A DNA stretch of 64,000 bases, taken from Buchnera aphidicola (Hyadaphis tataricae). Lineage in GTDB: Bacteria > Pseudomonadota > Gammaproteobacteria > Enterobacterales > Enterobacteriaceae. The stretch covers positions 372,001 to 436,000 of the forward strand of contig NZ_CP034873.1 in NCBI RefSeq assembly GCF_005081445.1. The letters run 5' to 3'. The position numbers and the translations under genes were made by a program. The notes beneath the pieces were generated by a model. It was not told the origin of the DNA. It did no database searches and was given only the letters and a program-made list of their open reading frames with translations. Shown in pieces: positions 1 to 64,000 of the stretch (position 1 is its first letter; each line of letters starts with the position of its first letter).

Positions 1-1
1 A

Positions 2-688
2 TATTATTTTGTTCCTATTTTTTTATTATTGATTCAAAGTTGTACATCTATTCCACATAAGCCTTTAGTAGAAGGTATTACAACCGCTATAGCACCTAAT
101 TTTTTTCCTAATGTTACAAATGGATCTTTATTTCAAGAAAGATCTCTTGAACATCATGGATATAAATCGTTATTTGAAGATTATCGACCACATAATATTG
201 GAGATACTCTTACTGTAATTTTACAAGAAGAGATCAGTGCTAGTAATAGTTCTACTTCTAACGCTAGTCGCGATGGAACGAATAATATAGGTATGGAAAT
301 AATACCTAGTGGATTAAGTCCAATTTTAGGTTTAGATTTAAAAAAAAATCAAATTGGTTTAAATAATACAGGTAAACATGACTTTTTTGGAAAAGGAAAT
401 AATACGGCTGAAAATAAATTTAGTGGACTAATTACTGTTACCATTAAAACTATTCTTCCAAATGGGAACTTAAAAGTTATAGGAGAAAAACAAGTTGGAA
501 TTAACGATGGTGTGGAATACATACGTTTTTCCGGTGTAGTAAATCCAAATAACATTAATAACAATAATTTCGTTCAATCTAGTCGAATTGCTGATGCTCG
601 AATTGAATATTCACGTTATGGATGGGTGAATCAAATGCAACATATGGGATGGATGCAAAAACTTTTATTGAAATTTTCTCCTATATAA
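2..688 (+). CDS. flgH: Flagellar L-ring lipoprotein FlgH (5' end outside window)
   Basis: FlgH forms the outer-membrane L ring around the flagellar rod. The reading frame is open from the first bases of the window, so the true start lies upstream. A TTG at 29 is not the real start: in-frame codons before it encode a hydrophobic signal peptide ending LLLIQSC, a lipobox whose Cys is at 41-43. The mature part follows E. coli FlgH closely: [27 protein letters not shown], then [24 protein letters not shown] and a terminal MGWMQK segment. It heads a flagellar block with flgI, flgJ and flgK, but a 227 bp gap with a hairpin separates it from flgI. Identity is sure; only the N-terminus is missing. Confidence 0.96.
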
Positions 689-753
689 CATATAAAAGTT
701 GAATCAACTCATCAGTAATAATTTAAAAAAATTATTTTATGTATTAATTATAC

Positions 754-787
754 ACTCATAAAGAACAGTTTTTTGTTCTTTATGAGT
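754..787 (+). terminator. 13-bp hairpin after flgH
   Basis: A perfect inverted repeat pairs 754-766 with 775-787 (ACTCATAAAGAAC with its complement) around an 8-base loop. It lies 66 bases after the flgH stop and has only a weak T-rich tail, so it could be a terminator or a stable mRNA 3' end inside the flagellar block. The stem is seen directly; the function is inferred. Confidence 0.5.
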
Positions 788-915
788 AAACATTCTTTAT
801 TTTAAAAAGTATGAATAATTTAAAATTAAAAACATAAAAAATTTATATATTAAAGATGTTTAATATATTTTATATGATAACAACAGTTGTTAAAACGCAT
901 GTATGAAGGTTTTAT

Positions 916-2031
916 ATGTCTAAAATAATACTATTAATAAAAATTATTATTTGTACTATTATCAGTGTATCCTTACCCTCTTATGCTGAAAAAATAAGAG
1001 ATTTAACAAGCATACAAGGAATTCGAGATAACCAATTAATTGGTTATGGTTTAATAGTCGGATTAAATGGAACAGGTGATCAATCAACACAAGCTCCTTT
1101 CACAAAGCAGTCTTTAAACAATATGTTATCTCAATTAGGTGTTGCTGTTCCACCTAATATTAATATGCATTTAAGAAATGTAGCGGCAGTAATTGTAACT
1201 GCAAACTTACCTCCTTTTAGTCACACAGGTGAAAAAATAGATATAAAAGTTGCATCCATAGGAAATGCTAAAAGTCTTAAAGGAGGCACCTTATTAATGA
1301 CACCGTTGAAAGGAACAGATAATCAAATTTATGCTATTGCTCAAGGAGAAATATTAACATCCGAAAAACATCATCTTGAAAAAAGAATGCGATATCTTAG
1401 AGATAATCAGGAGAATTCTGGAACGATAAATAATGGTGCTACAATCGAACGTGAAGTACATACTACTTTTGGCAAGAACAACACAATCAATTTACAATTA
1501 AATGAAGAAAATTTTAGTACAGCACAAAGAATTAGTGATATGATCAATATCAAATATCCAGATACGGCAACGCCGATTAATTCTAAAACAGTCCAATTAA
1601 ACACTTCTGCTAATAATAATGTACAAGTACATATGCTTTCTAACATTCAGGATATAGATGTATCATTACCTGATCAAGAAGCTAAAGTTCTAGTCAATCC
1701 ACGCACCGGATCTGTTGTTATGAATCAATCAGTAAAATTAGGCTCATGTATTGTATCTAATGGAAATATCTCTATAATGTTAAATGAAATTATTAATAAA
1801 AATAAAGATTTTGATTTTTTAAAATTATTTAAAAAAAATCAAACAAAAAAAAACATATCAGATGCGTCAATCAATAAAAACTACATGGATCGTATCTCTT
1901 TAAATAAAGTGAACTTAAATCATATAATACAATCTTTAAATTTATTAGGAACTAGATCAGAGGAATTAATATCAATTTTGCAATTAATGAAAAATGCCGG
2001 ATGTCTTAACGCTAAATTGGAAATTGTTTAA
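916..2031 (+). CDS. flgI: Flagellar P-ring protein FlgI
   Basis: FlgI assembles in the periplasm into the P ring that surrounds the rod in the peptidoglycan layer. The 371-residue protein has a signal peptide (Lys-containing start, hydrophobic core, cleavage after SLPSYA) followed by EKIRDLTSIQGIRDNQL, a hallmark of the family, then GYGLIVGLNGTGDQ and, near the middle, ADV-type beta segments including VLVNPRTGSVVMN. The end, ELISILQLMKNAGCLNAKLEIV, matches the family C-terminus. The ATG at 916 is preceded by GAAGG. Its stop overlaps the flgJ start by one base (TAATG), implying translational coupling. Length is close to the E. coli protein. Confidence 0.97.
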   Translation: MSKIILLIKIIICTIISVSLPSYAEKIRDLTSIQGIRDNQLIGYGLIVGLNGTGDQSTQAPFTKQSLNNMLSQLGVAVPPNINMHLRNVAAVIVTANLPPFSHTGEKIDIKVASIGNAKSLKGGTLLMTPLKGTDNQIYAIAQGEILTSEKHHLEKRMRYLRDNQENSGTINNGATIEREVHTTFGKNNTINLQLNEENFSTAQRISDMINIKYPDTATPINSKTVQLNTSANNNVQVHMLSNIQDIDVSLPDQEAKVLVNPRTGSVVMNQSVKLGSCIVSNGNISIMLNEIINKNKDFDFLKLFKKNQTKKNISDASINKNYMDRISLNKVNLNHIIQSLNLLGTRSEELISILQLMKNAGCLNAKLEIV

Positions 2032-2345
2032 TGAACGATAATTTATTATTATTAAATAGTTCAAATCATAATGTAAAATTTATTGATGAACTAAAATATC
2101 ACGTGCGCACAAACCCAAAAAAATATTCTTTGCAAACTGCTAGAGAAGTAGAAAGTATATTTATTCAAATATTATTAAAAAGTATGAGAAATGCGTTGCC
2201 AAAAAATAGTTTTTTAGATAATAACCAAAGCTTGTTGTATAGAGAAATATATGATCAAGCTATTTCAAAAGAAATCAGTAAAAAAGGCATAGGATTAACT
2301 GAGATTATATTAAAACAAATTGAATATAAAAAAAACTTAACATAA
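2031..2345 (+). CDS. flgJ: FlgJ rod-assembly domain only
   Basis: In E. coli, FlgJ has an N-terminal rod-scaffolding domain and a C-terminal peptidoglycan hydrolase. This 104-residue protein matches only the first third: TAREVESIFIQILLKSMRNALPK, then LYREIYDQAISKEI and a GLTEIILKQ segment. It ends in an ordinary TAA with flgK starting 38 bases later, so the muramidase half is deleted rather than disrupted. It can still serve as a rod cap or scaffold but cannot cut peptidoglycan. The ATG overlaps the flgI stop. This loss is known for Buchnera as far as I recall. Confidence 0.93.
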   Translation: MNDNLLLLNSSNHNVKFIDELKYHVRTNPKKYSLQTAREVESIFIQILLKSMRNALPKNSFLDNNQSLLYREIYDQAISKEISKKGIGLTEIILKQIEYKKNLT

Positions 2346-2382
2346 CCTATAGAAACATTAAAGTTTAAAAAAGGATAATATA

Positions 2383-4005
2383 ATGAGTGATATATTCAAC
2401 TCTGTTATATCTGGCATTAATGCAATGAAAACTATGATTGATGATACAGTAGAACAAGTCGATCATCCTTCTAGAAATAATGTAAATAAACGAATATTCG
2501 TAGAAAATACAGTACAACCACCTGAGACTAGCAATTCAGTTAAAGTACAAGAAATATATGATGATTATAATGATTTTATCGTGGAAGAAAAAAGAAAAAC
2601 TAATACACAAGTAAAAGAAGATGAAACTACAATTGAACAATTATCAAAACTAGAAGATTTATTAGGTCAAGAAGCAAACACTTTAAGTACAGCTATCAAT
2701 GCTTTATATGAACAAATAGAAATAGATTTTTCTGATAACGCACTATTTGCAATTGATAATAATTTTCATAATGCAGCCAATAAAGTTACTGATGCAGCAA
2801 ACAAGTTCGATAAAAAATTACAATTTTTAGAAACAAATGTAAAAAATTTAGTAATAGAAAACATTAATAAAGTTAATAGTTTAATTGATCAAATAGAAAA
2901 TGCCAACATAGATATTTATTATTTTCCTATAGATAAATCTCCAAAAAAAATTGATGATTTAATTAATAAAAGAGAAAAATTAATAGATGAGTTGAGCGCT
3001 TTAATAGACATTAAAATTGTTAAAGATAAAAACAATTATGAAATTTATTTGGATAACAATTTTTGTATTTTAGATAAACATCAAAAAAAACATTTCATCG
3101 CTCTTACATCTAGTGAAGATGAAAAATATATAAGTATAGGATATTTTGATGAGCAAAAAAAACAAACACAAAAAATAGAAAATATCATTTCCACTGGTGT
3201 TTTAGGGGCTCTTTTAACATTTCGTAGAGACGAATTAAGTGCTGCAAGAAATACCATAGGACAATTAATAGCACGGTTTTCCGAATATATGAACCATCAA
3301 CTAGTATTAGAAGCTGATCAATTCAGAAGAATTGGAAAACCAAGATTGTACATTTCTAATCCTATAGTGTTAGCTGATGTTGCCAATCATTCTTCACATA
3401 AAACCACGGCAATTTGGCTGGCAAGTGCACATTCTCAGAATACTGATTATATCGTATCTTTTCAAAACAATCATTGGTTCGTGACTAGACTAGCAGATCA
3501 TCAACAAATTCAATTCAGCGTAATCAACAGTAAGAATGGTAATGTATCAATTGTTTTTGATGATATACAACTCTCGATATCCGGAAAACCTGATAATGGC
3601 GATATGTATATGGTCAAACCATATTCTAAAACATTAGAAAAATTAAGATTAATATTAGAGTATGCTGATACAAATGTATTATCATCAGGTCATTACATAA
3701 CAAAGAATGTTCAAAATAATAAGATTTTATTTAAACCTCGTTTTTTCTATCATCAAGATCATTTTAATCTAGATTATCAAACATTTCATAAATCTATATC
3801 TCATAAATGCAATCAATTAAAAGAAGAAGTACCCTTTAAAAGAAATATGGTAAATATTCTTCAAAACAAAAGGGTATCTACGTTAAACAATATTGAAAAA
3901 ATTTTTCAAAAATTGAATTACGAACAAGAATGTTATCTTGCTAATGTAAGAGTTTTAAAAGTAGCAGAAAGTATTTTTAATGAAATAGTTGATAGTTATA
4001 GTTAA
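2383..4005 (+). CDS. flgK: Flagellar hook-associated protein 1, FlgK
   Basis: FlgK joins hook and filament in motile bacteria. The 540-residue protein aligns end to end with E. coli FlgK: N-terminal IFNSVISGINAMK, a coiled-coil stretch at about 80-175, GVLGALLTFRRDEL with RNTIGQL at about 270-290, NHWFVTRLADHQ at about 365, and the C-terminal helix YLANVRVLKVAESIF. The conserved ASNNISSYN-type motif that follows the first helix in the E. coli protein is replaced by unrelated sequence (residues 21-38). AAAGGA lies 10 bases before the ATG. flgL, the usual next gene, is absent; rne follows in the opposite direction. Confidence 0.93.
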   Translation: MSDIFNSVISGINAMKTMIDDTVEQVDHPSRNNVNKRIFVENTVQPPETSNSVKVQEIYDDYNDFIVEEKRKTNTQVKEDETTIEQLSKLEDLLGQEANTLSTAINALYEQIEIDFSDNALFAIDNNFHNAANKVTDAANKFDKKLQFLETNVKNLVIENINKVNSLIDQIENANIDIYYFPIDKSPKKIDDLINKREKLIDELSALIDIKIVKDKNNYEIYLDNNFCILDKHQKKHFIALTSSEDEKYISIGYFDEQKKQTQKIENIISTGVLGALLTFRRDELSAARNTIGQLIARFSEYMNHQLVLEADQFRRIGKPRLYISNPIVLADVANHSSHKTTAIWLASAHSQNTDYIVSFQNNHWFVTRLADHQQIQFSVINSKNGNVSIVFDDIQLSISGKPDNGDMYMVKPYSKTLEKLRLILEYADTNVLSSGHYITKNVQNNKILFKPRFFYHQDHFNLDYQTFHKSISHKCNQLKEEVPFKRNMVNILQNKRVSTLNNIEKIFQKLNYEQECYLANVRVLKVAESIFNEIVDSYS

Positions 4006-4031
4006 TAAAATATTCAAGAAAACAAATTTAT

Positions 4032-4072
4032 AAAAAATAAAAACTTACCATAAAAGTAAGTTTTTATTTTTT
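4032..4072. terminator. Bidirectional terminator between flgK and rne
   Basis: Positions 4032-4048 pair with 4056-4072 over about 17 bp around the loop CATAAAA. The core CTTAC/GTAAG is flanked by A runs on one side and T runs on the other, so it can end transcription from flgK and from the convergent rne. Confidence 0.75.
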
Positions 4073-4158
4073 ATTAATAAAAAACTTAATTAATTTTTAT
4101 CATTCAAATCATTTTTAATTTATTCAGCAAAAAATATTACCAATAAAACGAAAAAAAA

Positions 4159-6936
4159 TTATTTTATTTTAAAAATCGGAGAACTAGAAAAATTAATTGC
4201 AGAATGTGCTCCAGCAGATTTGATTCTTTCAGTATTTACTATTTTTTTGAAACGATAAAAATGTTTTTTTGATTCTGTTTTGTTAGCAAGAAAATTAGAA
4301 ACTTTGGTCACTGGTGCGCTAGATTGATTTTTTTTAACTAATTTTTTTTTATCTTTTTTTGGCAATAATGATGACTCTTGAATTGCAATATTGCTTTGAA
4401 TTGCATAATCATGTTTTAATGATTGCGCGGTACAATTTTTTCTTTTTATAATTCTATTAGTTTCGAATTGTTTGCATTCTGTATGTTTGCTTTTTGAATT
4501 TAAAGGCCATTGTTCATTTTTTATTCTATGTTTTGTAACAATAGAAGATGTGTTAGATTTTTTTTTAAAAAGAATTCTATTATTTATCTTTGTTTTACAT
4601 ATTTTCAAAATAGGATATTTAATCCAAACTTTACTTAAAGATACATCTAAAGAAGGAAAAGCCGACATGATTAAGGTATCAAGGTTAAAATCACTATTAT
4701 TCAAAAAATGATGTTTGATATTTTTTTTATTAACATTGTTAGATATATCTAAAATACATTTTGATTTATCAAAATCTTTTTTATTACAGTTTTTAACAAG
4801 AACATTGTTATTATTGTAGAGAAAATTTTTTTGAATATATTTTTTCTCTGCATAAGCACTGTTTATTAATGCATTTTTATTGTTCAAATTTTTTTTCGAA
4901 TCAATTATTTTATTATAAAATAAATTGTTTTTTTTAAATATGTTGAATATTTTTTTATGTGTAAATTTAAGTTTTTTGTCTATTAAACCATGATATTTTT
5001 GTAACGTTTTAAAATTATTATCCTTAATATTGAGATGATTTGATGAATTTTTAATACAGTTCATGTTAAAATTATATTCTTTTTTAGGCAACTTGTTTAA
5101 AACAAATTCTTTTTTTTTAACATCAACACAATTGTTACTTTGAACTGTCTCTCTTTTGAGAGTATGATTGGAAAATAAAATATTTTTAATAAAAAAAGAA
5201 CTTTTTAACCAAGTAATAAATTTAAAAATAAAGTTCTTGTTGACTGATAACAAACTAAAAGAATTTTTAATATGACTTTTTTTTCCTGAAAAATATTTTT
5301 TTGCATCAATTAATTCTTTATCATGATGTTCAAAAAGATAAGATTTAGAAAAATCTAATGCTTTTTTTCTTTTTTTTTCTAATTTGTTCTGTTTAAAAAA
5401 GTACATGTTTTTATTTTTTTTAACATTGTCACGATTAGAATTATTTGCATGAATGTTTTCATTTTTTCTTATTCTAGAAACAGAATAATGTGGTGTTTTC
5501 ATTTTTTTGCTTGGAACAATAATAGTTTTCCCTCCAGCTTGACGTTGTTCTATTGCATATACTGCGTCTCGTTTTTCATTTAATAAATAAGAAGCTATTT
5601 CTATCGGAACTATAGCATGAACTTCATGTGTATTTTCTTTCAATGCTTCTTCTTCAATCAAACGCAAAATAGATAAAGATAAAGATTCATTATCTCGAAT
5701 CGTTCCTGTTCCAGTGCATCTTGGGCAAATATGATGACTAGATTCACCTAAAGATGAACTCAATCTTTGTCTAGACATTTCTAATAAACCAAATTTAGAG
5801 ATTTGACCAATTTGAATACGAGCTCGATCTTCACGTGTAATTTCGCGTAATTTATTTTCAATTGCTCTCTGATGACTTATCGGTGTCATATCTATAAAAT
5901 CAATTACTATTAGACCGCCTAAATCTCTTAAACGTAATTGACGAGAAATTTCATCTACAGCTTCGAGATTTGTATTAAATGCTGTTGATTCAATGTCTAT
6001 GCCATTTGTAGAGCGAGACGAGTTAATATCAATAGCGGTTAAGGCTTCTGTACTATCAACCATAATAGAACCTCCGGAAGGCAAACGTACTGTTCTTTGA
6101 AAAGCAGAATTGATTTGCGCTTCAATTTGAAAATAACTAAACAGAGGAACATCTCCAGTATACAATTTTATTTTATTAATAAAATCTGGTCGACCTAAAA
6201 AGGTAATATGTTCACGTGCTAAACTAAGTATCTTAGGATTATCAATTAAGATTTCTCCAATATCTTGCCTTAAATAATCCCTAAAAGCTCGCACAATAAC
6301 ATTGCTTTCTTGATAAATTAAAAATGGCGCAGAACGTTTTTTTGCAATTTTTTGAATTGTATCCCAATGTTGTAGTCGTAATGATAAATCCCACTTTAAT
6401 GATTCTATAGATTTTCCTGCTCCAGCAGTGCGAACAATTAAACTCATATCTTCAGGTAGTTTTAACGATAATAATAATTCTTTTAATATTATTCTATCAT
6501 GACCTTCGATTCTTCTAGATATTCCAGAAGATTTAGGATTATTTGGCATCAGTACCAAATAGCTACCAGCTAAACTAATAAAAGTAGTTAATGCTGCTCC
6601 TTTTTTGCCTCTTTCTTCTTTATGTATTTGAACAATAATCTCTTGTCCTTCTTTTAAAACATCTTTGATGTTAATGCGAACATGATTAACATCACATTTT
6701 AAAAAATAGCTTTTAGAAATTTCTTTTAGTGGTAAAAAACCGTGTTTTTCTTCACCATAATCTACAAATGCAGCTTCTAAACTAGGTTCTATACGAGCTA
6801 TTTTTGCTTTGTATATGTTTGATTTTTTTTGTTCTGATCCTGAATTTTCTATATCGAGATCATATAAACGTTGACCATCAACGAGAGCTACACGCAATTC
6901 TTCCTGCTGAGTTGCGTTAATTAACATTCTTTTCAT
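4159..6936 (-). CDS. rne: Ribonuclease E
   Basis: RNase E is the endonuclease that starts mRNA decay and processes rRNA and tRNA precursors. The start at 6936 gives [18 protein letters not shown], matching E. coli exactly; an upstream in-frame ATG at 6981 is rejected. The 925-residue protein has the S1 domain (about 35-125), catalytic Asp303 and Asp346, and the Zn-link Cys404-PRC407 at the E. coli positions. The catalytic half to about 490 is highly conserved. The tail is Lys/Asn-rich and barely alignable except for three islands: an amphipathic helix (about 567-588), a segment containing KVWIKYPI (about 752-776) resembling the enolase site, and [14 protein letters not shown] (907-920) resembling the PNPase site. 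It converges on flgK and diverges from rluC. Confidence 0.97.
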
Positions 6937-7277
6937 TGTACTGTTTTCTCTCTTATTTTTATAAATAAGTAAAAATATCAACAGGAAATATAAATGAGCA
7001 AAAAATTTTTTATTATAATAAGATGCATTTATTTAACATACCTATAAAAATAAGTGTTGTATAAACAATTTCAAATAAAAAGAAATTTAAATATATAAAA
7101 AAAAATTGATATACACAGTGACTCTTTTAATAAATATAATATAATTAAAAATATTAAAATCATTATTTCTTTGAATTTACTGCATAATAAATAATTAGAA
7201 TAATATATTTATGCCAACAATTATATTATAATAAATATAAAATTAAAAAAATTACCTAACATAAAGAGATTTTTTTA
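6937..7277. promoter_or_regulatory. Divergent rne/rluC intergenic region
   Basis: This 341-base region separates the rne and rluC starts and should carry promoters for both. It is almost pure A/T with no ORF or RNA gene that I can recognise. TTGAAT at 7171 with TAGAAT at 7196 (19-base spacing) is one possible sigma-70 pair toward rluC, but in sequence this AT-rich such matches are weak. In E. coli the rne leader mediates autoregulation; I cannot identify the corresponding stem-loops here. Confidence 0.35.
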
Positions 7278-8222
7278 ATGCAATATATAACACTTCCTGT
7301 ATCTATTATATATGCTAATAAGGATATGATAAATCAAAGATTAGATAATTTTATTCGTAAAAAATATAAAAAAATTCCTAATAGTATGATTTATAGAATT
7401 ATTAGAACAGGAAAAATACGAATTAATAAAAAAAGAATCAAGCCTTCTTATAAATTAAAATTAGGAGACATATTAAAAATTCCACCAATAAAAATTTTAA
7501 AAAATAAAAACAATATTTTATTTTCTTCAAATCAAGCAAAAATGTTAACTGACAGTATTATATATGAAGATAATGATTTATTAATTATCAATAAACCTGC
7601 AGGAATTGCCGTACATGGTGGAAGTGGATTATCTTTTGGAATAATAGAATATTTTAGAAAATTACGTCCATTAGAAAAATTTCTGGAACTTGTTCATCGT
7701 ATTGATCGTGAAACTTCAGGTGTATTAATGTTAGCGAAAAAACGATCCGCTTTAATTTCTTTGCACCAACAATTACGAGCACAAAAAATCAAAAAAACAT
7801 ATATAGCATTAGTACATGGATTATGGCCAAAAAAATTAAATAGAATATTTCAACCATTATCTAAAATAAAATTAAATAATACAAAAAAAAAAGTATTTGT
7901 GAGCGATTCTGGAAAACCTTCAGAAACTTTTTTTAAAATAAAAAAACAGTTTGATTCATCAACATTACTGTCTATTTTTCCAAAAACTGGTCGAACACAT
8001 CAAATCCGAGTACATACTTCATATATTGGTCATCCAATTTTTTTTGATGAAAGATATGGAAATAATAATTTTGATCAAAATATTAAATACAAAAACAATA
8101 CAACAAGACTTTTATTACATGCTACAGAAATTAATTTTATTCATCCAAAAACCAATCATGCAATATGTATAAAATCACCTTTAGATAAAACATTTACCGC
8201 ATATTTAAAAAATATGATTTAA
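7278..8222 (+). CDS. rluC: 23S rRNA pseudouridine synthase RluC
   Basis: RluC makes pseudouridines 955, 2504 and 2580 of 23S rRNA in E. coli. The 314-residue protein has an S4-like N-terminal part ([19 protein letters not shown], then VNKKRIKP-like [12 protein letters not shown]), the [18 protein letters not shown] motif, and the catalytic loop HRIDRETSG with Asp143. The later GRTHQIRVH motif is also typical. Similarity is to RluC rather than RluD (encoded at 62270-63226), because of [18 protein letters not shown]. An AAGAG sits 12 bases before the ATG. As in E. coli, it is divergent from rne. Confidence 0.95.
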
Positions 8223-8293
8223 GTTGTCAGAAATATATTATAAAAAATTTTTTTAAACAATTAAATATTACTACATCAAAGAGAATTATATCA

Positions 8294-8458
8294 ATGGCTG
8301 TTCAAAAAAATAAACCTACTCGTTCTAAAAGAGGTATGAGACGATCTCATGATTTTTTGTTAAATCCAACATTGTCTATAGATAAATTTTGTGGAGAAAC
8401 ACATATACGACATCATATTACTCATAATGGATATTACAAAGGAAAAAAAATAATTTAA
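8294..8458 (+). CDS. rpmF: 50S ribosomal protein L32
   Basis: This 54-residue protein begins [20 protein letters not shown], almost identical to E. coli L32, and continues through [16 protein letters not shown]. It is three residues shorter at the C-terminus. It lies 71 bases after rluC. In E. coli it is followed by plsX and fabH; both are missing here and fabD follows directly. Confidence 0.96.
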
Positions 8459-8460
8459 GA

Positions 8461-8500
8461 AATAATATATGGTACTTATACTTGAGTACCATATATTATT
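8461..8500 (+). terminator. Perfect 16-bp hairpin after rpmF
   Basis: Positions 8461-8476 are exactly complementary to 8485-8500, with an 8-base loop (TATACTTG). It begins two bases after the rpmF stop. There is no T run after it, so it may be a processing or stabilising 3' hairpin for L32 mRNA rather than a strong terminator. Confidence 0.5.
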
Positions 8501-8566
8501 CATAACAATATAAAGATATTTTAATACTATAAAAAAGTACATTATTTTAAAAAAGGTTATCTGGAC

Positions 8567-9511
8567 ATGACTCTATTTGCAATGTTATTCCCAGGACAAG
8601 GTTCAGAATATATAGGCATGTTATCTTCATTTTCTTATAATAATTATATTATTAAACATACTTTTAACGAAGCATCAGATTATATAAAATTTAATTTACT
8701 AAAATTAGTAAAAGAAGGACCAAAAGAAAAACTGAATCAAAATCAGTATAAACAATCTGCAATATTAACCACATCTGTTGCGATATACCGACTATGGAGA
8801 AATAAATATGGAAAAATTCCATCATTAATATCAGGACATAGTCTTGGCGAATATTCTGCTTTAGTATGCGCTAAGTCTATCAAATTTTCTGATGCATTAA
8901 AGCTTGTTTTTTTGCGTGGTATATTAATGGAAAAAACAAGCATTAATCGTCCTGTTTTAATGAAAGCAATTATTGGTTTAGATCAGAAAAAAGTTGAAAA
9001 GGCTTGTTCAATTGCCTCAAAAAATGGCATTGTGAGTATAGCTAGCATTAATTCTCTAAACCAAATTGTTATTTCAGGAGATGCAAAAGCTGTATGTGAA
9101 GCTAGTCTATATTGCAAAAATATTGGCGCTAAAAATATACTACGACTAAACATCAATGTTCCAGCGCATTGTAAAATAATGAAACCAGTTTCTAAGAGAT
9201 TAAAAAAAATGTTAGATAGAATTCCTATATACTCTCCAATCATTCCAATTATTAACAATGTTGATGTGAAAATTGAATATAGTGAAAAAAACATTAAAAC
9301 TGCACTCATACGACAAATTTATCACTCTGTAAAATGGAACAATATTATTAATTTAATACAATTAAAAAAAATTTTTATAATGTTAGAAGTAGGACCTAAT
9401 AAAATTTTAACGAATTTAAATAAAAAAAATAAAAACATTATTTCATTGCATACCGATCGTTTAAACAATTTTTTACAAGCATTTAATTACATCAACAATC
9501 AAAATGAATAA
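8567..9511 (+). CDS. fabD: Malonyl-CoA:ACP transacylase
   Basis: FabD loads malonyl groups from malonyl-CoA onto acyl carrier protein for fatty acid synthesis. The 314-residue protein starts MTLFAMLFPGQGSEYIGML and has the nucleophile motif GHSLGEYSAL with Ser92, Arg117, and His201 in VPAHCKIMKP, all at the E. coli positions. AAAAGG lies 13 bases before the ATG. Its last codons overlap the fabG start, so the two are translationally coupled. The E. coli neighbours plsX and fabH upstream are missing. Confidence 0.96.
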   Translation: MTLFAMLFPGQGSEYIGMLSSFSYNNYIIKHTFNEASDYIKFNLLKLVKEGPKEKLNQNQYKQSAILTTSVAIYRLWRNKYGKIPSLISGHSLGEYSALVCAKSIKFSDALKLVFLRGILMEKTSINRPVLMKAIIGLDQKKVEKACSIASKNGIVSIASINSLNQIVISGDAKAVCEASLYCKNIGAKNILRLNINVPAHCKIMKPVSKRLKKMLDRIPIYSPIIPIINNVDVKIEYSEKNIKTALIRQIYHSVKWNNIINLIQLKKIFIMLEVGPNKILTNLNKKNKNIISLHTDRLNNFLQAFNYINNQNE

Positions 9512-10234
9512 AAAAAAAAAGTAGCCTTAGTTACTGGTGCGAGTCGTGGAATAGGAAGAGCAATTGCAAAAGAACTATCTAAACATGGCATTCAAATAAT
9601 TGGTACAGCCACAAATAAAAATGGTGTGAATATTATCAATAAATATTTAAAAAAAAATGGATTTGGTTTGATTTTAAAGCTTTCAACAGACAGCTCTATG
9701 AAGGAAGATATCAAGAAAATTTATCAAAAATATCAAATTGATATACTTATTAACAATGCAGGTACTACAAAAGATAATCTATTAATTAAAATGACTGAAA
9801 AAGAATGGTACGACGTTATTCAAATTAATTTAAACTCAATATTTTATTTAACAAAACATTGTATTAAATCTATGATACAAAAAAAATACGGAAGAATAGT
9901 AACAATTGGATCAATAATTGGGTATATAGGGAACAAAGGTCAAATAAATTATAGTACTTCAAAATCTGGATTGATAGGTTTTCATAAATCATTAGCATTA
10001 GAAGTTGCTTCAAAAGGGATTACTGTAAATATGGTTTCTCCAGGATTGATTAAAACAGATTTAACAAAAAATTTTCATGCTCAACAATATCAAAAATATT
10101 TATCGCTCATTCCAATGAAGAAACTAGGAGATCCTGAAGATATTGCTCATGCTGTTATGTTTTTAGTTTCTGAAAAAGCATCATATATAACTGGTCAGAC
10201 ATTACATGTTAACGGAGGTATGTTTATGGTATAA
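9504..10234 (+). CDS. fabG: 3-oxoacyl-ACP reductase FabG, frameshifted at a poly-A tract
   Basis: FabG reduces 3-oxoacyl-ACP with NADPH. The ATG at 9504 (overlapping the end of fabD) is followed by AAT and then 11 A residues (9510-9520). Read literally this hits a TAG at 9522. One more A would give M-N-K-K-K-K-VALVTGASRGIG, continuing with no further break to 10234: a 243-residue protein, the E. coli length being 244. The NADPH-binding TGASRGIG, NNAG, and catalytic YSTSK motifs are all intact in the shifted frame. The first standard start in that frame is a GTG at 9626, which would delete the nucleotide-binding motif. The gene is probably rescued by RNA polymerase slippage on the A tract; a sequencing error or early pseudogene are the alternatives. 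Confidence 0.85.
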
Positions 10235-10287
10235 TATGTATAAAATATTTTGTATAAAACATAGACAAAAAATGGAATGTATAAAAA

Positions 10288-10539
10288 ATGAATAAAATTG
10301 AAGAACGTATAAAAAAAATTATCATTGAAAAATTAGATATAGAAGAAAAAAAAGTTTTCAAAAACTCTTCCTTGATAGAAGATCTTGGAGCTGATTCACT
10401 TGACATAGTAGAATTAATTATGGCTTTAGAAGAAGAATTTGACATTGAAATTTCAGATGAAGAAGCAGAAAAAATCAATACAATAAATAATGCTATTGAA
10501 TACATTCAATATCGATTAAATAAAAATGCAAAAAAATAA
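10288..10539 (+). CDS. acpP: Acyl carrier protein
   Basis: AcpP carries growing acyl chains on a phosphopantetheine arm. The 83-residue acidic protein has the attachment motif GADSLD with Ser37, preceded by SSLIEDL and followed by the [16 protein letters not shown] helix. It is a few residues longer than E. coli AcpP at the C-terminus (RLNKNAKK), because its end overlaps tmk by 14 bases. fabF, pabC and mltG, which lie between acpP and tmk in E. coli, are gone. Confidence 0.96.
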
Positions 10540-11158
10540 ATTTATTGTAATTGAAGGGTTAGAGGGTGCAGGAAAAACGCATGCCTGCAAATGTATTAGA
10601 AACACATTACAAGAACATAATATTAAAAATATCATCTTAGTAAGACAACCAGGCGGTACACCTATCGCAGAAAAAATAAGACAGTTAACAAAAAAAATCA
10701 GTCAAGAAAAAATCGTTAAAGAAACTGAATTATTATTAATGTATGCCGCAAGAATACAGTTAGTTGAAACAATAATAAAACCTGCATTAAAAAATGGAAA
10801 ATGGGTCATCTCTGACCGTCATAGTTTATCTTCTTTAGCCTATCAAGGTGGAGGTTTAGGAATTAAAAAAAAAATTATACTGCAATTACACGATTTATTT
10901 TTAAAAAATTTTTTTCCAGATTTAACAATTTACTTAGATGTAACTCCAAAAATAGGATTAAAAAGAGTTGCAAATCGAAGTTTATTAGATCAAATTGAAA
11001 GTAGATCTGTAAATTTTTTTAAAAAAACCAGAGCAGTTTATTTGAAAAATATTAATAATAATGAAAATTTTATTAAAATTAATGCTAATTTAAACATTCA
11101 TACTGTAACTAAAAAGATTACAAAAGAATTATCTAATTGGCTAAAAAAAAATCAATGA
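10526..11158 (+). CDS. tmk: Thymidylate kinase
   Basis: Tmk phosphorylates dTMP to dTDP for DNA synthesis. The 210-residue protein starts [14 protein letters not shown], the P-loop, followed by [13 protein letters not shown] (E. coli has REPGGT) and the [14 protein letters not shown] motif. The ATG lies inside the acpP end, and the stop overlaps the holB start as ATGA, so acpP, tmk and holB form a tightly coupled unit. Confidence 0.95.
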
Positions 11159-12132
11159 AATTATATCCTTGGCTCAGACAAACATATAAAAATATTATTT
11201 ATCAATATAAAAAAAAGACAGCTCATCATGCTATTTTAATAAAAACACAAAAAGGATTAGGCACATCTGAACTAATCTGGTTCATCAGTAAATGGTTATT
11301 ATGTCTTAAACGTATTGATATATACTTTTGCAACCAATGTCATGGATGCACATTAATGAATGCTCATAACCATCCAGATTGGCATAATTTCAAAAATGAA
11401 AAAAATGAGAAATTGCAAGTAGATGATGTAAGAAAAATTAATAATAAAATTTTTAAAAGTGCACAACAAGGTGGTCCTAAAATTATTTTTTTGGAAAATA
11501 TTAAAAACTTGACAGAACCTGCAATGAATGCATTTTTAAAAACACTAGAAGAACCACCAAAAAATACTTGGTTTTTAATTATAAACTATCACAGCTTAGA
11601 TATCTTTGCAACATTACATAGTCGTTGTGTTTTGTATAAAGTGTTTACTCCAACAGAAAAAGATAGTTTGCAATGGTTAAATAACAATCAAATTAACAAT
11701 GATGCATTATATTTAACTGCATTACGCATTAATGCAGGTTCTCCTATATCTTCAAAAAAATTTCTCGATGGAACATTATGGATGGAACGAATCAAGTTCT
11801 ATCAACATTTTATTAAAGCTTTTAAAAAAAAAGATTTACTTGAATTATTAAAAATATTAAATACAACTAATACTCACACTAAAATTAACTGGATATGTTC
11901 ACTATTATTAGATGCTATTAAATTTCATTATACTCAAGACCAATATTTAATTAATCTTGATCAATTAGAAATTATTAAATTTTTGTCTAAGAATTATACA
12001 AATGATGTTTTAGATATTAGCATTCGAAATTGGATGCAGTGTAGATATAGATTATTAAATATATCTGGAATAAATTATGAGTTATTGATGGCAGAACAAT
12101 TGCTGCGGTGGGAAACAATACTACATTTTTAA
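11155..12132 (+). CDS. holB: DNA polymerase III delta' subunit
   Basis: Delta' is the stator of the clamp loader. The protein (325 residues) starts [14 protein letters not shown], matching the E. coli YPWLR start; an in-frame TTG at 11137 is rejected because ATG 11155 overlaps the tmk stop as ATGA. It has the four-Cys zinc element (one Cys before, then CNQCHGC), AMNAFLKTLEEPPKNTWF with no intact P-loop as in the family, and SRC before the lid region. The C-terminal helical domain (SGINYELLMAEQLL) is present. Confidence 0.94.
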   Translation: MKLYPWLRQTYKNIIYQYKKKTAHHAILIKTQKGLGTSELIWFISKWLLCLKRIDIYFCNQCHGCTLMNAHNHPDWHNFKNEKNEKLQVDDVRKINNKIFKSAQQGGPKIIFLENIKNLTEPAMNAFLKTLEEPPKNTWFLIINYHSLDIFATLHSRCVLYKVFTPTEKDSLQWLNNNQINNDALYLTALRINAGSPISSKKFLDGTLWMERIKFYQHFIKAFKKKDLLELLKILNTTNTHTKINWICSLLLDAIKFHYTQDQYLINLDQLEIIKFLSKNYTNDVLDISIRNWMQCRYRLLNISGINYELLMAEQLLRWETILHF

Positions 12133-12182
12133 ACTGTTAATTCATTGTACAATTTTTTATAAAAATAAGAGATAAAAAAATT

Positions 12183-12983
12183 ATGTTTTTAACAGATTCA
12201 CATTGTCACATTGATAAATTAAATTATCATTATATACATAAAAATATAGAAGATGTCTTAAAGAAATCTTATGAACAAAATGTGAAATCTTTATTAACAG
12301 TATCTACTTCTATAAAGAATTTTTATCATATTCAAAAATTATTCAAACAATACCACTCTATTTTTTATTCTTGTGGTGTGCATCCAGTATATTGTCAAAG
12401 AGAGTTAAAAAAATTTCTTAAATTACAAGTGTTGTCTGATAAAATAACAGAATTGTCTTCTATAAAACGCGTGATAGCTTTAGGAGAAACTGGTTTAGAC
12501 TATTATTATTCAACAGAAAATAAACATATTCAACAAACATTTTTCCGAGAACATATTAGAATTGCGATTAAATTAAAAAAACCAATTATAGTGCATTCTC
12601 GAAATGCTATTCACGATACTATAAAAATTCTAAAAGAAGAAAATGCACAAATATGCAAAGGAATCTTGCATTCTTTTACTGAAGATTATAATGCAGCAAG
12701 AAAACTATTAGATATGGGATTTTATATTTCTTTTTCTGGCATTATTACGTTTAAAAATTCTACATCGTTACAAGAAACAATAAAAAAAATACCATTATCA
12801 AGTTTATTAATAGAAACTGATTCACCATATTTGTCACCGGTTCCATATCGAGGACAAGAAAATCAACCAGCATACCTATTCAATATAGCAGAATATATTT
12901 CTTCTTTAATTAATATAGACTTAAAAAAATTAGCAGAAACTACAACAAATAATTTTCGCACATTGTTTAATCTCAAAGCATAA
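12183..12983 (+). CDS. ycfH: TatD-family metal-dependent deoxyribonuclease YcfH
   Basis: The 266-residue protein has the family's metal-binding motifs in order: DSHCHID near the start, [18 protein letters not shown] (Glu ligand), IVHSRNA, LHSFTED and [11 protein letters not shown]. Close homology to E. coli YcfH and the position after holB, the same as in E. coli, settle the identity within the TatD family. The substrate in the cell is not certain; family members act as 3'-5' DNases or on D-aminoacyl-tRNA. Confidence 0.92.
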
Positions 12984-13086
12984 GTATTTTATTAAAAAAT
13001 GCCATCAGCATTATCGAGATTGATTCAAAAAAATCAATAATATTTTATGAATTTATATTTTTATGTGTTTCTAGGAGTCCTTTACA

Positions 13087-14523
13087 GTGTTTAAAAACGT
13101 ATTTGCACACCTTCAACAAGTTGGTAAATCACTTATGCTGCCTGTTTCAGTATTACCTATTGCAGGAATACTTTTAGGAATAGGATCAGCACATTTTAGT
13201 TTATTACCAGATATTATTTCTCAAATTATGGCTCAAACAGGAAGTTCAGTATTTAATAATATGCCTTTAATTTTTGCAATTGGTGTTGCTCTCGGTTTTA
13301 CAAAAAACGATGGTGTTGCTGCATTAGCAGCAGTAGTATCTTATGGTATTTTAATTGCAACATTATCTGTATTTGAACCAATTACTATCAATAATAATAT
13401 TGATGTTATAAAAAACAAACATATGGCCGACACAGGAATATTAGGAGGTATTATTTCTGGAACAATCGCAGCGTATATGTTTAACAAATTTTATCGTATT
13501 CAGTTACCAGAATATTTAGGTTTTTTTTCTGGAAAAAGATTTATTCCGATTATTTCAGGTTTATCTGCAATATTAATAGGTTTAATATTATCTTTTATAT
13601 GGCCTCCAATTGGTAAAGGTATTCAAATATTTTCTCAATGGGCTGCGTATCAAAATCCTATTCTCGCTTTTACTATATATGGATTAGTAGAAAGAGCATT
13701 AGTACCATTTGGATTACACCATATATGGAATGTACCATTTCAAATGCAAATCGGAGAATATACTAATTCTGTAGGACAAGTTTTTCATGGAGATATTGCA
13801 CGATACATGGCTGGAGATTCTACAGCTGGAAATTTATCAGGAGGATTTATTTTTAAAATGTATGGTCTTCCTGGTGCTGCATTAGCTATTTGGAAAACAG
13901 CAAAAGCAGAAAATAAATCTAAAATCGGTAGCATCATGATTTCATCCGCTTTAACAGCTTTTTTAACAGGTATTACCGAACCTATTGAGTTTTCTTTTAT
14001 TATTGTAGCTCCGATTTTATATGTGATTCATTCTATATTAGCTGGCTTATCTTTTGCTCTTTGTATCTTTTTAGATATGCGAGCGGGAACTAGTTTTTCA
14101 CACGGACTAATAGATTTTATAATATTAAGCGGAAACAGTCATCATATATTTTATTTTCCTTTTATTGGTATGATTTATGGAGTTTTATACTATGTTATAT
14201 TTTATTTAGTCATTGTGAATTTTAATCTACCAACACCGGGACGAGAAGAAAATCAGAATAAAAATCGATTAAAAAGTAATGTTGAAATTGCGCCATATAT
14301 TGTAGAAGCGTTAGGTGGAAAAAATAATATAAAAAATTTAGATGCATGTATTACTAGGCTAAGAATCACGGTTTTAGACATATCTCAAGTCAATCAAGAT
14401 CAGCTAAAAAATCTTGGTGCAGCAGGAATAATGATTTCAGGATTGGGAATTCAAGCTGTTTTTGGAACCAGATCTGAAAATATAAAAACATCTATAGATG
14501 AATATATAAAACACAGCACATGA
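13087..14523 (+). CDS. ptsG: Glucose PTS permease, EIICB component
   Basis: PtsG takes up and phosphorylates glucose. It starts at GTG (13087) after a strong AGGAG at 13073-13077; no ATG fits the conserved [15 protein letters not shown] start. The 478-residue protein has a multi-spanning IIC domain ([15 protein letters not shown] region; [10 protein letters not shown]) and a C-terminal IIB domain whose phosphorylated Cys421 lies in DACITRLRI. Glucose would come from the aphid cell. fhuE, its E. coli neighbour, is missing, so hinT follows 51 bases later. Confidence 0.96.
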
Positions 14524-14574
14524 CAAAAAATATTAAAAAATTTTCAAAAAACCTACACAATGAGCATTTTAATC

Positions 14575-14916
14575 ATGTCAAATTATTTCATTTTTCAAGA
14601 TATTATTCATAAAAAAACACCTTCAAATATCGTTTACCAAGATCAATATATTACTGCGTTTGAAGATATTAAACCTAAAGCGCCAATACATATATTAATT
14701 GTTCCTAATATTTTTATTGCATCATCAAATGATATAAATATTGAAAATAAAAATATTTTAGCAGATATGTTTTATGTAGCCATCAACATAGCAAAAAACA
14801 AAAACATTCATCAAACAGGATATAGAATTATTGTAAATTGTAACAAACATGGCGGACAAGAAATTGATTATCTTCATATGCATTTATTAGGCGGCAAAAA
14901 GCTGAGTAAATTATGA
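14575..14916 (+). CDS. hinT: HIT-family protein HinT with altered triad
   Basis: HinT is a purine nucleoside phosphoramidase of the histidine-triad family. I start it at ATG 14575 ([11 protein letters not shown], 113 residues), which matches the E. coli N-terminus; ATG 14560 is also possible. Typical features are [13 protein letters not shown] [26 protein letters not shown], and [18 protein letters not shown]. In that last motif the first His of the canonical H-x-H-x-H triad is Tyr (TAT), while the nucleophile and third His remain. Activity may be reduced or changed. Otherwise the gene is intact between ptsG and lpoB. Confidence 0.92.
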
Positions 14917-14954
14917 TTTAACCGATAAAGAATATTAAACAACAAGGATACCAG

Positions 14955-15455
14955 TTGATTAAAAAATTTTTTTATATATTTTGCATGATAATCTTTATAA
15001 ATAGTTGCAATGTTGCCAAAAAAGAAAAAAACATATTTTTCAACATAGATGCAGCAATAGAAAATATTGTTATACAACTTTTACAATCTAAAAATATAAT
15101 TATCAACAAAAATACATTATTCTTCGCGCATACCTTAAACAACAATGGCACTATTAACATAAATGCAAAAAAAATCACAGACATTATAAAAAACACAATT
15201 ACAAAATATAATGATAAAATTATCTTTATTAGCGAAAAAAAAATTAATCAAAGCAAACAAAAATTAGGATTATCTAATGAAAAAAATGTAAGAAATACTA
15301 GTATTGCAATATTATTATCTCGAAGTAATCATGCTGAATACTATTTAGAAAGCAATGTTTCAGGATACACAAAACCTTTTTTATTAACATTAAAATTAAT
15401 TTTAACAAAAACAGGAGAAATAATATTTTTAAAAACAGCAAAATTTAATTATTAA
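14955..15455 (+). CDS. lpoB: Penicillin-binding protein activator LpoB
   Basis: LpoB is an outer-membrane lipoprotein that activates the peptidoglycan synthase PBP1B. The start is TTG at 14955 after AAGGATA at 14944. A signal peptide ends at FINSC18, the lipobox Cys. The 166-residue protein aligns with the globular C-terminal domain of E. coli LpoB (KQKLGLSNEKNVRNTSIAI, then LILTKTGEIIF). The long Pro-rich linker of the E. coli protein is missing, so reach across the periplasm would be shorter. Position after hinT agrees with the E. coli order hinT-ycfL-lpoB with ycfL deleted. Confidence 0.85.
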   Translation: MIKKFFYIFCMIIFINSCNVAKKEKNIFFNIDAAIENIVIQLLQSKNIIINKNTLFFAHTLNNNGTININAKKITDIIKNTITKYNDKIIFISEKKINQSKQKLGLSNEKNVRNTSIAILLSRSNHAEYYLESNVSGYTKPFLLTLKLILTKTGEIIFLKTAKFNY

Positions 15456-15523
15456 AATAGTTTGTCTTTAACAGTTTTTGAAAGAACAAAAATATATTTA
15501 AAAAAAGGGTAATTTTAATAAAG

Positions 15524-15639
15524 AACAGTTCTTTCTACTGAAAAATTATATGATATGAATATATTATGCTCTTGTGCAAAAAACACATATTTAACATGAT
15601 ATGAATCATATTATAATTCAGTAGAAAGTTCTAACTGTT
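15524..15639. repeat. Long imperfect inverted repeat between lpoB and the porin
   Basis: In the convergent gap, 15531-15542 pairs perfectly with 15617-15628 (CTTTCTACTGAA and its complement). Outside it, 15524-15530 pairs with 15633-15639 across a 4-base bulge, and inside it AT-rich stretches with ATATGAT elements pair imperfectly. The whole structure is about 116 bases. It could be a double-sided terminator or a structured RNA; no ORF is present. Confidence 0.6.
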
Positions 15640-15698
15640 AATTTTTAAATGCTATATTGCATAGTTAATTATTCAGATCAAGATACGATTGAACAAAA

Positions 15699-16835
15699 TT
15701 AAAATTGATACACGAGCCCTGCAGCAATAACATTATCTGTAGTCATATTATGTTTTTTAATAAATTTATTGTTATTTTTTAATAAATTAATTTTATAATT
15801 CATATATGTAGAAATATTTTTATTGAACTCATAACGAGTAGAAATATTAATTTGTCTTGCTAATTCCCAAGTATTTTCGTTAGATTCATTTTGTACAGTT
15901 GAATTTTGTCCTTTAGCATCTAAGTAACTTAAAGAAGGATAAAATCCCGAATGAAAATCATATTCTGCAATCGCTTCTATATTTTCTACTTTATCTACAC
16001 GTGATTCATTAGAATTATCATCTTGATTGTTTGTGTCAAATAAATTCAAATTCTTTCCTGCGCCATAAAAAGCAGCAATATATAAATCATTTGTATTATA
16101 TTTAAAACCTAATCCGTATGCATTTACAGAAGGCATTTTTTCATTTACATCTTGTTTATATTTAAATCGATCAGAAGAAAAACAAGAACCAATAGCAGTT
16201 AAACCTATATCAGTTTCATACTTGATAGACGCACCCCAAGTTGAGCTATTTTCTTCATTAATAATTTTTTTATTAGATTTATTTTGATATTGCAATGCAA
16301 AACTAACACCATCAAATAAACCAAAAATATTGTTATTTCTATATGTAAGTAAACTATTATTTCTACCTATCATGTAATTATCATTTTTAGAAAATAAACC
16401 ATCTTTAGTAACATAAGGAGTGCGATTAGTTAAAGATTCTACATCATGAAAAATACCATAGTTACGACCATAATCAATCGAACCTAAATCACCATATTTA
16501 AAACCAGCATATCCTAAACGAACACTATTAGATTGTTGTTGATTAGTGTGTTTTTCTGGAAATAAAAAATCAGTTTTATATTCCAAAGTAGCATAACTTA
16601 TTAATTCATCAGTAATGTTTACTTCTCCTAATAGACCCAAAATAGAATGTGTACAGTCTTGATGAGAATTAATTTCTTTTGATGCAAATTTTTGAGAGAA
16701 TTCATGATTGGGATCAATGCTACCATATAATTCGAGCTTATTACCATTTTTATTAAAAATATCTATTGCATTAGCTCCATTACTTATGGATAAAAACATT
16801 GGTATTGCAATTGCTAAATATTTACGATTTATCAT
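15699..16835 (-). CDS. ompF: General porin, OmpF/OmpC type
   Basis: A trimeric outer-membrane diffusion porin. The 378-residue precursor has a signal peptide cleaved after NGANA, followed by IDIFNKNGNKLELYGS, the classic porin start. Further hallmarks are YGRNYGIFHDV and MIGRNNSLLTYRNNNIFGLFDG near the constriction loop, GLKYN-like GFKYNTNDLYIAAFYG, and the C-terminal YQF needed for BAM recognition. The neighbours asnS and pncB match the ompF locus of E. coli, hence the symbol, although it may be the only general porin in this genome. The PEFGG motif of loop 3 is replaced by unrelated residues. Confidence 0.88.
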   Translation of the reverse strand: MINRKYLAIAIPMFLSISNGANAIDIFNKNGNKLELYGSIDPNHEFSQKFASKEINSHQDCTHSILGLLGEVNITDELISYATLEYKTDFLFPEKHTNQQQSNSVRLGYAGFKYGDLGSIDYGRNYGIFHDVESLTNRTPYVTKDGLFSKNDNYMIGRNNSLLTYRNNNIFGLFDGVSFALQYQNKSNKKIINEENSSTWGASIKYETDIGLTAIGSCFSSDRFKYKQDVNEKMPSVNAYGLGFKYNTNDLYIAAFYGAGKNLNLFDTNNQDDNSNESRVDKVENIEAIAEYDFHSGFYPSLSYLDAKGQNSTVQNESNENTWELARQINISTRYEFNKNISTYMNYKINLLKNNNKFIKKHNMTTDNVIAAGLVYQF

Positions 16836-16979
16836 AGTTTTTTATACTACCTTTTCAATGAATATATAAAGTATATATTAATTTTCACTAAAAAAAATAA
16901 TGTTATTTTTTTAAATTTTTATTGTATGAAATCATTCATGTAATAAAAAATTTAATGATTAAATATTAAAAAATTTTTA

Positions 16980-18380
16980 CTAAAAATTAGCATTATTGAC
17001 GGTTCGTGGAAATGGAACAACATCTTTTATATTAGATATCCCTGTTATATAACACATTAATCTTTCAAAACCCATTCCAAATCCTGAATGTGGAACTGTA
17101 CCATATCTACGTAAATCTCTATACCACCAATAATCTTCTTTTTTAAAACCTAATTCTAATAAACGTTGATCTAATATTTCAATACGTTCTTCACGTTGTG
17201 AACCACCTATTAATTCACCGATTTTCGGCACCAATAAATCTATTGCTGCAACAGTTTTTTTATCGTCATTCAACCTCATGTAAAATGCTTTTAATGATTT
17301 TGGATAATTTTTAATGATTACAGGAATTTTGAAATATTTTTCTACAAGAAAACGTTCATGTTCAGAAGATAAATCTATTCCAAAAGAAACAGGTTGTTTA
17401 AATCGAATGTTAGCTTTTAGTAAAATATTTACAGCATCTAAATAATCAATACGCACAAAATCTACTGATAATAATGTTTTTAGACGATTAATAATCTCAG
17501 AATCAATGTAATTTTTAAGAAAGTTGATTTCTGCAACACAATTTTTCAAAACAGCTTCACAAATATATTTTAACATATCTTCAGCAAAATTGGATATATC
17601 ATTTAAATCAGAAAACGCAGATTCTACTTCTAACATCCAAAATTCTGCTAAATGACGACTAGTATTAGAATTTTCAGCGCGAAATGTTGGGCCAAATGTA
17701 TACACTTTAGATAGAGCACAAGCATAAGTTTCTAAGTTTAATTGACCAGAAACGGTCAAAAAAGATTCTTTTCCAAAAAAATCTTTTTTAAAATCGATAG
17801 ATCCATCTTGATTTTTAGGGATGTTATTCATGTCTAAAGTGGAAACACGAAACATTTCTCCGGTACCTTCAGTATTGAACCCCGTAATAATCGGAGTAGG
17901 TACCCAATAATAATATTTTTTAGAAAAAAAACTATGTAAAGATTGCAATATGTAACTTCTGATACGTACTATTACACCTATTAAATTTGTTCTAGACCTT
18001 AGATGAGCCACTTCTCTTAAATATTCCATGCTATGTTTTTTAGGAGATATAGGATAAGTATCTGGATTTTTAATTGTACCTAATATTTTGATTTCAGTGG
18101 CTTGAATTTCATATTTTTGATTTTTTCCTGAAGATAGCACTATTTTCCCAGTAACTATAACAGAAAACCCAACCGTCAAATGTAAGATATCTTTATAATA
18201 ATTAGGTAAAGAATTATCAGCGATTACTTGAATAGAATAAAAACATGAACCATCATAAATTATAATAAAAGAAAAACCAGATTTCGAATCTCGTCGAGCT
18301 CTAACCCATCCACATACAGTAATGAAACTATTGATTATAATATCATCATTATATATTTCTGATATTGATACTGTATTCAT
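16980..18380 (-). CDS. asnS: Asparaginyl-tRNA synthetase
   Basis: AsnS charges tRNA-Asn. The 466-residue class II enzyme has an OB-fold anticodon domain ([16 protein letters not shown]), motif 2 ([21 protein letters not shown] region) and motif 3 ([15 protein letters not shown]), ending with [14 protein letters not shown]. Length equals the E. coli enzyme. It sits between pncB and the porin, the E. coli order, and is transcribed with pncB upstream (142-base gap). Confidence 0.97.
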
Positions 18381-18522
18381 ACATGCTTTCCTTTTGACTC
18401 ATCTAAAAAAATTTTTTTATTATATAACTTATAATATATCAACTTATTTATCTAGATCATTTCGTTAAAGAACTTTTCTTTAATTATTTAAAAATTAATT
18501 AAATAATATTGTTGTATTTAAT

Positions 18523-19761
18523 TTATTGATAAATTGAACATTCTTTATCGATTTTTGTATCTTTGTATTTTTTAAACGGAATGTTAAATTCTTTACATAA
18601 TTTTTCTAAAAATTTTTTACTTAAACAAAATGTTTTTCCTGGACTATCTGATAATTTTGCAACCGGTTTACCATTGCATTTTACTAATTTTATTACTATA
18701 TTTAATGGTTTTACATATGGAATATCGCATGTTAATTGTGTTCCTATTCCAAAAATTACATTAGTTCTACGATTAAATTTTTGATAAAGAGATATAATTT
18801 TTTGAAAATTTAAATTGTCTGAAAACAATAATACTTTAGTACGAGGATCAATGCCTAAATTTTCATAATGTTTTATAGCTTTCTCACCCCATGTTACTGG
18901 ATCTCCTGAATCATGTCGTATTCCTTTATATGAAGAAGTAAAATAAAAATTAAAATCACGCAAAAAAGAGTTCATATTAATAGAATCTGTTAACGCTATA
19001 TTTAAATCGTTTTTATATTGACACAACCATATTTGTAATGCTAGAATTTGGCTGTTTTTTAAATCGGCACTAATTTGCTGATGAGCTTGAAACCATTCAT
19101 GAGCTTGAGTACCAATTGGTGACAAATTTAACATACGAGATATATGATAATTGCTTGAACCTACCAAAAAAGGAAATTCTTTTTTTAACGTTTGAATAAC
19201 AGAATATTGCACTTGATAAGAAAATCTTCTTCGTGTTCCAAAATCAACGATTTTTAAATGCGATAAATCTATAGATTTTGTAGCATTAAAAAAATTTTTT
19301 AATTTAACGTGTAAATGTTTTATTGCACTTGTAGTGGTAATTTCTGGAGAACAATTAGCATGAAAAATTTCACTAATCAAAGCTAAAATAGGAACTTCCC
19401 ATAATATTACTTCTTTCCAAGAGCCGCTAATACGAATTTTTAGCTGACCTTGATAATTATTAATTGTTACTTGAGAAACATCATAACGAAAACTTTTCAA
19501 CCAACTTAAATATTCTTGTTTAAAAAATGAAAAAGATTTCATATAAATATATTCTTCATCATTCAAATATAAATGTCTCATCATTTTAATTTGTTCTGAT
19601 AAAACACCAGAATAACAACCTAAAAAATTATCCCCTCTACAAATAAAATCAGCAACTACATCTACATTTTTATAATGATAAAAAACTGCTTGTTGCATAT
19701 AAAACTTATATACATCAGTATCAAGTAATGTTTTTAATATTGGGTAATTATATTGTTTCAT
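18523..19761 (-). CDS. pncB: Nicotinate phosphoribosyltransferase
   Basis: PncB converts nicotinate to its mononucleotide for NAD synthesis, which lets the cell use host nicotinate. The 412-residue protein begins [22 protein letters not shown], very close to E. coli, and has the [23 protein letters not shown]-like [15 protein letters not shown] and [10 protein letters not shown] motifs of the active site. Divergent from pyrD. Confidence 0.96.
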
Positions 19762-20040
19762 AGTATATTTGATTTTTTATTATACTGTTTTATTTTTTAA
19801 TATTTAACTAAACAATAATATTGTGTTTGATAATAAATATTTAAATATTAATTAATAAATAAAAATTGCTTTGCTGATTGAAAAAATATAGCATAAAAAC
19901 AAACGTGATTAAATTTTTTATAAAATCACACTGTATAAATTGAAAAATATATCATTACATAACCAAATAAAGTAGAACATTTTTATGCGATTCATTATGA
20001 TAAACGTTTATATATTTTTCTACATGAAAAAGGAATTATA

Positions 20041-21053
20041 ATGTTTTATTATTTCATTCGTAAACTATTATTTTTAATAGATCCAGAAAAAGCTCACATG
20101 TTCACGTTAAAGCAACTTCGCTCCAAAAAAATACAATTCTTAAAAAATTTTTTTTTAAGCCTAAAATCATCTCAAAAAATATAATATGTATGGGGTTAAA
20201 TTTCAGTAATAAATTAGGAAATGCAGCCGGAATAGATAAAAATGGTGAGTATATAAACGTCTTATCTCAAATAGGATTTGGATTTATCGAGGTAGGAACT
20301 GTGACTCCATTACCGCAATATGGCAATGCTAAACCAAGATTATTTAGGATTATTCCTGCAGAAGGCCTTATCAATAGAATGGGATTTCCTAATTTAGGAG
20401 TGGACAATTTAGTTAAAAATATACAACAGGCGCGTTTTCAAGGAATTCTTGGTATAAATATAGGAAAAAACAAAAATACTAGCATCAAAAACGCTGTTAA
20501 AGACTATTTAATTTGTATAGAAAAAACATATCTCTATGCCAGTTATATTGCTATTAATATTTCATCTCCTAATACTCATGATTTAACACAATTGCAATAC
20601 GGAAAAATATTTCAAAATTTGTTATATGCAATTAAAAAAAAACAAAGCGAATTGCACAAAAAATATTTAAAATATGTTCCAATAGCAATTAAAATTTCAC
20701 CAGATCTTTCCACAAAAGAATTATATCATATTGCTACAGAACTGATTAGACATGAAATAGATGGTATTATTGCGACAAATACAACATTAGATCATTCTTC
20801 AATAGTCGGTTTAACTAATAGCACAGAAAAAGGCGGTTTAAGTGGATTACCCTTACAAAAAAAAAGCACCAAAATAATTAACACATTGTCAAAAATTTTA
20901 AAGAACCAAATCCCTATTATTGGAGTAGGAGGTATCAATTCAATTGATTCTGCCAAAGAAAAAATACAATCAGGAGCAACTTTAATACAAATTTACTCTG
21001 GACTGATATATCAAGGACCACAAATTATTAGAAGTATTGTTGAAAAAACATGA
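20041..21053 (+). CDS. pyrD: Dihydroorotate dehydrogenase (class 2), apparently frameshifted
   Basis: PyrD oxidises dihydroorotate to orotate at the membrane using quinone. The ATG at 20041 follows AAAAGGAAT and encodes a good N-terminus ([21 protein letters not shown], matching the membrane-associated helices) but runs into a TAA at 20182. The catalytic domain is open in another frame up to the [15 protein letters not shown] region (ATG 20190) and on to 21053, with [22 protein letters not shown] and GVGGI intact. The start-to-CMG distance is 149 bases, against 147 in E. coli, so the sequence is one base short or two long. Homopolymers A7 (20125-20131), A6 (20142-20147) and T9 (20148-20156) lie exactly there. 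Initiation at 20190 alone would lose the N-terminal domain. Confidence 0.85.
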
Positions 21054-21232
21054 TCTTATTTGATAATTTATAAATTATATATCAAATATCACATATTTTA
21101 TCAAAAACAATTAATTTTTAAAAAATATTTAAAATATTTAACATAAATTCAAAAAAAAATTAACAAAATATATCATTCTTATTATATCATTTTGTAAACA
21201 ATATAATGTAATTACTTAAAAAAAATAAAAAA

Positions 21233-23341
21233 ATGAATTATTTATTTGCAAGTACCAATTTTGGCACTGAAAAAATGTTAGGAAAAGAACTGTTAGATTT
21301 AGGTGTTGAAAAAATTGACAGTACACATGGTGGTGTCTATTATCAAGCTGATGAATTGTTATTGTATAAAACTTTAATGTGGAGTCGTATTGCATCAAGA
21401 ATTTTTTTATGTATAAAACGATTTAGCATTTATAACATTAAAGATCTTTATAATAATGTATATAATATTGAATGGAATGATTTCTTTTATACACATAATA
21501 CTTTTTTGATTAATTTTAAAGGTACTAACAATATTATTCGCAATAGTTTATTCGGAAGTTTGACAGTAAAAGATGCTATTGTAGATAAGTTTAAAAAAAA
21601 CTTCTCTTCACGTCCCAATGTCGATCTTATTAATCCTAATATTCGTATTCGAGTATGTTTATACGAAAATAACAAAATAAATGTTATGCTAGATTTAAGT
21701 GGTGATGCATTACATAAAAGAGGATATCGTCGTTTTGTTCACGCTACTCCAATTAAAGAAAATCTAAGTGTAGCAGCAATATTACAATCAGGTTGGAAAC
21801 ATAATACTCCAATCATAGATCCTATGTGTGGATCAGGAACTTTAGTAATCGAAGCAGCCATGATTGCTTGCAATAGAGCTCCTGGTTTGAACAGATTAAT
21901 TTGGGGATTTCAATTTTGGAAAGGATACAAAAAAGATATATGGGAAAAAATTTATCAAGATGCAGAAAAAAAATTTCAAATTGGAATAAAATTATGCTCA
22001 AAAAATTATTTTTTAGGATACGATTATAACGCTGAAATCATAAAAAAAGCCAAAATCAATGCATTGTATGCTGGTGTATCAAAAATAACTCAATTTTTTA
22101 CAAAAAACTTAAATAATCTTAAGAACATATATAACAAAGAAGAAATTGGTACATTATTGAGTAATGCACCATACGGTGAAAGAAATCACACTGAAAGTCA
22201 ACTAGTAGGACTTTATATACAATTAGGAATCGTATCAAAAAAATATTTTCATAATTGGACATTATCAATTTTCAGTGCATCAAAATTTTTATTACAATTC
22301 ATACAAATGAGAGCAAATCAAGAATACTGTTTAAAAAATGGCGCACTTAATTGTTTTCAAAACAATTACCATATCTATTCTAATCAATTAAATATTGAAA
22401 ACAAAGAATATCAAAATAGATTAAAAAAAAATGTCCAAAAGTTAGAAAAATGGAAAAATATAGAAAAAATAGAATGTTTCCGCATATATAATGCTGATTT
22501 ACCAAATTATAATATAATTATAGATATATATAAAAAATGGATGGTTGTACAAGAATATCAAGCTCCAAATATAATTAACTTTAATAAAACACATAAAAGA
22601 TTGTGTCACGCTATTTATTATGCTAAAGAAATATTATCTATTGAAATCAATAACATCATATTAAAAATTAGAAAAAAAAATAAAAATCATGCGCAATATT
22701 CAAAACTATTTCAGCAAAATAACTTTATTCAAGTTAAAGAATATTCTGCAAAATTTTTAATAAATTTAGTAGATTACTTAGATACTGGTTTATTTTTGGA
22801 AAAACGTTTAATAAGAAAATTAATCGGCAACATGTCTAAAGGAAAAGATTTTTTAAATTTATTTTCATATACTGGAACTGCTACCGTATATGCTGGATTA
22901 GGACAAGCAAAAAGCACTACTAGTATAGATATCTCTAAAACTTATATTACATGGTCTAAACGTAATATGTTTATCAATAATTTAAACAATAATCATCAAC
23001 ATCATTTTATTCAAACAGATTGTGTAGATTGGATTAAAAATACTAACAAAAAATTCGATCTAATTTTTATCAATCCACCAACATTCTCCAATTCAAAAAA
23101 AATGAAAAAACATTTTGACATAAAAAAAGATTATCTTAATCTTATAAAAAATTTAAAAAGTATTTTACGCAAAAATGGTTCTATTATTTTTTCAAGTTCT
23201 ACCCATAATTTTAATTTTCAGTCAGATGAGATCAAAAAAATACAATTATATGCCAAAAACATTACAAAAAAAATGCAATGTAAAGACTATATTAATGATT
23301 CAAATTTACATCATTCCTGGATAATTAAACATCTTCCATAA
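21233..23341 (+). CDS. rlmKL: 23S rRNA methyltransferase RlmKL
   Basis: This fused enzyme makes m2G2445 (RlmL, N-terminal half) and m7G2069 (RlmK, C-terminal half) in 23S rRNA. At 702 residues it equals the E. coli length. The order is: a THUMP-type N-terminus (NYLFASTNFGTEKMLGKEL), the first methyltransferase with DPMCGSGTLVIEA and LLSNAPYGER, a linker around 380, then the second domain with LDTGLFLEKR, NLFSYTGTATVYA, DLIFINPPTFSNS and SSSTHNF. Both catalytic halves are intact. It is followed after 20 bases by uup, the E. coli order. Confidence 0.95.
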   Translation: MNYLFASTNFGTEKMLGKELLDLGVEKIDSTHGGVYYQADELLLYKTLMWSRIASRIFLCIKRFSIYNIKDLYNNVYNIEWNDFFYTHNTFLINFKGTNNIIRNSLFGSLTVKDAIVDKFKKNFSSRPNVDLINPNIRIRVCLYENNKINVMLDLSGDALHKRGYRRFVHATPIKENLSVAAILQSGWKHNTPIIDPMCGSGTLVIEAAMIACNRAPGLNRLIWGFQFWKGYKKDIWEKIYQDAEKKFQIGIKLCSKNYFLGYDYNAEIIKKAKINALYAGVSKITQFFTKNLNNLKNIYNKEEIGTLLSNAPYGERNHTESQLVGLYIQLGIVSKKYFHNWTLSIFSASKFLLQFIQMRANQEYCLKNGALNCFQNNYHIYSNQLNIENKEYQNRLKKNVQKLEKWKNIEKIECFRIYNADLPNYNIIIDIYKKWMVVQEYQAPNIINFNKTHKRLCHAIYYAKEILSIEINNIILKIRKKNKNHAQYSKLFQQNNFIQVKEYSAKFLINLVDYLDTGLFLEKRLIRKLIGNMSKGKDFLNLFSYTGTATVYAGLGQAKSTTSIDISKTYITWSKRNMFINNLNNNHQHHFIQTDCVDWIKNTNKKFDLIFINPPTFSNSKKMKKHFDIKKDYLNLIKNLKSILRKNGSIIFSSSTHNFNFQSDEIKKIQLYAKNITKKMQCKDYINDSNLHHSWIIKHLP

Positions 23342-23361
23342 CTTTAAGAACAAAAAATATT

Positions 23362-25149
23362 ATGTCGCTCATTAATATTAAAAATGGTTATTTATCATTC
23401 AGCAATTTAACTATTTTAAACAATAGTATGTTTTACATGAATAAAAATGAAAGAATATGTTTAATTGGAAAAAATGGAACTGGAAAATCTACATTTTTAA
23501 AAATTATTAATCAAAAGCAAAGTTTAGATCATGGTAGCATCACTTTTAAAAAAAATATCAAAATATCTTATTTAGAACAAAATAATACTACAAATACAAA
23601 TGCTTCTGTGTATGATTTTATAAAATCAAGATACAATAGAAAATATATAAATCAAGATTATTACAAAAAAGATATAGAACATGACACAGAAATCACAAAA
23701 ATCCTTAAACATATTTCACTAAAAAAAAGTCAAATAACATCTGAACTATCAGGAGGAATATTAAGAAAAACTGCATTAATTCAAGTATTGATAGAAAAAT
23801 CAGACATACTTTTACTTGACGAACCTACAAATAATTTAGATATACAAACAGTAAAATGGTTAGAAAAAACTTTAAAAAATTTTTCAGGAAGCATATTGTT
23901 CGTATCACATAATATAAATTTTATTCAAAATGTATCCACAAGAATCGTAGATCTTGATCGTGGAAAACTGACTTCTTGGTCAGGAGATTACAAAAACTTT
24001 AAAAAGCTAAAATGTGAAAATAATCGCATTGACGAAATGCACAAGAAAACATTTGATAATAATTTAAAAAAAGAAGAAATTTGGATCAGAAAAAATGTTC
24101 AAGCACGTTCTATTCGTAATCAAGGAAGAACTAAAAATTTGAAATTATTAAGACAAGAAAAGGAAAATTATCAAAAAATAGCAACATTCAATCAGATTAA
24201 TATAAATCAAGATAAAAATTATTTGGGAAAAGTTATTTTTAAAATAAAAAACATTAACTTTTCAATAAACAATAAACATGTTATTCAAGATTTTTCATCG
24301 GTTATCGAAAATGGTGATAAATTAGGAATTATTGGAAAAAACGGATGTGGAAAAACTACGATAATAAAAATGCTTTTAGGAGAAATATTACCTGAAACAG
24401 GAACAATTTATAGAAATAAAAATTTACACATAGCATACTTTGATCAAAATAAATCTTTTCTCAATCCAAATAAATCTATTATAGAAAACATAAATTATGG
24501 AAAAGAAAGTATAAAAATAAATGGAACAGAACAGCACATAATAAGCTATTTAAAAGATTTTTTATTTCAACCTCATGAATTAAACGTTCTAGTCAAAACA
24601 TTATCTGGAGGCCAGTATAGTCGATTACTATTAGCGCGATTATTTTTAAAGCCAAGCAACGTGCTAATTCTTGATGAACCTACCAACGATTTAGATTTAG
24701 ATAGTTTGAATGTACTAGAAAAAACAATTATAAATTATCAAGGAACTGTTATAATAACCAGTCATGACCAAAATTTTATTAAAAATACAGCAAAAAAATT
24801 TTGGTGTTTTGCAGATAACGCATTAATTAATACTCATATTAGCTATGATAATAGTATAAAAAACGAAAAAAATATAATAAAAAAAATTAATAAAAAAGAT
24901 AAAAAAAATAAATATAGAATATCTATTGATGCAAATTACAAAAAAACAAGACAACAAAACCTATCTAATACGTTAAACGAAATAACAAAACTTGAATTGT
25001 GTATTCAAAAACTACAAAAAATCATTAATCAACCTAATTTTTTTAAAAAAGAACCACAAGAAACAATGATAATTTTAAAAAAATTAAAATATAAAGAACA
25101 AGCATTAAAAACAAAAATTCTATATTGGGAAAACTTAGAATCAACATAA
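23362..25149 (+). CDS. uup: ABC-F ATPase Uup
   Basis: ABC-F proteins act on ribosomes and have no membrane domain; Uup affects transposon excision precision and ribosome function in E. coli. The 595-residue protein has two ATPase domains, each with Walker A (GKNGTGKST near 36; GKNGCGKTT near 325), signature (ELSGG; LSGGQYSR) and Walker B (LLLDEPTNNLD; LILDEPTNDLD), separated by a basic linker near 220-275, and ends in a Lys-rich coiled coil. It follows rlmKL as in E. coli and converges on trhO with only 19 bases between. Confidence 0.94.
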   Translation: MSLINIKNGYLSFSNLTILNNSMFYMNKNERICLIGKNGTGKSTFLKIINQKQSLDHGSITFKKNIKISYLEQNNTTNTNASVYDFIKSRYNRKYINQDYYKKDIEHDTEITKILKHISLKKSQITSELSGGILRKTALIQVLIEKSDILLLDEPTNNLDIQTVKWLEKTLKNFSGSILFVSHNINFIQNVSTRIVDLDRGKLTSWSGDYKNFKKLKCENNRIDEMHKKTFDNNLKKEEIWIRKNVQARSIRNQGRTKNLKLLRQEKENYQKIATFNQININQDKNYLGKVIFKIKNINFSINNKHVIQDFSSVIENGDKLGIIGKNGCGKTTIIKMLLGEILPETGTIYRNKNLHIAYFDQNKSFLNPNKSIIENINYGKESIKINGTEQHIISYLKDFLFQPHELNVLVKTLSGGQYSRLLLARLFLKPSNVLILDEPTNDLDLDSLNVLEKTIINYQGTVIITSHDQNFIKNTAKKFWCFADNALINTHISYDNSIKNEKNIIKKINKKDKKNKYRISIDANYKKTRQQNLSNTLNEITKLELCIQKLQKIINQPNFFKKEPQETMIILKKLKYKEQALKTKILYWENLEST

Positions 25150-25168
25150 AATAAAATATAAAATACAT

Positions 25169-26110
25169 TCAAAAACCTTTAATTTTTTTCATGCACTCTT
25201 TAGAACAACAGTAATTAAATTTTACAGCACAATCCTTACATTGAATAAAAAGCAAATGACATAGATCGTTTCTGCAATTGACATAAACATCAGAAGGATT
25301 TTTGCATTGCTGACAAAATGCAATAACATCATCTGACACTTTTTCACTCATTCTATTGTCAAAAACAAAATTTTTTCCTTTAAACAAAATAGGCAAATTG
25401 TTTTTTTTTGCATTGTGTATATAACCGATAATGCCTCCCTTAATATGATAAATATATTTAAAATCATGAAAACGCATCCAAGCAGTAGCTTTCTCACAAC
25501 GAATTCCTCCGGTACAATACAATACAATTCTTTTGTGTTTAGCATATTCCATTTTTTTTACTAATTTTTTTAATTGTTCACGAAAAGTAGTACTTTTAAT
25601 TTCAATTGCGTGCTCAAAATGACCTATTTTATATTCATAAGAGTTTCTCATATCAATAAATATTACATTTTGATCTTTTAACATTAAATTCACTTCTTGT
25701 GCGTTAATATATATACCAACATCGTGAGGATTAAAAAAAAAATCTTGTATTCCATCTGCAACAATATTTTTTTTGACTTTTACTGACAGTACCCAAAATG
25801 ATTTTTGATTGCTTAATGCTTTGTTAATAACTATATCATGCAATGATGAAGACAATTGAAATAAAAAGTTTTTTAAGAATGTGAAGTTTTTTAATGGCAC
25901 ACTGATTTGTGCATTAATACCTTCTTCTGCTATATAAACTCTTCCTAAAATGTTATATTTAAGAAATTGCTTATAAATTTTATTTCTATATTCTTGAGTA
26001 TTGATTATATTAAAGTATTTATAAAAAGATAGTGTTAAACGTTCTGTAGTGTCTAAATACATGCGTTTCTTTAACTCTTTTTTAGAAAGAATATTGTGTA
26101 AACGAGACAT
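25169..26110 (-). CDS. trhO: tRNA U34 hydroxylase TrhO (YceA)
   Basis: TrhO hydroxylates wobble uridine of some tRNAs on the way to 5-oxyacetyl-uridine. The 313-residue protein has an N-terminal acylphosphatase-like part (FYKYFNI, GRVYIAEEGINAQISVP), a rhodanese domain with the Cys loop YCTGGIRCEKA, and a Cys-rich C-terminal cluster of about ten Cys (CQQC to CCSKEC). The basic tail of about 35 residues at the end of the E. coli protein is absent. It lies downstream of valS on the same strand. Confidence 0.93.
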   Translation of the reverse strand: MSRLHNILSKKELKKRMYLDTTERLTLSFYKYFNIINTQEYRNKIYKQFLKYNILGRVYIAEEGINAQISVPLKNFTFLKNFLFQLSSSLHDIVINKALSNQKSFWVLSVKVKKNIVADGIQDFFFNPHDVGIYINAQEVNLMLKDQNVIFIDMRNSYEYKIGHFEHAIEIKSTTFREQLKKLVKKMEYAKHKRIVLYCTGGIRCEKATAWMRFHDFKYIYHIKGGIIGYIHNAKKNNLPILFKGKNFVFDNRMSEKVSDDVIAFCQQCKNPSDVYVNCRNDLCHLLFIQCKDCAVKFNYCCSKECMKKIKGF

Positions 26111-26229
26111 TATAAAATCCTAAATAATAAACAAAAAATTATCACTGTGTGATCAATAATATCAAATCATATTTAATTGGTATTGAATAAGTTAAAAAAT
26201 TTTTTAGCAAACACTTAATAAATAGATTA

Positions 26230-29106
26230 TTACTTTAAATTTTCGTCATCATCTAAATGAATTAATTTTTTAATTTGTTTAGATAATTCTTGATATATTT
26301 TATTTAACGTTAAAAATCTATTTTTTTCGTTTTTAACAACTATTTCAGGAGCAAAAGATAAAAAATTCTTATTAGAGAGTTTGTTTTTTATAATAAATAT
26401 TTTTTTTTGAATACTGATTTTTTCTTTTTTTAGTCGTTGTAATTCCAATTTTACGTCAATTAACTTTAATATAGGTATAATAATTTCTACTCCATGGATT
26501 ATTTTTTTTATATATAAATCTTGTTCATAATCTTTAAAAAGTATTGTTATACTTTCTAAAAAAGCAATTTTTTTTAATAAAAAAGTATTTTCTTTAATAA
26601 TTTTTTTCTGTTTTAAATTAACTTTATACAAACATAGTGGCAATAGTTTATGAGGATGAATGTGCATATTAGATCGAATATTTCTAACAAAAATAATAAT
26701 TTCTATTATCCATTGCACATTCTGAATTACTTCAATATTAGAAATATTTTTATTGTATTGAGGAAACGGTTGTAACATAATCGTATCCCCTGAAACTTTA
26801 TTAATTATTTTTACACGTTGCCAAATTTCTTCTGTCATAAAAGGAATGATTGGATGAGCTAATCTCAAAAGAAATTCTAAAACATATAACATTGTATTTT
26901 TAGTAAAATACACTTCTTGTTCAGATCCATGCTTAATTAATATTTTTGCAAATTCTAAATACCAATCACAAAATATATTCCAAACAAAATTATATAAAAT
27001 ATTTGCCGCACTATCAAAACGATAATGATCTAAAGCATCTCGATATAACTTCACCATATTATTTAATTTCGTTAAGATCCATTCATTTATTAAAAAAATA
27101 TTTTCTTGAAAGTTTAATGTAGAAAAAGAATGATTTGTAGCATTTATTAAAACAAATCTACTAGCATTCCAGAATTTATTACAAAAATTTCGATATCCCT
27201 TTAATCTATTCATATCCCAATTAATATCTCGTGTATTAGATGCTAAAGCAGAGAAAGTAAAACGTAATGCATCAGTACCCGTCGCCTCAATTCCCGTAGG
27301 AAATTTTTTTTGAGTGTATTTAACAATTTTTTCAAATAAACTAGGTTGTAATAAATGTCTTGTTCTTTTTTTAATTAAATTCTTTAAAGAAATGCCATCT
27401 ATCATATCTAAAGGATCAATAACATTGCCTTTTGATTTTGACATTTTGACACCTTGTTCATCACGAATTAATCCAGTGACATAAATATTTTTAAATGGTA
27501 CTTCAGATATTCCGTTTTTTGATTTCATCAAATACATAGTTAACATGATCATACGTGCAATCCAAAAGAAAATAATATCAAAACCACTTACTAAAACATC
27601 AGTAGGATGAAATAAATTCAACCATACTGTTTTTTTAGGCCATCCTAATGTAGAGAATGTCCATAAGCCAGATGAAAACCAAGTATCTAAAACATCATCA
27701 TCTTGTTTTAAAAGTATATTTTTTGATAACGAGTATTCTTTACGTATTGTTTGTTCATCATGACCAACATATATGTTTTTTTTATCATCGTACCAAACTG
27801 GAATACGGTGCCCCCACCACAATTGACGAGAAATACACCAATCTTCAATATTATTCATCCAAGATCTATACATAGTTTTATATTGTTCAGGTATAAATTT
27901 AATTTTTTCATCTTCAACAGCACTAAGAGCTATTTTTGCTAATTTTGATGTTTTTAAATACCATTGATTTGTAAGCATAGAATGAATAACTGAACCACTA
28001 CGATCGTTATAAGGAACTGTAATATCAGATTCTTGAATATTTTCTAAAAATCCTAATTTTTTAATTTCTTCTATGATTTTGGTTCTTGCAGATAATATGT
28101 CTAATTTTTGAAATAAAGATGGTATAGCGTTATCATATAAATCAATTTTTTCTCCTTTATAATTAAAAATCTGAGAAAAAGATCTAATCTTGCCATTGAA
28201 TGTAAAAACATTAATCATCGGTAATTTATGACGATAACCTACTTTATAATCATTGAAATCATGTGCTGGTGTAATTTTTACACAACCTGTTCCTTTTTGT
28301 GGATTAGCATATTCATCTCCAATAATAGGAATAATTCTATTAATTATAGGGCATCGAACAAAGTGTCCAATCAATTGATTATTTTTGCTGTCTTTCGGAT
28401 TAACTGCAATAGCTGTATCTCCTAACAACGTTTCTGGTCTAGTAGTAGAGACAATTAAATATTTCACATTACCGTTTAAAAAATTCTTAGGATTTACAAT
28501 TGGATATCTAATAAACCATGTTTTTCCTTTTTCTAAACGGTGCTCTACTTCTAAATCTGAAATAACCGTTTCTAAAACTGCATCCCAATGTACTAATTTT
28601 TTCTTTTGGTAAATCAAGTTGTTTTTATAAAATAAAATAAATGCTTCTTTAACAGCAATAGAAATATCAGAATCTAAAGTAAATTTAGTTCGATCCCAAT
28701 CAGCAGAAACACCTAAACGACGCATTTGATTGATAACAATATTATTATAAGTTTGTTTCCAACTCCAAACTTTTTTAACAAAATCTTCTCTGCTATAATC
28801 TTTTTTTGTTTTTCTCTCTTCTAAAAATATTTGGCGCTCAACTAAAATCTGTGTAGCTATTCCGGCGTGATCTGTACCTGCTTGTAAAAGTGTATTTTTT
28901 CCTTGCATTCTATGATAACGAACTAATATATCTATAATAGTCTGTTGAAATGCATGACCCATATGTAGACTACCCGTAATATTAGGCGGTGGCATCATAA
29001 TGCAAAAAGTTGGTTTGGTTACATCATTAGGTTTAAAATAACCATTATTTTCCCAAAAATTATATAGACTTGTTTCAATGCTGTTAGGATTGTAATTTTT
29101 TTCCAT
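26230..29106 (-). CDS. valS: Valyl-tRNA synthetase
   Basis: ValS charges tRNA-Val. The 958-residue class I enzyme has the HIGH motif in PPPNITGSLHMGHAFQ (about 42-57), the editing domain (TTRPETLLGDTAIAVNP; GTGCVKITPAHDFND), the KMSKS motif (KMSKSKGNVIDP, about 555), a helical anticodon domain and a C-terminal coiled coil with many Lys. It lies only 60 bases downstream of pepA; in E. coli holC lies between them, so holC has been deleted. Confidence 0.97.
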   Translation of the reverse strand: MEKNYNPNSIETSLYNFWENNGYFKPNDVTKPTFCIMMPPPNITGSLHMGHAFQQTIIDILVRYHRMQGKNTLLQAGTDHAGIATQILVERQIFLEERKTKKDYSREDFVKKVWSWKQTYNNIVINQMRRLGVSADWDRTKFTLDSDISIAVKEAFILFYKNNLIYQKKKLVHWDAVLETVISDLEVEHRLEKGKTWFIRYPIVNPKNFLNGNVKYLIVSTTRPETLLGDTAIAVNPKDSKNNQLIGHFVRCPIINRIIPIIGDEYANPQKGTGCVKITPAHDFNDYKVGYRHKLPMINVFTFNGKIRSFSQIFNYKGEKIDLYDNAIPSLFQKLDILSARTKIIEEIKKLGFLENIQESDITVPYNDRSGSVIHSMLTNQWYLKTSKLAKIALSAVEDEKIKFIPEQYKTMYRSWMNNIEDWCISRQLWWGHRIPVWYDDKKNIYVGHDEQTIRKEYSLSKNILLKQDDDVLDTWFSSGLWTFSTLGWPKKTVWLNLFHPTDVLVSGFDIIFFWIARMIMLTMYLMKSKNGISEVPFKNIYVTGLIRDEQGVKMSKSKGNVIDPLDMIDGISLKNLIKKRTRHLLQPSLFEKIVKYTQKKFPTGIEATGTDALRFTFSALASNTRDINWDMNRLKGYRNFCNKFWNASRFVLINATNHSFSTLNFQENIFLINEWILTKLNNMVKLYRDALDHYRFDSAANILYNFVWNIFCDWYLEFAKILIKHGSEQEVYFTKNTMLYVLEFLLRLAHPIIPFMTEEIWQRVKIINKVSGDTIMLQPFPQYNKNISNIEVIQNVQWIIEIIIFVRNIRSNMHIHPHKLLPLCLYKVNLKQKKIIKENTFLLKKIAFLESITILFKDYEQDLYIKKIIHGVEIIIPILKLIDVKLELQRLKKEKISIQKKIFIIKNKLSNKNFLSFAPEIVVKNEKNRFLTLNKIYQELSKQIKKLIHLDDDENLK

Positions 29107-29166
29107 TATTTTTAACTTTTTATAAATTAAAAAACTGTGATATTATAAAAAAATATGATATAAAAT

Positions 29167-30672
29167 TTAATATGATATTTTACTTTGATTTAATAGAAAT
29201 TGACATAAGAGTTCAACAGGACGTCCTGTAGATCCTTTATCTTTACCTGATTCCCATGCAGTTCCTGCAATATCTAAATGAGCCCATTTATACTGTTTTG
29301 TAAAATTAGAAAGAAAACAAGCTGCCGTTATAGCTCCAGCTTTGCTATTTCCTATATTAGATAAATCTGCAATAGATGAATAAAGGTTTGTTTCATATTC
29401 TTTTAACAATGGTAAACGCCATATCTTATCATCAGTTTCTTTTGAAGCATGTTGTAATTGTTTAGAAAGTTCTTCATCATTAGCAAAAAAACCGCTGACA
29501 CACTCACCTAATGCTACCACGCATGCGCCGGTTAATGTAGCAATATCAATCACTAAATTTGGAGAAAAACGTTCTACATAAGTTAACGTATCGCATAAAA
29601 CTAAACGCCCTTCAGCATCGGTGTTTAGTATTTCTACTGTTTTACCTGACATAGTTTTTAGAACATCTCCAGGTCTAAAAGCATTACTGCTCAGTATATT
29701 TTCACATCCAGATAAAATTCCAATAATTTTTAAAGGTAACTGAAGCTCAGCAGCCATAATTAACGTGCCATAAACTGCAGCTGCTCCTGACATATCGTAT
29801 TTCATTTCATGCATGTTCGTTGAAGGTTTAATCGATATTCCTCCAGAATCAAAAGTTACACCCTTTCCCACTAAAGCAATAGTTATATTATTAATGTTAT
29901 TATTTCCAGAATATTTAATGACAGACATAAATGGCTGATTTTTAGAGCTACCACCCACTGCTATATAAGCATTCATTTTTAATTTTTTCATTTCTTTGAT
30001 ATCGATAACATCAACAACAATATTATCTGAATATTTGTCAGCAAGTTTTTTTGCTTGATTGGATAAATATAAAGGAGTACAAATATTAGGAGGTAAATTG
30101 CTAATATTTTTTGTAGAAGTTATGCCGAGATTGATGGCTAATGCATGTTTCAGCGCTATTTCACCTAAATACAAATCATTTTTTTTTAAGATGTTTAATG
30201 TTATTAAATCAAAATTAATATGTTTTTTTGTAGTTTGATTAATTTTTGAAATTTGATATAAAGATGACTGTATGCCTAGTACAATAGTTCTAATGAGCCA
30301 ATATGTATGATGATTATTTTCGATGTTGATTTCATCTAAAGAGCAAATAAAATTTTTTATAGATGTTTTTTTTAAAAATGTTATAGTTTTTTTTATAATC
30401 AAATTTAAATTAGATTGAGTGATTGTATTTTTTTTTCCAAGACCTATTAATAATACTCTTTGAGCAGTAACATTTGGAATATTATAGAACATTATTGTTT
30501 CACCTATATTACCCTTTATATCACCTAATTTTAATAAAGAAGTGATGTAACCGTTACTAGATGAATCTAAATAATTAGCAGATCTAGAAAGTTGAAGCGA
30601 CTCAAAGATTCCAACAATTATACAATCTGTATATTCTTTTTCTAAATGACAATGTTTCAGAATAAATTTCAT
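29167..30672 (-). CDS. pepA: Leucyl aminopeptidase A
   Basis: PepA is a two-metal M17 aminopeptidase, and in E. coli it also binds DNA as an accessory factor in plasmid resolution and carAB control. At 501 residues it is about full length. The metal and catalytic motifs are VGKGVTFDSGGISIKP and NTDAEGRLVLCDTL, with GAAAVYGT between. The N-terminal domain used for DNA binding is present but more divergent. It is divergent from argI. Confidence 0.95.
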   Translation of the reverse strand: MKFILKHCHLEKEYTDCIIVGIFESLQLSRSANYLDSSSNGYITSLLKLGDIKGNIGETIMFYNIPNVTAQRVLLIGLGKKNTITQSNLNLIIKKTITFLKKTSIKNFICSLDEINIENNHHTYWLIRTIVLGIQSSLYQISKINQTTKKHINFDLITLNILKKNDLYLGEIALKHALAINLGITSTKNISNLPPNICTPLYLSNQAKKLADKYSDNIVVDVIDIKEMKKLKMNAYIAVGGSSKNQPFMSVIKYSGNNNINNITIALVGKGVTFDSGGISIKPSTNMHEMKYDMSGAAAVYGTLIMAAELQLPLKIIGILSGCENILSSNAFRPGDVLKTMSGKTVEILNTDAEGRLVLCDTLTYVERFSPNLVIDIATLTGACVVALGECVSGFFANDEELSKQLQHASKETDDKIWRLPLLKEYETNLYSSIADLSNIGNSKAGAITAACFLSNFTKQYKWAHLDIAGTAWESGKDKGSTGRPVELLCQFLLNQSKISY

Positions 30673-30858
30673 TATTTTAACTCAATGTTATTGAAAATAC
30701 TTGCATGATTGGATGTAAAAATAAAATATATTACATATTGAATATATTAATAATTGTTACAGTATAACTTAATTGAAAATAATATATTTTATAAAACTAT
30801 TGATGCTTTATCTTTATATTGATTACAAATAACTATGTTCTGTAATTGAATAAAATTA

Positions 30859-30886
30859 TTACAATATAAAAAAAATATTATATACT
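30859..30886 (+). promoter_or_regulatory. Possible argI promoter
   Basis: TTACAA (30859-30864) and TATACT (30881-30886) are spaced by 16 bases, 70 bases before the argI ATG. This is a fair sigma-70 match, but chance matches are common in sequence of this composition. I saw no ArgR box (an 18-base imperfect palindrome) near it, which would mean no arginine control. Confidence 0.35.
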
Positions 30887-30956
30887 AACTGTAATAATCT
30901 TTTTACTTCAATTTTCATTTTATTTAATATATTTTTATAATACTGAGAATTTAAAT

Positions 30957-31973
30957 ATGAATAGTCTTTATAAGCGTGATTGTTTAAGATTGTTAGACTT
31001 CACAGATTTAGAACTAAAAACACTTATTAATTTATCTCAAAAATTAAAAAAAAACAAAATAAATAATCAAGAAATCCAGTTTTTGAAAAGAAAAAATATA
31101 GCTTTAATTTTTGAAAAAGAATCTACTCGTACAAGATGTGCTTTTGAAATAGCCGCATATGATCAAGGGGCTCACGTGACTTATCTAGGACCAGGTAGTA
31201 CACATCTTGGAACAAAAGAATCTATAGAAGACACTGCTAAAATACTTGGTCGTTTATATGACGGAATTCAATACCGAGGTCATGATCATCAAACAATAGA
31301 GATTTTAGCAAAACATTCAAAAGTTCCAGTATGGAATGGTTTAACTAAAACGTTTCATCCCACTCAATTACTTGCAGATTTACTAACTATTAAAGAAATA
31401 CACCCAGAAAAACAGTTTCACGAAATAGCATGTGCATATGTTGGAGATACTCATAATAATATGGGAAATAGCCTTTTAGAAGCAGCTGCATTAGTAGGTT
31501 TAGATTTACGTTTAGTCTCACCTAAACAATTTTGGCCTGAAAAAGAACTATTCATCCAATGCAAAAAAATGGCAAAAAAACAAAAAGGAGAAATCATTTG
31601 CACTGAAAATATTGAAGAGGGTGTTAAAAATGTCGATTTTATCTATACTGATGTTTGGGTTTCTATGGGAGAATCTCAAGAACAGTGGGAAAATAGAATT
31701 CAATCATTAAAATCATATCAGGTAAACAATGAAATGTTAGATATAACTAATAATGATCATGTTAAAATACTCCATTGCCTTCCTGCTTTGCATGATCAAA
31801 AAACTGTTATAGGAAAATCTATATTACAACGATATGGATTAAAAAACGGTATGGAAATAACAGATGACATTTTTCAAAAACATCAAATAACGATTTTTGA
31901 ACAAGCAGAAAATAGATTACATACCATTAAAGCTCTTCTCGTATCTAGTTTATCAAAAACAATTAGCTTGTAA
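30957..31973 (+). CDS. argI: Ornithine carbamoyltransferase
   Basis: OTCase makes citrulline from ornithine and carbamoyl phosphate in arginine synthesis. The 338-residue protein has the carbamoyl phosphate motif [23 protein letters not shown], the ornithine loop DVWVSMGES and HCLPALHD. It lies next to pyrBI as argI does in E. coli, so the symbol argI (rather than argF) follows from position. Buchnera supplies arginine to its aphid host. Confidence 0.96.
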
Positions 31974-32004
31974 AGAACAATATATTTTTAAATTAAACGT
32001 GAAA

Positions 32005-32036
32005 AATAATCTATTTAGATTTATCAATAGATTATT
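32005..32036 (+). terminator. 11-bp hairpin between argI and pyrB
   Basis: Positions 32005-32015 (AATAATCTATT) pair perfectly with 32026-32036 around a 10-base loop. There is no following T run. It lies in the 134-base argI-pyrB gap, where E. coli has the pyrBI leader and attenuator; I see no leader peptide, so control by UTP-sensitive attenuation is not supported. Confidence 0.4.
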
Positions 32037-32107
32037 AAATATTTGCGCAGGGTTTTACAGACTAACAGAAAAAACCTTTCTTTTCTGAAATCGTAAAGGA
32101 AAAAAAG

Positions 32108-33040
32108 TTGAGAAATCCTCTATTCAAAAAACATATTATTTCAATTGATGAACTACAACGCTATGAATTAGAATTAGTTTTAAAAAAATCTACATTTCTT
32201 AAAAAAACACCGCAACCAAATTTATTAAAAAATAAAATTATAGCCAGTTGTTTTTTTGAATCATCTACTCGTACTCGTTTATCATTTGAAACCGCTTTAT
32301 ATCGTTTAGGGGCATCAATAATCGGATTTTCTGATGGAAACAATATTTCTTTGAAAACAAAAGGAGAAACATTAGCAGATACGATAGCAGTAATCAGCTC
32401 TTATGTAGATGGTATTATTATCCGTCATCCGCAAGAAGGTTCTGCGCGTTTAGCTGCAGAATTCTCCAATGGCATACCTATTTTTAATGCAGGAGATGGG
32501 GCAAATCAACATCCAACACAAACATTATTAGATTTATTTACTATTCAAGAAACTCAAAACAGACTAAATCATTTAAATATTGCTATGGTTGGAGATCTTA
32601 AATACGGAAGAACAGTTCATTCATTAACACAAGCTCTTGCTAAATTTCAAAAAAACAAATTTTATTTTATTTCACCTGATGCATTAATGATGCCAAAACA
32701 TATTAATGATATGCTTTATGAAAAAGGAGTTTATTGGAAAAGATACAATAATATTGAAGAAATTATTTCCGAAATAGACATTTTGTATATGACTCGTGTT
32801 CAAAAAGAACGACTGGATTTAACTGAATACGCGAATGCAAAATCAAAATTTATATTACATGTTCAAACGTTAAAAAATGCGCGAAAAAATTTAAAAATAT
32901 TACACCCACTTCCGCGAATAGATGAAATTGATTACGATGTTGATCGTACACCTTATGCTTGGTATTTTAAACAAGCTGCCAATGGCATTTATGCTCGTCA
33001 AGCAATTTTATCTTTAGTATTAATAGAAAAACATTTATAA
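32108..33040 (+). CDS. pyrB: Aspartate carbamoyltransferase catalytic chain
   Basis: PyrB makes carbamoyl aspartate, the first committed step of pyrimidine synthesis. The start is TTG at 32108, seven bases after AAAGGA; reading from it gives [15 protein letters not shown], matching the E. coli second residue onward. The 310-residue chain has [12 protein letters not shown], the [12 protein letters not shown] loop carrying the active-site Lys, [16 protein letters not shown] and LHPLPRIDE. It is followed after 7 bases by the regulatory chain. Confidence 0.96.
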
Positions 33041-33047
33041 TGTAACC

Positions 33048-33509
33048 ATGCAAAACAAAAAACTTCAAGTAGAAGCCATCAAATCTGGTAGTGTTATTGA
33101 TCATATACCAGCTCATATTGGTTTTAAATTGTTATCTTTGTTTAGATTTACTGAAACAGAAAAACGAATTACTATAGGTTTCAATTTACCTTCTAAAAAA
33201 TTAGGAATAAAAGATATTATAAAAATAGAAGATACATTTTTAAGCGATGATCAAATTAATCAGTTAGCAATTTATGCTCCAGATGCCACTGTTAATTATA
33301 TCAACCAATACAATTTAGTAGGCAAAACATTTCCAGCTTTACCTGAACAAATAGATCGTATTCTCATTTGTCCAAATAGCAATTGCGTTAGTCATAATAA
33401 TTTCATCCATTCAAGTTTTCTAGTTAAAAAGGATAATTTTTTTAATACGAATTTAAAATGCAAATATTGTGAAAAAGAATTTTCTAAAAATATAGTATTG
33501 TCATATTAA
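33048..33509 (+). CDS. pyrI: Aspartate carbamoyltransferase regulatory chain
   Basis: PyrI binds CTP and ATP and gives aspartate transcarbamoylase its allostery. The 153-residue protein has the N-terminal nucleotide domain ([18 protein letters not shown]) and the four-Cys zinc site in the C-terminal domain (CPNSNC and CKYC). Both halves are intact, so end-product control of pyrimidine synthesis seems kept. Directly follows pyrB and precedes ridA, the E. coli arrangement. Confidence 0.95.
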
Positions 33510-33550
33510 ATACAGCAATATTAACTTAACATAAATTATAATGGTATTAT

Positions 33551-33940
33551 ATGCGTCATATTATTCATACTAAAAATACACCAAAAACTATTGGTCCTTA
33601 TTCTCAAGCAGTTATCATTAACAATTTTATTATATTGTCTGGACAAATACCTATTGATGCGCACTCGCAAGCAATTCCAGAAAATATTGGTGAACAAACG
33701 TATATCGTATTAAAAAATATAAAAACTATTTTAACTAACGCGCATTTTCAAGTAAAAAATATTATTAAAACAACGATTTTTACTACTGAACTGAAAAAAA
33801 TTGACATCATTAACGAAATTTATATGAAATTTTTTTCAGATCATGAATCGCAATTCCCTGCTAGATCTTGTGTAGAAGTTCAAAGATTACCAAAAGATGT
33901 AAAAATAGAAATAGAAGTCATAGCATATAAGTATATATAA
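33551..33940 (+). CDS. ridA: Enamine/imine deaminase RidA
   Basis: RidA destroys reactive enamine intermediates released by PLP enzymes such as threonine dehydratase. The 129-residue protein has the family motifs IGPYSQAVIINNFIILSGQIP, the substrate Arg in PARSCVEVQRLP, and IEIEVIA with the catalytic Glu. Position after pyrI matches yjgF of E. coli, so it is RidA rather than the paralogue TdcF. Confidence 0.93.
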   Translation: MRHIIHTKNTPKTIGPYSQAVIINNFIILSGQIPIDAHSQAIPENIGEQTYIVLKNIKTILTNAHFQVKNIIKTTIFTTELKKIDIINEIYMKFFSDHESQFPARSCVEVQRLPKDVKIEIEVIAYKYI

Positions 33941-33948
33941 ATTTTATT

Positions 33949-33975
33949 AAGATAAAAAATATATTTATCTTTTTT
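33949..33975 (+). terminator. Terminator after ridA
   Basis: AAGATAAA (33949-33956) pairs with TTTATCTT (33964-33971) around a 7-base loop and is followed by more T residues, fitting a rho-independent terminator for the argI-pyrBI-ridA strand. Confidence 0.6.
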
Positions 33976-34007
33976 ATAAGAACATAATCAATACTATTTC
34001 ACATTAA

Positions 34008-34026
34008 TATGCCGCGAAGCGGCATA
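34008..34026. terminator. GC-rich hairpin TATGCCGC-GAA-GCGGCATA between ridA and deaD
   Basis: A perfect 8-bp stem closes on a three-base GAA loop, 11 bases from the deaD stop. It is unusually GC-rich for this genome; the central GCGAAGC form is known to be exceptionally stable as a DNA mini-hairpin. It probably protects or ends the deaD mRNA; no strong T run follows on the minus strand. Confidence 0.5.
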
Positions 34027-34036
34027 AAAATTACTA

Positions 34037-35845
34037 TCAAACATTTTTACGACGGGAAGAAGAAGGTTTTAATTCATTTCTAGATAATTTTAATTTATTT
34101 GCACGATATTCAGAAAAACGACGATGATTGTTTTTTTCTTTATAAGTTAGAGAACGATTAGAAATTGTACTATCATCTGTTTTATTATGTTTCAATATTT
34201 TTATATTGATTGCTTTGTTTAATATTCTTGTAGTGGAAATATTATGTAATACCTCTTTAGATAATCCCTTAGGTAGTTCAATAGTAGAATAAGAAGAAAA
34301 TAACCTAACATTGCCAATATTCTTACTATTAATATTTCCTTCGTTAGCAATAGCTCCAACTATATGACGTACTTCTACTCCATCATTTCGACCTACTTCA
34401 ATGCGATATAAATCTATTTCTTTATTGTAATCACGACGTTCACGTCGTGAGCGATTGTGACGAACATTTTCTTCGCGATTACGATTGTCTTTTGATGATA
34501 AAGTGCTATAAAATGAAGACTTTTTTAAATCTGGTTTAATTATTAAAGGACGCTCTCCTTGAGCCATTTTTAATAATGCAGCAGCTAAAGTTTTAATATC
34601 TAAATCATCTGAAGAGTATAATTTATCTAATAAAGCAACGTATTGATCTAAATCATGACTTTCTAATTCCTGTTGTACTTTTTTTGCAAATTTTTCAAGA
34701 CGTCTTTGAGATAACAATGCAACGTTTGGAAGTTGCACTTCAGGGATAGGTTGCTTAATAGTACGTTCTATATTTCGCAATAAACGACGCTCACGATTTT
34801 CAACAAATAATAAAGCTCGACCAGTTCGACCTGCTCGACCAGTTCGACCTATACGATGAACATAAGATTCTGAATCCATAGGAATATCATAATTAATCAC
34901 AAGACTGATGCGATCTACATCTAAACCTCGAGCAGCAACATCTGTTGCTATTAAAATATCTAATCTACCATTTTTTAATCTTTCTAATGTTTGCTCTCTT
35001 AAAGCTTGATTCATATCTCCATTTAATGCTGCACTATTATATCCGTTGCGTTCTAAAGCTTCAGAAACTTCTAAAGTGGCACTTTTTGTTCTAACAAATA
35101 TAATTGTAGCAGAAAAATCTTCAGCTTCCAAAAAACGAATTAAAGCATCAGTTTTACGACCATGTACCATCCAATAACTTTGTTTGATATTTGGTCGTGT
35201 AGTTATATTAGATTGAATTTTAATTTCTTTTGGGTTTCTCATGAATCTTTTAGAAATACGTCGTATTACTTCTGGCATTGTAGCTGAAAATAATGCAGTC
35301 TGATGTTCTTTTGGGATTTTGCTCATAATCGTTTCTACATCTTCTATAAATCCCATACGTAACATTTCATCTGCTTCATCTAAAACTAATCCATGTAAAT
35401 TAGAAAGGTTTAAAGTTCCTCTTTTTAAATGATCTAATAAACGACCTGGAGTTCCGACAACAATTTGAGGCCCTTGTCTTAACGCGCGTAGTTGTAGTTC
35501 ATATCTTTGACCACCATATAAAGGTAAAACATTCACTCCAATCATATATTTAGAAAAACTAGAAAAAGCTTCGGCTACTTGTACTGCTAATTCTCTTGTA
35601 GGAGCCAACACTAAGATTTGAGGAGACTTTAACTTAACGTTAAGATTATGTAGCAAAGGTAAGGAAAAAGCAGCTGTTTTACCACTTCCAGTTTGCGCCA
35701 TACCTAATACATCGTGTCCTTCTAATAGCAATGGAATACAAGTTTCTTGAATAGGAGATGGCTTAACATAACCCATTTCATTTAAAGATTGAATAATAAA
35801 AGAATTTAAACCAAGAAAAGAAAATGTGCTTTCAATACGAGTCAT
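34037..35845 (-). CDS. deaD: DEAD-box RNA helicase DeaD (CsdA)
   Basis: DeaD unwinds RNA in 50S assembly and, in the cold, joins the RNA degradosome. The 602-residue protein has the Q motif ([11 protein letters not shown]), [29 protein letters not shown], and [17 protein letters not shown]-terminal RNA-binding domain of the DbpA type ([19 protein letters not shown]) and a basic tail follow. It lies downstream of pnp with nlpI deleted from between. Confidence 0.96.
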
Positions 35846-36188
35846 GCAGTAGATATGCCTTTTAAGTTACAGTGGCCAGTCTACATAGCTCATGATGAAA
35901 ATATATTATTTATTCTCATTGAAAAGTGTGTGAACCGGCTCAAATTAAATGAATGAATAAAACAGTTGATTTTTAAAAAAATCAAACAGTTTATATATGA
36001 TATATTACTAATATTTTTTGTTCTAAAATAATTTTTAAATGTTTTATTAGATATTTAAAAAACATGTTTTTAAAAAATTAGACATTTTTATCAAAAAATA
36101 AAAAATGCATTTTATAATGTGTTTATCGTGCTAACTAGACATAAAAAATCTATTTTTTATAAAAATCATATCATTATAAATGATTATA
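35846..36188. other. Gene-free gap between pnp and deaD
   Basis: The 343 bases hold no ORF or RNA gene I recognise. In E. coli this space holds nlpI, so this is probably its eroded remnant plus the deaD leader. Small AT-only hairpins are present (for example around 35966-35985 and 36170-36184) but are expected by chance. Confidence 0.5.
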
Positions 36189-38312
36189 TCAGATAATATG
36201 ATTATTTATTAATTTATTAGAAATAATAAATTTTTCTGTTCCTTTAATACTTAGTCTTAATCTTCCTTGACGGTCAATTTCTAAAACTTTTACAGAAATT
36301 ATTTGATCAATTTTTAAATGATCAGATACTTTTTCTACTCTTTTTTCAGAAATTTGCGAAATATGCACCAATCCTTCTTTCCCAAATCCAATTGAAACAA
36401 AAGCGCCAAAATCAACAATGCGAGTCACTTTTCCAGAATAAATGCGTCCTACTTCAATTTCAGCTGTAATTTCTTCAATTCTACGAATAGCATTTTTTGC
36501 TTTTTCTCTAACAGAAGAAGATATTTTCACTGTTCCATCATCTTCGATTTCAATTACAGTGCCTGTTTCTTCAGTTAGCATACGAATAACAGAACCCCCT
36601 TTACCTATTACATCTTTGATTTTTTCAGGATTAATTTTTATAGTATGAATCCTAGGCGCTAAATCAGAAATTTCTTTTCTTGCTGTACTTAAAGCTTGAT
36701 TCATGATCTTTAAAATGTGTAATCTAGCTGATTTTGCAGCACTTAAAGCTGAACTTATAATGTCATTAGTAATTCCTTCTATTTTCATATCCATTTGCAA
36801 TGCTGTAATACCTTCTTCTGTACCAGAAACTTTAAAATCCATATCTCCTAGATGATCTTCATCCCCTAAAATATCTGAAAGTAATACATATTGGTGACCC
36901 TCTTTAACTAAACCCATAGATATGCCAGCTACAGCTGATTTAATGGGTACGCCAGCATCCATTAGTGCTAAAGAAGCGCCGCATACGGATGCCATAGAAG
37001 AAGAACCATTAGATTCAGTAATTTCAGAAACAATTCTAATTGTATAAGGAAAATCTTCTAATTTAGGCATAACAGCTAAAAGACTTCTTTTTGCAAGACG
37101 ACCATGTCCAATCTCTCGCCTTTTAGGAGATCCGACTAATCCGATTTCACCAACTGCGTAAGGAGGGAAATTATAATGAAATAAAAAATTATCAATTCTA
37201 TCTCCTAACAATTCATCCAAATTTTGTGCATCTCTAGATGTTCCTAAGGTAACTGATACTAAAGACTGAGTTTCACCTCTAGTAAATAAAGCAGAACCAT
37301 GAGTTCTAGGTAATACACCTGTTCGAACATCAAGAGCGCGAATCATATCTTTTTCACGACCATCGATTCTAATTTCATCGTTTAAAATTCTTTTACGTAC
37401 AATATTTTTTTCAATGCTATGGAAAAGATTTTCTATCTCTAGAACATCAATATTCGAATCTTTTTTTAAAAAAGCTTCTGCAATTTCTTCTTTAATAATA
37501 TTTAATCTATCAAATCTTTCTTGTTTATTAACAATTAAATAAGCCGATTTTATTTTTTTTTCAGCAAATTCAGTTACTTTTAATTCTAAATTTTTATTTG
37601 TTTCTTGATATAAAACACTCCAAGGTAATTTACTTGCTTCGTTTGATAAGGAACGAATATTATTAATTACTACTTGTTGTTGTTGATGACCAAATATAAT
37701 AGCTTCAAGTATCTTGTCTTCTGTTAATATTTTAGCTTCTGCTTCTACCATAAGAACCGCATTCTGCGTTCCTGATACCACTAAATCTAAAGCGCTCTTC
37801 TTCATGTCTTCACTAGTAGGATTCAATATATATTGATTATTAATGTATCCTACTCTTGCCGCACCTATTGGACCATAAAATGGAATACCTGATAAACTTA
37901 ATGCCGCTGATGCCCCTATAATAGATATTATATCTGGATTAATTTTTGGATTCACGGATACTACTGTTGCAATGATTTGAATTTCATTAAAAAAATTTTT
38001 GGGAAACAAAGGACGAATCGGTCTATCTATTAATCTAGCCGTTAATATTTCGTTTTCACTTGGTCGTCCCTCTCTTCTGAAAAAACCACCAGGTATACGT
38101 CCTACCGCATATGTACGTTCTTGATAGTTAACAGTTAAAGGAAAAAATTTTTGACTGGTATTAATTTTTTTTTGTCCGACAACAGTAACGAATACTGCTG
38201 TATCGTCCATACTAGCCATAACAGCAGCAGTTGCTTGTCGAGCCATTATACCCGTCTCTAAAGTAATGGTATACTGACCATATTGAAATTTACGTACAAT
38301 GGGATTTAGCAA
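36189..38312 (-). CDS. pnp: Polynucleotide phosphorylase
   Basis: PNPase is the 3'-to-5' phosphorolytic exoribonuclease of the degradosome. The 707-residue protein has two RNase PH domains (first near 10-220, second near 310-540 with [13 protein letters not shown]), then the KH domain ([18 protein letters not shown]) and the S1 domain ([18 protein letters not shown]). Length is almost that of E. coli. It lies downstream of rpsO on the minus strand, with a terminator between, as in E. coli. The RNase E encoded at 4159-6936 retains a PNPase-binding-like end. Confidence 0.97.
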
Positions 38313-38420
38313 AATAATATCCTTAAAATAAACTAATTTTTAAATTGCTATAAACTGCATACTTTAAAAATTTTAACATAATAAAACATTTTATATTAAC
38401 AAATAATAATTAAAAATTGC

Positions 38421-38445
38421 AAAAAAAGGGCTGATAAAGCCCTTT
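38421..38445 (-). terminator. Intrinsic terminator after rpsO
   Basis: On the minus strand AAAGGGCT and AGCCCTTT pair over 8 bp around a 5-base loop (plus-strand arms 38425-38432 and 38438-38445), followed by a T run (A residues at 38421-38424 on the plus strand). It is the counterpart of the rpsO terminator that lies before pnp in E. coli, allowing separate levels of S15 and PNPase. Confidence 0.85.
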
Positions 38446-38480
38446 GAAAAATCGTCATAAAATATAGTATTTTTAATAAC

Positions 38481-38750
38481 TTATCTTCTTAATGCTAAAC
38501 TTTCAATTAAACTAGTATAACGCAATATATTTTTACTTTTTAAGTAATCTAGTAATTTTCGACGTTGAGATACCATATTTAACAAACCTCGACGACTACA
38601 ATGATCTTTTTTATGTTTAGAAAAATGTGTTTGAAGATGATTAATTTGATTTGTTAATAAAGCAACTTGTACTTCTGTTTGTCCAGTGTTTTGTTGAGTT
38701 TTTCCGTATTTTAAAATAATCTTTTTTTTGTTTTTTAAAGATAAAGACAT
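38481..38750 (-). CDS. rpsO: 30S ribosomal protein S15
   Basis: S15 binds the central domain of 16S rRNA early in assembly. I use ATG 38750 ([16 protein letters not shown]), preceded by GGAG at ideal spacing, giving 89 residues as in E. coli; the in-frame ATG at 38762 is less likely. It has [42 protein letters not shown] and ends LALRR. Between truB and pnp as in E. coli. Confidence 0.97.
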
Positions 38751-38853
38751 GTTGTACTCCACTTATTTGAAATATTATTAAATAAATAGCATTACTCAAT
38801 CAAGATATTAAAAAAATAATATCATGCAAATTATTAATATAACAGCTAATAAA

Positions 38854-39789
38854 TTAATCTTGAAAAATTGAAACTAATCTATATGGGACTAATATTTTTT
38901 TCATTATAATTTTTCCTAAACCAAGAAATATATTATTTTTTTCTATTACTCGCACTAAAACATTTTCAATATCAGAACTAATTACTACTGATTGTCCTAA
39001 TTTAAAGTTATATGATTTTTTTTCAGAAAGATGTAATTTTGGTAGAAAATATACAGGACTATCTATAGGCATTAATAAATTATCTATTGCTTGAAAATCA
39101 TTATTTTTGTTTATATCTTGCTGTTCTATTAATTTATTTAAATTAGATATTGTTGTTAAATTAGCATGAGAATATGCTCCGACTTGCAAACGACGCAAAA
39201 ATACAACATGTGCACCACAACCTAATATTTCTCCTAAATCTTCAACTAACGTTCTAACATAAGTGCCTTTTGAACATAATACTGTGAAATTAATTAAATT
39301 ATTTTCTTTATAAATAGAATCAATTTTATGTATTATAACTTTTCTCGCATTTCTTTTTATTTTCAAACCCTGATGCGCATACTTGTATAAGGGTATTCCA
39401 TTATATTTAATTGCTGAATGCATAGGCGGTGTTTGATCTATCAAACCAGTTAATTTTCTAATAGATAAACAAAGTTTCATATAACTAAAACAAATAGGAC
39501 GTTTTTTTATAACTATACCATTGGCATCAGATGTAGACGTTTGTTCACCAAACTTAGCAATAACATGATATTTTTTATTTAAATCAGTTAAATAATGAGC
39601 AAATTTTGTACATTCTCCAAAACAGATCGGAAGTACTCCTGTTGCCATAGGATCAAGAGTGCCTATATAACCTGCTTTTTTTGCATGAAAAATAATTTTA
39701 ACGATTTGTAATGCTTTATTAGAAGATATACCGTGTGGTTTGTCTAACAATAAAAATCCATCAACACGTCGTTTTTTATGAAAAAACAT
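38854..39789 (-). CDS. truB: tRNA pseudouridine-55 synthase
   Basis: TruB makes pseudouridine 55 in the T loop of tRNAs. The 311-residue protein has DGFLLLDKPHGISSN, then the catalytic motif GYIGTLDPMATGVLP with the active Asp, KYHVIAKFG, and CSKGTYVRTLVEDLG. In the infB-rbfA-truB-rpsO-pnp run; 18 bases from rbfA. Confidence 0.96.
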   Translation of the reverse strand: MFFHKKRRVDGFLLLDKPHGISSNKALQIVKIIFHAKKAGYIGTLDPMATGVLPICFGECTKFAHYLTDLNKKYHVIAKFGEQTSTSDANGIVIKKRPICFSYMKLCLSIRKLTGLIDQTPPMHSAIKYNGIPLYKYAHQGLKIKRNARKVIIHKIDSIYKENNLINFTVLCSKGTYVRTLVEDLGEILGCGAHVVFLRRLQVGAYSHANLTTISNLNKLIEQQDINKNNDFQAIDNLLMPIDSPVYFLPKLHLSEKKSYNFKLGQSVVISSDIENVLVRVIEKNNIFLGLGKIIMKKILVPYRLVSIFQD

Positions 39790-39807
39790 TGATCTATCCT
39801 TTTTTTT

Positions 39808-40188
39808 TCATAACTTAAAAAGTTGTGCATTTTTATTAGATAGTCGATTTAAAAGTAAAGCGATATTGTTTCCTTTTAAACAAGAATCATCATGATAAAA
39901 AATAATATTAGGTATAATTCTTAATTTCATTCGTTTGCATAATAGTCTACGAATATAACTAGAAGCTTTATTTAAAATTAATAAAATCTTGTTGATATGC
40001 AAGCCGTTTTCCTGATTCAAACAACTTATAAATATTTGAGCATGAGATAAATCTCGAGAAACTCGCACTTCAGAAACTGTAATTATAGTTTGAATACGAG
40101 GATCTTTAAGTGAATATTGTATAATTATGGCTATATTTTTTTGTAATTCTTGAGCTATTCGAACAGAACGATTAAATAATTTTTCCAT
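39808..40188 (-). CDS. rbfA: Ribosome-binding factor A
   Basis: RbfA matures the 30S subunit and helps 16S 5'-end processing. The 126-residue KH-fold protein has RIAQELQKNIAIIIQ, then DPRIQTIITVSEVRVSRDLSHAQIFISC and RMKLRIIPNIIFYHDDS. It is slightly shorter than the E. coli protein at the C-terminus. Located between infB and truB. Confidence 0.94.
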   Translation of the reverse strand: MEKLFNRSVRIAQELQKNIAIIIQYSLKDPRIQTIITVSEVRVSRDLSHAQIFISCLNQENGLHINKILLILNKASSYIRRLLCKRMKLRIIPNIIFYHDDSCLKGNNIALLLNRLSNKNAQLFKL

Positions 40189-40221
40189 AATTACATTACC
40201 GAATAAAGTATATATTGTTAT

Positions 40222-42819
40222 TTATAATTTTCTTTTAATTTCTGTGATTTCAAATACTTCTATAATATCTTTAACATGTATGTCGTTATAATTTTTTACT
40301 CCTATTCCGCATTCTAATCCACTACGAATTTCATTAACATCTTCTTTAAAACGCCGTAATGATTCTAAGACACCCTCATACACTACTATATTATTTCTTA
40401 ATATATGAATTGGATTGCTTTTTTTAATGATGCCTTCTAATACCATGCAACCGGCAATTAAACCAAATTTTGGTGATTTAAATATGTTTCTAACTTCAGC
40501 TAACCCAAGAATATTTTGTTTATATTTAGGTGATAAAAGTCCTGTCATAGCTGATTTTACTTCATCAATTAAATCATAAATTACTGAATAATAACGAAGA
40601 TCTAAGTTTTCTGCAGTAATAATTTTTTTAGCCAATGAATCAGCTCTCACGTTAAATCCTAAAATAATAGCATCTGAAGCTAAAGCTAAAGAAGCATCTG
40701 TTTCTGTAATGCCACCAATACCTAAACTAATAATGTTTAATTTTACTTCTTTCGTAGATAATTTTAATAATGCACTAGATATGGCTTCTAAAGAACCTTG
40801 AACATCTGATTTTAAAATGATTTTTAATTCAGAAAAATCATTTTTATTAATATTTTCAAACATGTTTTCTAAATTTGTTTTATTACGTTCTGATAATTTT
40901 ATTGCTCTAGATTTTTCTTTACGATAAGAGGCTACTTCTTTTGCTTTTTTTTCACTACGTACTACAGTAATTTTATCGCCAGAAAAAGAGACTTTAGATA
41001 ATCCTAGTATTTCTACAGGAATGGATGGCCCTGCAGTCAAAACTTCTTTTCCAATTTCATTACGTAATGCCTTAACACGACCATATTCACAACCGCATAA
41101 CACTATATCGCCTTTTTTTAAATTTCCTTTTGTAACTAAAACAGTAGATACTGGTCCTCGACCTTTGTCTAAAGAAGACTCGATTACCACACCTTCTGCC
41201 ATCCCAGTAGAAACGGCTTTTAATTCTAAAATTTCTGATTGTAATAAAATAGCATTTAATAATTCATTAATACCTTCTCCTGTTTTAGCCGACACTGGAA
41301 CAAATATGTTGTCTCCTCCCCATTCTTCTGAAAGTATGTTATACTTCATTAAGTCATTTTTTATTTTGCTGATATCTGAATCTGTTTTATCAATTTTATT
41401 AATCGCAATAATTACTGGAACATTCGCTTCTTTTGCATGTTGAATTGCTTCAATTGTTTGAGGCATAACTCCATCATCTGCAGCTACTACTAAGATAACA
41501 ATATCAGTAATTTGAACGCCTCTAGATCTCATTGCGGTAAATGCTGAATGTCCTGGTGTATCTAAAAAAGTAATAGAACCTACATTAGTTTTCACATGAT
41601 AGGCTCCAATGTTTTGTGTAATACCTCCTGCTTCATAAGCAGCTACTTGTGTTGCACGAATATAATCTAATAATGATGTTTTACCGTGATCTACATGTCC
41701 CATTATAGTTACTACAGGAGCTCTAATAATAGAAATATTATTACCCTTATCACGATCTTTCATGATCATTTCTTCTAGAGCATTTTCTTTATGCAAAATA
41801 ACTTTATGACCCATTTCTTCTGCAATTAATTGAGCTGTATCTTGATCTAAAACGTAGTTAATATTTCCAACAATACCAATATTCATCATTTTTTTAATTA
41901 ATTCAGAGCTTTTTATAGCCATTTTGTTAGCTAGTTCAGAAACCGATATAGCACTACTAATTAACACATCTCTATTAATAATAAACTCTGGTTTTTTAAA
42001 TGCTTGTTGTAAAATAACAGGGTGATTTTTATTTTTAAGTTTATTACGGTTAATAATATGTTTATTTTCTCTATATTTTTTTTCGTGTAAAGCATTTTTA
42101 TTAATTTTCTGGTAACGATTTTTTTTAATAACGCGATTATGATTTCTTTTATCTTTTTCTATTTTTTGAATACTGTTATCATCAGATACATTATGATTTA
42201 AAAACATCTTTAAATGATGATTTTTTATAATTTTTTTATGAGAATCTAAATTTTTTTCTTTTATTTTATTTTTAGTATTGATGCGAATATTTTTAGTATC
42301 TATTTTAACTTTTTTATTATTTTCCTCTTGATTGACGTTTTTAAAATATTGTGATTCGTGTATTTTTTTTAAATCTACAACATTTTTATGCTGTTTATAT
42401 ATTGTTTCTATAGTACTCATTTTTATTGATTGTTCGAAATTTTTATTTTCTTGTTTTTTCAAAACAACATCATTTTTAAACAATTTGTTATTTTTTTTGC
42501 TATTTTTTGATAATAAATCATTATCGAACTTGTTATTCTTTATATATGTTCTTTTTTTTCTTACTTCTATTGTGATAGATTTGTTTCTGCCTCCTAAAGT
42601 AGGAACGTTTAAAGTGCTACGAGTTTTTCTTTGCACAATTAACGTTTTTAAAGATAGTTTTTTTTTGTATTCTAAACGTTTTAATAAAGCATCTTTCTCT
42701 ATTGAACTAATACAATCATTTTCAGATTTTATTATATTTATCTCTAATAGTTCTTGTATTAATTCTTGTACTGGTATTTTTATTTCTTTAGATAGAAACT
42801 TTATACTTATATCTGTCAT
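40222..42819 (-). CDS. infB: Translation initiation factor IF-2
   Basis: IF-2 places initiator tRNA on the 30S subunit using GTP. The 865-residue protein has a short conserved N-terminal IF2 domain, a Lys/Asn-rich linker (about 75-280) unlike the Ala/Glu-rich E. coli linker, a second N domain ([20 protein letters not shown]), the G domain ([28 protein letters not shown]), then the beta-barrel and fMet-tRNA-binding C-terminal domains ([18 protein letters not shown]). In-frame internal starts equivalent to IF2-beta were not resolved. Confidence 0.97.
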
Positions 42820-42836
42820 ACTATTGCTTCCTATTG

Positions 42837-44324
42837 TTAAACTTTATTGCCAAACCAACAGATATTACGAGCTGTCATAATTAATAAACCAGCCTCTTCA
42901 GCATTTAAATTTTTAATATCGGTTAAATCATCTATTCCTTGATTTGCTAATTCTTCTAAACTAAAGATATTTTTTTCTGCTAACTGTGATGCCAATATTG
43001 CATTCATTCCATTAATATTTAATAAATCTTGATCTGTTTTAAGTTTTTTTACCGTGTTTTGATTTTCTAGTTCTATTGAAACAACTTTATTTTTAGCTTT
43101 TTGACGTATTAAAATCGCTTCTTCTTGAGTTAAATTTTTAATTGATAACAATTCGTGAAATGGTACATAAGCTAATTCTTCTAGAGAAGAAAAACCTGCT
43201 TCTACTAAAACGTTAATCACATTATCATGCAAATTTAAACTGTTTTTAAAAATATTAAAAGCAGCTGCAGCCTCTTCTTTATGTTTTAAATGAAGATCTT
43301 CTGTAGTCATGACGTTCAACTCCCATCCACTAATTTGTGAAGCTAAACGAACATTTTGACCATTTCTACCAATGGCTTGAGCTAAATTGTTAGGTTCTAC
43401 CGCTATATCCATAGCGTGTCGATCTTCATCAACTACAATTGAAGATACATCAGCGGGAGCCATAGAATTAATGACAAATTGAGCTGGATTATCATCCCAT
43501 AAAACAATATCGATGCGCTCTCCGCATAATTCAGTAGATACAGCTTGTACTCTAGCGCCTCTCATACCGACACATGCCCCAACTGGATCAATCCGTTTAT
43601 CATTACTTTTAACTGCAATTTTTGCACGTGAACCTGGATCGCGCGCTGCAGCTTTAATTTCAATGACTTCTTCTCCAATTTCTGGAACTTCTATGCGAAA
43701 TAATTCAATTAACATTTCTGTTTTTGAGCGACTAATGAATAATTGCGCACCACGCGATTCTGGGTTAACTCCGTACAAAATACCACGAATACGATCACCG
43801 ATGCGAAAGTTTTCTCTAGGCAACATGCCATCACGCAAAATTAACGCTTCAGCATTATTACCTAAATCTAATGTTAGATTATCTCTATTTATTTTTTTGA
43901 CAATACCAGTAATAATTTGACCAATATATTTTCGAAATTGATCAACTAACATAACTCTTTCCGCTTCACGAACTTTTTGTACAATGACTTGTTTTGCAGT
44001 TTGAGTTGTAATCCTATCAAATTTAACAGATTCTATTTCATCTTCTATAAAATCATTCACATATACTTGTTCACTTTCAAAACACGCTGCTTCTAAAGTA
44101 ATTTCTCTAGTAGGCTGTGTTACTACTTCTACTACCATCCAACGTCGAAAAGTAGTAAAACTGCCTGTTTTTCTATTTATACTAACTCTAACATCAATTT
44201 CTTGTTCATATTTTTTCTTGGTTGCTGTTGCTAATGCAATTTCTAAAGCTTCAAAAATTTTTTCACGAGGAAGAGATTTTTCATTAGAAACAGCTTCTAC
44301 TACAGCTAAGATTTCTTTATTCAT
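42837..44324 (-). CDS. nusA: Transcription factor NusA
   Basis: NusA controls pausing, termination and antitermination. I start at ATG 44324 ([21 protein letters not shown]), preceded by GAGGTT, giving 495 residues, the E. coli length; the ATG at 44339 is rejected. Domains in order: RNA-polymerase-binding N-terminal domain, S1 ([24 protein letters not shown]), KH1/KH2 ([32 protein letters not shown]), and two acidic repeats ([25 protein letters not shown]). rimP, upstream in E. coli, is missing. Confidence 0.97.
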
Positions 44325-44659
44325 TTTAAAGAACCTCAAAATAAAAATTTTTTAAATGAGTTACAACAACTCATTTTACATGTATTAATTACAAACAAAT
44401 TAATTACGAAATTAGATAATTAATACACTAATTTTTACTAATCAAGAGTTTATATAATTAATGACTCACTAATATTTAAAAAAAATATTAATTTTTGTAT
44501 AAATAGAATAAATATTCTAATAAAAAACCCCGAAAATTCGGGGTTTTTTAACATCACCCTACATATTAATTAATGAATTGAAAAAAATATATTCTTTAAA
44601 ATTTTTACAATAAACATTTGACATAGTTCATCAAAAAATTATTTCAAAATAACATGTAA
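44325..44659. other. Gap between nusA and tRNA-Leu
   Basis: The 335 bases contain the terminator at 44522-44549 and otherwise AT-rich sequence that must carry the nusA promoter on the minus strand. In E. coli argG, metY and rimP occupy this interval; all are gone here. On the minus strand TTGATT and TAATTA lie 17 bases apart (about 44415-44445) as one weak promoter candidate. Confidence 0.4.
44522..44549. terminator. Strong terminator after tRNA-Leu
   Basis: A6-CCCCGAA (44522-44534) pairs over 13 bp with TTCGGGG-T6 (44537-44549), leaving a two-base spacer. With A and T runs on both sides it can work in either direction; it would end the secG-tRNA-Leu transcript ahead of the nusA promoter. 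Confidence 0.9.
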
Positions 44660-44745
44660 TGGTACCGAGGATGGGACTTGAACCCATATGCCTATTCGGC
44701 ACTATCCCCTCAAGATAGCGTGTTTACCAATTTCACCACCTCGGT
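44660..44745 (-). tRNA. leuU: tRNA-Leu, anticodon GAG
   Basis: On the minus strand the acceptor ACCGAGG pairs with CCTCGGT, followed by A and an encoded CCA (44660-44662). The anticodon stem CTATC/GATAG holds TTGAGGG, anticodon GAG. A long variable arm (typical of Leu) precedes GGGTTCAAGTCCC of the T arm. Sequence and position just after secG match E. coli leuU; the first base pair is A-U here instead of G-U. Confidence 0.96.
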
Positions 44746-44799
44746 AAAAAATTATTTCATATTTATTGATTTTATTATGTAATGCATACATTCTAACAA

Positions 44800-45132
44800 C
44801 TAATCAGGCAGTTCAGAATGAAATGATTTTTTTTCTATCAAAGGTTTATTTTTTATAATTTTTGTTGTAGAGTCTTCTAAAAAAAAGTTATTTTCTATAT
44901 CATGAATACTATTTACATTACATAAAATTATACTAATCATTAAAAATAAAAAAGTAAAAAATGCGATAATTTTTGTTATAAAATTGTTTGCTCTGATATT
45001 ATTAAAAACTTTAATGTTATTTATTGTATCAGAATTAGAAAAATTATTAATGCCTTTTCCAGGTTGTAATAAAATTAAGAAAATTAAACAAATAGAAACA
45101 ATAATAAAACAAGTTAAAAAAAATACATACAT
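44800..45132 (-). CDS. secG: Protein translocase subunit SecG
   Basis: SecG assists SecYE in export. The 110-residue protein has two membrane segments (residues about 2-22 and 55-72) flanking the conserved LLQPGKGINN-type loop (family: LLQ-G-KG-G). It lies between glmM and tRNA-Leu, the E. coli order. The Gly-rich loop is partly replaced by Asn-rich sequence. Confidence 0.9.
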   Translation of the reverse strand: MYVFFLTCFIIVSICLIFLILLQPGKGINNFSNSDTINNIKVFNNIRANNFITKIIAFFTFLFLMISIILCNVNSIHDIENNFFLEDSTTKIIKNKPLIEKKSFHSELPD

Positions 45133-45338
45133 AAAAAATTATCCTTGTTTATAAAAACTAAATATTTGTTTTAATTTCAAAAAAAAATATGCAAAATTAT
45201 TACTGTTCGTAAATGATTTATACACCATAAAATTACTTACATTGTTTATATTATCAATATAATATATAAATAATATGATGCATGTTAAAAATACAAAAAT
45301 ACAAAAAAAGAAACCATTTAAAATGTGTTATTACTACC

Positions 45339-46673
45339 TTAAAGTAATTTTATTGTTTCTGCAATATGATGAGCTGCTTTAGAAACTTGGCTATAATTTT
45401 CTCCTTCTACCATAACACGAACATATAATTCTGTTCCAGATTGACGAACTAAAATACGACTTTTTTTACCTAAAAATTTTTTATACTTAGAAATTATAGT
45501 TTGTATTTTTGTGTTTTTATCTAAATTAATTTCTTTTTTACAAGGAATATTTATTAATATTTGCGGAAAAAATTTTATTTTACGTGATAACTCATACAAA
45601 GTTTTTTTGTTATTCATCATAATTGATAAAATCTGTAAACTTGCTATAATGCCATCACCAGTACTATTTTGATCTGATAAAATAATATGTCCAGATGGCT
45701 CTGCTCCTAAAATACATCTGTTTTTTAACATAGTTTGATATATATTACGATCTCCTATTTCTGAAGTATAAAAAGGAATTCCCAGTTTTTTTAATCCTAA
45801 AATTATACCCATGTTCGTCATAGAGGTTCCGACAACTCCACCGATATTTTTTTTTTGTTGTAAATATTCTTGCGCAATAATATAAATTATATGATCTCCA
45901 TTAATGATATGACCTAAGTGATCTATCATAATAATTCTATCTCCGTCTCCATCTAGAGCTAAACCAATATCTGCTTTTTCTAATAAAACTTTTTTCTTAA
46001 GATATGCAACATTAGTAGATCCAGAATTATTATTGATATTAATTCCATTAGGAGAAATAGCAAGAGTAATTACTTTTGCTCCTAGATCTTGAAAAATTTT
46101 TGGAGCTATTTGATACGTTGCACCATTTGCACAATCTAAAATAATAGTAAATTTAGATAACCTAAAATCATTAGGATAAATCTTTTTGCAAAAATTAATA
46201 TATTGCATTTCAGGGTTATGAATTCGAGAAGAAAAACCAAAGTTTTTAGCATGATAATATAAACGAACATTGTTGATATGTTGTTCAATATTATGTTCTA
46301 TTTGTTTGGTTAACTTAATACCATTTTTATCAAAAATCTTAATTCCGTTATCATCAAAAAGATTATGAGAACCTGAAATCACAACACCAGCTGAAGCATT
46401 AAAAAATTTTGTTAAATATGCAATGGCTGGAGTAGGTATACAATCAACCAATAGAGTTGAAATGCCTGTTGATAAAACACCAAATTCTAAAATAGACTGT
46501 AACATCAATCCAGAAACACGTGTATCCCTACCTATAATGATTTTTTGTTCTTTTTTTTTGCCTAAAACAATGCCAATAGCTTTCCCCAATTTTAATAAAA
46601 AATCAGGTGTCATTGGACTTTTTCCTACTTTTCCACGTATACCATCTGTTTTGAAATATTGCAAACCAGCCAT
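45339..46673 (-). CDS. glmM: Phosphoglucosamine mutase
   Basis: GlmM turns glucosamine-6-phosphate into glucosamine-1-phosphate for cell-wall precursors. The 444-residue protein starts QYFKTDGIRGKVG. The phosphoserine loop reads VISGSHNLFDDNG: Ser-His is kept, but the nearly invariant Pro after SHN is Leu. The Mg loop LDGDGDRIIMID and sugar loop GAEPSGH are normal. The phosphate-binding RQSGTEL lacks the usual Pro of SGTEP. folP, between glmM and ftsH in E. coli, is absent. Confidence 0.95.
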   Translation of the reverse strand: MAGLQYFKTDGIRGKVGKSPMTPDFLLKLGKAIGIVLGKKKEQKIIIGRDTRVSGLMLQSILEFGVLSTGISTLLVDCIPTPAIAYLTKFFNASAGVVISGSHNLFDDNGIKIFDKNGIKLTKQIEHNIEQHINNVRLYYHAKNFGFSSRIHNPEMQYINFCKKIYPNDFRLSKFTIILDCANGATYQIAPKIFQDLGAKVITLAISPNGININNNSGSTNVAYLKKKVLLEKADIGLALDGDGDRIIMIDHLGHIINGDHIIYIIAQEYLQQKKNIGGVVGTSMTNMGIILGLKKLGIPFYTSEIGDRNIYQTMLKNRCILGAEPSGHIILSDQNSTGDGIIASLQILSIMMNNKKTLYELSRKIKFFPQILINIPCKKEINLDKNTKIQTIISKYKKFLGKKSRILVRQSGTELYVRVMVEGENYSQVSKAAHHIAETIKLL

Positions 46674-46892
46674 GACAATTTTGTTCCCGTGCTATTTAAA
46701 TATAATTATATTTGCAATAAATTATAATGTCTTTTACATTCAAAATAAGATGAAGCAAAATTAATCTAGTACTTCATCTTATTTTAAGATCTGTTTGAAT
46801 ATAAAAATTTTAAAAAATACATGAATGTTCTTGATAAAAAACTTTTTTCTAGGGTATACTACAAAACATATTTATGTTCTAAATTAAAAAAA

Positions 46893-48737
46893 TCAATTAT
46901 TAATATCAGTGTCTATCCAATCCTTTGGTTTACGAACTTCTCTTCTTTGCATTAAATCATCAATTTGAAATGAATCAATAGTTTCGTATTGTATTAGAGC
47001 ATCTTTCATTGCATGCAATATATCAATATTTTCATTTAAAAGATCACGAGCTCTTTTATAATTTATTTCAATTAAAAATTTTACTTCTTCATCAATAATT
47101 CTTGCAGTTTCATCAGACATATTTTTAGCTTTAGAAACCGAACGACCTAAAAAAACTTCTTCTTCTTCTTCAGCATACAACAACGGTCCTAATTTCTCCG
47201 AAAACCCCCATTGAGTTACCATGTTCCGTGCTAAATTTGTAGCAACTTTTATATCATTACAAGCTCCAGTAGAAACATTTTTAGATCCATAAATAATTTC
47301 TTCCGCTAAACGACCACCGTATAACGTAGAAATTTGGCTTTCTAACTTTTGACGACTTATACTTAAAATATCTGATTCAGGCAAAAAGAAAGTTACCCCC
47401 AATGCACGTCCTCTAGGAATAATAGTTACCTTATGTGCAGGATCATGCTCAGGAACCAATCTTCCTATAATAACATGACCTGCTTCATGATAAGCAGTAG
47501 ATTCTTTTTGAAAATCACTCATTACCATAGATTTTCTTTCAGAACCCATCATCATTTTATCTTTAGCTCGTTCAAATTCCAACATAGAAACCACACGCTT
47601 ATCAATTCTAGCTGCAAAAAGTGCAGCCTCATTAACTAAGTTAGCTAAATCAGCGCCTGAAAATCCTGGTGTACCGCGCGCAATAATCATCGCATCTACA
47701 TCTTTAGACAAAGGTACTTTTCTCATATGCACTTTTAAAATTTGTTCTCTTCCTCGAATATCCGGCAATGCTACTATTACTTGACGATCAAAACGACCAG
47801 GTCTTAATAAAGCAGGATCTAAAACATCAGGTCTGTTTGTAGCGGCAATTAAAATTACTCCTTCATTGCCGTCAAAACCATCCATTTCTACTAACATTTG
47901 ATTTAAAGTTTGTTCTCTCTCATCATGTCCACCACCTAATCCTGTACCTCTTTGTCTTCCTACTGCGTCAATTTCATCAATAAAAATTATACATGGAGCA
48001 GATTTTCTAGAATGTTCAAACATATCTCTTACTCTAGAAGCCCCTACACCAACAAACATTTCTACAAAATCTGATCCAGAAATGGTAAAAAAAGGAACTT
48101 TAGCTTCTCCTGCAATCGCTTTAGCTAACAGCGTTTTACCCGTTCCAGGAGGTCCAACCATTAATATTCCCTTAGGAATTTTTCCGCCTAATTTTTGAAA
48201 ACGACTAGGTTCTTTAAGATATTCAACTAATTCACTGACTTCTGCTTTTGCTTCATCACAACCTGCTACATCTGCAAAGGTAGTTTGTATTTGATCTTCT
48301 GATAGCATGCGAGCTTTGCTTTTGCCAAAAGACATTGCACCCTTTCCGCCACCTAGATGCATTTGTCTCATAAAAAAAATCCATACACCTATTAACAAGA
48401 GCATGGGAAACCAAGAAATAAAAATAGACATTAATACGCTTGGATCTTCCGGAACAGATCCAGTTACTTTTACGTTCTTTGTTAAAAGATTATCTAACAA
48501 TTTAGGATCATTGATAGGTATGTAAGTAGAATATTTACTGCTATCTTTTTTAACAACACTAATTATACGTCCATTAATGTACGCTTCACGAACTTGATCT
48601 TGATTTACTTCTGATAAAAAAGTTGAATAATCAACCTTACCATTATTCACATCATTTGTATTGAAGTTTTGAAAAATAGACATTAATATAACTGTTACAA
48701 TTAACCAAAAGATCAAGTTTTTAACAATATCATTCAA
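46893..48737 (-). CDS. ftsH: ATP-dependent membrane metalloprotease FtsH
   Basis: FtsH degrades membrane and short-lived cytosolic proteins. The 614-residue protein has two membrane segments (about 8-22 and 100-120) around a periplasmic loop, the AAA domain with [13 protein letters not shown] and [13 protein letters not shown], the SRH region, and the zinc protease motif HEAGH. It is about 30 residues shorter than E. coli FtsH because the disordered C-terminal tail is gone. Followed by rlmE upstream as in E. coli. Confidence 0.97.
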
Positions 48738-48802
48738 AGGAACAACCTCTCATTGAATCTATATTAAACAACAACACAACACATAGAGTAAATACTATAA
48801 TT

Positions 48803-49423
48803 TTAACGAACTGCTAGTATAAATATTTCACGAGATCGCGTTCGAGAAGATTTAGGTTTACAAATTTTAATTTTTTTAAAAACTCTTTGAATTTTATTAT
48901 GAAGTTCATTAAAGCCCTCTCCTTGAAATGATTTTAACAAAAAAATACCATTTTTAGATAAAAAATAACTTGATATTTTCAATGCTAATTCAGATAAAGT
49001 AATAATTTTTGGCATATCAATAGAAAAATTTCCTGTAATATTAGGAGCCATATCTGACATCACCAAATTAAATTTAGCATCATGCAGAGAATCAAAAATT
49101 AAATGTAATACGTTTTTATCACGAATATCTCCTTGAAAAAAATATACACTTTTTATAGGTTTCATGGGTAATATATCACAAGCTATTAAACGTCCTGTTG
49201 TTCCTATCTTATGAATTGCATATTGAGACCAACTTCCTGGTGATGCACCTAAATCTATGACACTCATGCCGGTTTTAAACAATTTATATTGTTCATCTAA
49301 TTGCGCTAATTTAAACCAAGCTCTTGAACGTATTTTATTTTTTTTGGCTGCCTTGACATATGGATCTTGAAAATGTTTTAATAACCAATTATTAGAACGA
49401 TGTGTTTTTTTTTTAACAATCAT
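48803..49423 (-). CDS. rlmE: 23S rRNA 2'-O-methyltransferase RlmE
   Basis: RlmE (FtsJ/RrmJ) methylates U2552 of 23S rRNA. The 206-residue protein has DPYVKAAKKNKIRSRAWFKL, the SAM-binding IDLGASPGSWSQYA, VMSDMAPNITG and LKSFQGEGFNEL, which contain the K-D-K-E tetrad. Position next to ftsH is conserved; the E. coli neighbour yhbY between rlmE and greA is absent. Confidence 0.95.
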   Translation of the reverse strand: MIVKKKTHRSNNWLLKHFQDPYVKAAKKNKIRSRAWFKLAQLDEQYKLFKTGMSVIDLGASPGSWSQYAIHKIGTTGRLIACDILPMKPIKSVYFFQGDIRDKNVLHLIFDSLHDAKFNLVMSDMAPNITGNFSIDMPKIITLSELALKISSYFLSKNGIFLLKSFQGEGFNELHNKIQRVFKKIKICKPKSSRTRSREIFILAVR

Positions 49424-49469
49424 ATGATTAGAATTATTTAATTAAAAGAAACAAACAACAGCTTTTGAT

Positions 49470-49949
49470 TTAAATATACTCAATTTTTAAAATTTTATAT
49501 TCAACATTACCAGCTGGTGTACGTATTACTGCAATAGTATTGTTTTTTTTTCCAATAAGACCTCGAGACATTGGAGAGTTAATAGAAATTAAATTTTTTT
49601 TAAAATTAGACTCATCATCACCAACAATTTGATAAATGAATTGTTCATTGCTTTTTATATTCAAAATAGTAACAGTAGAGCCGAAAATTACTCTTCCACT
49701 GTTAGAAAATTTAGTTACATCTATAATTTGAGAGTTTGATAGTTTGGCTTCAATTTCTTTAATACGTCCTTCACAAAAACTTTGCTCTTCACGAGCAGAA
49801 TGATATTCAGCATTTTCCTTTAAATCACCGTGTTCTCTAGCTTCTGCGATTGCAGCAATAATGCGAGGACGTTTAATATTTTTTAATACTTGAAGCTCTT
49901 GACGAAGTTTTCTTGCGCCTCTTAATGTCATAGGTATTAAATTCATCAT
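49470..49949 (-). CDS. greA: Transcription elongation factor GreA
   Basis: GreA rescues backtracked RNA polymerase by stimulating transcript cleavage. I start at ATG 49949, 8 bases from GGAG; ATG 49946 would align exactly with E. coli (158 residues), and the far upstream ATG at 50024 is rejected. The coiled coil carries the acidic tip in [18 protein letters not shown], then [20 protein letters not shown] and the FKBP-like domain with [10 protein letters not shown]. Confidence 0.95.
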
Positions 49950-50486
49950 ATTTAAGACTCCATTGTTTTTTTTATTCAAATATATTTCAATAAATATATT
50001 AATTAAATATAAAAAAACATGCATATATTGACAATATCAATAAAAATATTTTTTAAAATTGTAAAAAATGTTAAAATTTTAATTCAAATCGTTAAAAAAT
50101 TTATATTTTACATTTTAAAATATTATATCTTGAATGTAATTTTTAAAACATGAACATTTTCTTTTATACACGTAAATTTTTTTGAAAACGTATAAAAATA
50201 AGCAGAGCTTTATTAAAAACATATAAAATCGACCATAAATGATTGAGTACACGATATTTTTCAACACATATACTTTACAAAGTTATCATTGAATAGATTG
50301 AGATGATTAATATATAGAAACATGTCTACTTAGAAACATGTCTACTGTATTTTATTTTAAATTAAAAAATGCAATTTATCAAAATTTTAAAAAATGTAGT
50401 TAAAAAGATATTAATCACATAAACAATCAAAAATTTTTGTATAAAATTAACGTAAATATAAACATATTATTAAAGCACATTAAAAA
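49950..50486. other. Long gene-free gap between greA and ibaG
   Basis: This divergent interval of 537 bases has no ORF or RNA gene that I recognise and is extremely AT-rich. It contains a 16-base tandem duplication at 50315-50346. It must hold promoters for greA and ibaG. In E. coli greA is followed by dacB and obgE, whereas here the ibaG-to-obgE block is reversed, so the gap may mark an old inversion endpoint. Confidence 0.5.
50315..50346 (+). repeat. Perfect 16-base tandem duplication
   Basis: TAGAAACATGTCTACT occurs at 50315-50330 and immediately again at 50331-50346. Each copy contains the palindrome ACATGT. Confidence 0.95.
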
Positions 50487-50759
50487 ATGAACAATGAAAA
50501 AATTAAATCATTAATTATGAATGAATTAAAACTCAAAAAAGTGTATGTAACAGGTGATGATAATCACATTAAAATAGTTGCTGTAGGAGAAAGATTTAAT
50601 GGAATTAGTCCGGTAAAACGACAGCAAATAGTTTATAAACCTTTAATTCAGATGATCAAAGACAAGCACATTCATGCTGTATCCATTTTTTCTTATACAT
50701 TAGATGAATGGAGGAAAATTAATAATTCTAAAGATATAAAGGTGAAAAAATTCATATAA
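50487..50759 (+). CDS. ibaG: BolA-family protein IbaG
   Basis: IbaG (YrbA) is a BolA-family protein that partners with monothiol glutaredoxin in iron-sulfur handling. The 90-residue protein has VYVTGDDNHIKIVAVG, FNGISPVKRQQIVYKPL and the IHAVSIFSYTLDEW end. The position directly before murA matches E. coli. Confidence 0.9.
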   Translation: MNNEKIKSLIMNELKLKKVYVTGDDNHIKIVAVGERFNGISPVKRQQIVYKPLIQMIKDKHIHAVSIFSYTLDEWRKINNSKDIKVKKFI

Positions 50760-50782
50760 ATAAAGTAGAGATTGCTTAATCA

Positions 50783-52033
50783 ATGACTAAATTGTATGTC
50801 ACCGGTAATAAAAATTTAAATGGACACGTTATAATTTCCGGTTCTAAAAATGCTGCGTTACCAATTATATTTATGAGTATATTAACAGATAAAGCTATTT
50901 CAATTAAAAATGTACCAGATTTAAAAGACATTAACATAGCATTAAGAATACTGATATGTTTAGGTGCTAGGGTTACATTTGAAAAAGTGTTATACATTGA
51001 TCCCAGTTTAATTAATAATTTTTCTGCTCCATATCATTTAATCAAAGAAATTAGGGCTTCTATATGGATATTAGCTCCTCTATTGACACGTTTCGGGAAA
51101 GCTAAAATATTTTTTCCTGGTGGATGTAATATAGGAGCTCGACCGATAGATTTACACATAAAATATTTAACTCAATTAGGAGCTAAAATTACTATCAAAA
51201 ATGATTGTATTACAGCTTCAATAAAAGGACGTTTTAAAGGACAATATGTTTTAATGGAAAAAATTAGTGTCGGCGCTACAATTACACTTATCAGTGCTGC
51301 TGTTTTAGCTGAAGGTTTAACTATTATTGATAACGCAGCTCAAGAACCTGAAATAGTAGATATAGCAAAATTTTTAAATAATTTAGGTGCTAATATTACT
51401 GGCGCAGGAAGCAATAAAATATATGTTTTAGGAGTATCACAGTTAAAAGGAAATGAACATAAAATTATTCCAGATAGAATTGAAACAGGAACATTTTTAG
51501 TTGCAGCTGCAATCTCAAAGGGTTGCATCATTTGCCATAAAACTCAACCACAACATTTAGAAAAAGTATTGATAAAATTGAATGAATCCGGAGCTAAAAT
51601 TAGCACAGGAAAAAATTGGATAAAACTAGATATGAGAGAAACAAGACCCCAATCTTTAAACATTTGCACTAAACCTTATCCAGGATTTCCAACAGATATG
51701 CAAGCTCAATTTGCTTTATTAAATGTTGTTGCGAAAGGTAATGGTAGTATCACTGAAACTATATTTGAAAGCCGTTTTCATTATGTTACAGAATTAATAA
51801 AAATGGGGGCTAGAATAAAGATTCAAAACAGCACAATTCAATGCTATGAAATTCAATCTTTATCATGCGCTCAAGTATTTTGCAGTGATTTGAGAGCATC
51901 CGCTACATTAATTTTAGCAGGCTGTATTGCTTCCGGCATCACAATAGTAGATAAAATTGATTATCTAATTAGAGGCTATGAATCTTTTACCAAAAAATTA
52001 AACCAATTAGGAGCTGATATTAAAATGATGTAA
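50783..52033 (+). CDS. murA: UDP-GlcNAc enolpyruvyl transferase MurA
   Basis: MurA catalyses the first committed step of peptidoglycan synthesis and is the fosfomycin target. The 416-residue protein has ISGSKNAALPI at the start, the catalytic Cys in FPGGCNIGARPIDLHI, IETGTFLVAAAI, PGFPTDMQAQFALL and DLRASATLILAG. The Cys is kept, so fosfomycin-type inactivation is expected. 23 bases downstream of ibaG. Confidence 0.96.
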   Translation: MTKLYVTGNKNLNGHVIISGSKNAALPIIFMSILTDKAISIKNVPDLKDINIALRILICLGARVTFEKVLYIDPSLINNFSAPYHLIKEIRASIWILAPLLTRFGKAKIFFPGGCNIGARPIDLHIKYLTQLGAKITIKNDCITASIKGRFKGQYVLMEKISVGATITLISAAVLAEGLTIIDNAAQEPEIVDIAKFLNNLGANITGAGSNKIYVLGVSQLKGNEHKIIPDRIETGTFLVAAAISKGCIICHKTQPQHLEKVLIKLNESGAKISTGKNWIKLDMRETRPQSLNICTKPYPGFPTDMQAQFALLNVVAKGNGSITETIFESRFHYVTELIKMGARIKIQNSTIQCYEIQSLSCAQVFCSDLRASATLILAGCIASGITIVDKIDYLIRGYESFTKKLNQLGADIKMM

Positions 52034-52168
52034 AATACAATATATCAATAATTTCAATTAATAATAAAGATAAAATTTTTGCTATTTTACTTGCAAAATC
52101 ACGGAATTTTTGATTGATTTTTAATGTCTAAAAAAATTTTTCAATAATTGATAAAAACGGAGTATTTT

Positions 52169-52510
52169 ATGTATGCAGTTTTTTTAAGTGGTGGAAAACA
52201 ATATCGTGCTATTAAAAATCAAATTGTTAGATTAGAAAAATTAAATTATTCACTTGGTGAAACTGTAGAATTTAATAGTATTTTAATGGTTGCTAATAAA
52301 GAACATGTATCTTTCGGTAATCCTTTTATTAAAGGAGCGAAAATTACAGCAAATATTGAAAATCATGGTCGTTGCAAAAAAATAAAAGTGATTAAATTCA
52401 ATCGTAGAAAACATTATAAAAAACAACAGGGTCATCGTCAATATTTTACCGATGTAAAAATAATAAATATAAACAATATTTTAGAGGAAAACAAAAAAAA
52501 TGGCACATAA
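52169..52510 (+). CDS. rplU: 50S ribosomal protein L21
   Basis: The start is ATG 52169 ([15 protein letters not shown]), with CGGAG upstream; the in-frame TTG at 52148 is rejected. The 113-residue protein has [22 protein letters not shown] and FTDVKI. The C-terminus runs about 10 residues past the E. coli end and overlaps rpmA by 11 bases. Confidence 0.96.
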
Positions 52511-52754
52511 AAAAGCTGGAGGCTCAACTAGAAACGGACGAGATTCCAATGCACAACGATTAGGAGTTAAATGTTTTGGTGGTCAATTAGTTTCTGCAGG
52601 AAGTATTATTGTAAAACAACGTGGAACTAAATTTCATCCTGGTAAAAATGTAAAATGTGGCAAAGATCACACAATTTTTGCTATTTTACAAGGTAAAGTA
52701 CAATTTAAAAAACAAGGATCTAAAAATAGAACTTATATAAATATAATAAACTAA
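52500..52754 (+). CDS. rpmA: 50S ribosomal protein L27
   Basis: L27 reaches the peptidyl-transferase centre. The 84-residue protein starts [20 protein letters not shown] with the catalytic N-terminal tail, followed by [21 protein letters not shown] and [14 protein letters not shown]. It overlaps the end of rplU, giving coupled L21/L27 synthesis; GAGGA lies inside rplU. Confidence 0.96.
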
Positions 52755-52756
52755 GA

Positions 52757-52777
52757 GATATAATAGACCCCTTTTAC
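52757..52777 (+). terminator. Possible terminator after rpmA with a G7 run
   Basis: ACCCC (52757-52761) can pair with GGGGT (52773-52777). The right arm is part of seven consecutive G (52770-52776), very unusual in this genome, and is followed by TTT. It probably limits read-through from rplU-rpmA into obgE. Confidence 0.45.
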
Positions 52778-52830
52778 CAGGGGGGGTTTAAAAAATCAAA
52801 TTTAGCGTCATTGAAACGTCATTCAACTAA

Positions 52831-53898
<1,068 letters not shown>

Positions 53899-53936
53899 GA
53901 ACTTTAACTTTACTTTTTTTTAATCATGCTAGTATT

Positions 53937-54326
53937 CTAACGTTTAGAAAATTGTGGTTTTTTTCTAGCTTTACGCAAACCTATTTTTTTACGTTCTACT
54001 TGACGTGAATCACGCGTTACAAATCCAGCTTGTCTTAATTGAGCGCGTAAAGATGAATTATATTTAATTAAAGCTCGAGTAATTCCTTGACGAATCGCCC
54101 CTGCTTGTCCAGAAATGCCTCCTCCTTTAACCGTAATATAAATATCAAATTTACTAATCATATCAACTAATTCTAACGGTTGACGCACTATCATACATGC
54201 GGTTTCGCGTCCAAAATATTCATGTAAAGAACGTTGATTGATGATAATGTCTCCACTTCCAAATCTAAGAAAAACTCTAGCAGAAGAACTCTTTCGACGA
54301 CCGGTTCCATACATTTGATTATGCAT
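53937..54326 (-). CDS. rpsI: 30S ribosomal protein S9
   Basis: The 129-residue protein has [33 protein letters not shown], the [18 protein letters not shown] motif and the C-terminal PQFSKR that contacts P-site tRNA. It follows rplM after 18 bases, the usual two-gene operon. Confidence 0.97.
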
Positions 54327-54344
54327 TATTTCTTATACCTTTAA

Positions 54345-54773
54345 TTAAATATTTAATAACTGAGGACATTGAGCTATATGATCATGATTTTCATCAGAAA
54401 ATACTTTTAATTTTTTGAACATAGAACGTCCTAAAGCACCCTTCGGCAACATACCTTTTACTGCAATTTGAATAACTTTTTCTGGAGCACGAGATATTAA
54501 CTCCTCAAAACTTAATGCTTTTATGCCGCCTATATAACCAGTATGACGATAATATATCTTGTTTTGTTTTTTCTTTCCTGTGATTAATATTTTTGAAGCA
54601 TTTAAAACAATAATATAATCTCCTGTATCAATATGAGGGCTATATTGTACTTTATGCTTTCCTCTAAGACGAATTGATAATTCACTTGCGAATCTACCCA
54701 ATATTTTATTGGTCGCATCCACATAATACCAATTTCTTATAATGTTACTGGATTTAACTGTAAAAGTTTTCAT
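54345..54773 (-). CDS. rplM: 50S ribosomal protein L13
   Basis: L13 is an early assembly protein. The 142-residue protein starts [20 protein letters not shown] and has [40 protein letters not shown] and [18 protein letters not shown]. An AAAGGTGAG precedes the ATG on the minus strand. Confidence 0.97.
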
Positions 54774-55035
54774 TTAAAAACTCACCTTTAAATATAATGA
54801 TTTATTCACAAAATCATACTATGATTAAATCTAATAAGATACAGTAAAAAATTTAATTTTTTTCTATAATTCTATATAAAATTACTTAATATAATATATT
54901 TTCTTAATACAATAGAATCTATTAATCATTATTTATAACATGATATTGTACAATACATTGTATTTTAGAAAGAAAATTTTCTTAAAAATATTTTATACAT
55001 ATTAAAAGTTGCTATATATTTATAGGTAATAAATC

Positions 55036-56169
55036 ATGCCTGAACAAAATTCTTTATTAATTTTTCGTGATAAAATTAATGATATTGATGAAAAAATAGT
55101 GAAATTGCTATCTAAAAGAAAAATATTAGCATTTAAAATTGCTAAATCTAAAATAGAAAACAATAAGTCTGTGAGAGACACAGAACGTGAAAAAAAGTTA
55201 TTACAAAAATTAATTAACATAGGAAAAGACAATTATTTAACAGCGGAGTATATCACTAAAATTTTTGAATTGATAATTGAAGACTCTGTATCAACGCAAA
55301 TGGAATTGTTACAAGAATTTTATTATAACAAAAAATTAAATTTTGCTTTTTTTTCTTTTTTAGGTCCTAAGGGTTCTTATTCTCATATTGCTGTTTGTGA
55401 ATATGCCAAAAAAAAATTTAAAACATATTTTATGAAAGCATGTTCCACCTTTGAAGAAACTCTATGTTCTGTTGAAAACAATGAATCTGACTATGCTATT
55501 CTACCTATAGAAAATACTTGCTCTGGATATATTGATGAAACTTTACAATTATTGATAAAAACTAATTTGTTTATTGTGGGAGAAATTAAAATATCTATTA
55601 ATCACTGCTTACTTGCTGTAAAAAAAGTACAGTTATGCGAGATTAAAACTATATATAGCCATCCTCAACCATTTAAACAATGTAGTAATTTTATTAAAAA
55701 ATTTTCTAATTGGAAAATAAAATACACAAAAAGCACAGCTGATGCAATGAAAAAAATTTTGCAATACAATGACATCACAAAGGCAGCATTAGGTAGTGAA
55801 ATAGGAAAAAAAATTTATAACTTACATATTTTGCATACAAATTTAGCAAATCAAAAAAACAACACTACAAGATTTATTGTATTGCATCGTAAACCCCTAG
55901 AAAACGCTGAAAATCAATTATCAAAAACAACATTAATACTTAGTATTAAAAAAAAATCAGATACTTTAAATAATATTTTATTTATGTTAAAAAATAAAAT
56001 CATCAGCATCAAAAAAATCAATATAAAATATTCAGTAATCTCTGAAGATATTTTTTATCTAGATATTCAAGATAATTTATCATCAATATTAATAAAAAAT
56101 ATCCTTAAAACAGCTCAAAAACATTGCAATTTTATAAAAATTCTAGGTTCATATCCAAGTGAAATATGA
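55036..56169 (+). CDS. pheA: Chorismate mutase/prephenate dehydratase (P-protein)
   Basis: PheA converts chorismate to prephenate and on to phenylpyruvate for phenylalanine. The 377-residue fusion has the AroQ-type mutase (about 1-95, KINDIDEKIVKLLSKR, with the catalytic Arg/Lys pattern RDTEREKKLL), the dehydratase (FLGPKGSYSHIA; ENTCSGYID; NTTRFIVL, the TRF active site) and a short ACT regulatory domain. In the ACT domain the two Phe-binding motifs of the E. coli enzyme, GALV and ESRP, read DTLN and NIKY. Both catalytic parts are intact. No pheL leader peptide is visible upstream. Confidence 0.96.
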   Translation: MPEQNSLLIFRDKINDIDEKIVKLLSKRKILAFKIAKSKIENNKSVRDTEREKKLLQKLINIGKDNYLTAEYITKIFELIIEDSVSTQMELLQEFYYNKKLNFAFFSFLGPKGSYSHIAVCEYAKKKFKTYFMKACSTFEETLCSVENNESDYAILPIENTCSGYIDETLQLLIKTNLFIVGEIKISINHCLLAVKKVQLCEIKTIYSHPQPFKQCSNFIKKFSNWKIKYTKSTADAMKKILQYNDITKAALGSEIGKKIYNLHILHTNLANQKNNTTRFIVLHRKPLENAENQLSKTTLILSIKKKSDTLNNILFMLKNKIISIKKINIKYSVISEDIFYLDIQDNLSSILIKNILKTAQKHCNFIKILGSYPSEI

Positions 56170-56289
56170 TTTGCATTGTTTCTTATTTTTTTACAATGAA
56201 TGAACAAAAAACAATTATTAAAAAACTTTTAAAAATAGTTTTTTAAAATTTAATTAACATATAATTTATTTTGACATAAGCGATTAAAA

Positions 56290-57645
56290 ATGTTTAAAAA
56301 CCTAACTCAACGTCTTTCTCAAAGTTTTCGTAAAATTATAAATAAAGGAAGACTTACAGAAGAAAATATCAAAGATACAATACGTGAAGTTCGTAAAGCT
56401 TTTTTAGAAGCAGATGTAACACTATCAGTAATAAAAAAATTTATAGAAAATGTAAAAGAAAAATCTATTGGAAATGAAATTAACAAAAGTTTAACTCCTG
56501 GACAAGAGTTTATCAAAATTGTTAAAAAAGAATTAATCTTCGCCATGGGTGAAAAAAATAATTTTTTAAACTTATCTACTAAACCACCAGCAGTTATATT
56601 GTTTGTAGGTTTACAAGGCGTTGGAAAAACAACAAATATAGCAAAACTGGCTAAATGGATTCAAAATAAACATAAGAAAAAAATACTTATCATATCTGTT
56701 GATGTGTACCGCGCTGCTGCAATTAAACAATTAGAAATTTTATCGAAACAAATCAAAGTAGATTTTTTACCTCCTAGTCCAAATCAAACGCCATTAGAAA
56801 TCACTTTAAAATCTATTGAATACGCAAAAATAAACTTTTATGATGTATTATTAATTGATACAGCAGGTCGTTTACATATTGATAAAAAAATGATGACAGA
56901 AATTTATGAAATCCAAACTGTATCAAAACCTATTGAAACATTATTAGTCGTTGATTCTATGATGGGTCAAGATGCGGTTAATATGGCAAAAATATTTAAT
57001 GAGCAATTATTAATATCTGGTATAATATTAACCAAAACTGATGGAGACTCTAGAAATGGTATAGCTTTATCGATGCGTTACATTACAGGAAAGCCAATAA
57101 AATTTATAGGAACAGGAGAAAAAGTTAATGAATTAGAGCCTTTTTATCCCGAAAGAACAGCTGAAAGAATTTTAGGGATGAATAATATTATCGCAATAAT
57201 TAAAGACATCGAAGAAAAAGTAAGTCAAGCTCAAGTTCAAGAATTTACTGAAAAACTGCAAAAAGGACACCTTTTTAATTTAAATGATTTTTTAATACAA
57301 ATTAAACAAATAAAAAAAATGGGTGGGTTAAATTATTTTATTAATAAGTTTTCCAATAACAATCAATTGTCTAATAGTATATCATTACTCAAACAAGACA
57401 AAAATTCATTAAATAAAATGGAGGCTATGATTTGTTCGATGACACCAAAAGAACGAGCTACACCTAGTATTATCAAAGGATCTAGGAAACGTAGAATTGC
57501 TTTAGGTTCAGGTATGAAAATACAAGATGTCAACAAACTACTGAAAAATTTTGATGATATAAAAAGAATGATGCAAAAAATTAAAACCGGAGGCGTAGCA
57601 AAAATCATGAGAGGAATGAAGCATATATTACCTAAAAACTTTTAA
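56290..57645 (+). CDS. ffh: Signal recognition particle protein Ffh
   Basis: Ffh is the GTPase of the signal recognition particle that targets inner-membrane proteins. The 451-residue protein has the helical N domain (LTQRLSQSFRKI), the G domain (VGLQGVGKTTNIAKLA, VDVYRAAAIKQL, LIDTAGRLHID, TKTDGDSRNG) and the M domain (LNKMEAMICSMT, GSRKRRIALGSG), the 4.5S-binding part. Length equals that of E. coli. Confidence 0.96.
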   Translation: MFKNLTQRLSQSFRKIINKGRLTEENIKDTIREVRKAFLEADVTLSVIKKFIENVKEKSIGNEINKSLTPGQEFIKIVKKELIFAMGEKNNFLNLSTKPPAVILFVGLQGVGKTTNIAKLAKWIQNKHKKKILIISVDVYRAAAIKQLEILSKQIKVDFLPPSPNQTPLEITLKSIEYAKINFYDVLLIDTAGRLHIDKKMMTEIYEIQTVSKPIETLLVVDSMMGQDAVNMAKIFNEQLLISGIILTKTDGDSRNGIALSMRYITGKPIKFIGTGEKVNELEPFYPERTAERILGMNNIIAIIKDIEEKVSQAQVQEFTEKLQKGHLFNLNDFLIQIKQIKKMGGLNYFINKFSNNNQLSNSISLLKQDKNSLNKMEAMICSMTPKERATPSIIKGSRKRRIALGSGMKIQDVNKLLKNFDDIKRMMQKIKTGGVAKIMRGMKHILPKNF

Positions 57646-57746
57646 ATAACTACAAAAAACATAATTTTGTTCAATATAAAAATATTATTTATTTTTGAAA
57701 TGTATATGCAACTTTAATTAAAACAATTTTTTAGAAGAAAAAATAT

Positions 57747-58004
57747 ATGGTAAAAATTCGTTTAGCAAGATATGGTGCAAAAAAACGTCCTTTTTATAAA
57801 ATGGTCGTAGCAGATAGTCGTTGCTCAAGAGATGGTAAGTTTATTGAAAATGTAGGTTATTTTAATCCGATTGCTAAAGGCAAATCTGAAAAAATCAAAT
57901 TAAACTTAGATCGTATTACATATTGGAAAAAACAAGGCGCACAAATGTCAGCAAGAATAAAAAAGATTGTTCAATTATCGGATAAAAAAGAGGTAGAGAT
58001 ATAA
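57747..58004 (+). CDS. rpsP: 30S ribosomal protein S16
   Basis: The 85-residue protein has [23 protein letters not shown] and [13 protein letters not shown]; it heads the rpsP-rimM-trmD-rplS operon. GAAGAAA precedes the ATG. The stop overlaps the deduced rimM start. Confidence 0.97.
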
Positions 58005-58504
58005 ATAAACCAAATAATCCAATATTAATAGGAAAGGTAGGAAAATCTTACGGAATATTGGGGTGGATAAAAATTTTTTCTTTTACGGAAAATAAAGAAA
58101 ATATATTCGATTATCTTCCATGGTATTTTTACAAACAAGAAAATTGGATAAAAATTTATGTAAAAAAATGGAAACAATACAAAAATAATTTTATTGTTCA
58201 AATAAAGGGCACTACTGATCGTTCAAAAGCTATGCAATTAACTGATTCAGATATAATAATTAGCAAATCTCAATTGCCTTTACTAAAAAAAAACGAATAT
58301 TATTGGTATGATCTGATTAATTATGACGTATTCAATATAAGTGGTAAATATTTAGGAAAAGTAATAGATCTTATTCGAACCAAAAATAATGATATTTTAA
58401 TCATCAAAAATGAATCAAATAAAAAGAATATCTTAATTCCCTTTATCGATAAAACAATAATAAAAAAAGTAAATATTAATAAAAAAATCATAACAGTTCA
58501 ATAG
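58001..58504 (+). CDS. rimM: Ribosome maturation factor RimM, apparent ATA start
   Basis: RimM matures the head of the 30S subunit and binds S19. From 58001 the frame reads ATA-AAT-AAA-CCA and then [20 protein letters not shown], the conserved family N-terminus; the ATA overlaps the rpsP stop as ATAA, just where ATGA would be expected, with GAGG (57990-57993) 7 bases ahead. No ATG, GTG or TTG lies in frame between the upstream stop at 57983 and the conserved motif; a TTG at 58055 falls inside that motif. From ATA the protein has 167 residues, with the PRC-barrel end ([20 protein letters not shown]). Late starts would cut the fold. Confidence 0.88.
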
Positions 58505-58525
58505 CACTACATTCATATATCATAA

Positions 58526-59284
58526 ATGAAAACACAATATGATCATACTTTAATATGGTTTAAAATCATTACAATTTTTCCTGAAATGTTTAATGCCCTA
58601 ATTAATTACGGCGTCACTAAAAAAGCAATTAAGAGTAATATTATTCATCTTGATTTAATTAACCCAAGAAATTTTTCTAAAAATAAATATAAATCTGTTG
58701 ATGATCGTCCTTATGGAGGAGGACCAGGAATGTTAATGACTGTAGAACCTTTATACTTAGCGATTCAATACGCTAAATCTTTATTAAAAAATGCTACAGT
58801 AATTTATTTATCTCCTCAAGGAAAAATTTTTAAACAAAAACATATACCTAAATTCATTAAGAAAAAAAAAATTATTTTTCTTTGTGGTAGATATGAAGGG
58901 ATAGATCAAAGACTTATGGATCATGAAATAAATGAAGAATGGTCGATTGGAGATTATATACTTACTGGAGGCGAACTGGCTGCTATGACAATGATAGATT
59001 CTATTTCTAGATTAATTCCAGGTGTAATTAAAAAAAAAGAGTCGATAAAAGAAGAAACTTTTTCTAATCATCTATTTGATTATCCAAATTATACTAGACC
59101 TAGAACAATATACAACATGTCTGTTCCTAAAATATTATTGTCTGGAGATCACAATAAAATTCGACTTTGGCGTTTAAAACAATCACTCGTTAAAACATGG
59201 ATGAAACGACCAGATCTGTTAAAAAATACATTAACAAAAGAAGAAAAAAATCTATTAGATGAGTTTAAAAAAAACAAGAGTTAA
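58526..59284 (+). CDS. trmD: tRNA (guanine-37 N1)-methyltransferase
   Basis: TrmD makes m1G37, which prevents +1 frameshifting. The 252-residue protein has IITIFPEMF, VDDRPYGGGPGMLMTVEP, the deep-knot motifs LSPQGKIF, CGRYEGIDQR and EWSIGDYILTGGELAAM. The N-terminus is about 10 residues longer than in E. coli. In the usual operon between rimM and rplS. Confidence 0.96.
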   Translation: MKTQYDHTLIWFKIITIFPEMFNALINYGVTKKAIKSNIIHLDLINPRNFSKNKYKSVDDRPYGGGPGMLMTVEPLYLAIQYAKSLLKNATVIYLSPQGKIFKQKHIPKFIKKKKIIFLCGRYEGIDQRLMDHEINEEWSIGDYILTGGELAAMTMIDSISRLIPGVIKKKESIKEETFSNHLFDYPNYTRPRTIYNMSVPKILLSGDHNKIRLWRLKQSLVKTWMKRPDLLKNTLTKEEKNLLDEFKKNKS

Positions 59285-59317
59285 CTATTGATATCTTTAA
59301 CATGAACGAGAGCACAT

Positions 59318-59665
59318 ATGAAAAATATAATTCATATAATAGAACAAAAACAATTAAAAAAAAATATACCTATTATTAATCCTGGAGATACTATTGAAGT
59401 AAAAGTATGGGTTATTGAAGGATCTAAAAAACGTTTGCAATCTTTTGAAGGTATTGTGATTGCAATGAAAAATCGTGGCTTAAACTCTTCCGTTACCGTA
59501 AGAAAAATTTCAAATGGAGAAGGAATCGAACGTGTTTTTCAAATACATTCCAAAGCTATTAATGAGATTTTCATAAAAAGAAAAGGATTAGTAAGAAAAG
59601 CTAAATTATACTATTTAAGAACTAGAACGGGTAAAGCTGCACGCATTCGAGAAAAATTAAATTAA
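59318..59665 (+). CDS. rplS: 50S ribosomal protein L19
   Basis: L19 lies at the 30S-50S interface. The 115-residue protein has [29 protein letters not shown], the [10 protein letters not shown] motif and [10 protein letters not shown]. Last gene of its operon, followed by a terminator at 59687. Confidence 0.97.
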
Positions 59666-59686
59666 TCTGTTTGAAATAAACTTTGC

Positions 59687-59720
59687 ATGCAGTCATGACT
59701 ACATTCTTGACTGCATTTTT
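59687..59720 (+). terminator. Intrinsic terminator of the rpsP-rplS operon
   Basis: ATGCAGTCA (59687-59695) pairs with TGACTGCAT (59708-59716) over 9 bp around a 12-base loop and is followed by TTTT (59717-59720). It lies 21 bases after the rplS stop. Confidence 0.85.
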
Positions 59721-59747
59721 ACATAAAAAAAACATGTTTTTAATGAA

Positions 59748-61199
59748 TCAAGCAGTACCGCCTACAGTTAATCTATCTAATTTAATAGATGGTAGTCCGA
59801 TTCCCACTGGTACATTTTGACCATCTTTACCACACATTCCCATGCCGTCATCCATTTTTAAATCATTTCCAATCATTGATATATTTTGCATGACTTCTAA
59901 ACCAGATCCGATTAATGTTGTATTTTTGATTGGTTTTGAAATTCTTCCTTTTTCAATTAAATAAGCTTCTGATGTAGAAAAAACAAATTTTCCTGAAGTA
60001 ATATCTACCTGTCCTCCTGAAAAATTTACAGCATATATTCCATAATCAACACTATTGATTATATCTTCTATTTTAGATGTTCCAGATAACATATAAGTAT
60101 TGGTCATACGAGGTATAGGTAGACACGAATAAGATTCACGACGAGCATTACCAGTAGATTCGACATTCATTAAACGTGCATTAAGCTTATCTTGCATGTA
60201 CTTTTTAAGTATTCCATCTTGAATGAGGATATTGCGCTGTCCGGGAGTACCCTCATCATCGATAGTTAATGATCCACGTTGACCATAAAGAGTACCATCA
60301 TCAATAATTGTGCATAATTCAGATGAAACTTTTTTCCCAATCATATTGGTAAAGATTGAAGTTTTTTTTCTATTAAAATCACCCTCTAAACCATGACCAA
60401 TAGCTTCGTGCAATAATACTCCAGGCCAACCACAACCTAAAACTACTGGAAAAGTTCCTGATGGTGCATTTTTTGAAGATAAATTAAGAAGCGCTATACG
60501 AACTGCTTCTTTAGACCAATAATCAATTCTAATTTCTTTAGTAACATCATCTTTGTTAAAGAAAAAACTATAATCAACTCGACTACTACCTCCGCTTCTA
60601 CCAGATTCGATTTTTCCATGATCTTCAACTACAACACTAATCGAAAAATATACTAATGGTCTGATATCAGCAGCTAAAACACCATCAGTAGATACTATTA
60701 AAACTTGTTCATATGAACCGGTTAAATTAGCATTGACCTCTATAACGCGATCATCACAACTTCGCGCAATATGATCAGCTCTATATAGTAATTCATTTTT
60801 TTCTCTTGTAGACAGCATATTTAATGGATTACTGCGATCATAACAAGATTTAACATTTTTCTTAAACAATTTCTTTGGTTTATTTTCTCCCTTTAAAAAA
60901 ATTGCGCTACTTGCCATTTTTGCGCTATGTCTCAAGGATTCTAAAGATATTTGATCTGCATATGAAAAACCTGTAGTTTCTCCATTAATAGCTCTAACTC
61001 CAATGCCTTGATCTGAATGATAATTGCCTTCTTTGATTATTCTATTTTCTAAAGACCAAGATTCATGAAGATGAGATTGAAAATAAAAATCTCCATAATC
61101 TATTTTGCGTTTGCAAAGCTCTTCTAAAGAAATAAACAAATCTTGATTATTAATTTTATTTAAAGTTAATAAAGATTCAGTAACTAATTCTAATGTCAT
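59748..61199 (-). CDS. tldD: Metalloprotease TldD
   Basis: TldD with PmbA/TldE forms a metalloprotease that digests small unfolded peptides. The 483-residue protein has the zinc motif [12 protein letters not shown] in the middle, [18 protein letters not shown] in the N-terminal part and [17 protein letters not shown] and [13 protein letters not shown] near the end. The partner gene is not in this window. Confidence 0.94.
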
Positions 61200-61324
61200 T
61201 TAAACTCACTTAATTTATAATGGTCTTGTAAAAAATCATTATAAAATATAAAATAAAAAAATAAAAAGTATTTTCAAAAATATATATTCTGAAAAATAAA
61301 AAATTTTTAATAAAAGGTTGTACT

Positions 61325-61786
61325 ATGAAAAAAAATATAAATGTTTTATTAATTAACGGACCTAATTTAAATCTTCTAGGAACACGAGAAAATGAAATTT
61401 ATGGACATATCACTTTAACTGATTTATTAAAAAAATTAGAAAAACAAGCTAAAAAATTAAATATTATACTGCATCATATACAATCTAATGCAGAAAATGT
61501 TTTAATTGATAATATTCATTCTGCAAAAAATAGCATTGATTATATTATTATTAATGCCGCAGCGTTTACACATACTAGCATTGCTATTAGAGATGCATTA
61601 ATTGCTGTTGATATACCTTTTATTGAAGTACATATTTCTAATATTTATGCTAGAGAAGATTTTCGTTCTCATTCTTGGTTATCAAATATTTCTAAAGGTG
61701 TCATCTGTGGACTGGGTCTTGATGGTTATTCTTTTGCTTTGCAAGCTATTTTTAATAGAGCAATTAAAAAAAATAAACCAAGTTAA
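61325..61786 (+). CDS. aroQ: 3-dehydroquinate dehydratase, type II
   Basis: AroQ makes 3-dehydroshikimate in the shikimate pathway. The 153-residue protein has [21 protein letters not shown], with the catalytic Tyr and Arg, [18 protein letters not shown] and the [13 protein letters not shown] active-site segment. E. coli has only the unrelated type I enzyme AroD, so this is one of few genes here without an E. coli counterpart. GGTTG precedes the ATG by 4 bases. Confidence 0.95.
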
Positions 61787-61806
61787 ATATAGAAAATTTT
61801 TAATAA

Positions 61807-61836
61807 CAAGTATATAACACATTCAAGTATATAACA
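61807..61836 (+). repeat. 13-base direct repeat between aroQ and fis
   Basis: CAAGTATATAACA occurs at 61807-61819 and 61824-61836, a spacing of 17 bases, in the convergent aroQ/fis gap. Confidence 0.9.
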
Positions 61837-61879
61837 TATTATCAAATTATATAGAAAAAATTTCAAAAAAAGAACATAA

Positions 61880-62176
61880 TTAATTCATACCATATTTTTT
61901 TAACTTTTTTCTTAAAGTACTACGATTTATCCCCATAATGCTGGAGGCACGAGTTTGATTTCCTCTTGTATGTTGCATAATCATATCTAATAATGGTTGT
62001 TCTAATTCTGCTAATGCTAATGCATATAAATTATTTAAACATTCATGTTTGCAATTTAGTAAATAATACCTTAAAGATTTTTTGATTAATTCACGCAAAG
62101 GTCTTTTTGCAATTTGATCTTGAGAATTTTTATTAGGTACAATCAAACATGCTGATTTCGTTTTTTTTTCTAACAT
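61880..62176 (-). CDS. fis: DNA-binding protein Fis
   Basis: Fis is a nucleoid protein that bends DNA and activates rRNA promoters. ATG 62176 gives 98 residues, the same as E. coli; the ATG at 62212 is rejected. It has [37 protein letters not shown] and the C-terminal helix-turn-helix [18 protein letters not shown], almost invariant. dusB, upstream of fis in E. coli, is absent. Confidence 0.96.
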
Positions 62177-62269
62177 TCTTTTATCTACTCTGAATATTTT
62201 GTAAAATTCCAATAAGAAAAGATAATATGTTTTATTAAAAAGAAATACAATAAATAAAAAAACAAGTTG

Positions 62270-63226
62270 TTATATTTTTGACAAACATAACAAAAGATTT
62301 TTTATATCTTTAGGAAGAGGTATAGTCCAAGATATAAGATTTCTAGTTATAGGATGACGAAAAGATATATAACCTGCATGCAATGCTTGACGGGGAAATT
62401 TTATTACTTGAGATATATAATTGCATGGTTTATGATTAACAAACTGTGAAAAACGATTGAGACCACCATATAGTGAATCACCAATTAATGGGTGACCAAT
62501 ATGCAGCATATGCACACGAATTTGATGTGTTCTTCCAGTGTCTAAACGTATCTGGATATGTGTATGGAATTTAAAACGATGAATAATTTTATAATGTGTA
62601 ACTGATCTTTTTCCCAAATTATGAACCATCATGCAGGTTCGTTTATAAAGATGACGCTGAATAGGTGCATCAATAGTACCTCCTGAGATCATATTTCCTT
62701 TAACAATACCTTGATATTCTCTACAAATATTTCTTTTCTTCAATAATGCAACTAAATAATTATAAGAAAACATGGTTTTCGCGACAACCATTAGTCCACT
62801 GGTATTTTTGTCTAAACGATGCACAATACCTGATCTTGGCAAATTTTTTATATCCTTATAACGATATAATAAAGCATTTAAAAGTGTTCCAGTATTATTA
62901 CCAGATCCTGGATGCACAACGAAACCAGCAGGTTTATTAATTACTAATATTTCATTATCTTCATAAACAATATCTAAATCAATATTTTCAGGAAGATTTT
63001 GTGTTGCGATCGTGAAATATGGATAAATAGAAATGATTTCACCTCCTAATATTGTTTTATCAGGTCGATTTACAATATCGGAATCGATTACAACTTTATT
63101 TTTCAGAATTAATTTTTTTAAATAAGAACGAGAATATTCTGAAAACATCTTAGACAAGACTTGATCTAACCTTTTTCCTGACAAAGATAAACAGGAGACA
63201 ACCGCCGTTAATGCTTCTTGTTTCAA
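62270..63226 (-). CDS. rluD: 23S rRNA pseudouridine synthase RluD
   Basis: RluD makes pseudouridines 1911, 1915 and 1917 in helix 69. The 318-residue protein has an S4-type N-terminal domain (GKRLDQVLSKMFSEYSRSYLKKLI), INKPAGFVVHPGSGN, the catalytic HRLDKNTSG and [10 protein letters not shown]. It is divergent from bamD, the same arrangement as in E. coli. Confidence 0.95.
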   Translation of the reverse strand: MKQEALTAVVSCLSLSGKRLDQVLSKMFSEYSRSYLKKLILKNKVVIDSDIVNRPDKTILGGEIISIYPYFTIATQNLPENIDLDIVYEDNEILVINKPAGFVVHPGSGNNTGTLLNALLYRYKDIKNLPRSGIVHRLDKNTSGLMVVAKTMFSYNYLVALLKKRNICREYQGIVKGNMISGGTIDAPIQRHLYKRTCMMVHNLGKRSVTHYKIIHRFKFHTHIQIRLDTGRTHQIRVHMLHIGHPLIGDSLYGGLNRFSQFVNHKPCNYISQVIKFPRQALHAGYISFRHPITRNLISWTIPLPKDIKNLLLCLSKI

Positions 63227-63370
63227 GAATATAATCCTTATTAAGAAATATACAGTTTTGTTGATTTAATAAAATAATTTTTAACGTTTACAAGAAATAA
63301 TTTCTATAATACTATCAAATATAAATATATTTAATAAAAATGTTTATCAATTCAACTCGAACCAATCCTA

Positions 63371-64000
63371 ATGAAAAAAAAATACAAAATTATATCGATT
63401 TTTGTAATCATATGTTTTAATTTAATGGTTTATTGTCAAGCTGTAAATCAAAAAATTTTTGTAATCAAAAATGTACTTTATGCGTATTCAATAAAAAAAT
63501 TAAAAGAAAAAAAATTTGATGATGCCATAAGTATGCTAGAAAAAATTAAAAATCACATGGATAATGTAGACCAGGATAAAATTTTAATTCATTTAATTTA
63601 TGCTTATTATAAAAATTTAAATTTATATATGGCTCAAAAAACTGCGCAAGAATTTATTATGCTTTATCCTAATCACAAAAATAAAGATTATGTGATATAC
63701 CTTCAATCTTTAATTAGTTGGGCTATGGATCAAAATAGATTTTTTAATATTTTACCTATAAAATATCATACAAGTAATCCTATTCATGCCATTCATGCGT
63801 TGTCTCAATTAAAAGAGTTAATCTATTATTATCCTAATAGTTCATATGTTGTCAATGCCAAAAAACAGATTATATGTATACAACATCGTTTGTCAGAATA
63901 TGATTTTCAAATTTTACAATTTTATTTTTCATTAAAAGAACACGTAGCCGTAATCAATCGAGGAATAGAAATCATTCAAAAATATCCAGACACACCAGTT
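63371..64000 (+). CDS. bamD: Outer-membrane assembly lipoprotein BamD (3' end outside window)
   Basis: BamD is an essential part of the BAM complex for outer-membrane protein insertion. Translation from ATG 63371 (no stop up to 64000) gives 210 residues with LIYAYYKN, LNPTH-like LYPNHKNKDYVIYLQSL and the NRGIEIIQKYPDTP end, matching TPR repeats of E. coli BamD. A hydrophobic signal peptide ends at MVYC; the residue before Cys is Tyr, not the Gly, Ala or Ser of a typical lipobox. An ATG is the only good start in the region. Confidence 0.92.
   Translation, partial: MKKKYKIISIFVIICFNLMVYCQAVNQKIFVIKNVLYAYSIKKLKEKKFDDAISMLEKIKNHMDNVDQDKILIHLIYAYYKNLNLYMAQKTAQEFIMLYPNHKNKDYVIYLQSLISWAMDQNRFFNILPIKYHTSNPIHAIHALSQLKELIYYYPNSSYVVNAKKQIICIQHRLSEYDFQILQFYFSLKEHVAVINRGIEIIQKYPDTPV

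Follow-up and report, generated by a model that had tools for sequence, protein, structure and literature searches.

In the window, by which we mean the whole 64-kb stretch of Buchnera DNA analysed, fabD is directly followed by a fabG that is out of frame with its own start codon. The source genome (G000 in our comparison) comprises 644,774 bases in 3 contigs. The features of the locus are as follows.

8567..9511, + strand: fabD, intact here, matching TIGR00128 above the cut-off.
9504..9524, + strand: the literal start of fabG, consisting of ATG, five more sense codons and TAG, as read from the sequence; the FabG frame has no in-frame ATG.
9510..9520, + strand: a tract of 11 A (A11), one base short of frame, leaving a spacer of 17 nt, where 31 of 36 genomes have 18 nt.
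9512..10234, + strand: the FabG frame (3-oxoacyl-ACP reductase), 240 codons and a stop, lacking a start codon of its own and identified with NCBIfam models and E. coli FabG (1i01).
9515..9521, + strand: A AAA AAG in the ATG frame, a heptamer of the dnaX type for -1 slips as judged from the sequence, with TAG directly after it.
10288..10539, + strand: the next gene downstream of fabG in the ORF list, presumably acpP.

The frame carrying VALVTGASRGIG is open from 9512 to 10234, and no additional stop or frame break was found across its 240 codons. Its product matches E. coli FabG 1i01 over residues 3-240 with 278.7 bits. The best NCBIfam models both score slightly below their cut-offs, NF004197 with 299.7 bits (cut-off 332) and TIGR01830 with 296.4 bits (cut-off 297.75). 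It should be noted that the in-frame FabG of a relative, G016, is also below both (302.2 and 294.8 bits, respectively), and that the in-frame FabG of G008 passes one of the two. As expected of a member of the FabG family, the sequence has an NADPH motif and the conserved active-site residues Ser, Tyr and Lys, which we take to be catalytic. The first-pass annotation described a reductase that is intact apart from being one base out of frame, and the profile and structure-sequence matches to a full-length FabG agree with this.

The start of fabG reads ATG AAT A11 G TAG. In the ATG frame, ATG occupies 9504-9506 and AAT 9507-9509, followed by the A run at 9510-9520, G at 9521 and TAG at 9522-9524. 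We counted exactly 11 A, as the first-pass annotation had done. The same annotation let the gene stop after seven codons; the early stop exists, but the count is off by one, as six residues are encoded and the stop is the seventh codon. In the FabG frame, the stop just upstream is TAA at 9509-9511, which is the stop codon of fabD; its two A open the tract. Since the fabD stop uses these two A only, fabD is unchanged by lengthening or shortening of the tract. The first canonical start in the FabG frame is a GTG at 9626, past the NADPH motif. The window holds 44 A/T runs of at least 9 nt, five of them outside the listed ORFs, and the fabG tract is the longest and the sole one of 11 nt. A run of 11 A at approximately 26% GC is by itself no surprise; its placement exceeds chance. 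The locus shows the hallmark of a symbiont poly-A frameshift, namely a single indel in a long A/T run with the remaining gene open, and the loss of one A at the fabG start is in all likelihood a true lesion.

Two other ways of obtaining FabG were considered and rejected. An alternative start is not available, since from the fabD stop to the conserved core the FabG frame contains only AAA AAA AAA GTA and no in-frame ATG. Read-through of the fabD stop would give a FabD-FabG fusion in G000 and in G022, where the two genes share a frame. Such a fusion is not a common rescue, because fabD and fabG differ in frame in G023.

We found fabG in all 36 genomes of the genus compared. An in-frame ATG is present in 33 of these and absent from G000 (A11), G022 (A9) and G023 (A9), and six outgroup genomes, inspected by eye, all have one. 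The spacer between the nearest ATG and the conserved core is 17 nt in these three genomes, 12 nt in G024 and 15 nt in G033, and the comparison with the common length bears out the deficit of one A that was first proposed from the window alone. The start tract has at least 9 A in seven genomes: G000 (11), G010 (10), and G009, G012, G014, G022 and G023 (9 each). Three of these seven have fabG out of frame, versus none of the other 29 (Fisher p 0.0049, uncorrected for relatedness). Among 1,072 gene-genome pairs, an in-frame start is missing in 13, and a run of at least 9 is found there only in the three fabG cases. In a tree built from 11 concatenated proteins (3,725 columns, 36 genomes), G000 forms a lone long branch, G022 groups with the in-frame G018 and then with the in-frame G014, and G023 is sister to this trio. 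A Fitch count on the tree gives at least three independent changes of frame in fabG.

Other genes of fatty acid synthesis are affected as well. In ten of the 36 genomes, namely G001, G003, G005, G006, G008, G017, G020, G024, G025 and G035 (loci L123-L157), the frame of fabD is broken at a long A tract around codons 140-155, with at least six frame changes on the tree. Eight of the ten copies are one base short, and those of G001 and G024 are displaced in the opposite direction. In one clade, which includes the symbiont of the pea aphid, five of six members have fabD out of frame. The fabB gene is split at a corresponding place in two of the 36, G024 (A11) and G026 (A10) (loci L193 and L194). 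No genome has both the fabD and the fabG lesion, an absence of overlap that is not significant (approximately 0.36, calculated by hand).

We surveyed long runs in approximately 40 kb with 30 genes in the 36 genomes. In this survey, 26 of the 30 genes were counted, the four variable or decaying genes lpoB, rlmL, pncB and ompA-like being left out, and the values are descriptive rather than tests. At runs of at least 10, fabD is out of frame in 9 of 21 versus 4 of 181 in 24 other genes (p 1.3e-7, uncorrected for relatedness). At runs of at least 9, fabD and fabG together are out of frame in 13 of 93 versus 8 of 847 in the 24 other genes (p 4e-9, likewise uncorrected), and fabG alone in 3 of 52 versus the same 8 of 847, with a p of 0.02 only, again with relatedness uncorrected. 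For the other genes, the numbers out of frame are hand-entered (rluC 1, holB 2, pyrB 1, pyrD 4) and do not include the decayed pyrD of G026; the A11 run in pyrB of G011 may be absent from the run total.

Several single splits were seen elsewhere, in rluC of G016, in pyrB of G011 and in pyrD of G011, G030 and G034. In the sister genomes G019 and G035, holB loses its frame at an A11 run around codon 28 (loci L141 and L157). In the window, a T9 run (20148-20156) breaks the frame of pyrD (20041-21053), giving an N-terminal piece at 20041-20178 and a main piece from 20190; the two are in different frames, and each matches dihydroorotate dehydrogenase models. Within the second stretches compared, pyrD/pyrI gave no match in G015, G019 and G035. 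In G008, the bamA frame continues into the second half of fabZ (locus L195). A bamA-fabZ fusion has been described for the Tokyo strain alone, as a possible sequencing error (PMC3246468).

The out-of-frame copies of fabG do not evolve faster than the others. The terminal branch of FabG relative to that of the concatenate, on a fixed topology, is 1.01 in G000, 0.69 in G022 and 0.64 in G023, with a median of 1.12 over the 36 genomes. For pairs that include an out-of-frame copy, dN/dS of fabG is 0.14 (G018-G022), 0.18 (G014-G022), 0.15 (G014-G023) and 0.17 (G000-G016, dS near 1), as compared to 0.17-0.22 in seven pairs of in-frame copies and 0.07-0.44 for the other eleven genes in the same four pairs. 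There is no acceleration and dN/dS is low, and fabG therefore looks functional. The values indicate purifying selection on fabG despite the lesion, with a weight limited by the age of the lesion. As far as sequence comparison goes, they fit a maintained gene; similar values would be expected if the deletion were very recent, so they give no date for the lesion.

These results bear on the possibility that fabG in this genome is a young pseudogene and that the pathway of fatty acid synthesis, weakly needed in some hosts, is at an early stage of loss. We consider this unlikely. The Buchnera of one aphid subfamily lack the whole fab set, according to the parts of PMC11188193 available to us, convergent inactivation of genes such as murF at homopolymers is described for Buchnera in excerpts of PMC3164680, and out-of-frame fabD and fabB copies occur in the genus. 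However, fabD, fabG, PF00109 (KAS) and PF07977 (FabA/Z) are each found in 36 of 36 genomes, indicating that the pathway is kept, and the out-of-frame fabG copies show neither acceleration nor relaxed dN/dS. The first-pass annotation had expected FabG to be essential here. This is not established, as fabB, fabZ, acpS, fabI, fabD and fabG are among the genes reported lost from the Buchnera of Phyllaphidinae in the same portions of PMC11188193; that FabG is essential in this particular symbiont is a fair guess.

On balance, we favour the reading that one A was really deleted at the fabG start, and that the deletion is tolerated via slippage of RNA polymerase, which would yield some in-frame mRNA. 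In brief, an ancestor of this Buchnera lineage would have lost one A from the tract just behind the start codon. RNA polymerase would then slip on A11, so that a share of the fabG messages has a tract length joining the ATG to the FabG frame. Messages with the frame restored would give the normal enzyme with a lysine-rich start, and the remaining messages a six-residue peptide. We suggest that fabG has not been lost because slippage yields some in-frame messages, and we infer that it does so at a rate that would supply enough FabG.

Slippage at poly-A tracts, invoked as known Buchnera biology when the lesion was first noticed, is indeed in print (available portions of PMC5009743, PMC3017870, PMC3164680 and PMC5574713). 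According to the last of these, 151 of 157 transcription insertions in Buchnera are located in homopolymer runs, and the rates rise exponentially with run length up to 11 nt. For frameshifted genes of symbionts, 12-50% of the transcripts are corrected, as cited in a part of PMC5009743, and a value of 30% is cited in a part of PMC3017870. Against slippage speaks that, among the transcription errors of Buchnera LSR1, none was detected that restores a reading frame (PMC5574713, same portions). In a search of main texts, largely of open-access papers, we found no earlier description of the fabG case.

Insertion of a nucleotide in the message would serve all three fabG lesions, eight of the ten in fabD and both in fabB. 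In total, 13 of 15 lesions run in this direction (sign test 0.007, uncorrected for relatedness), a bias that also fits a deletion bias of DNA in the tracts or a -1 slip of the ribosome.

The latter would take place on A AAA AAG just before TAG and carry translation from the ATG into FabG, which we regard as quite improbable. The heptamer at 9515-9521 has the right frame and direction, conforming to X XXY YYZ in the zero frame, and lysine tRNA slips on A AAA AAG in E. coli dnaX (PMC5009743, in the part available). A AAA AAA, likewise suitably framed, is found in G022 and G023. However, we did not find a stimulating stem-loop downstream; the 61 nt following the site fold no better than shuffles (z 0.43), and z is 1.40 for 113 nt. 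Neither did inspection by eye reveal a Shine-Dalgarno-like stretch upstream. In addition, a -1 slip cannot serve fabD in G001 and G024, because these lesions, two of the ten, run in the opposite direction.

Least probable of all is that the assembly dropped one A because a long homopolymer was misread in sequencing or in the consensus: such errors are typical, no run in the window is longer than the fabG tract and 454 reads are unreliable in poly-A rich regions of Buchnera (PMC3890641), but general under-calling is unlikely because 37 of the 39 coding A/T runs of at least 9 in the window lie in open frames (fabG A11 and pyrD T9 being the two that do not), and two other species carry the same lesion at the same place; a single wrong count at A11 may still have occurred.

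The fabG lesion, for which we favour slippage of RNA polymerase, resembles the poly(A)-tract frameshifts in Buchnera and Blochmannia studied by Tamas et al. 2008 and Wernegreen et al. 2010 (as reported in portions of PMC3017870, PMC5009743 and PMC3164680). As in those cases, the host of the tract is an AT-rich insect symbiont with a single indel in a long A run, and the gene is otherwise intact and conserved. Unlike in those cases, as far as the same portions describe them, the tract comes right after the start codon and shares bases with the stop codon of the gene upstream, and is here a candidate slippage site. In Buchnera from Aphidinae, six of eight genomes carry 8-18 homopolymeric frameshifts each, and murF is hit repeatedly (PMC3164680, in part). 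Here too, one gene has been struck recurrently and independently in long A runs, whereas fabG and fabD are not among the genes named in the available portions of the main text of that paper. With -1 frameshifting in E. coli dnaX, fabG shares A AAA AAG in frame and an adjoining stop codon; it differs in that no stem-loop was found, that the product would be the main enzyme and not a second form, and that the direction varies in fabD.

The fabG of this genome is a new case of the known habit of symbionts of living with long A runs, and copying slips in the RNA probably help. One might go further and speculate that the poly-A sites of fabD and fabG are a lasting state in Buchnera and not accidental, in which frames stay lost, proteins are conserved and slippage sets the output of fatty acid synthesis; we think this unlikely too. 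What is interesting and worth following is that fabD and fabG have lost their frames repeatedly. An annotation based on open frames would overlook this fabG or cut it short. If the rescue by slippage is true, an enzyme of basic metabolism in an obligate symbiont relies on RNA polymerase making errors within the first codons of its gene, and the fabD-fabG pair has taken that path repeatedly. With the fatty acid genes of the symbiont, one could then test directly whether poly-A frameshifts serve as a tuned device of expression or mark a first step of gene loss.
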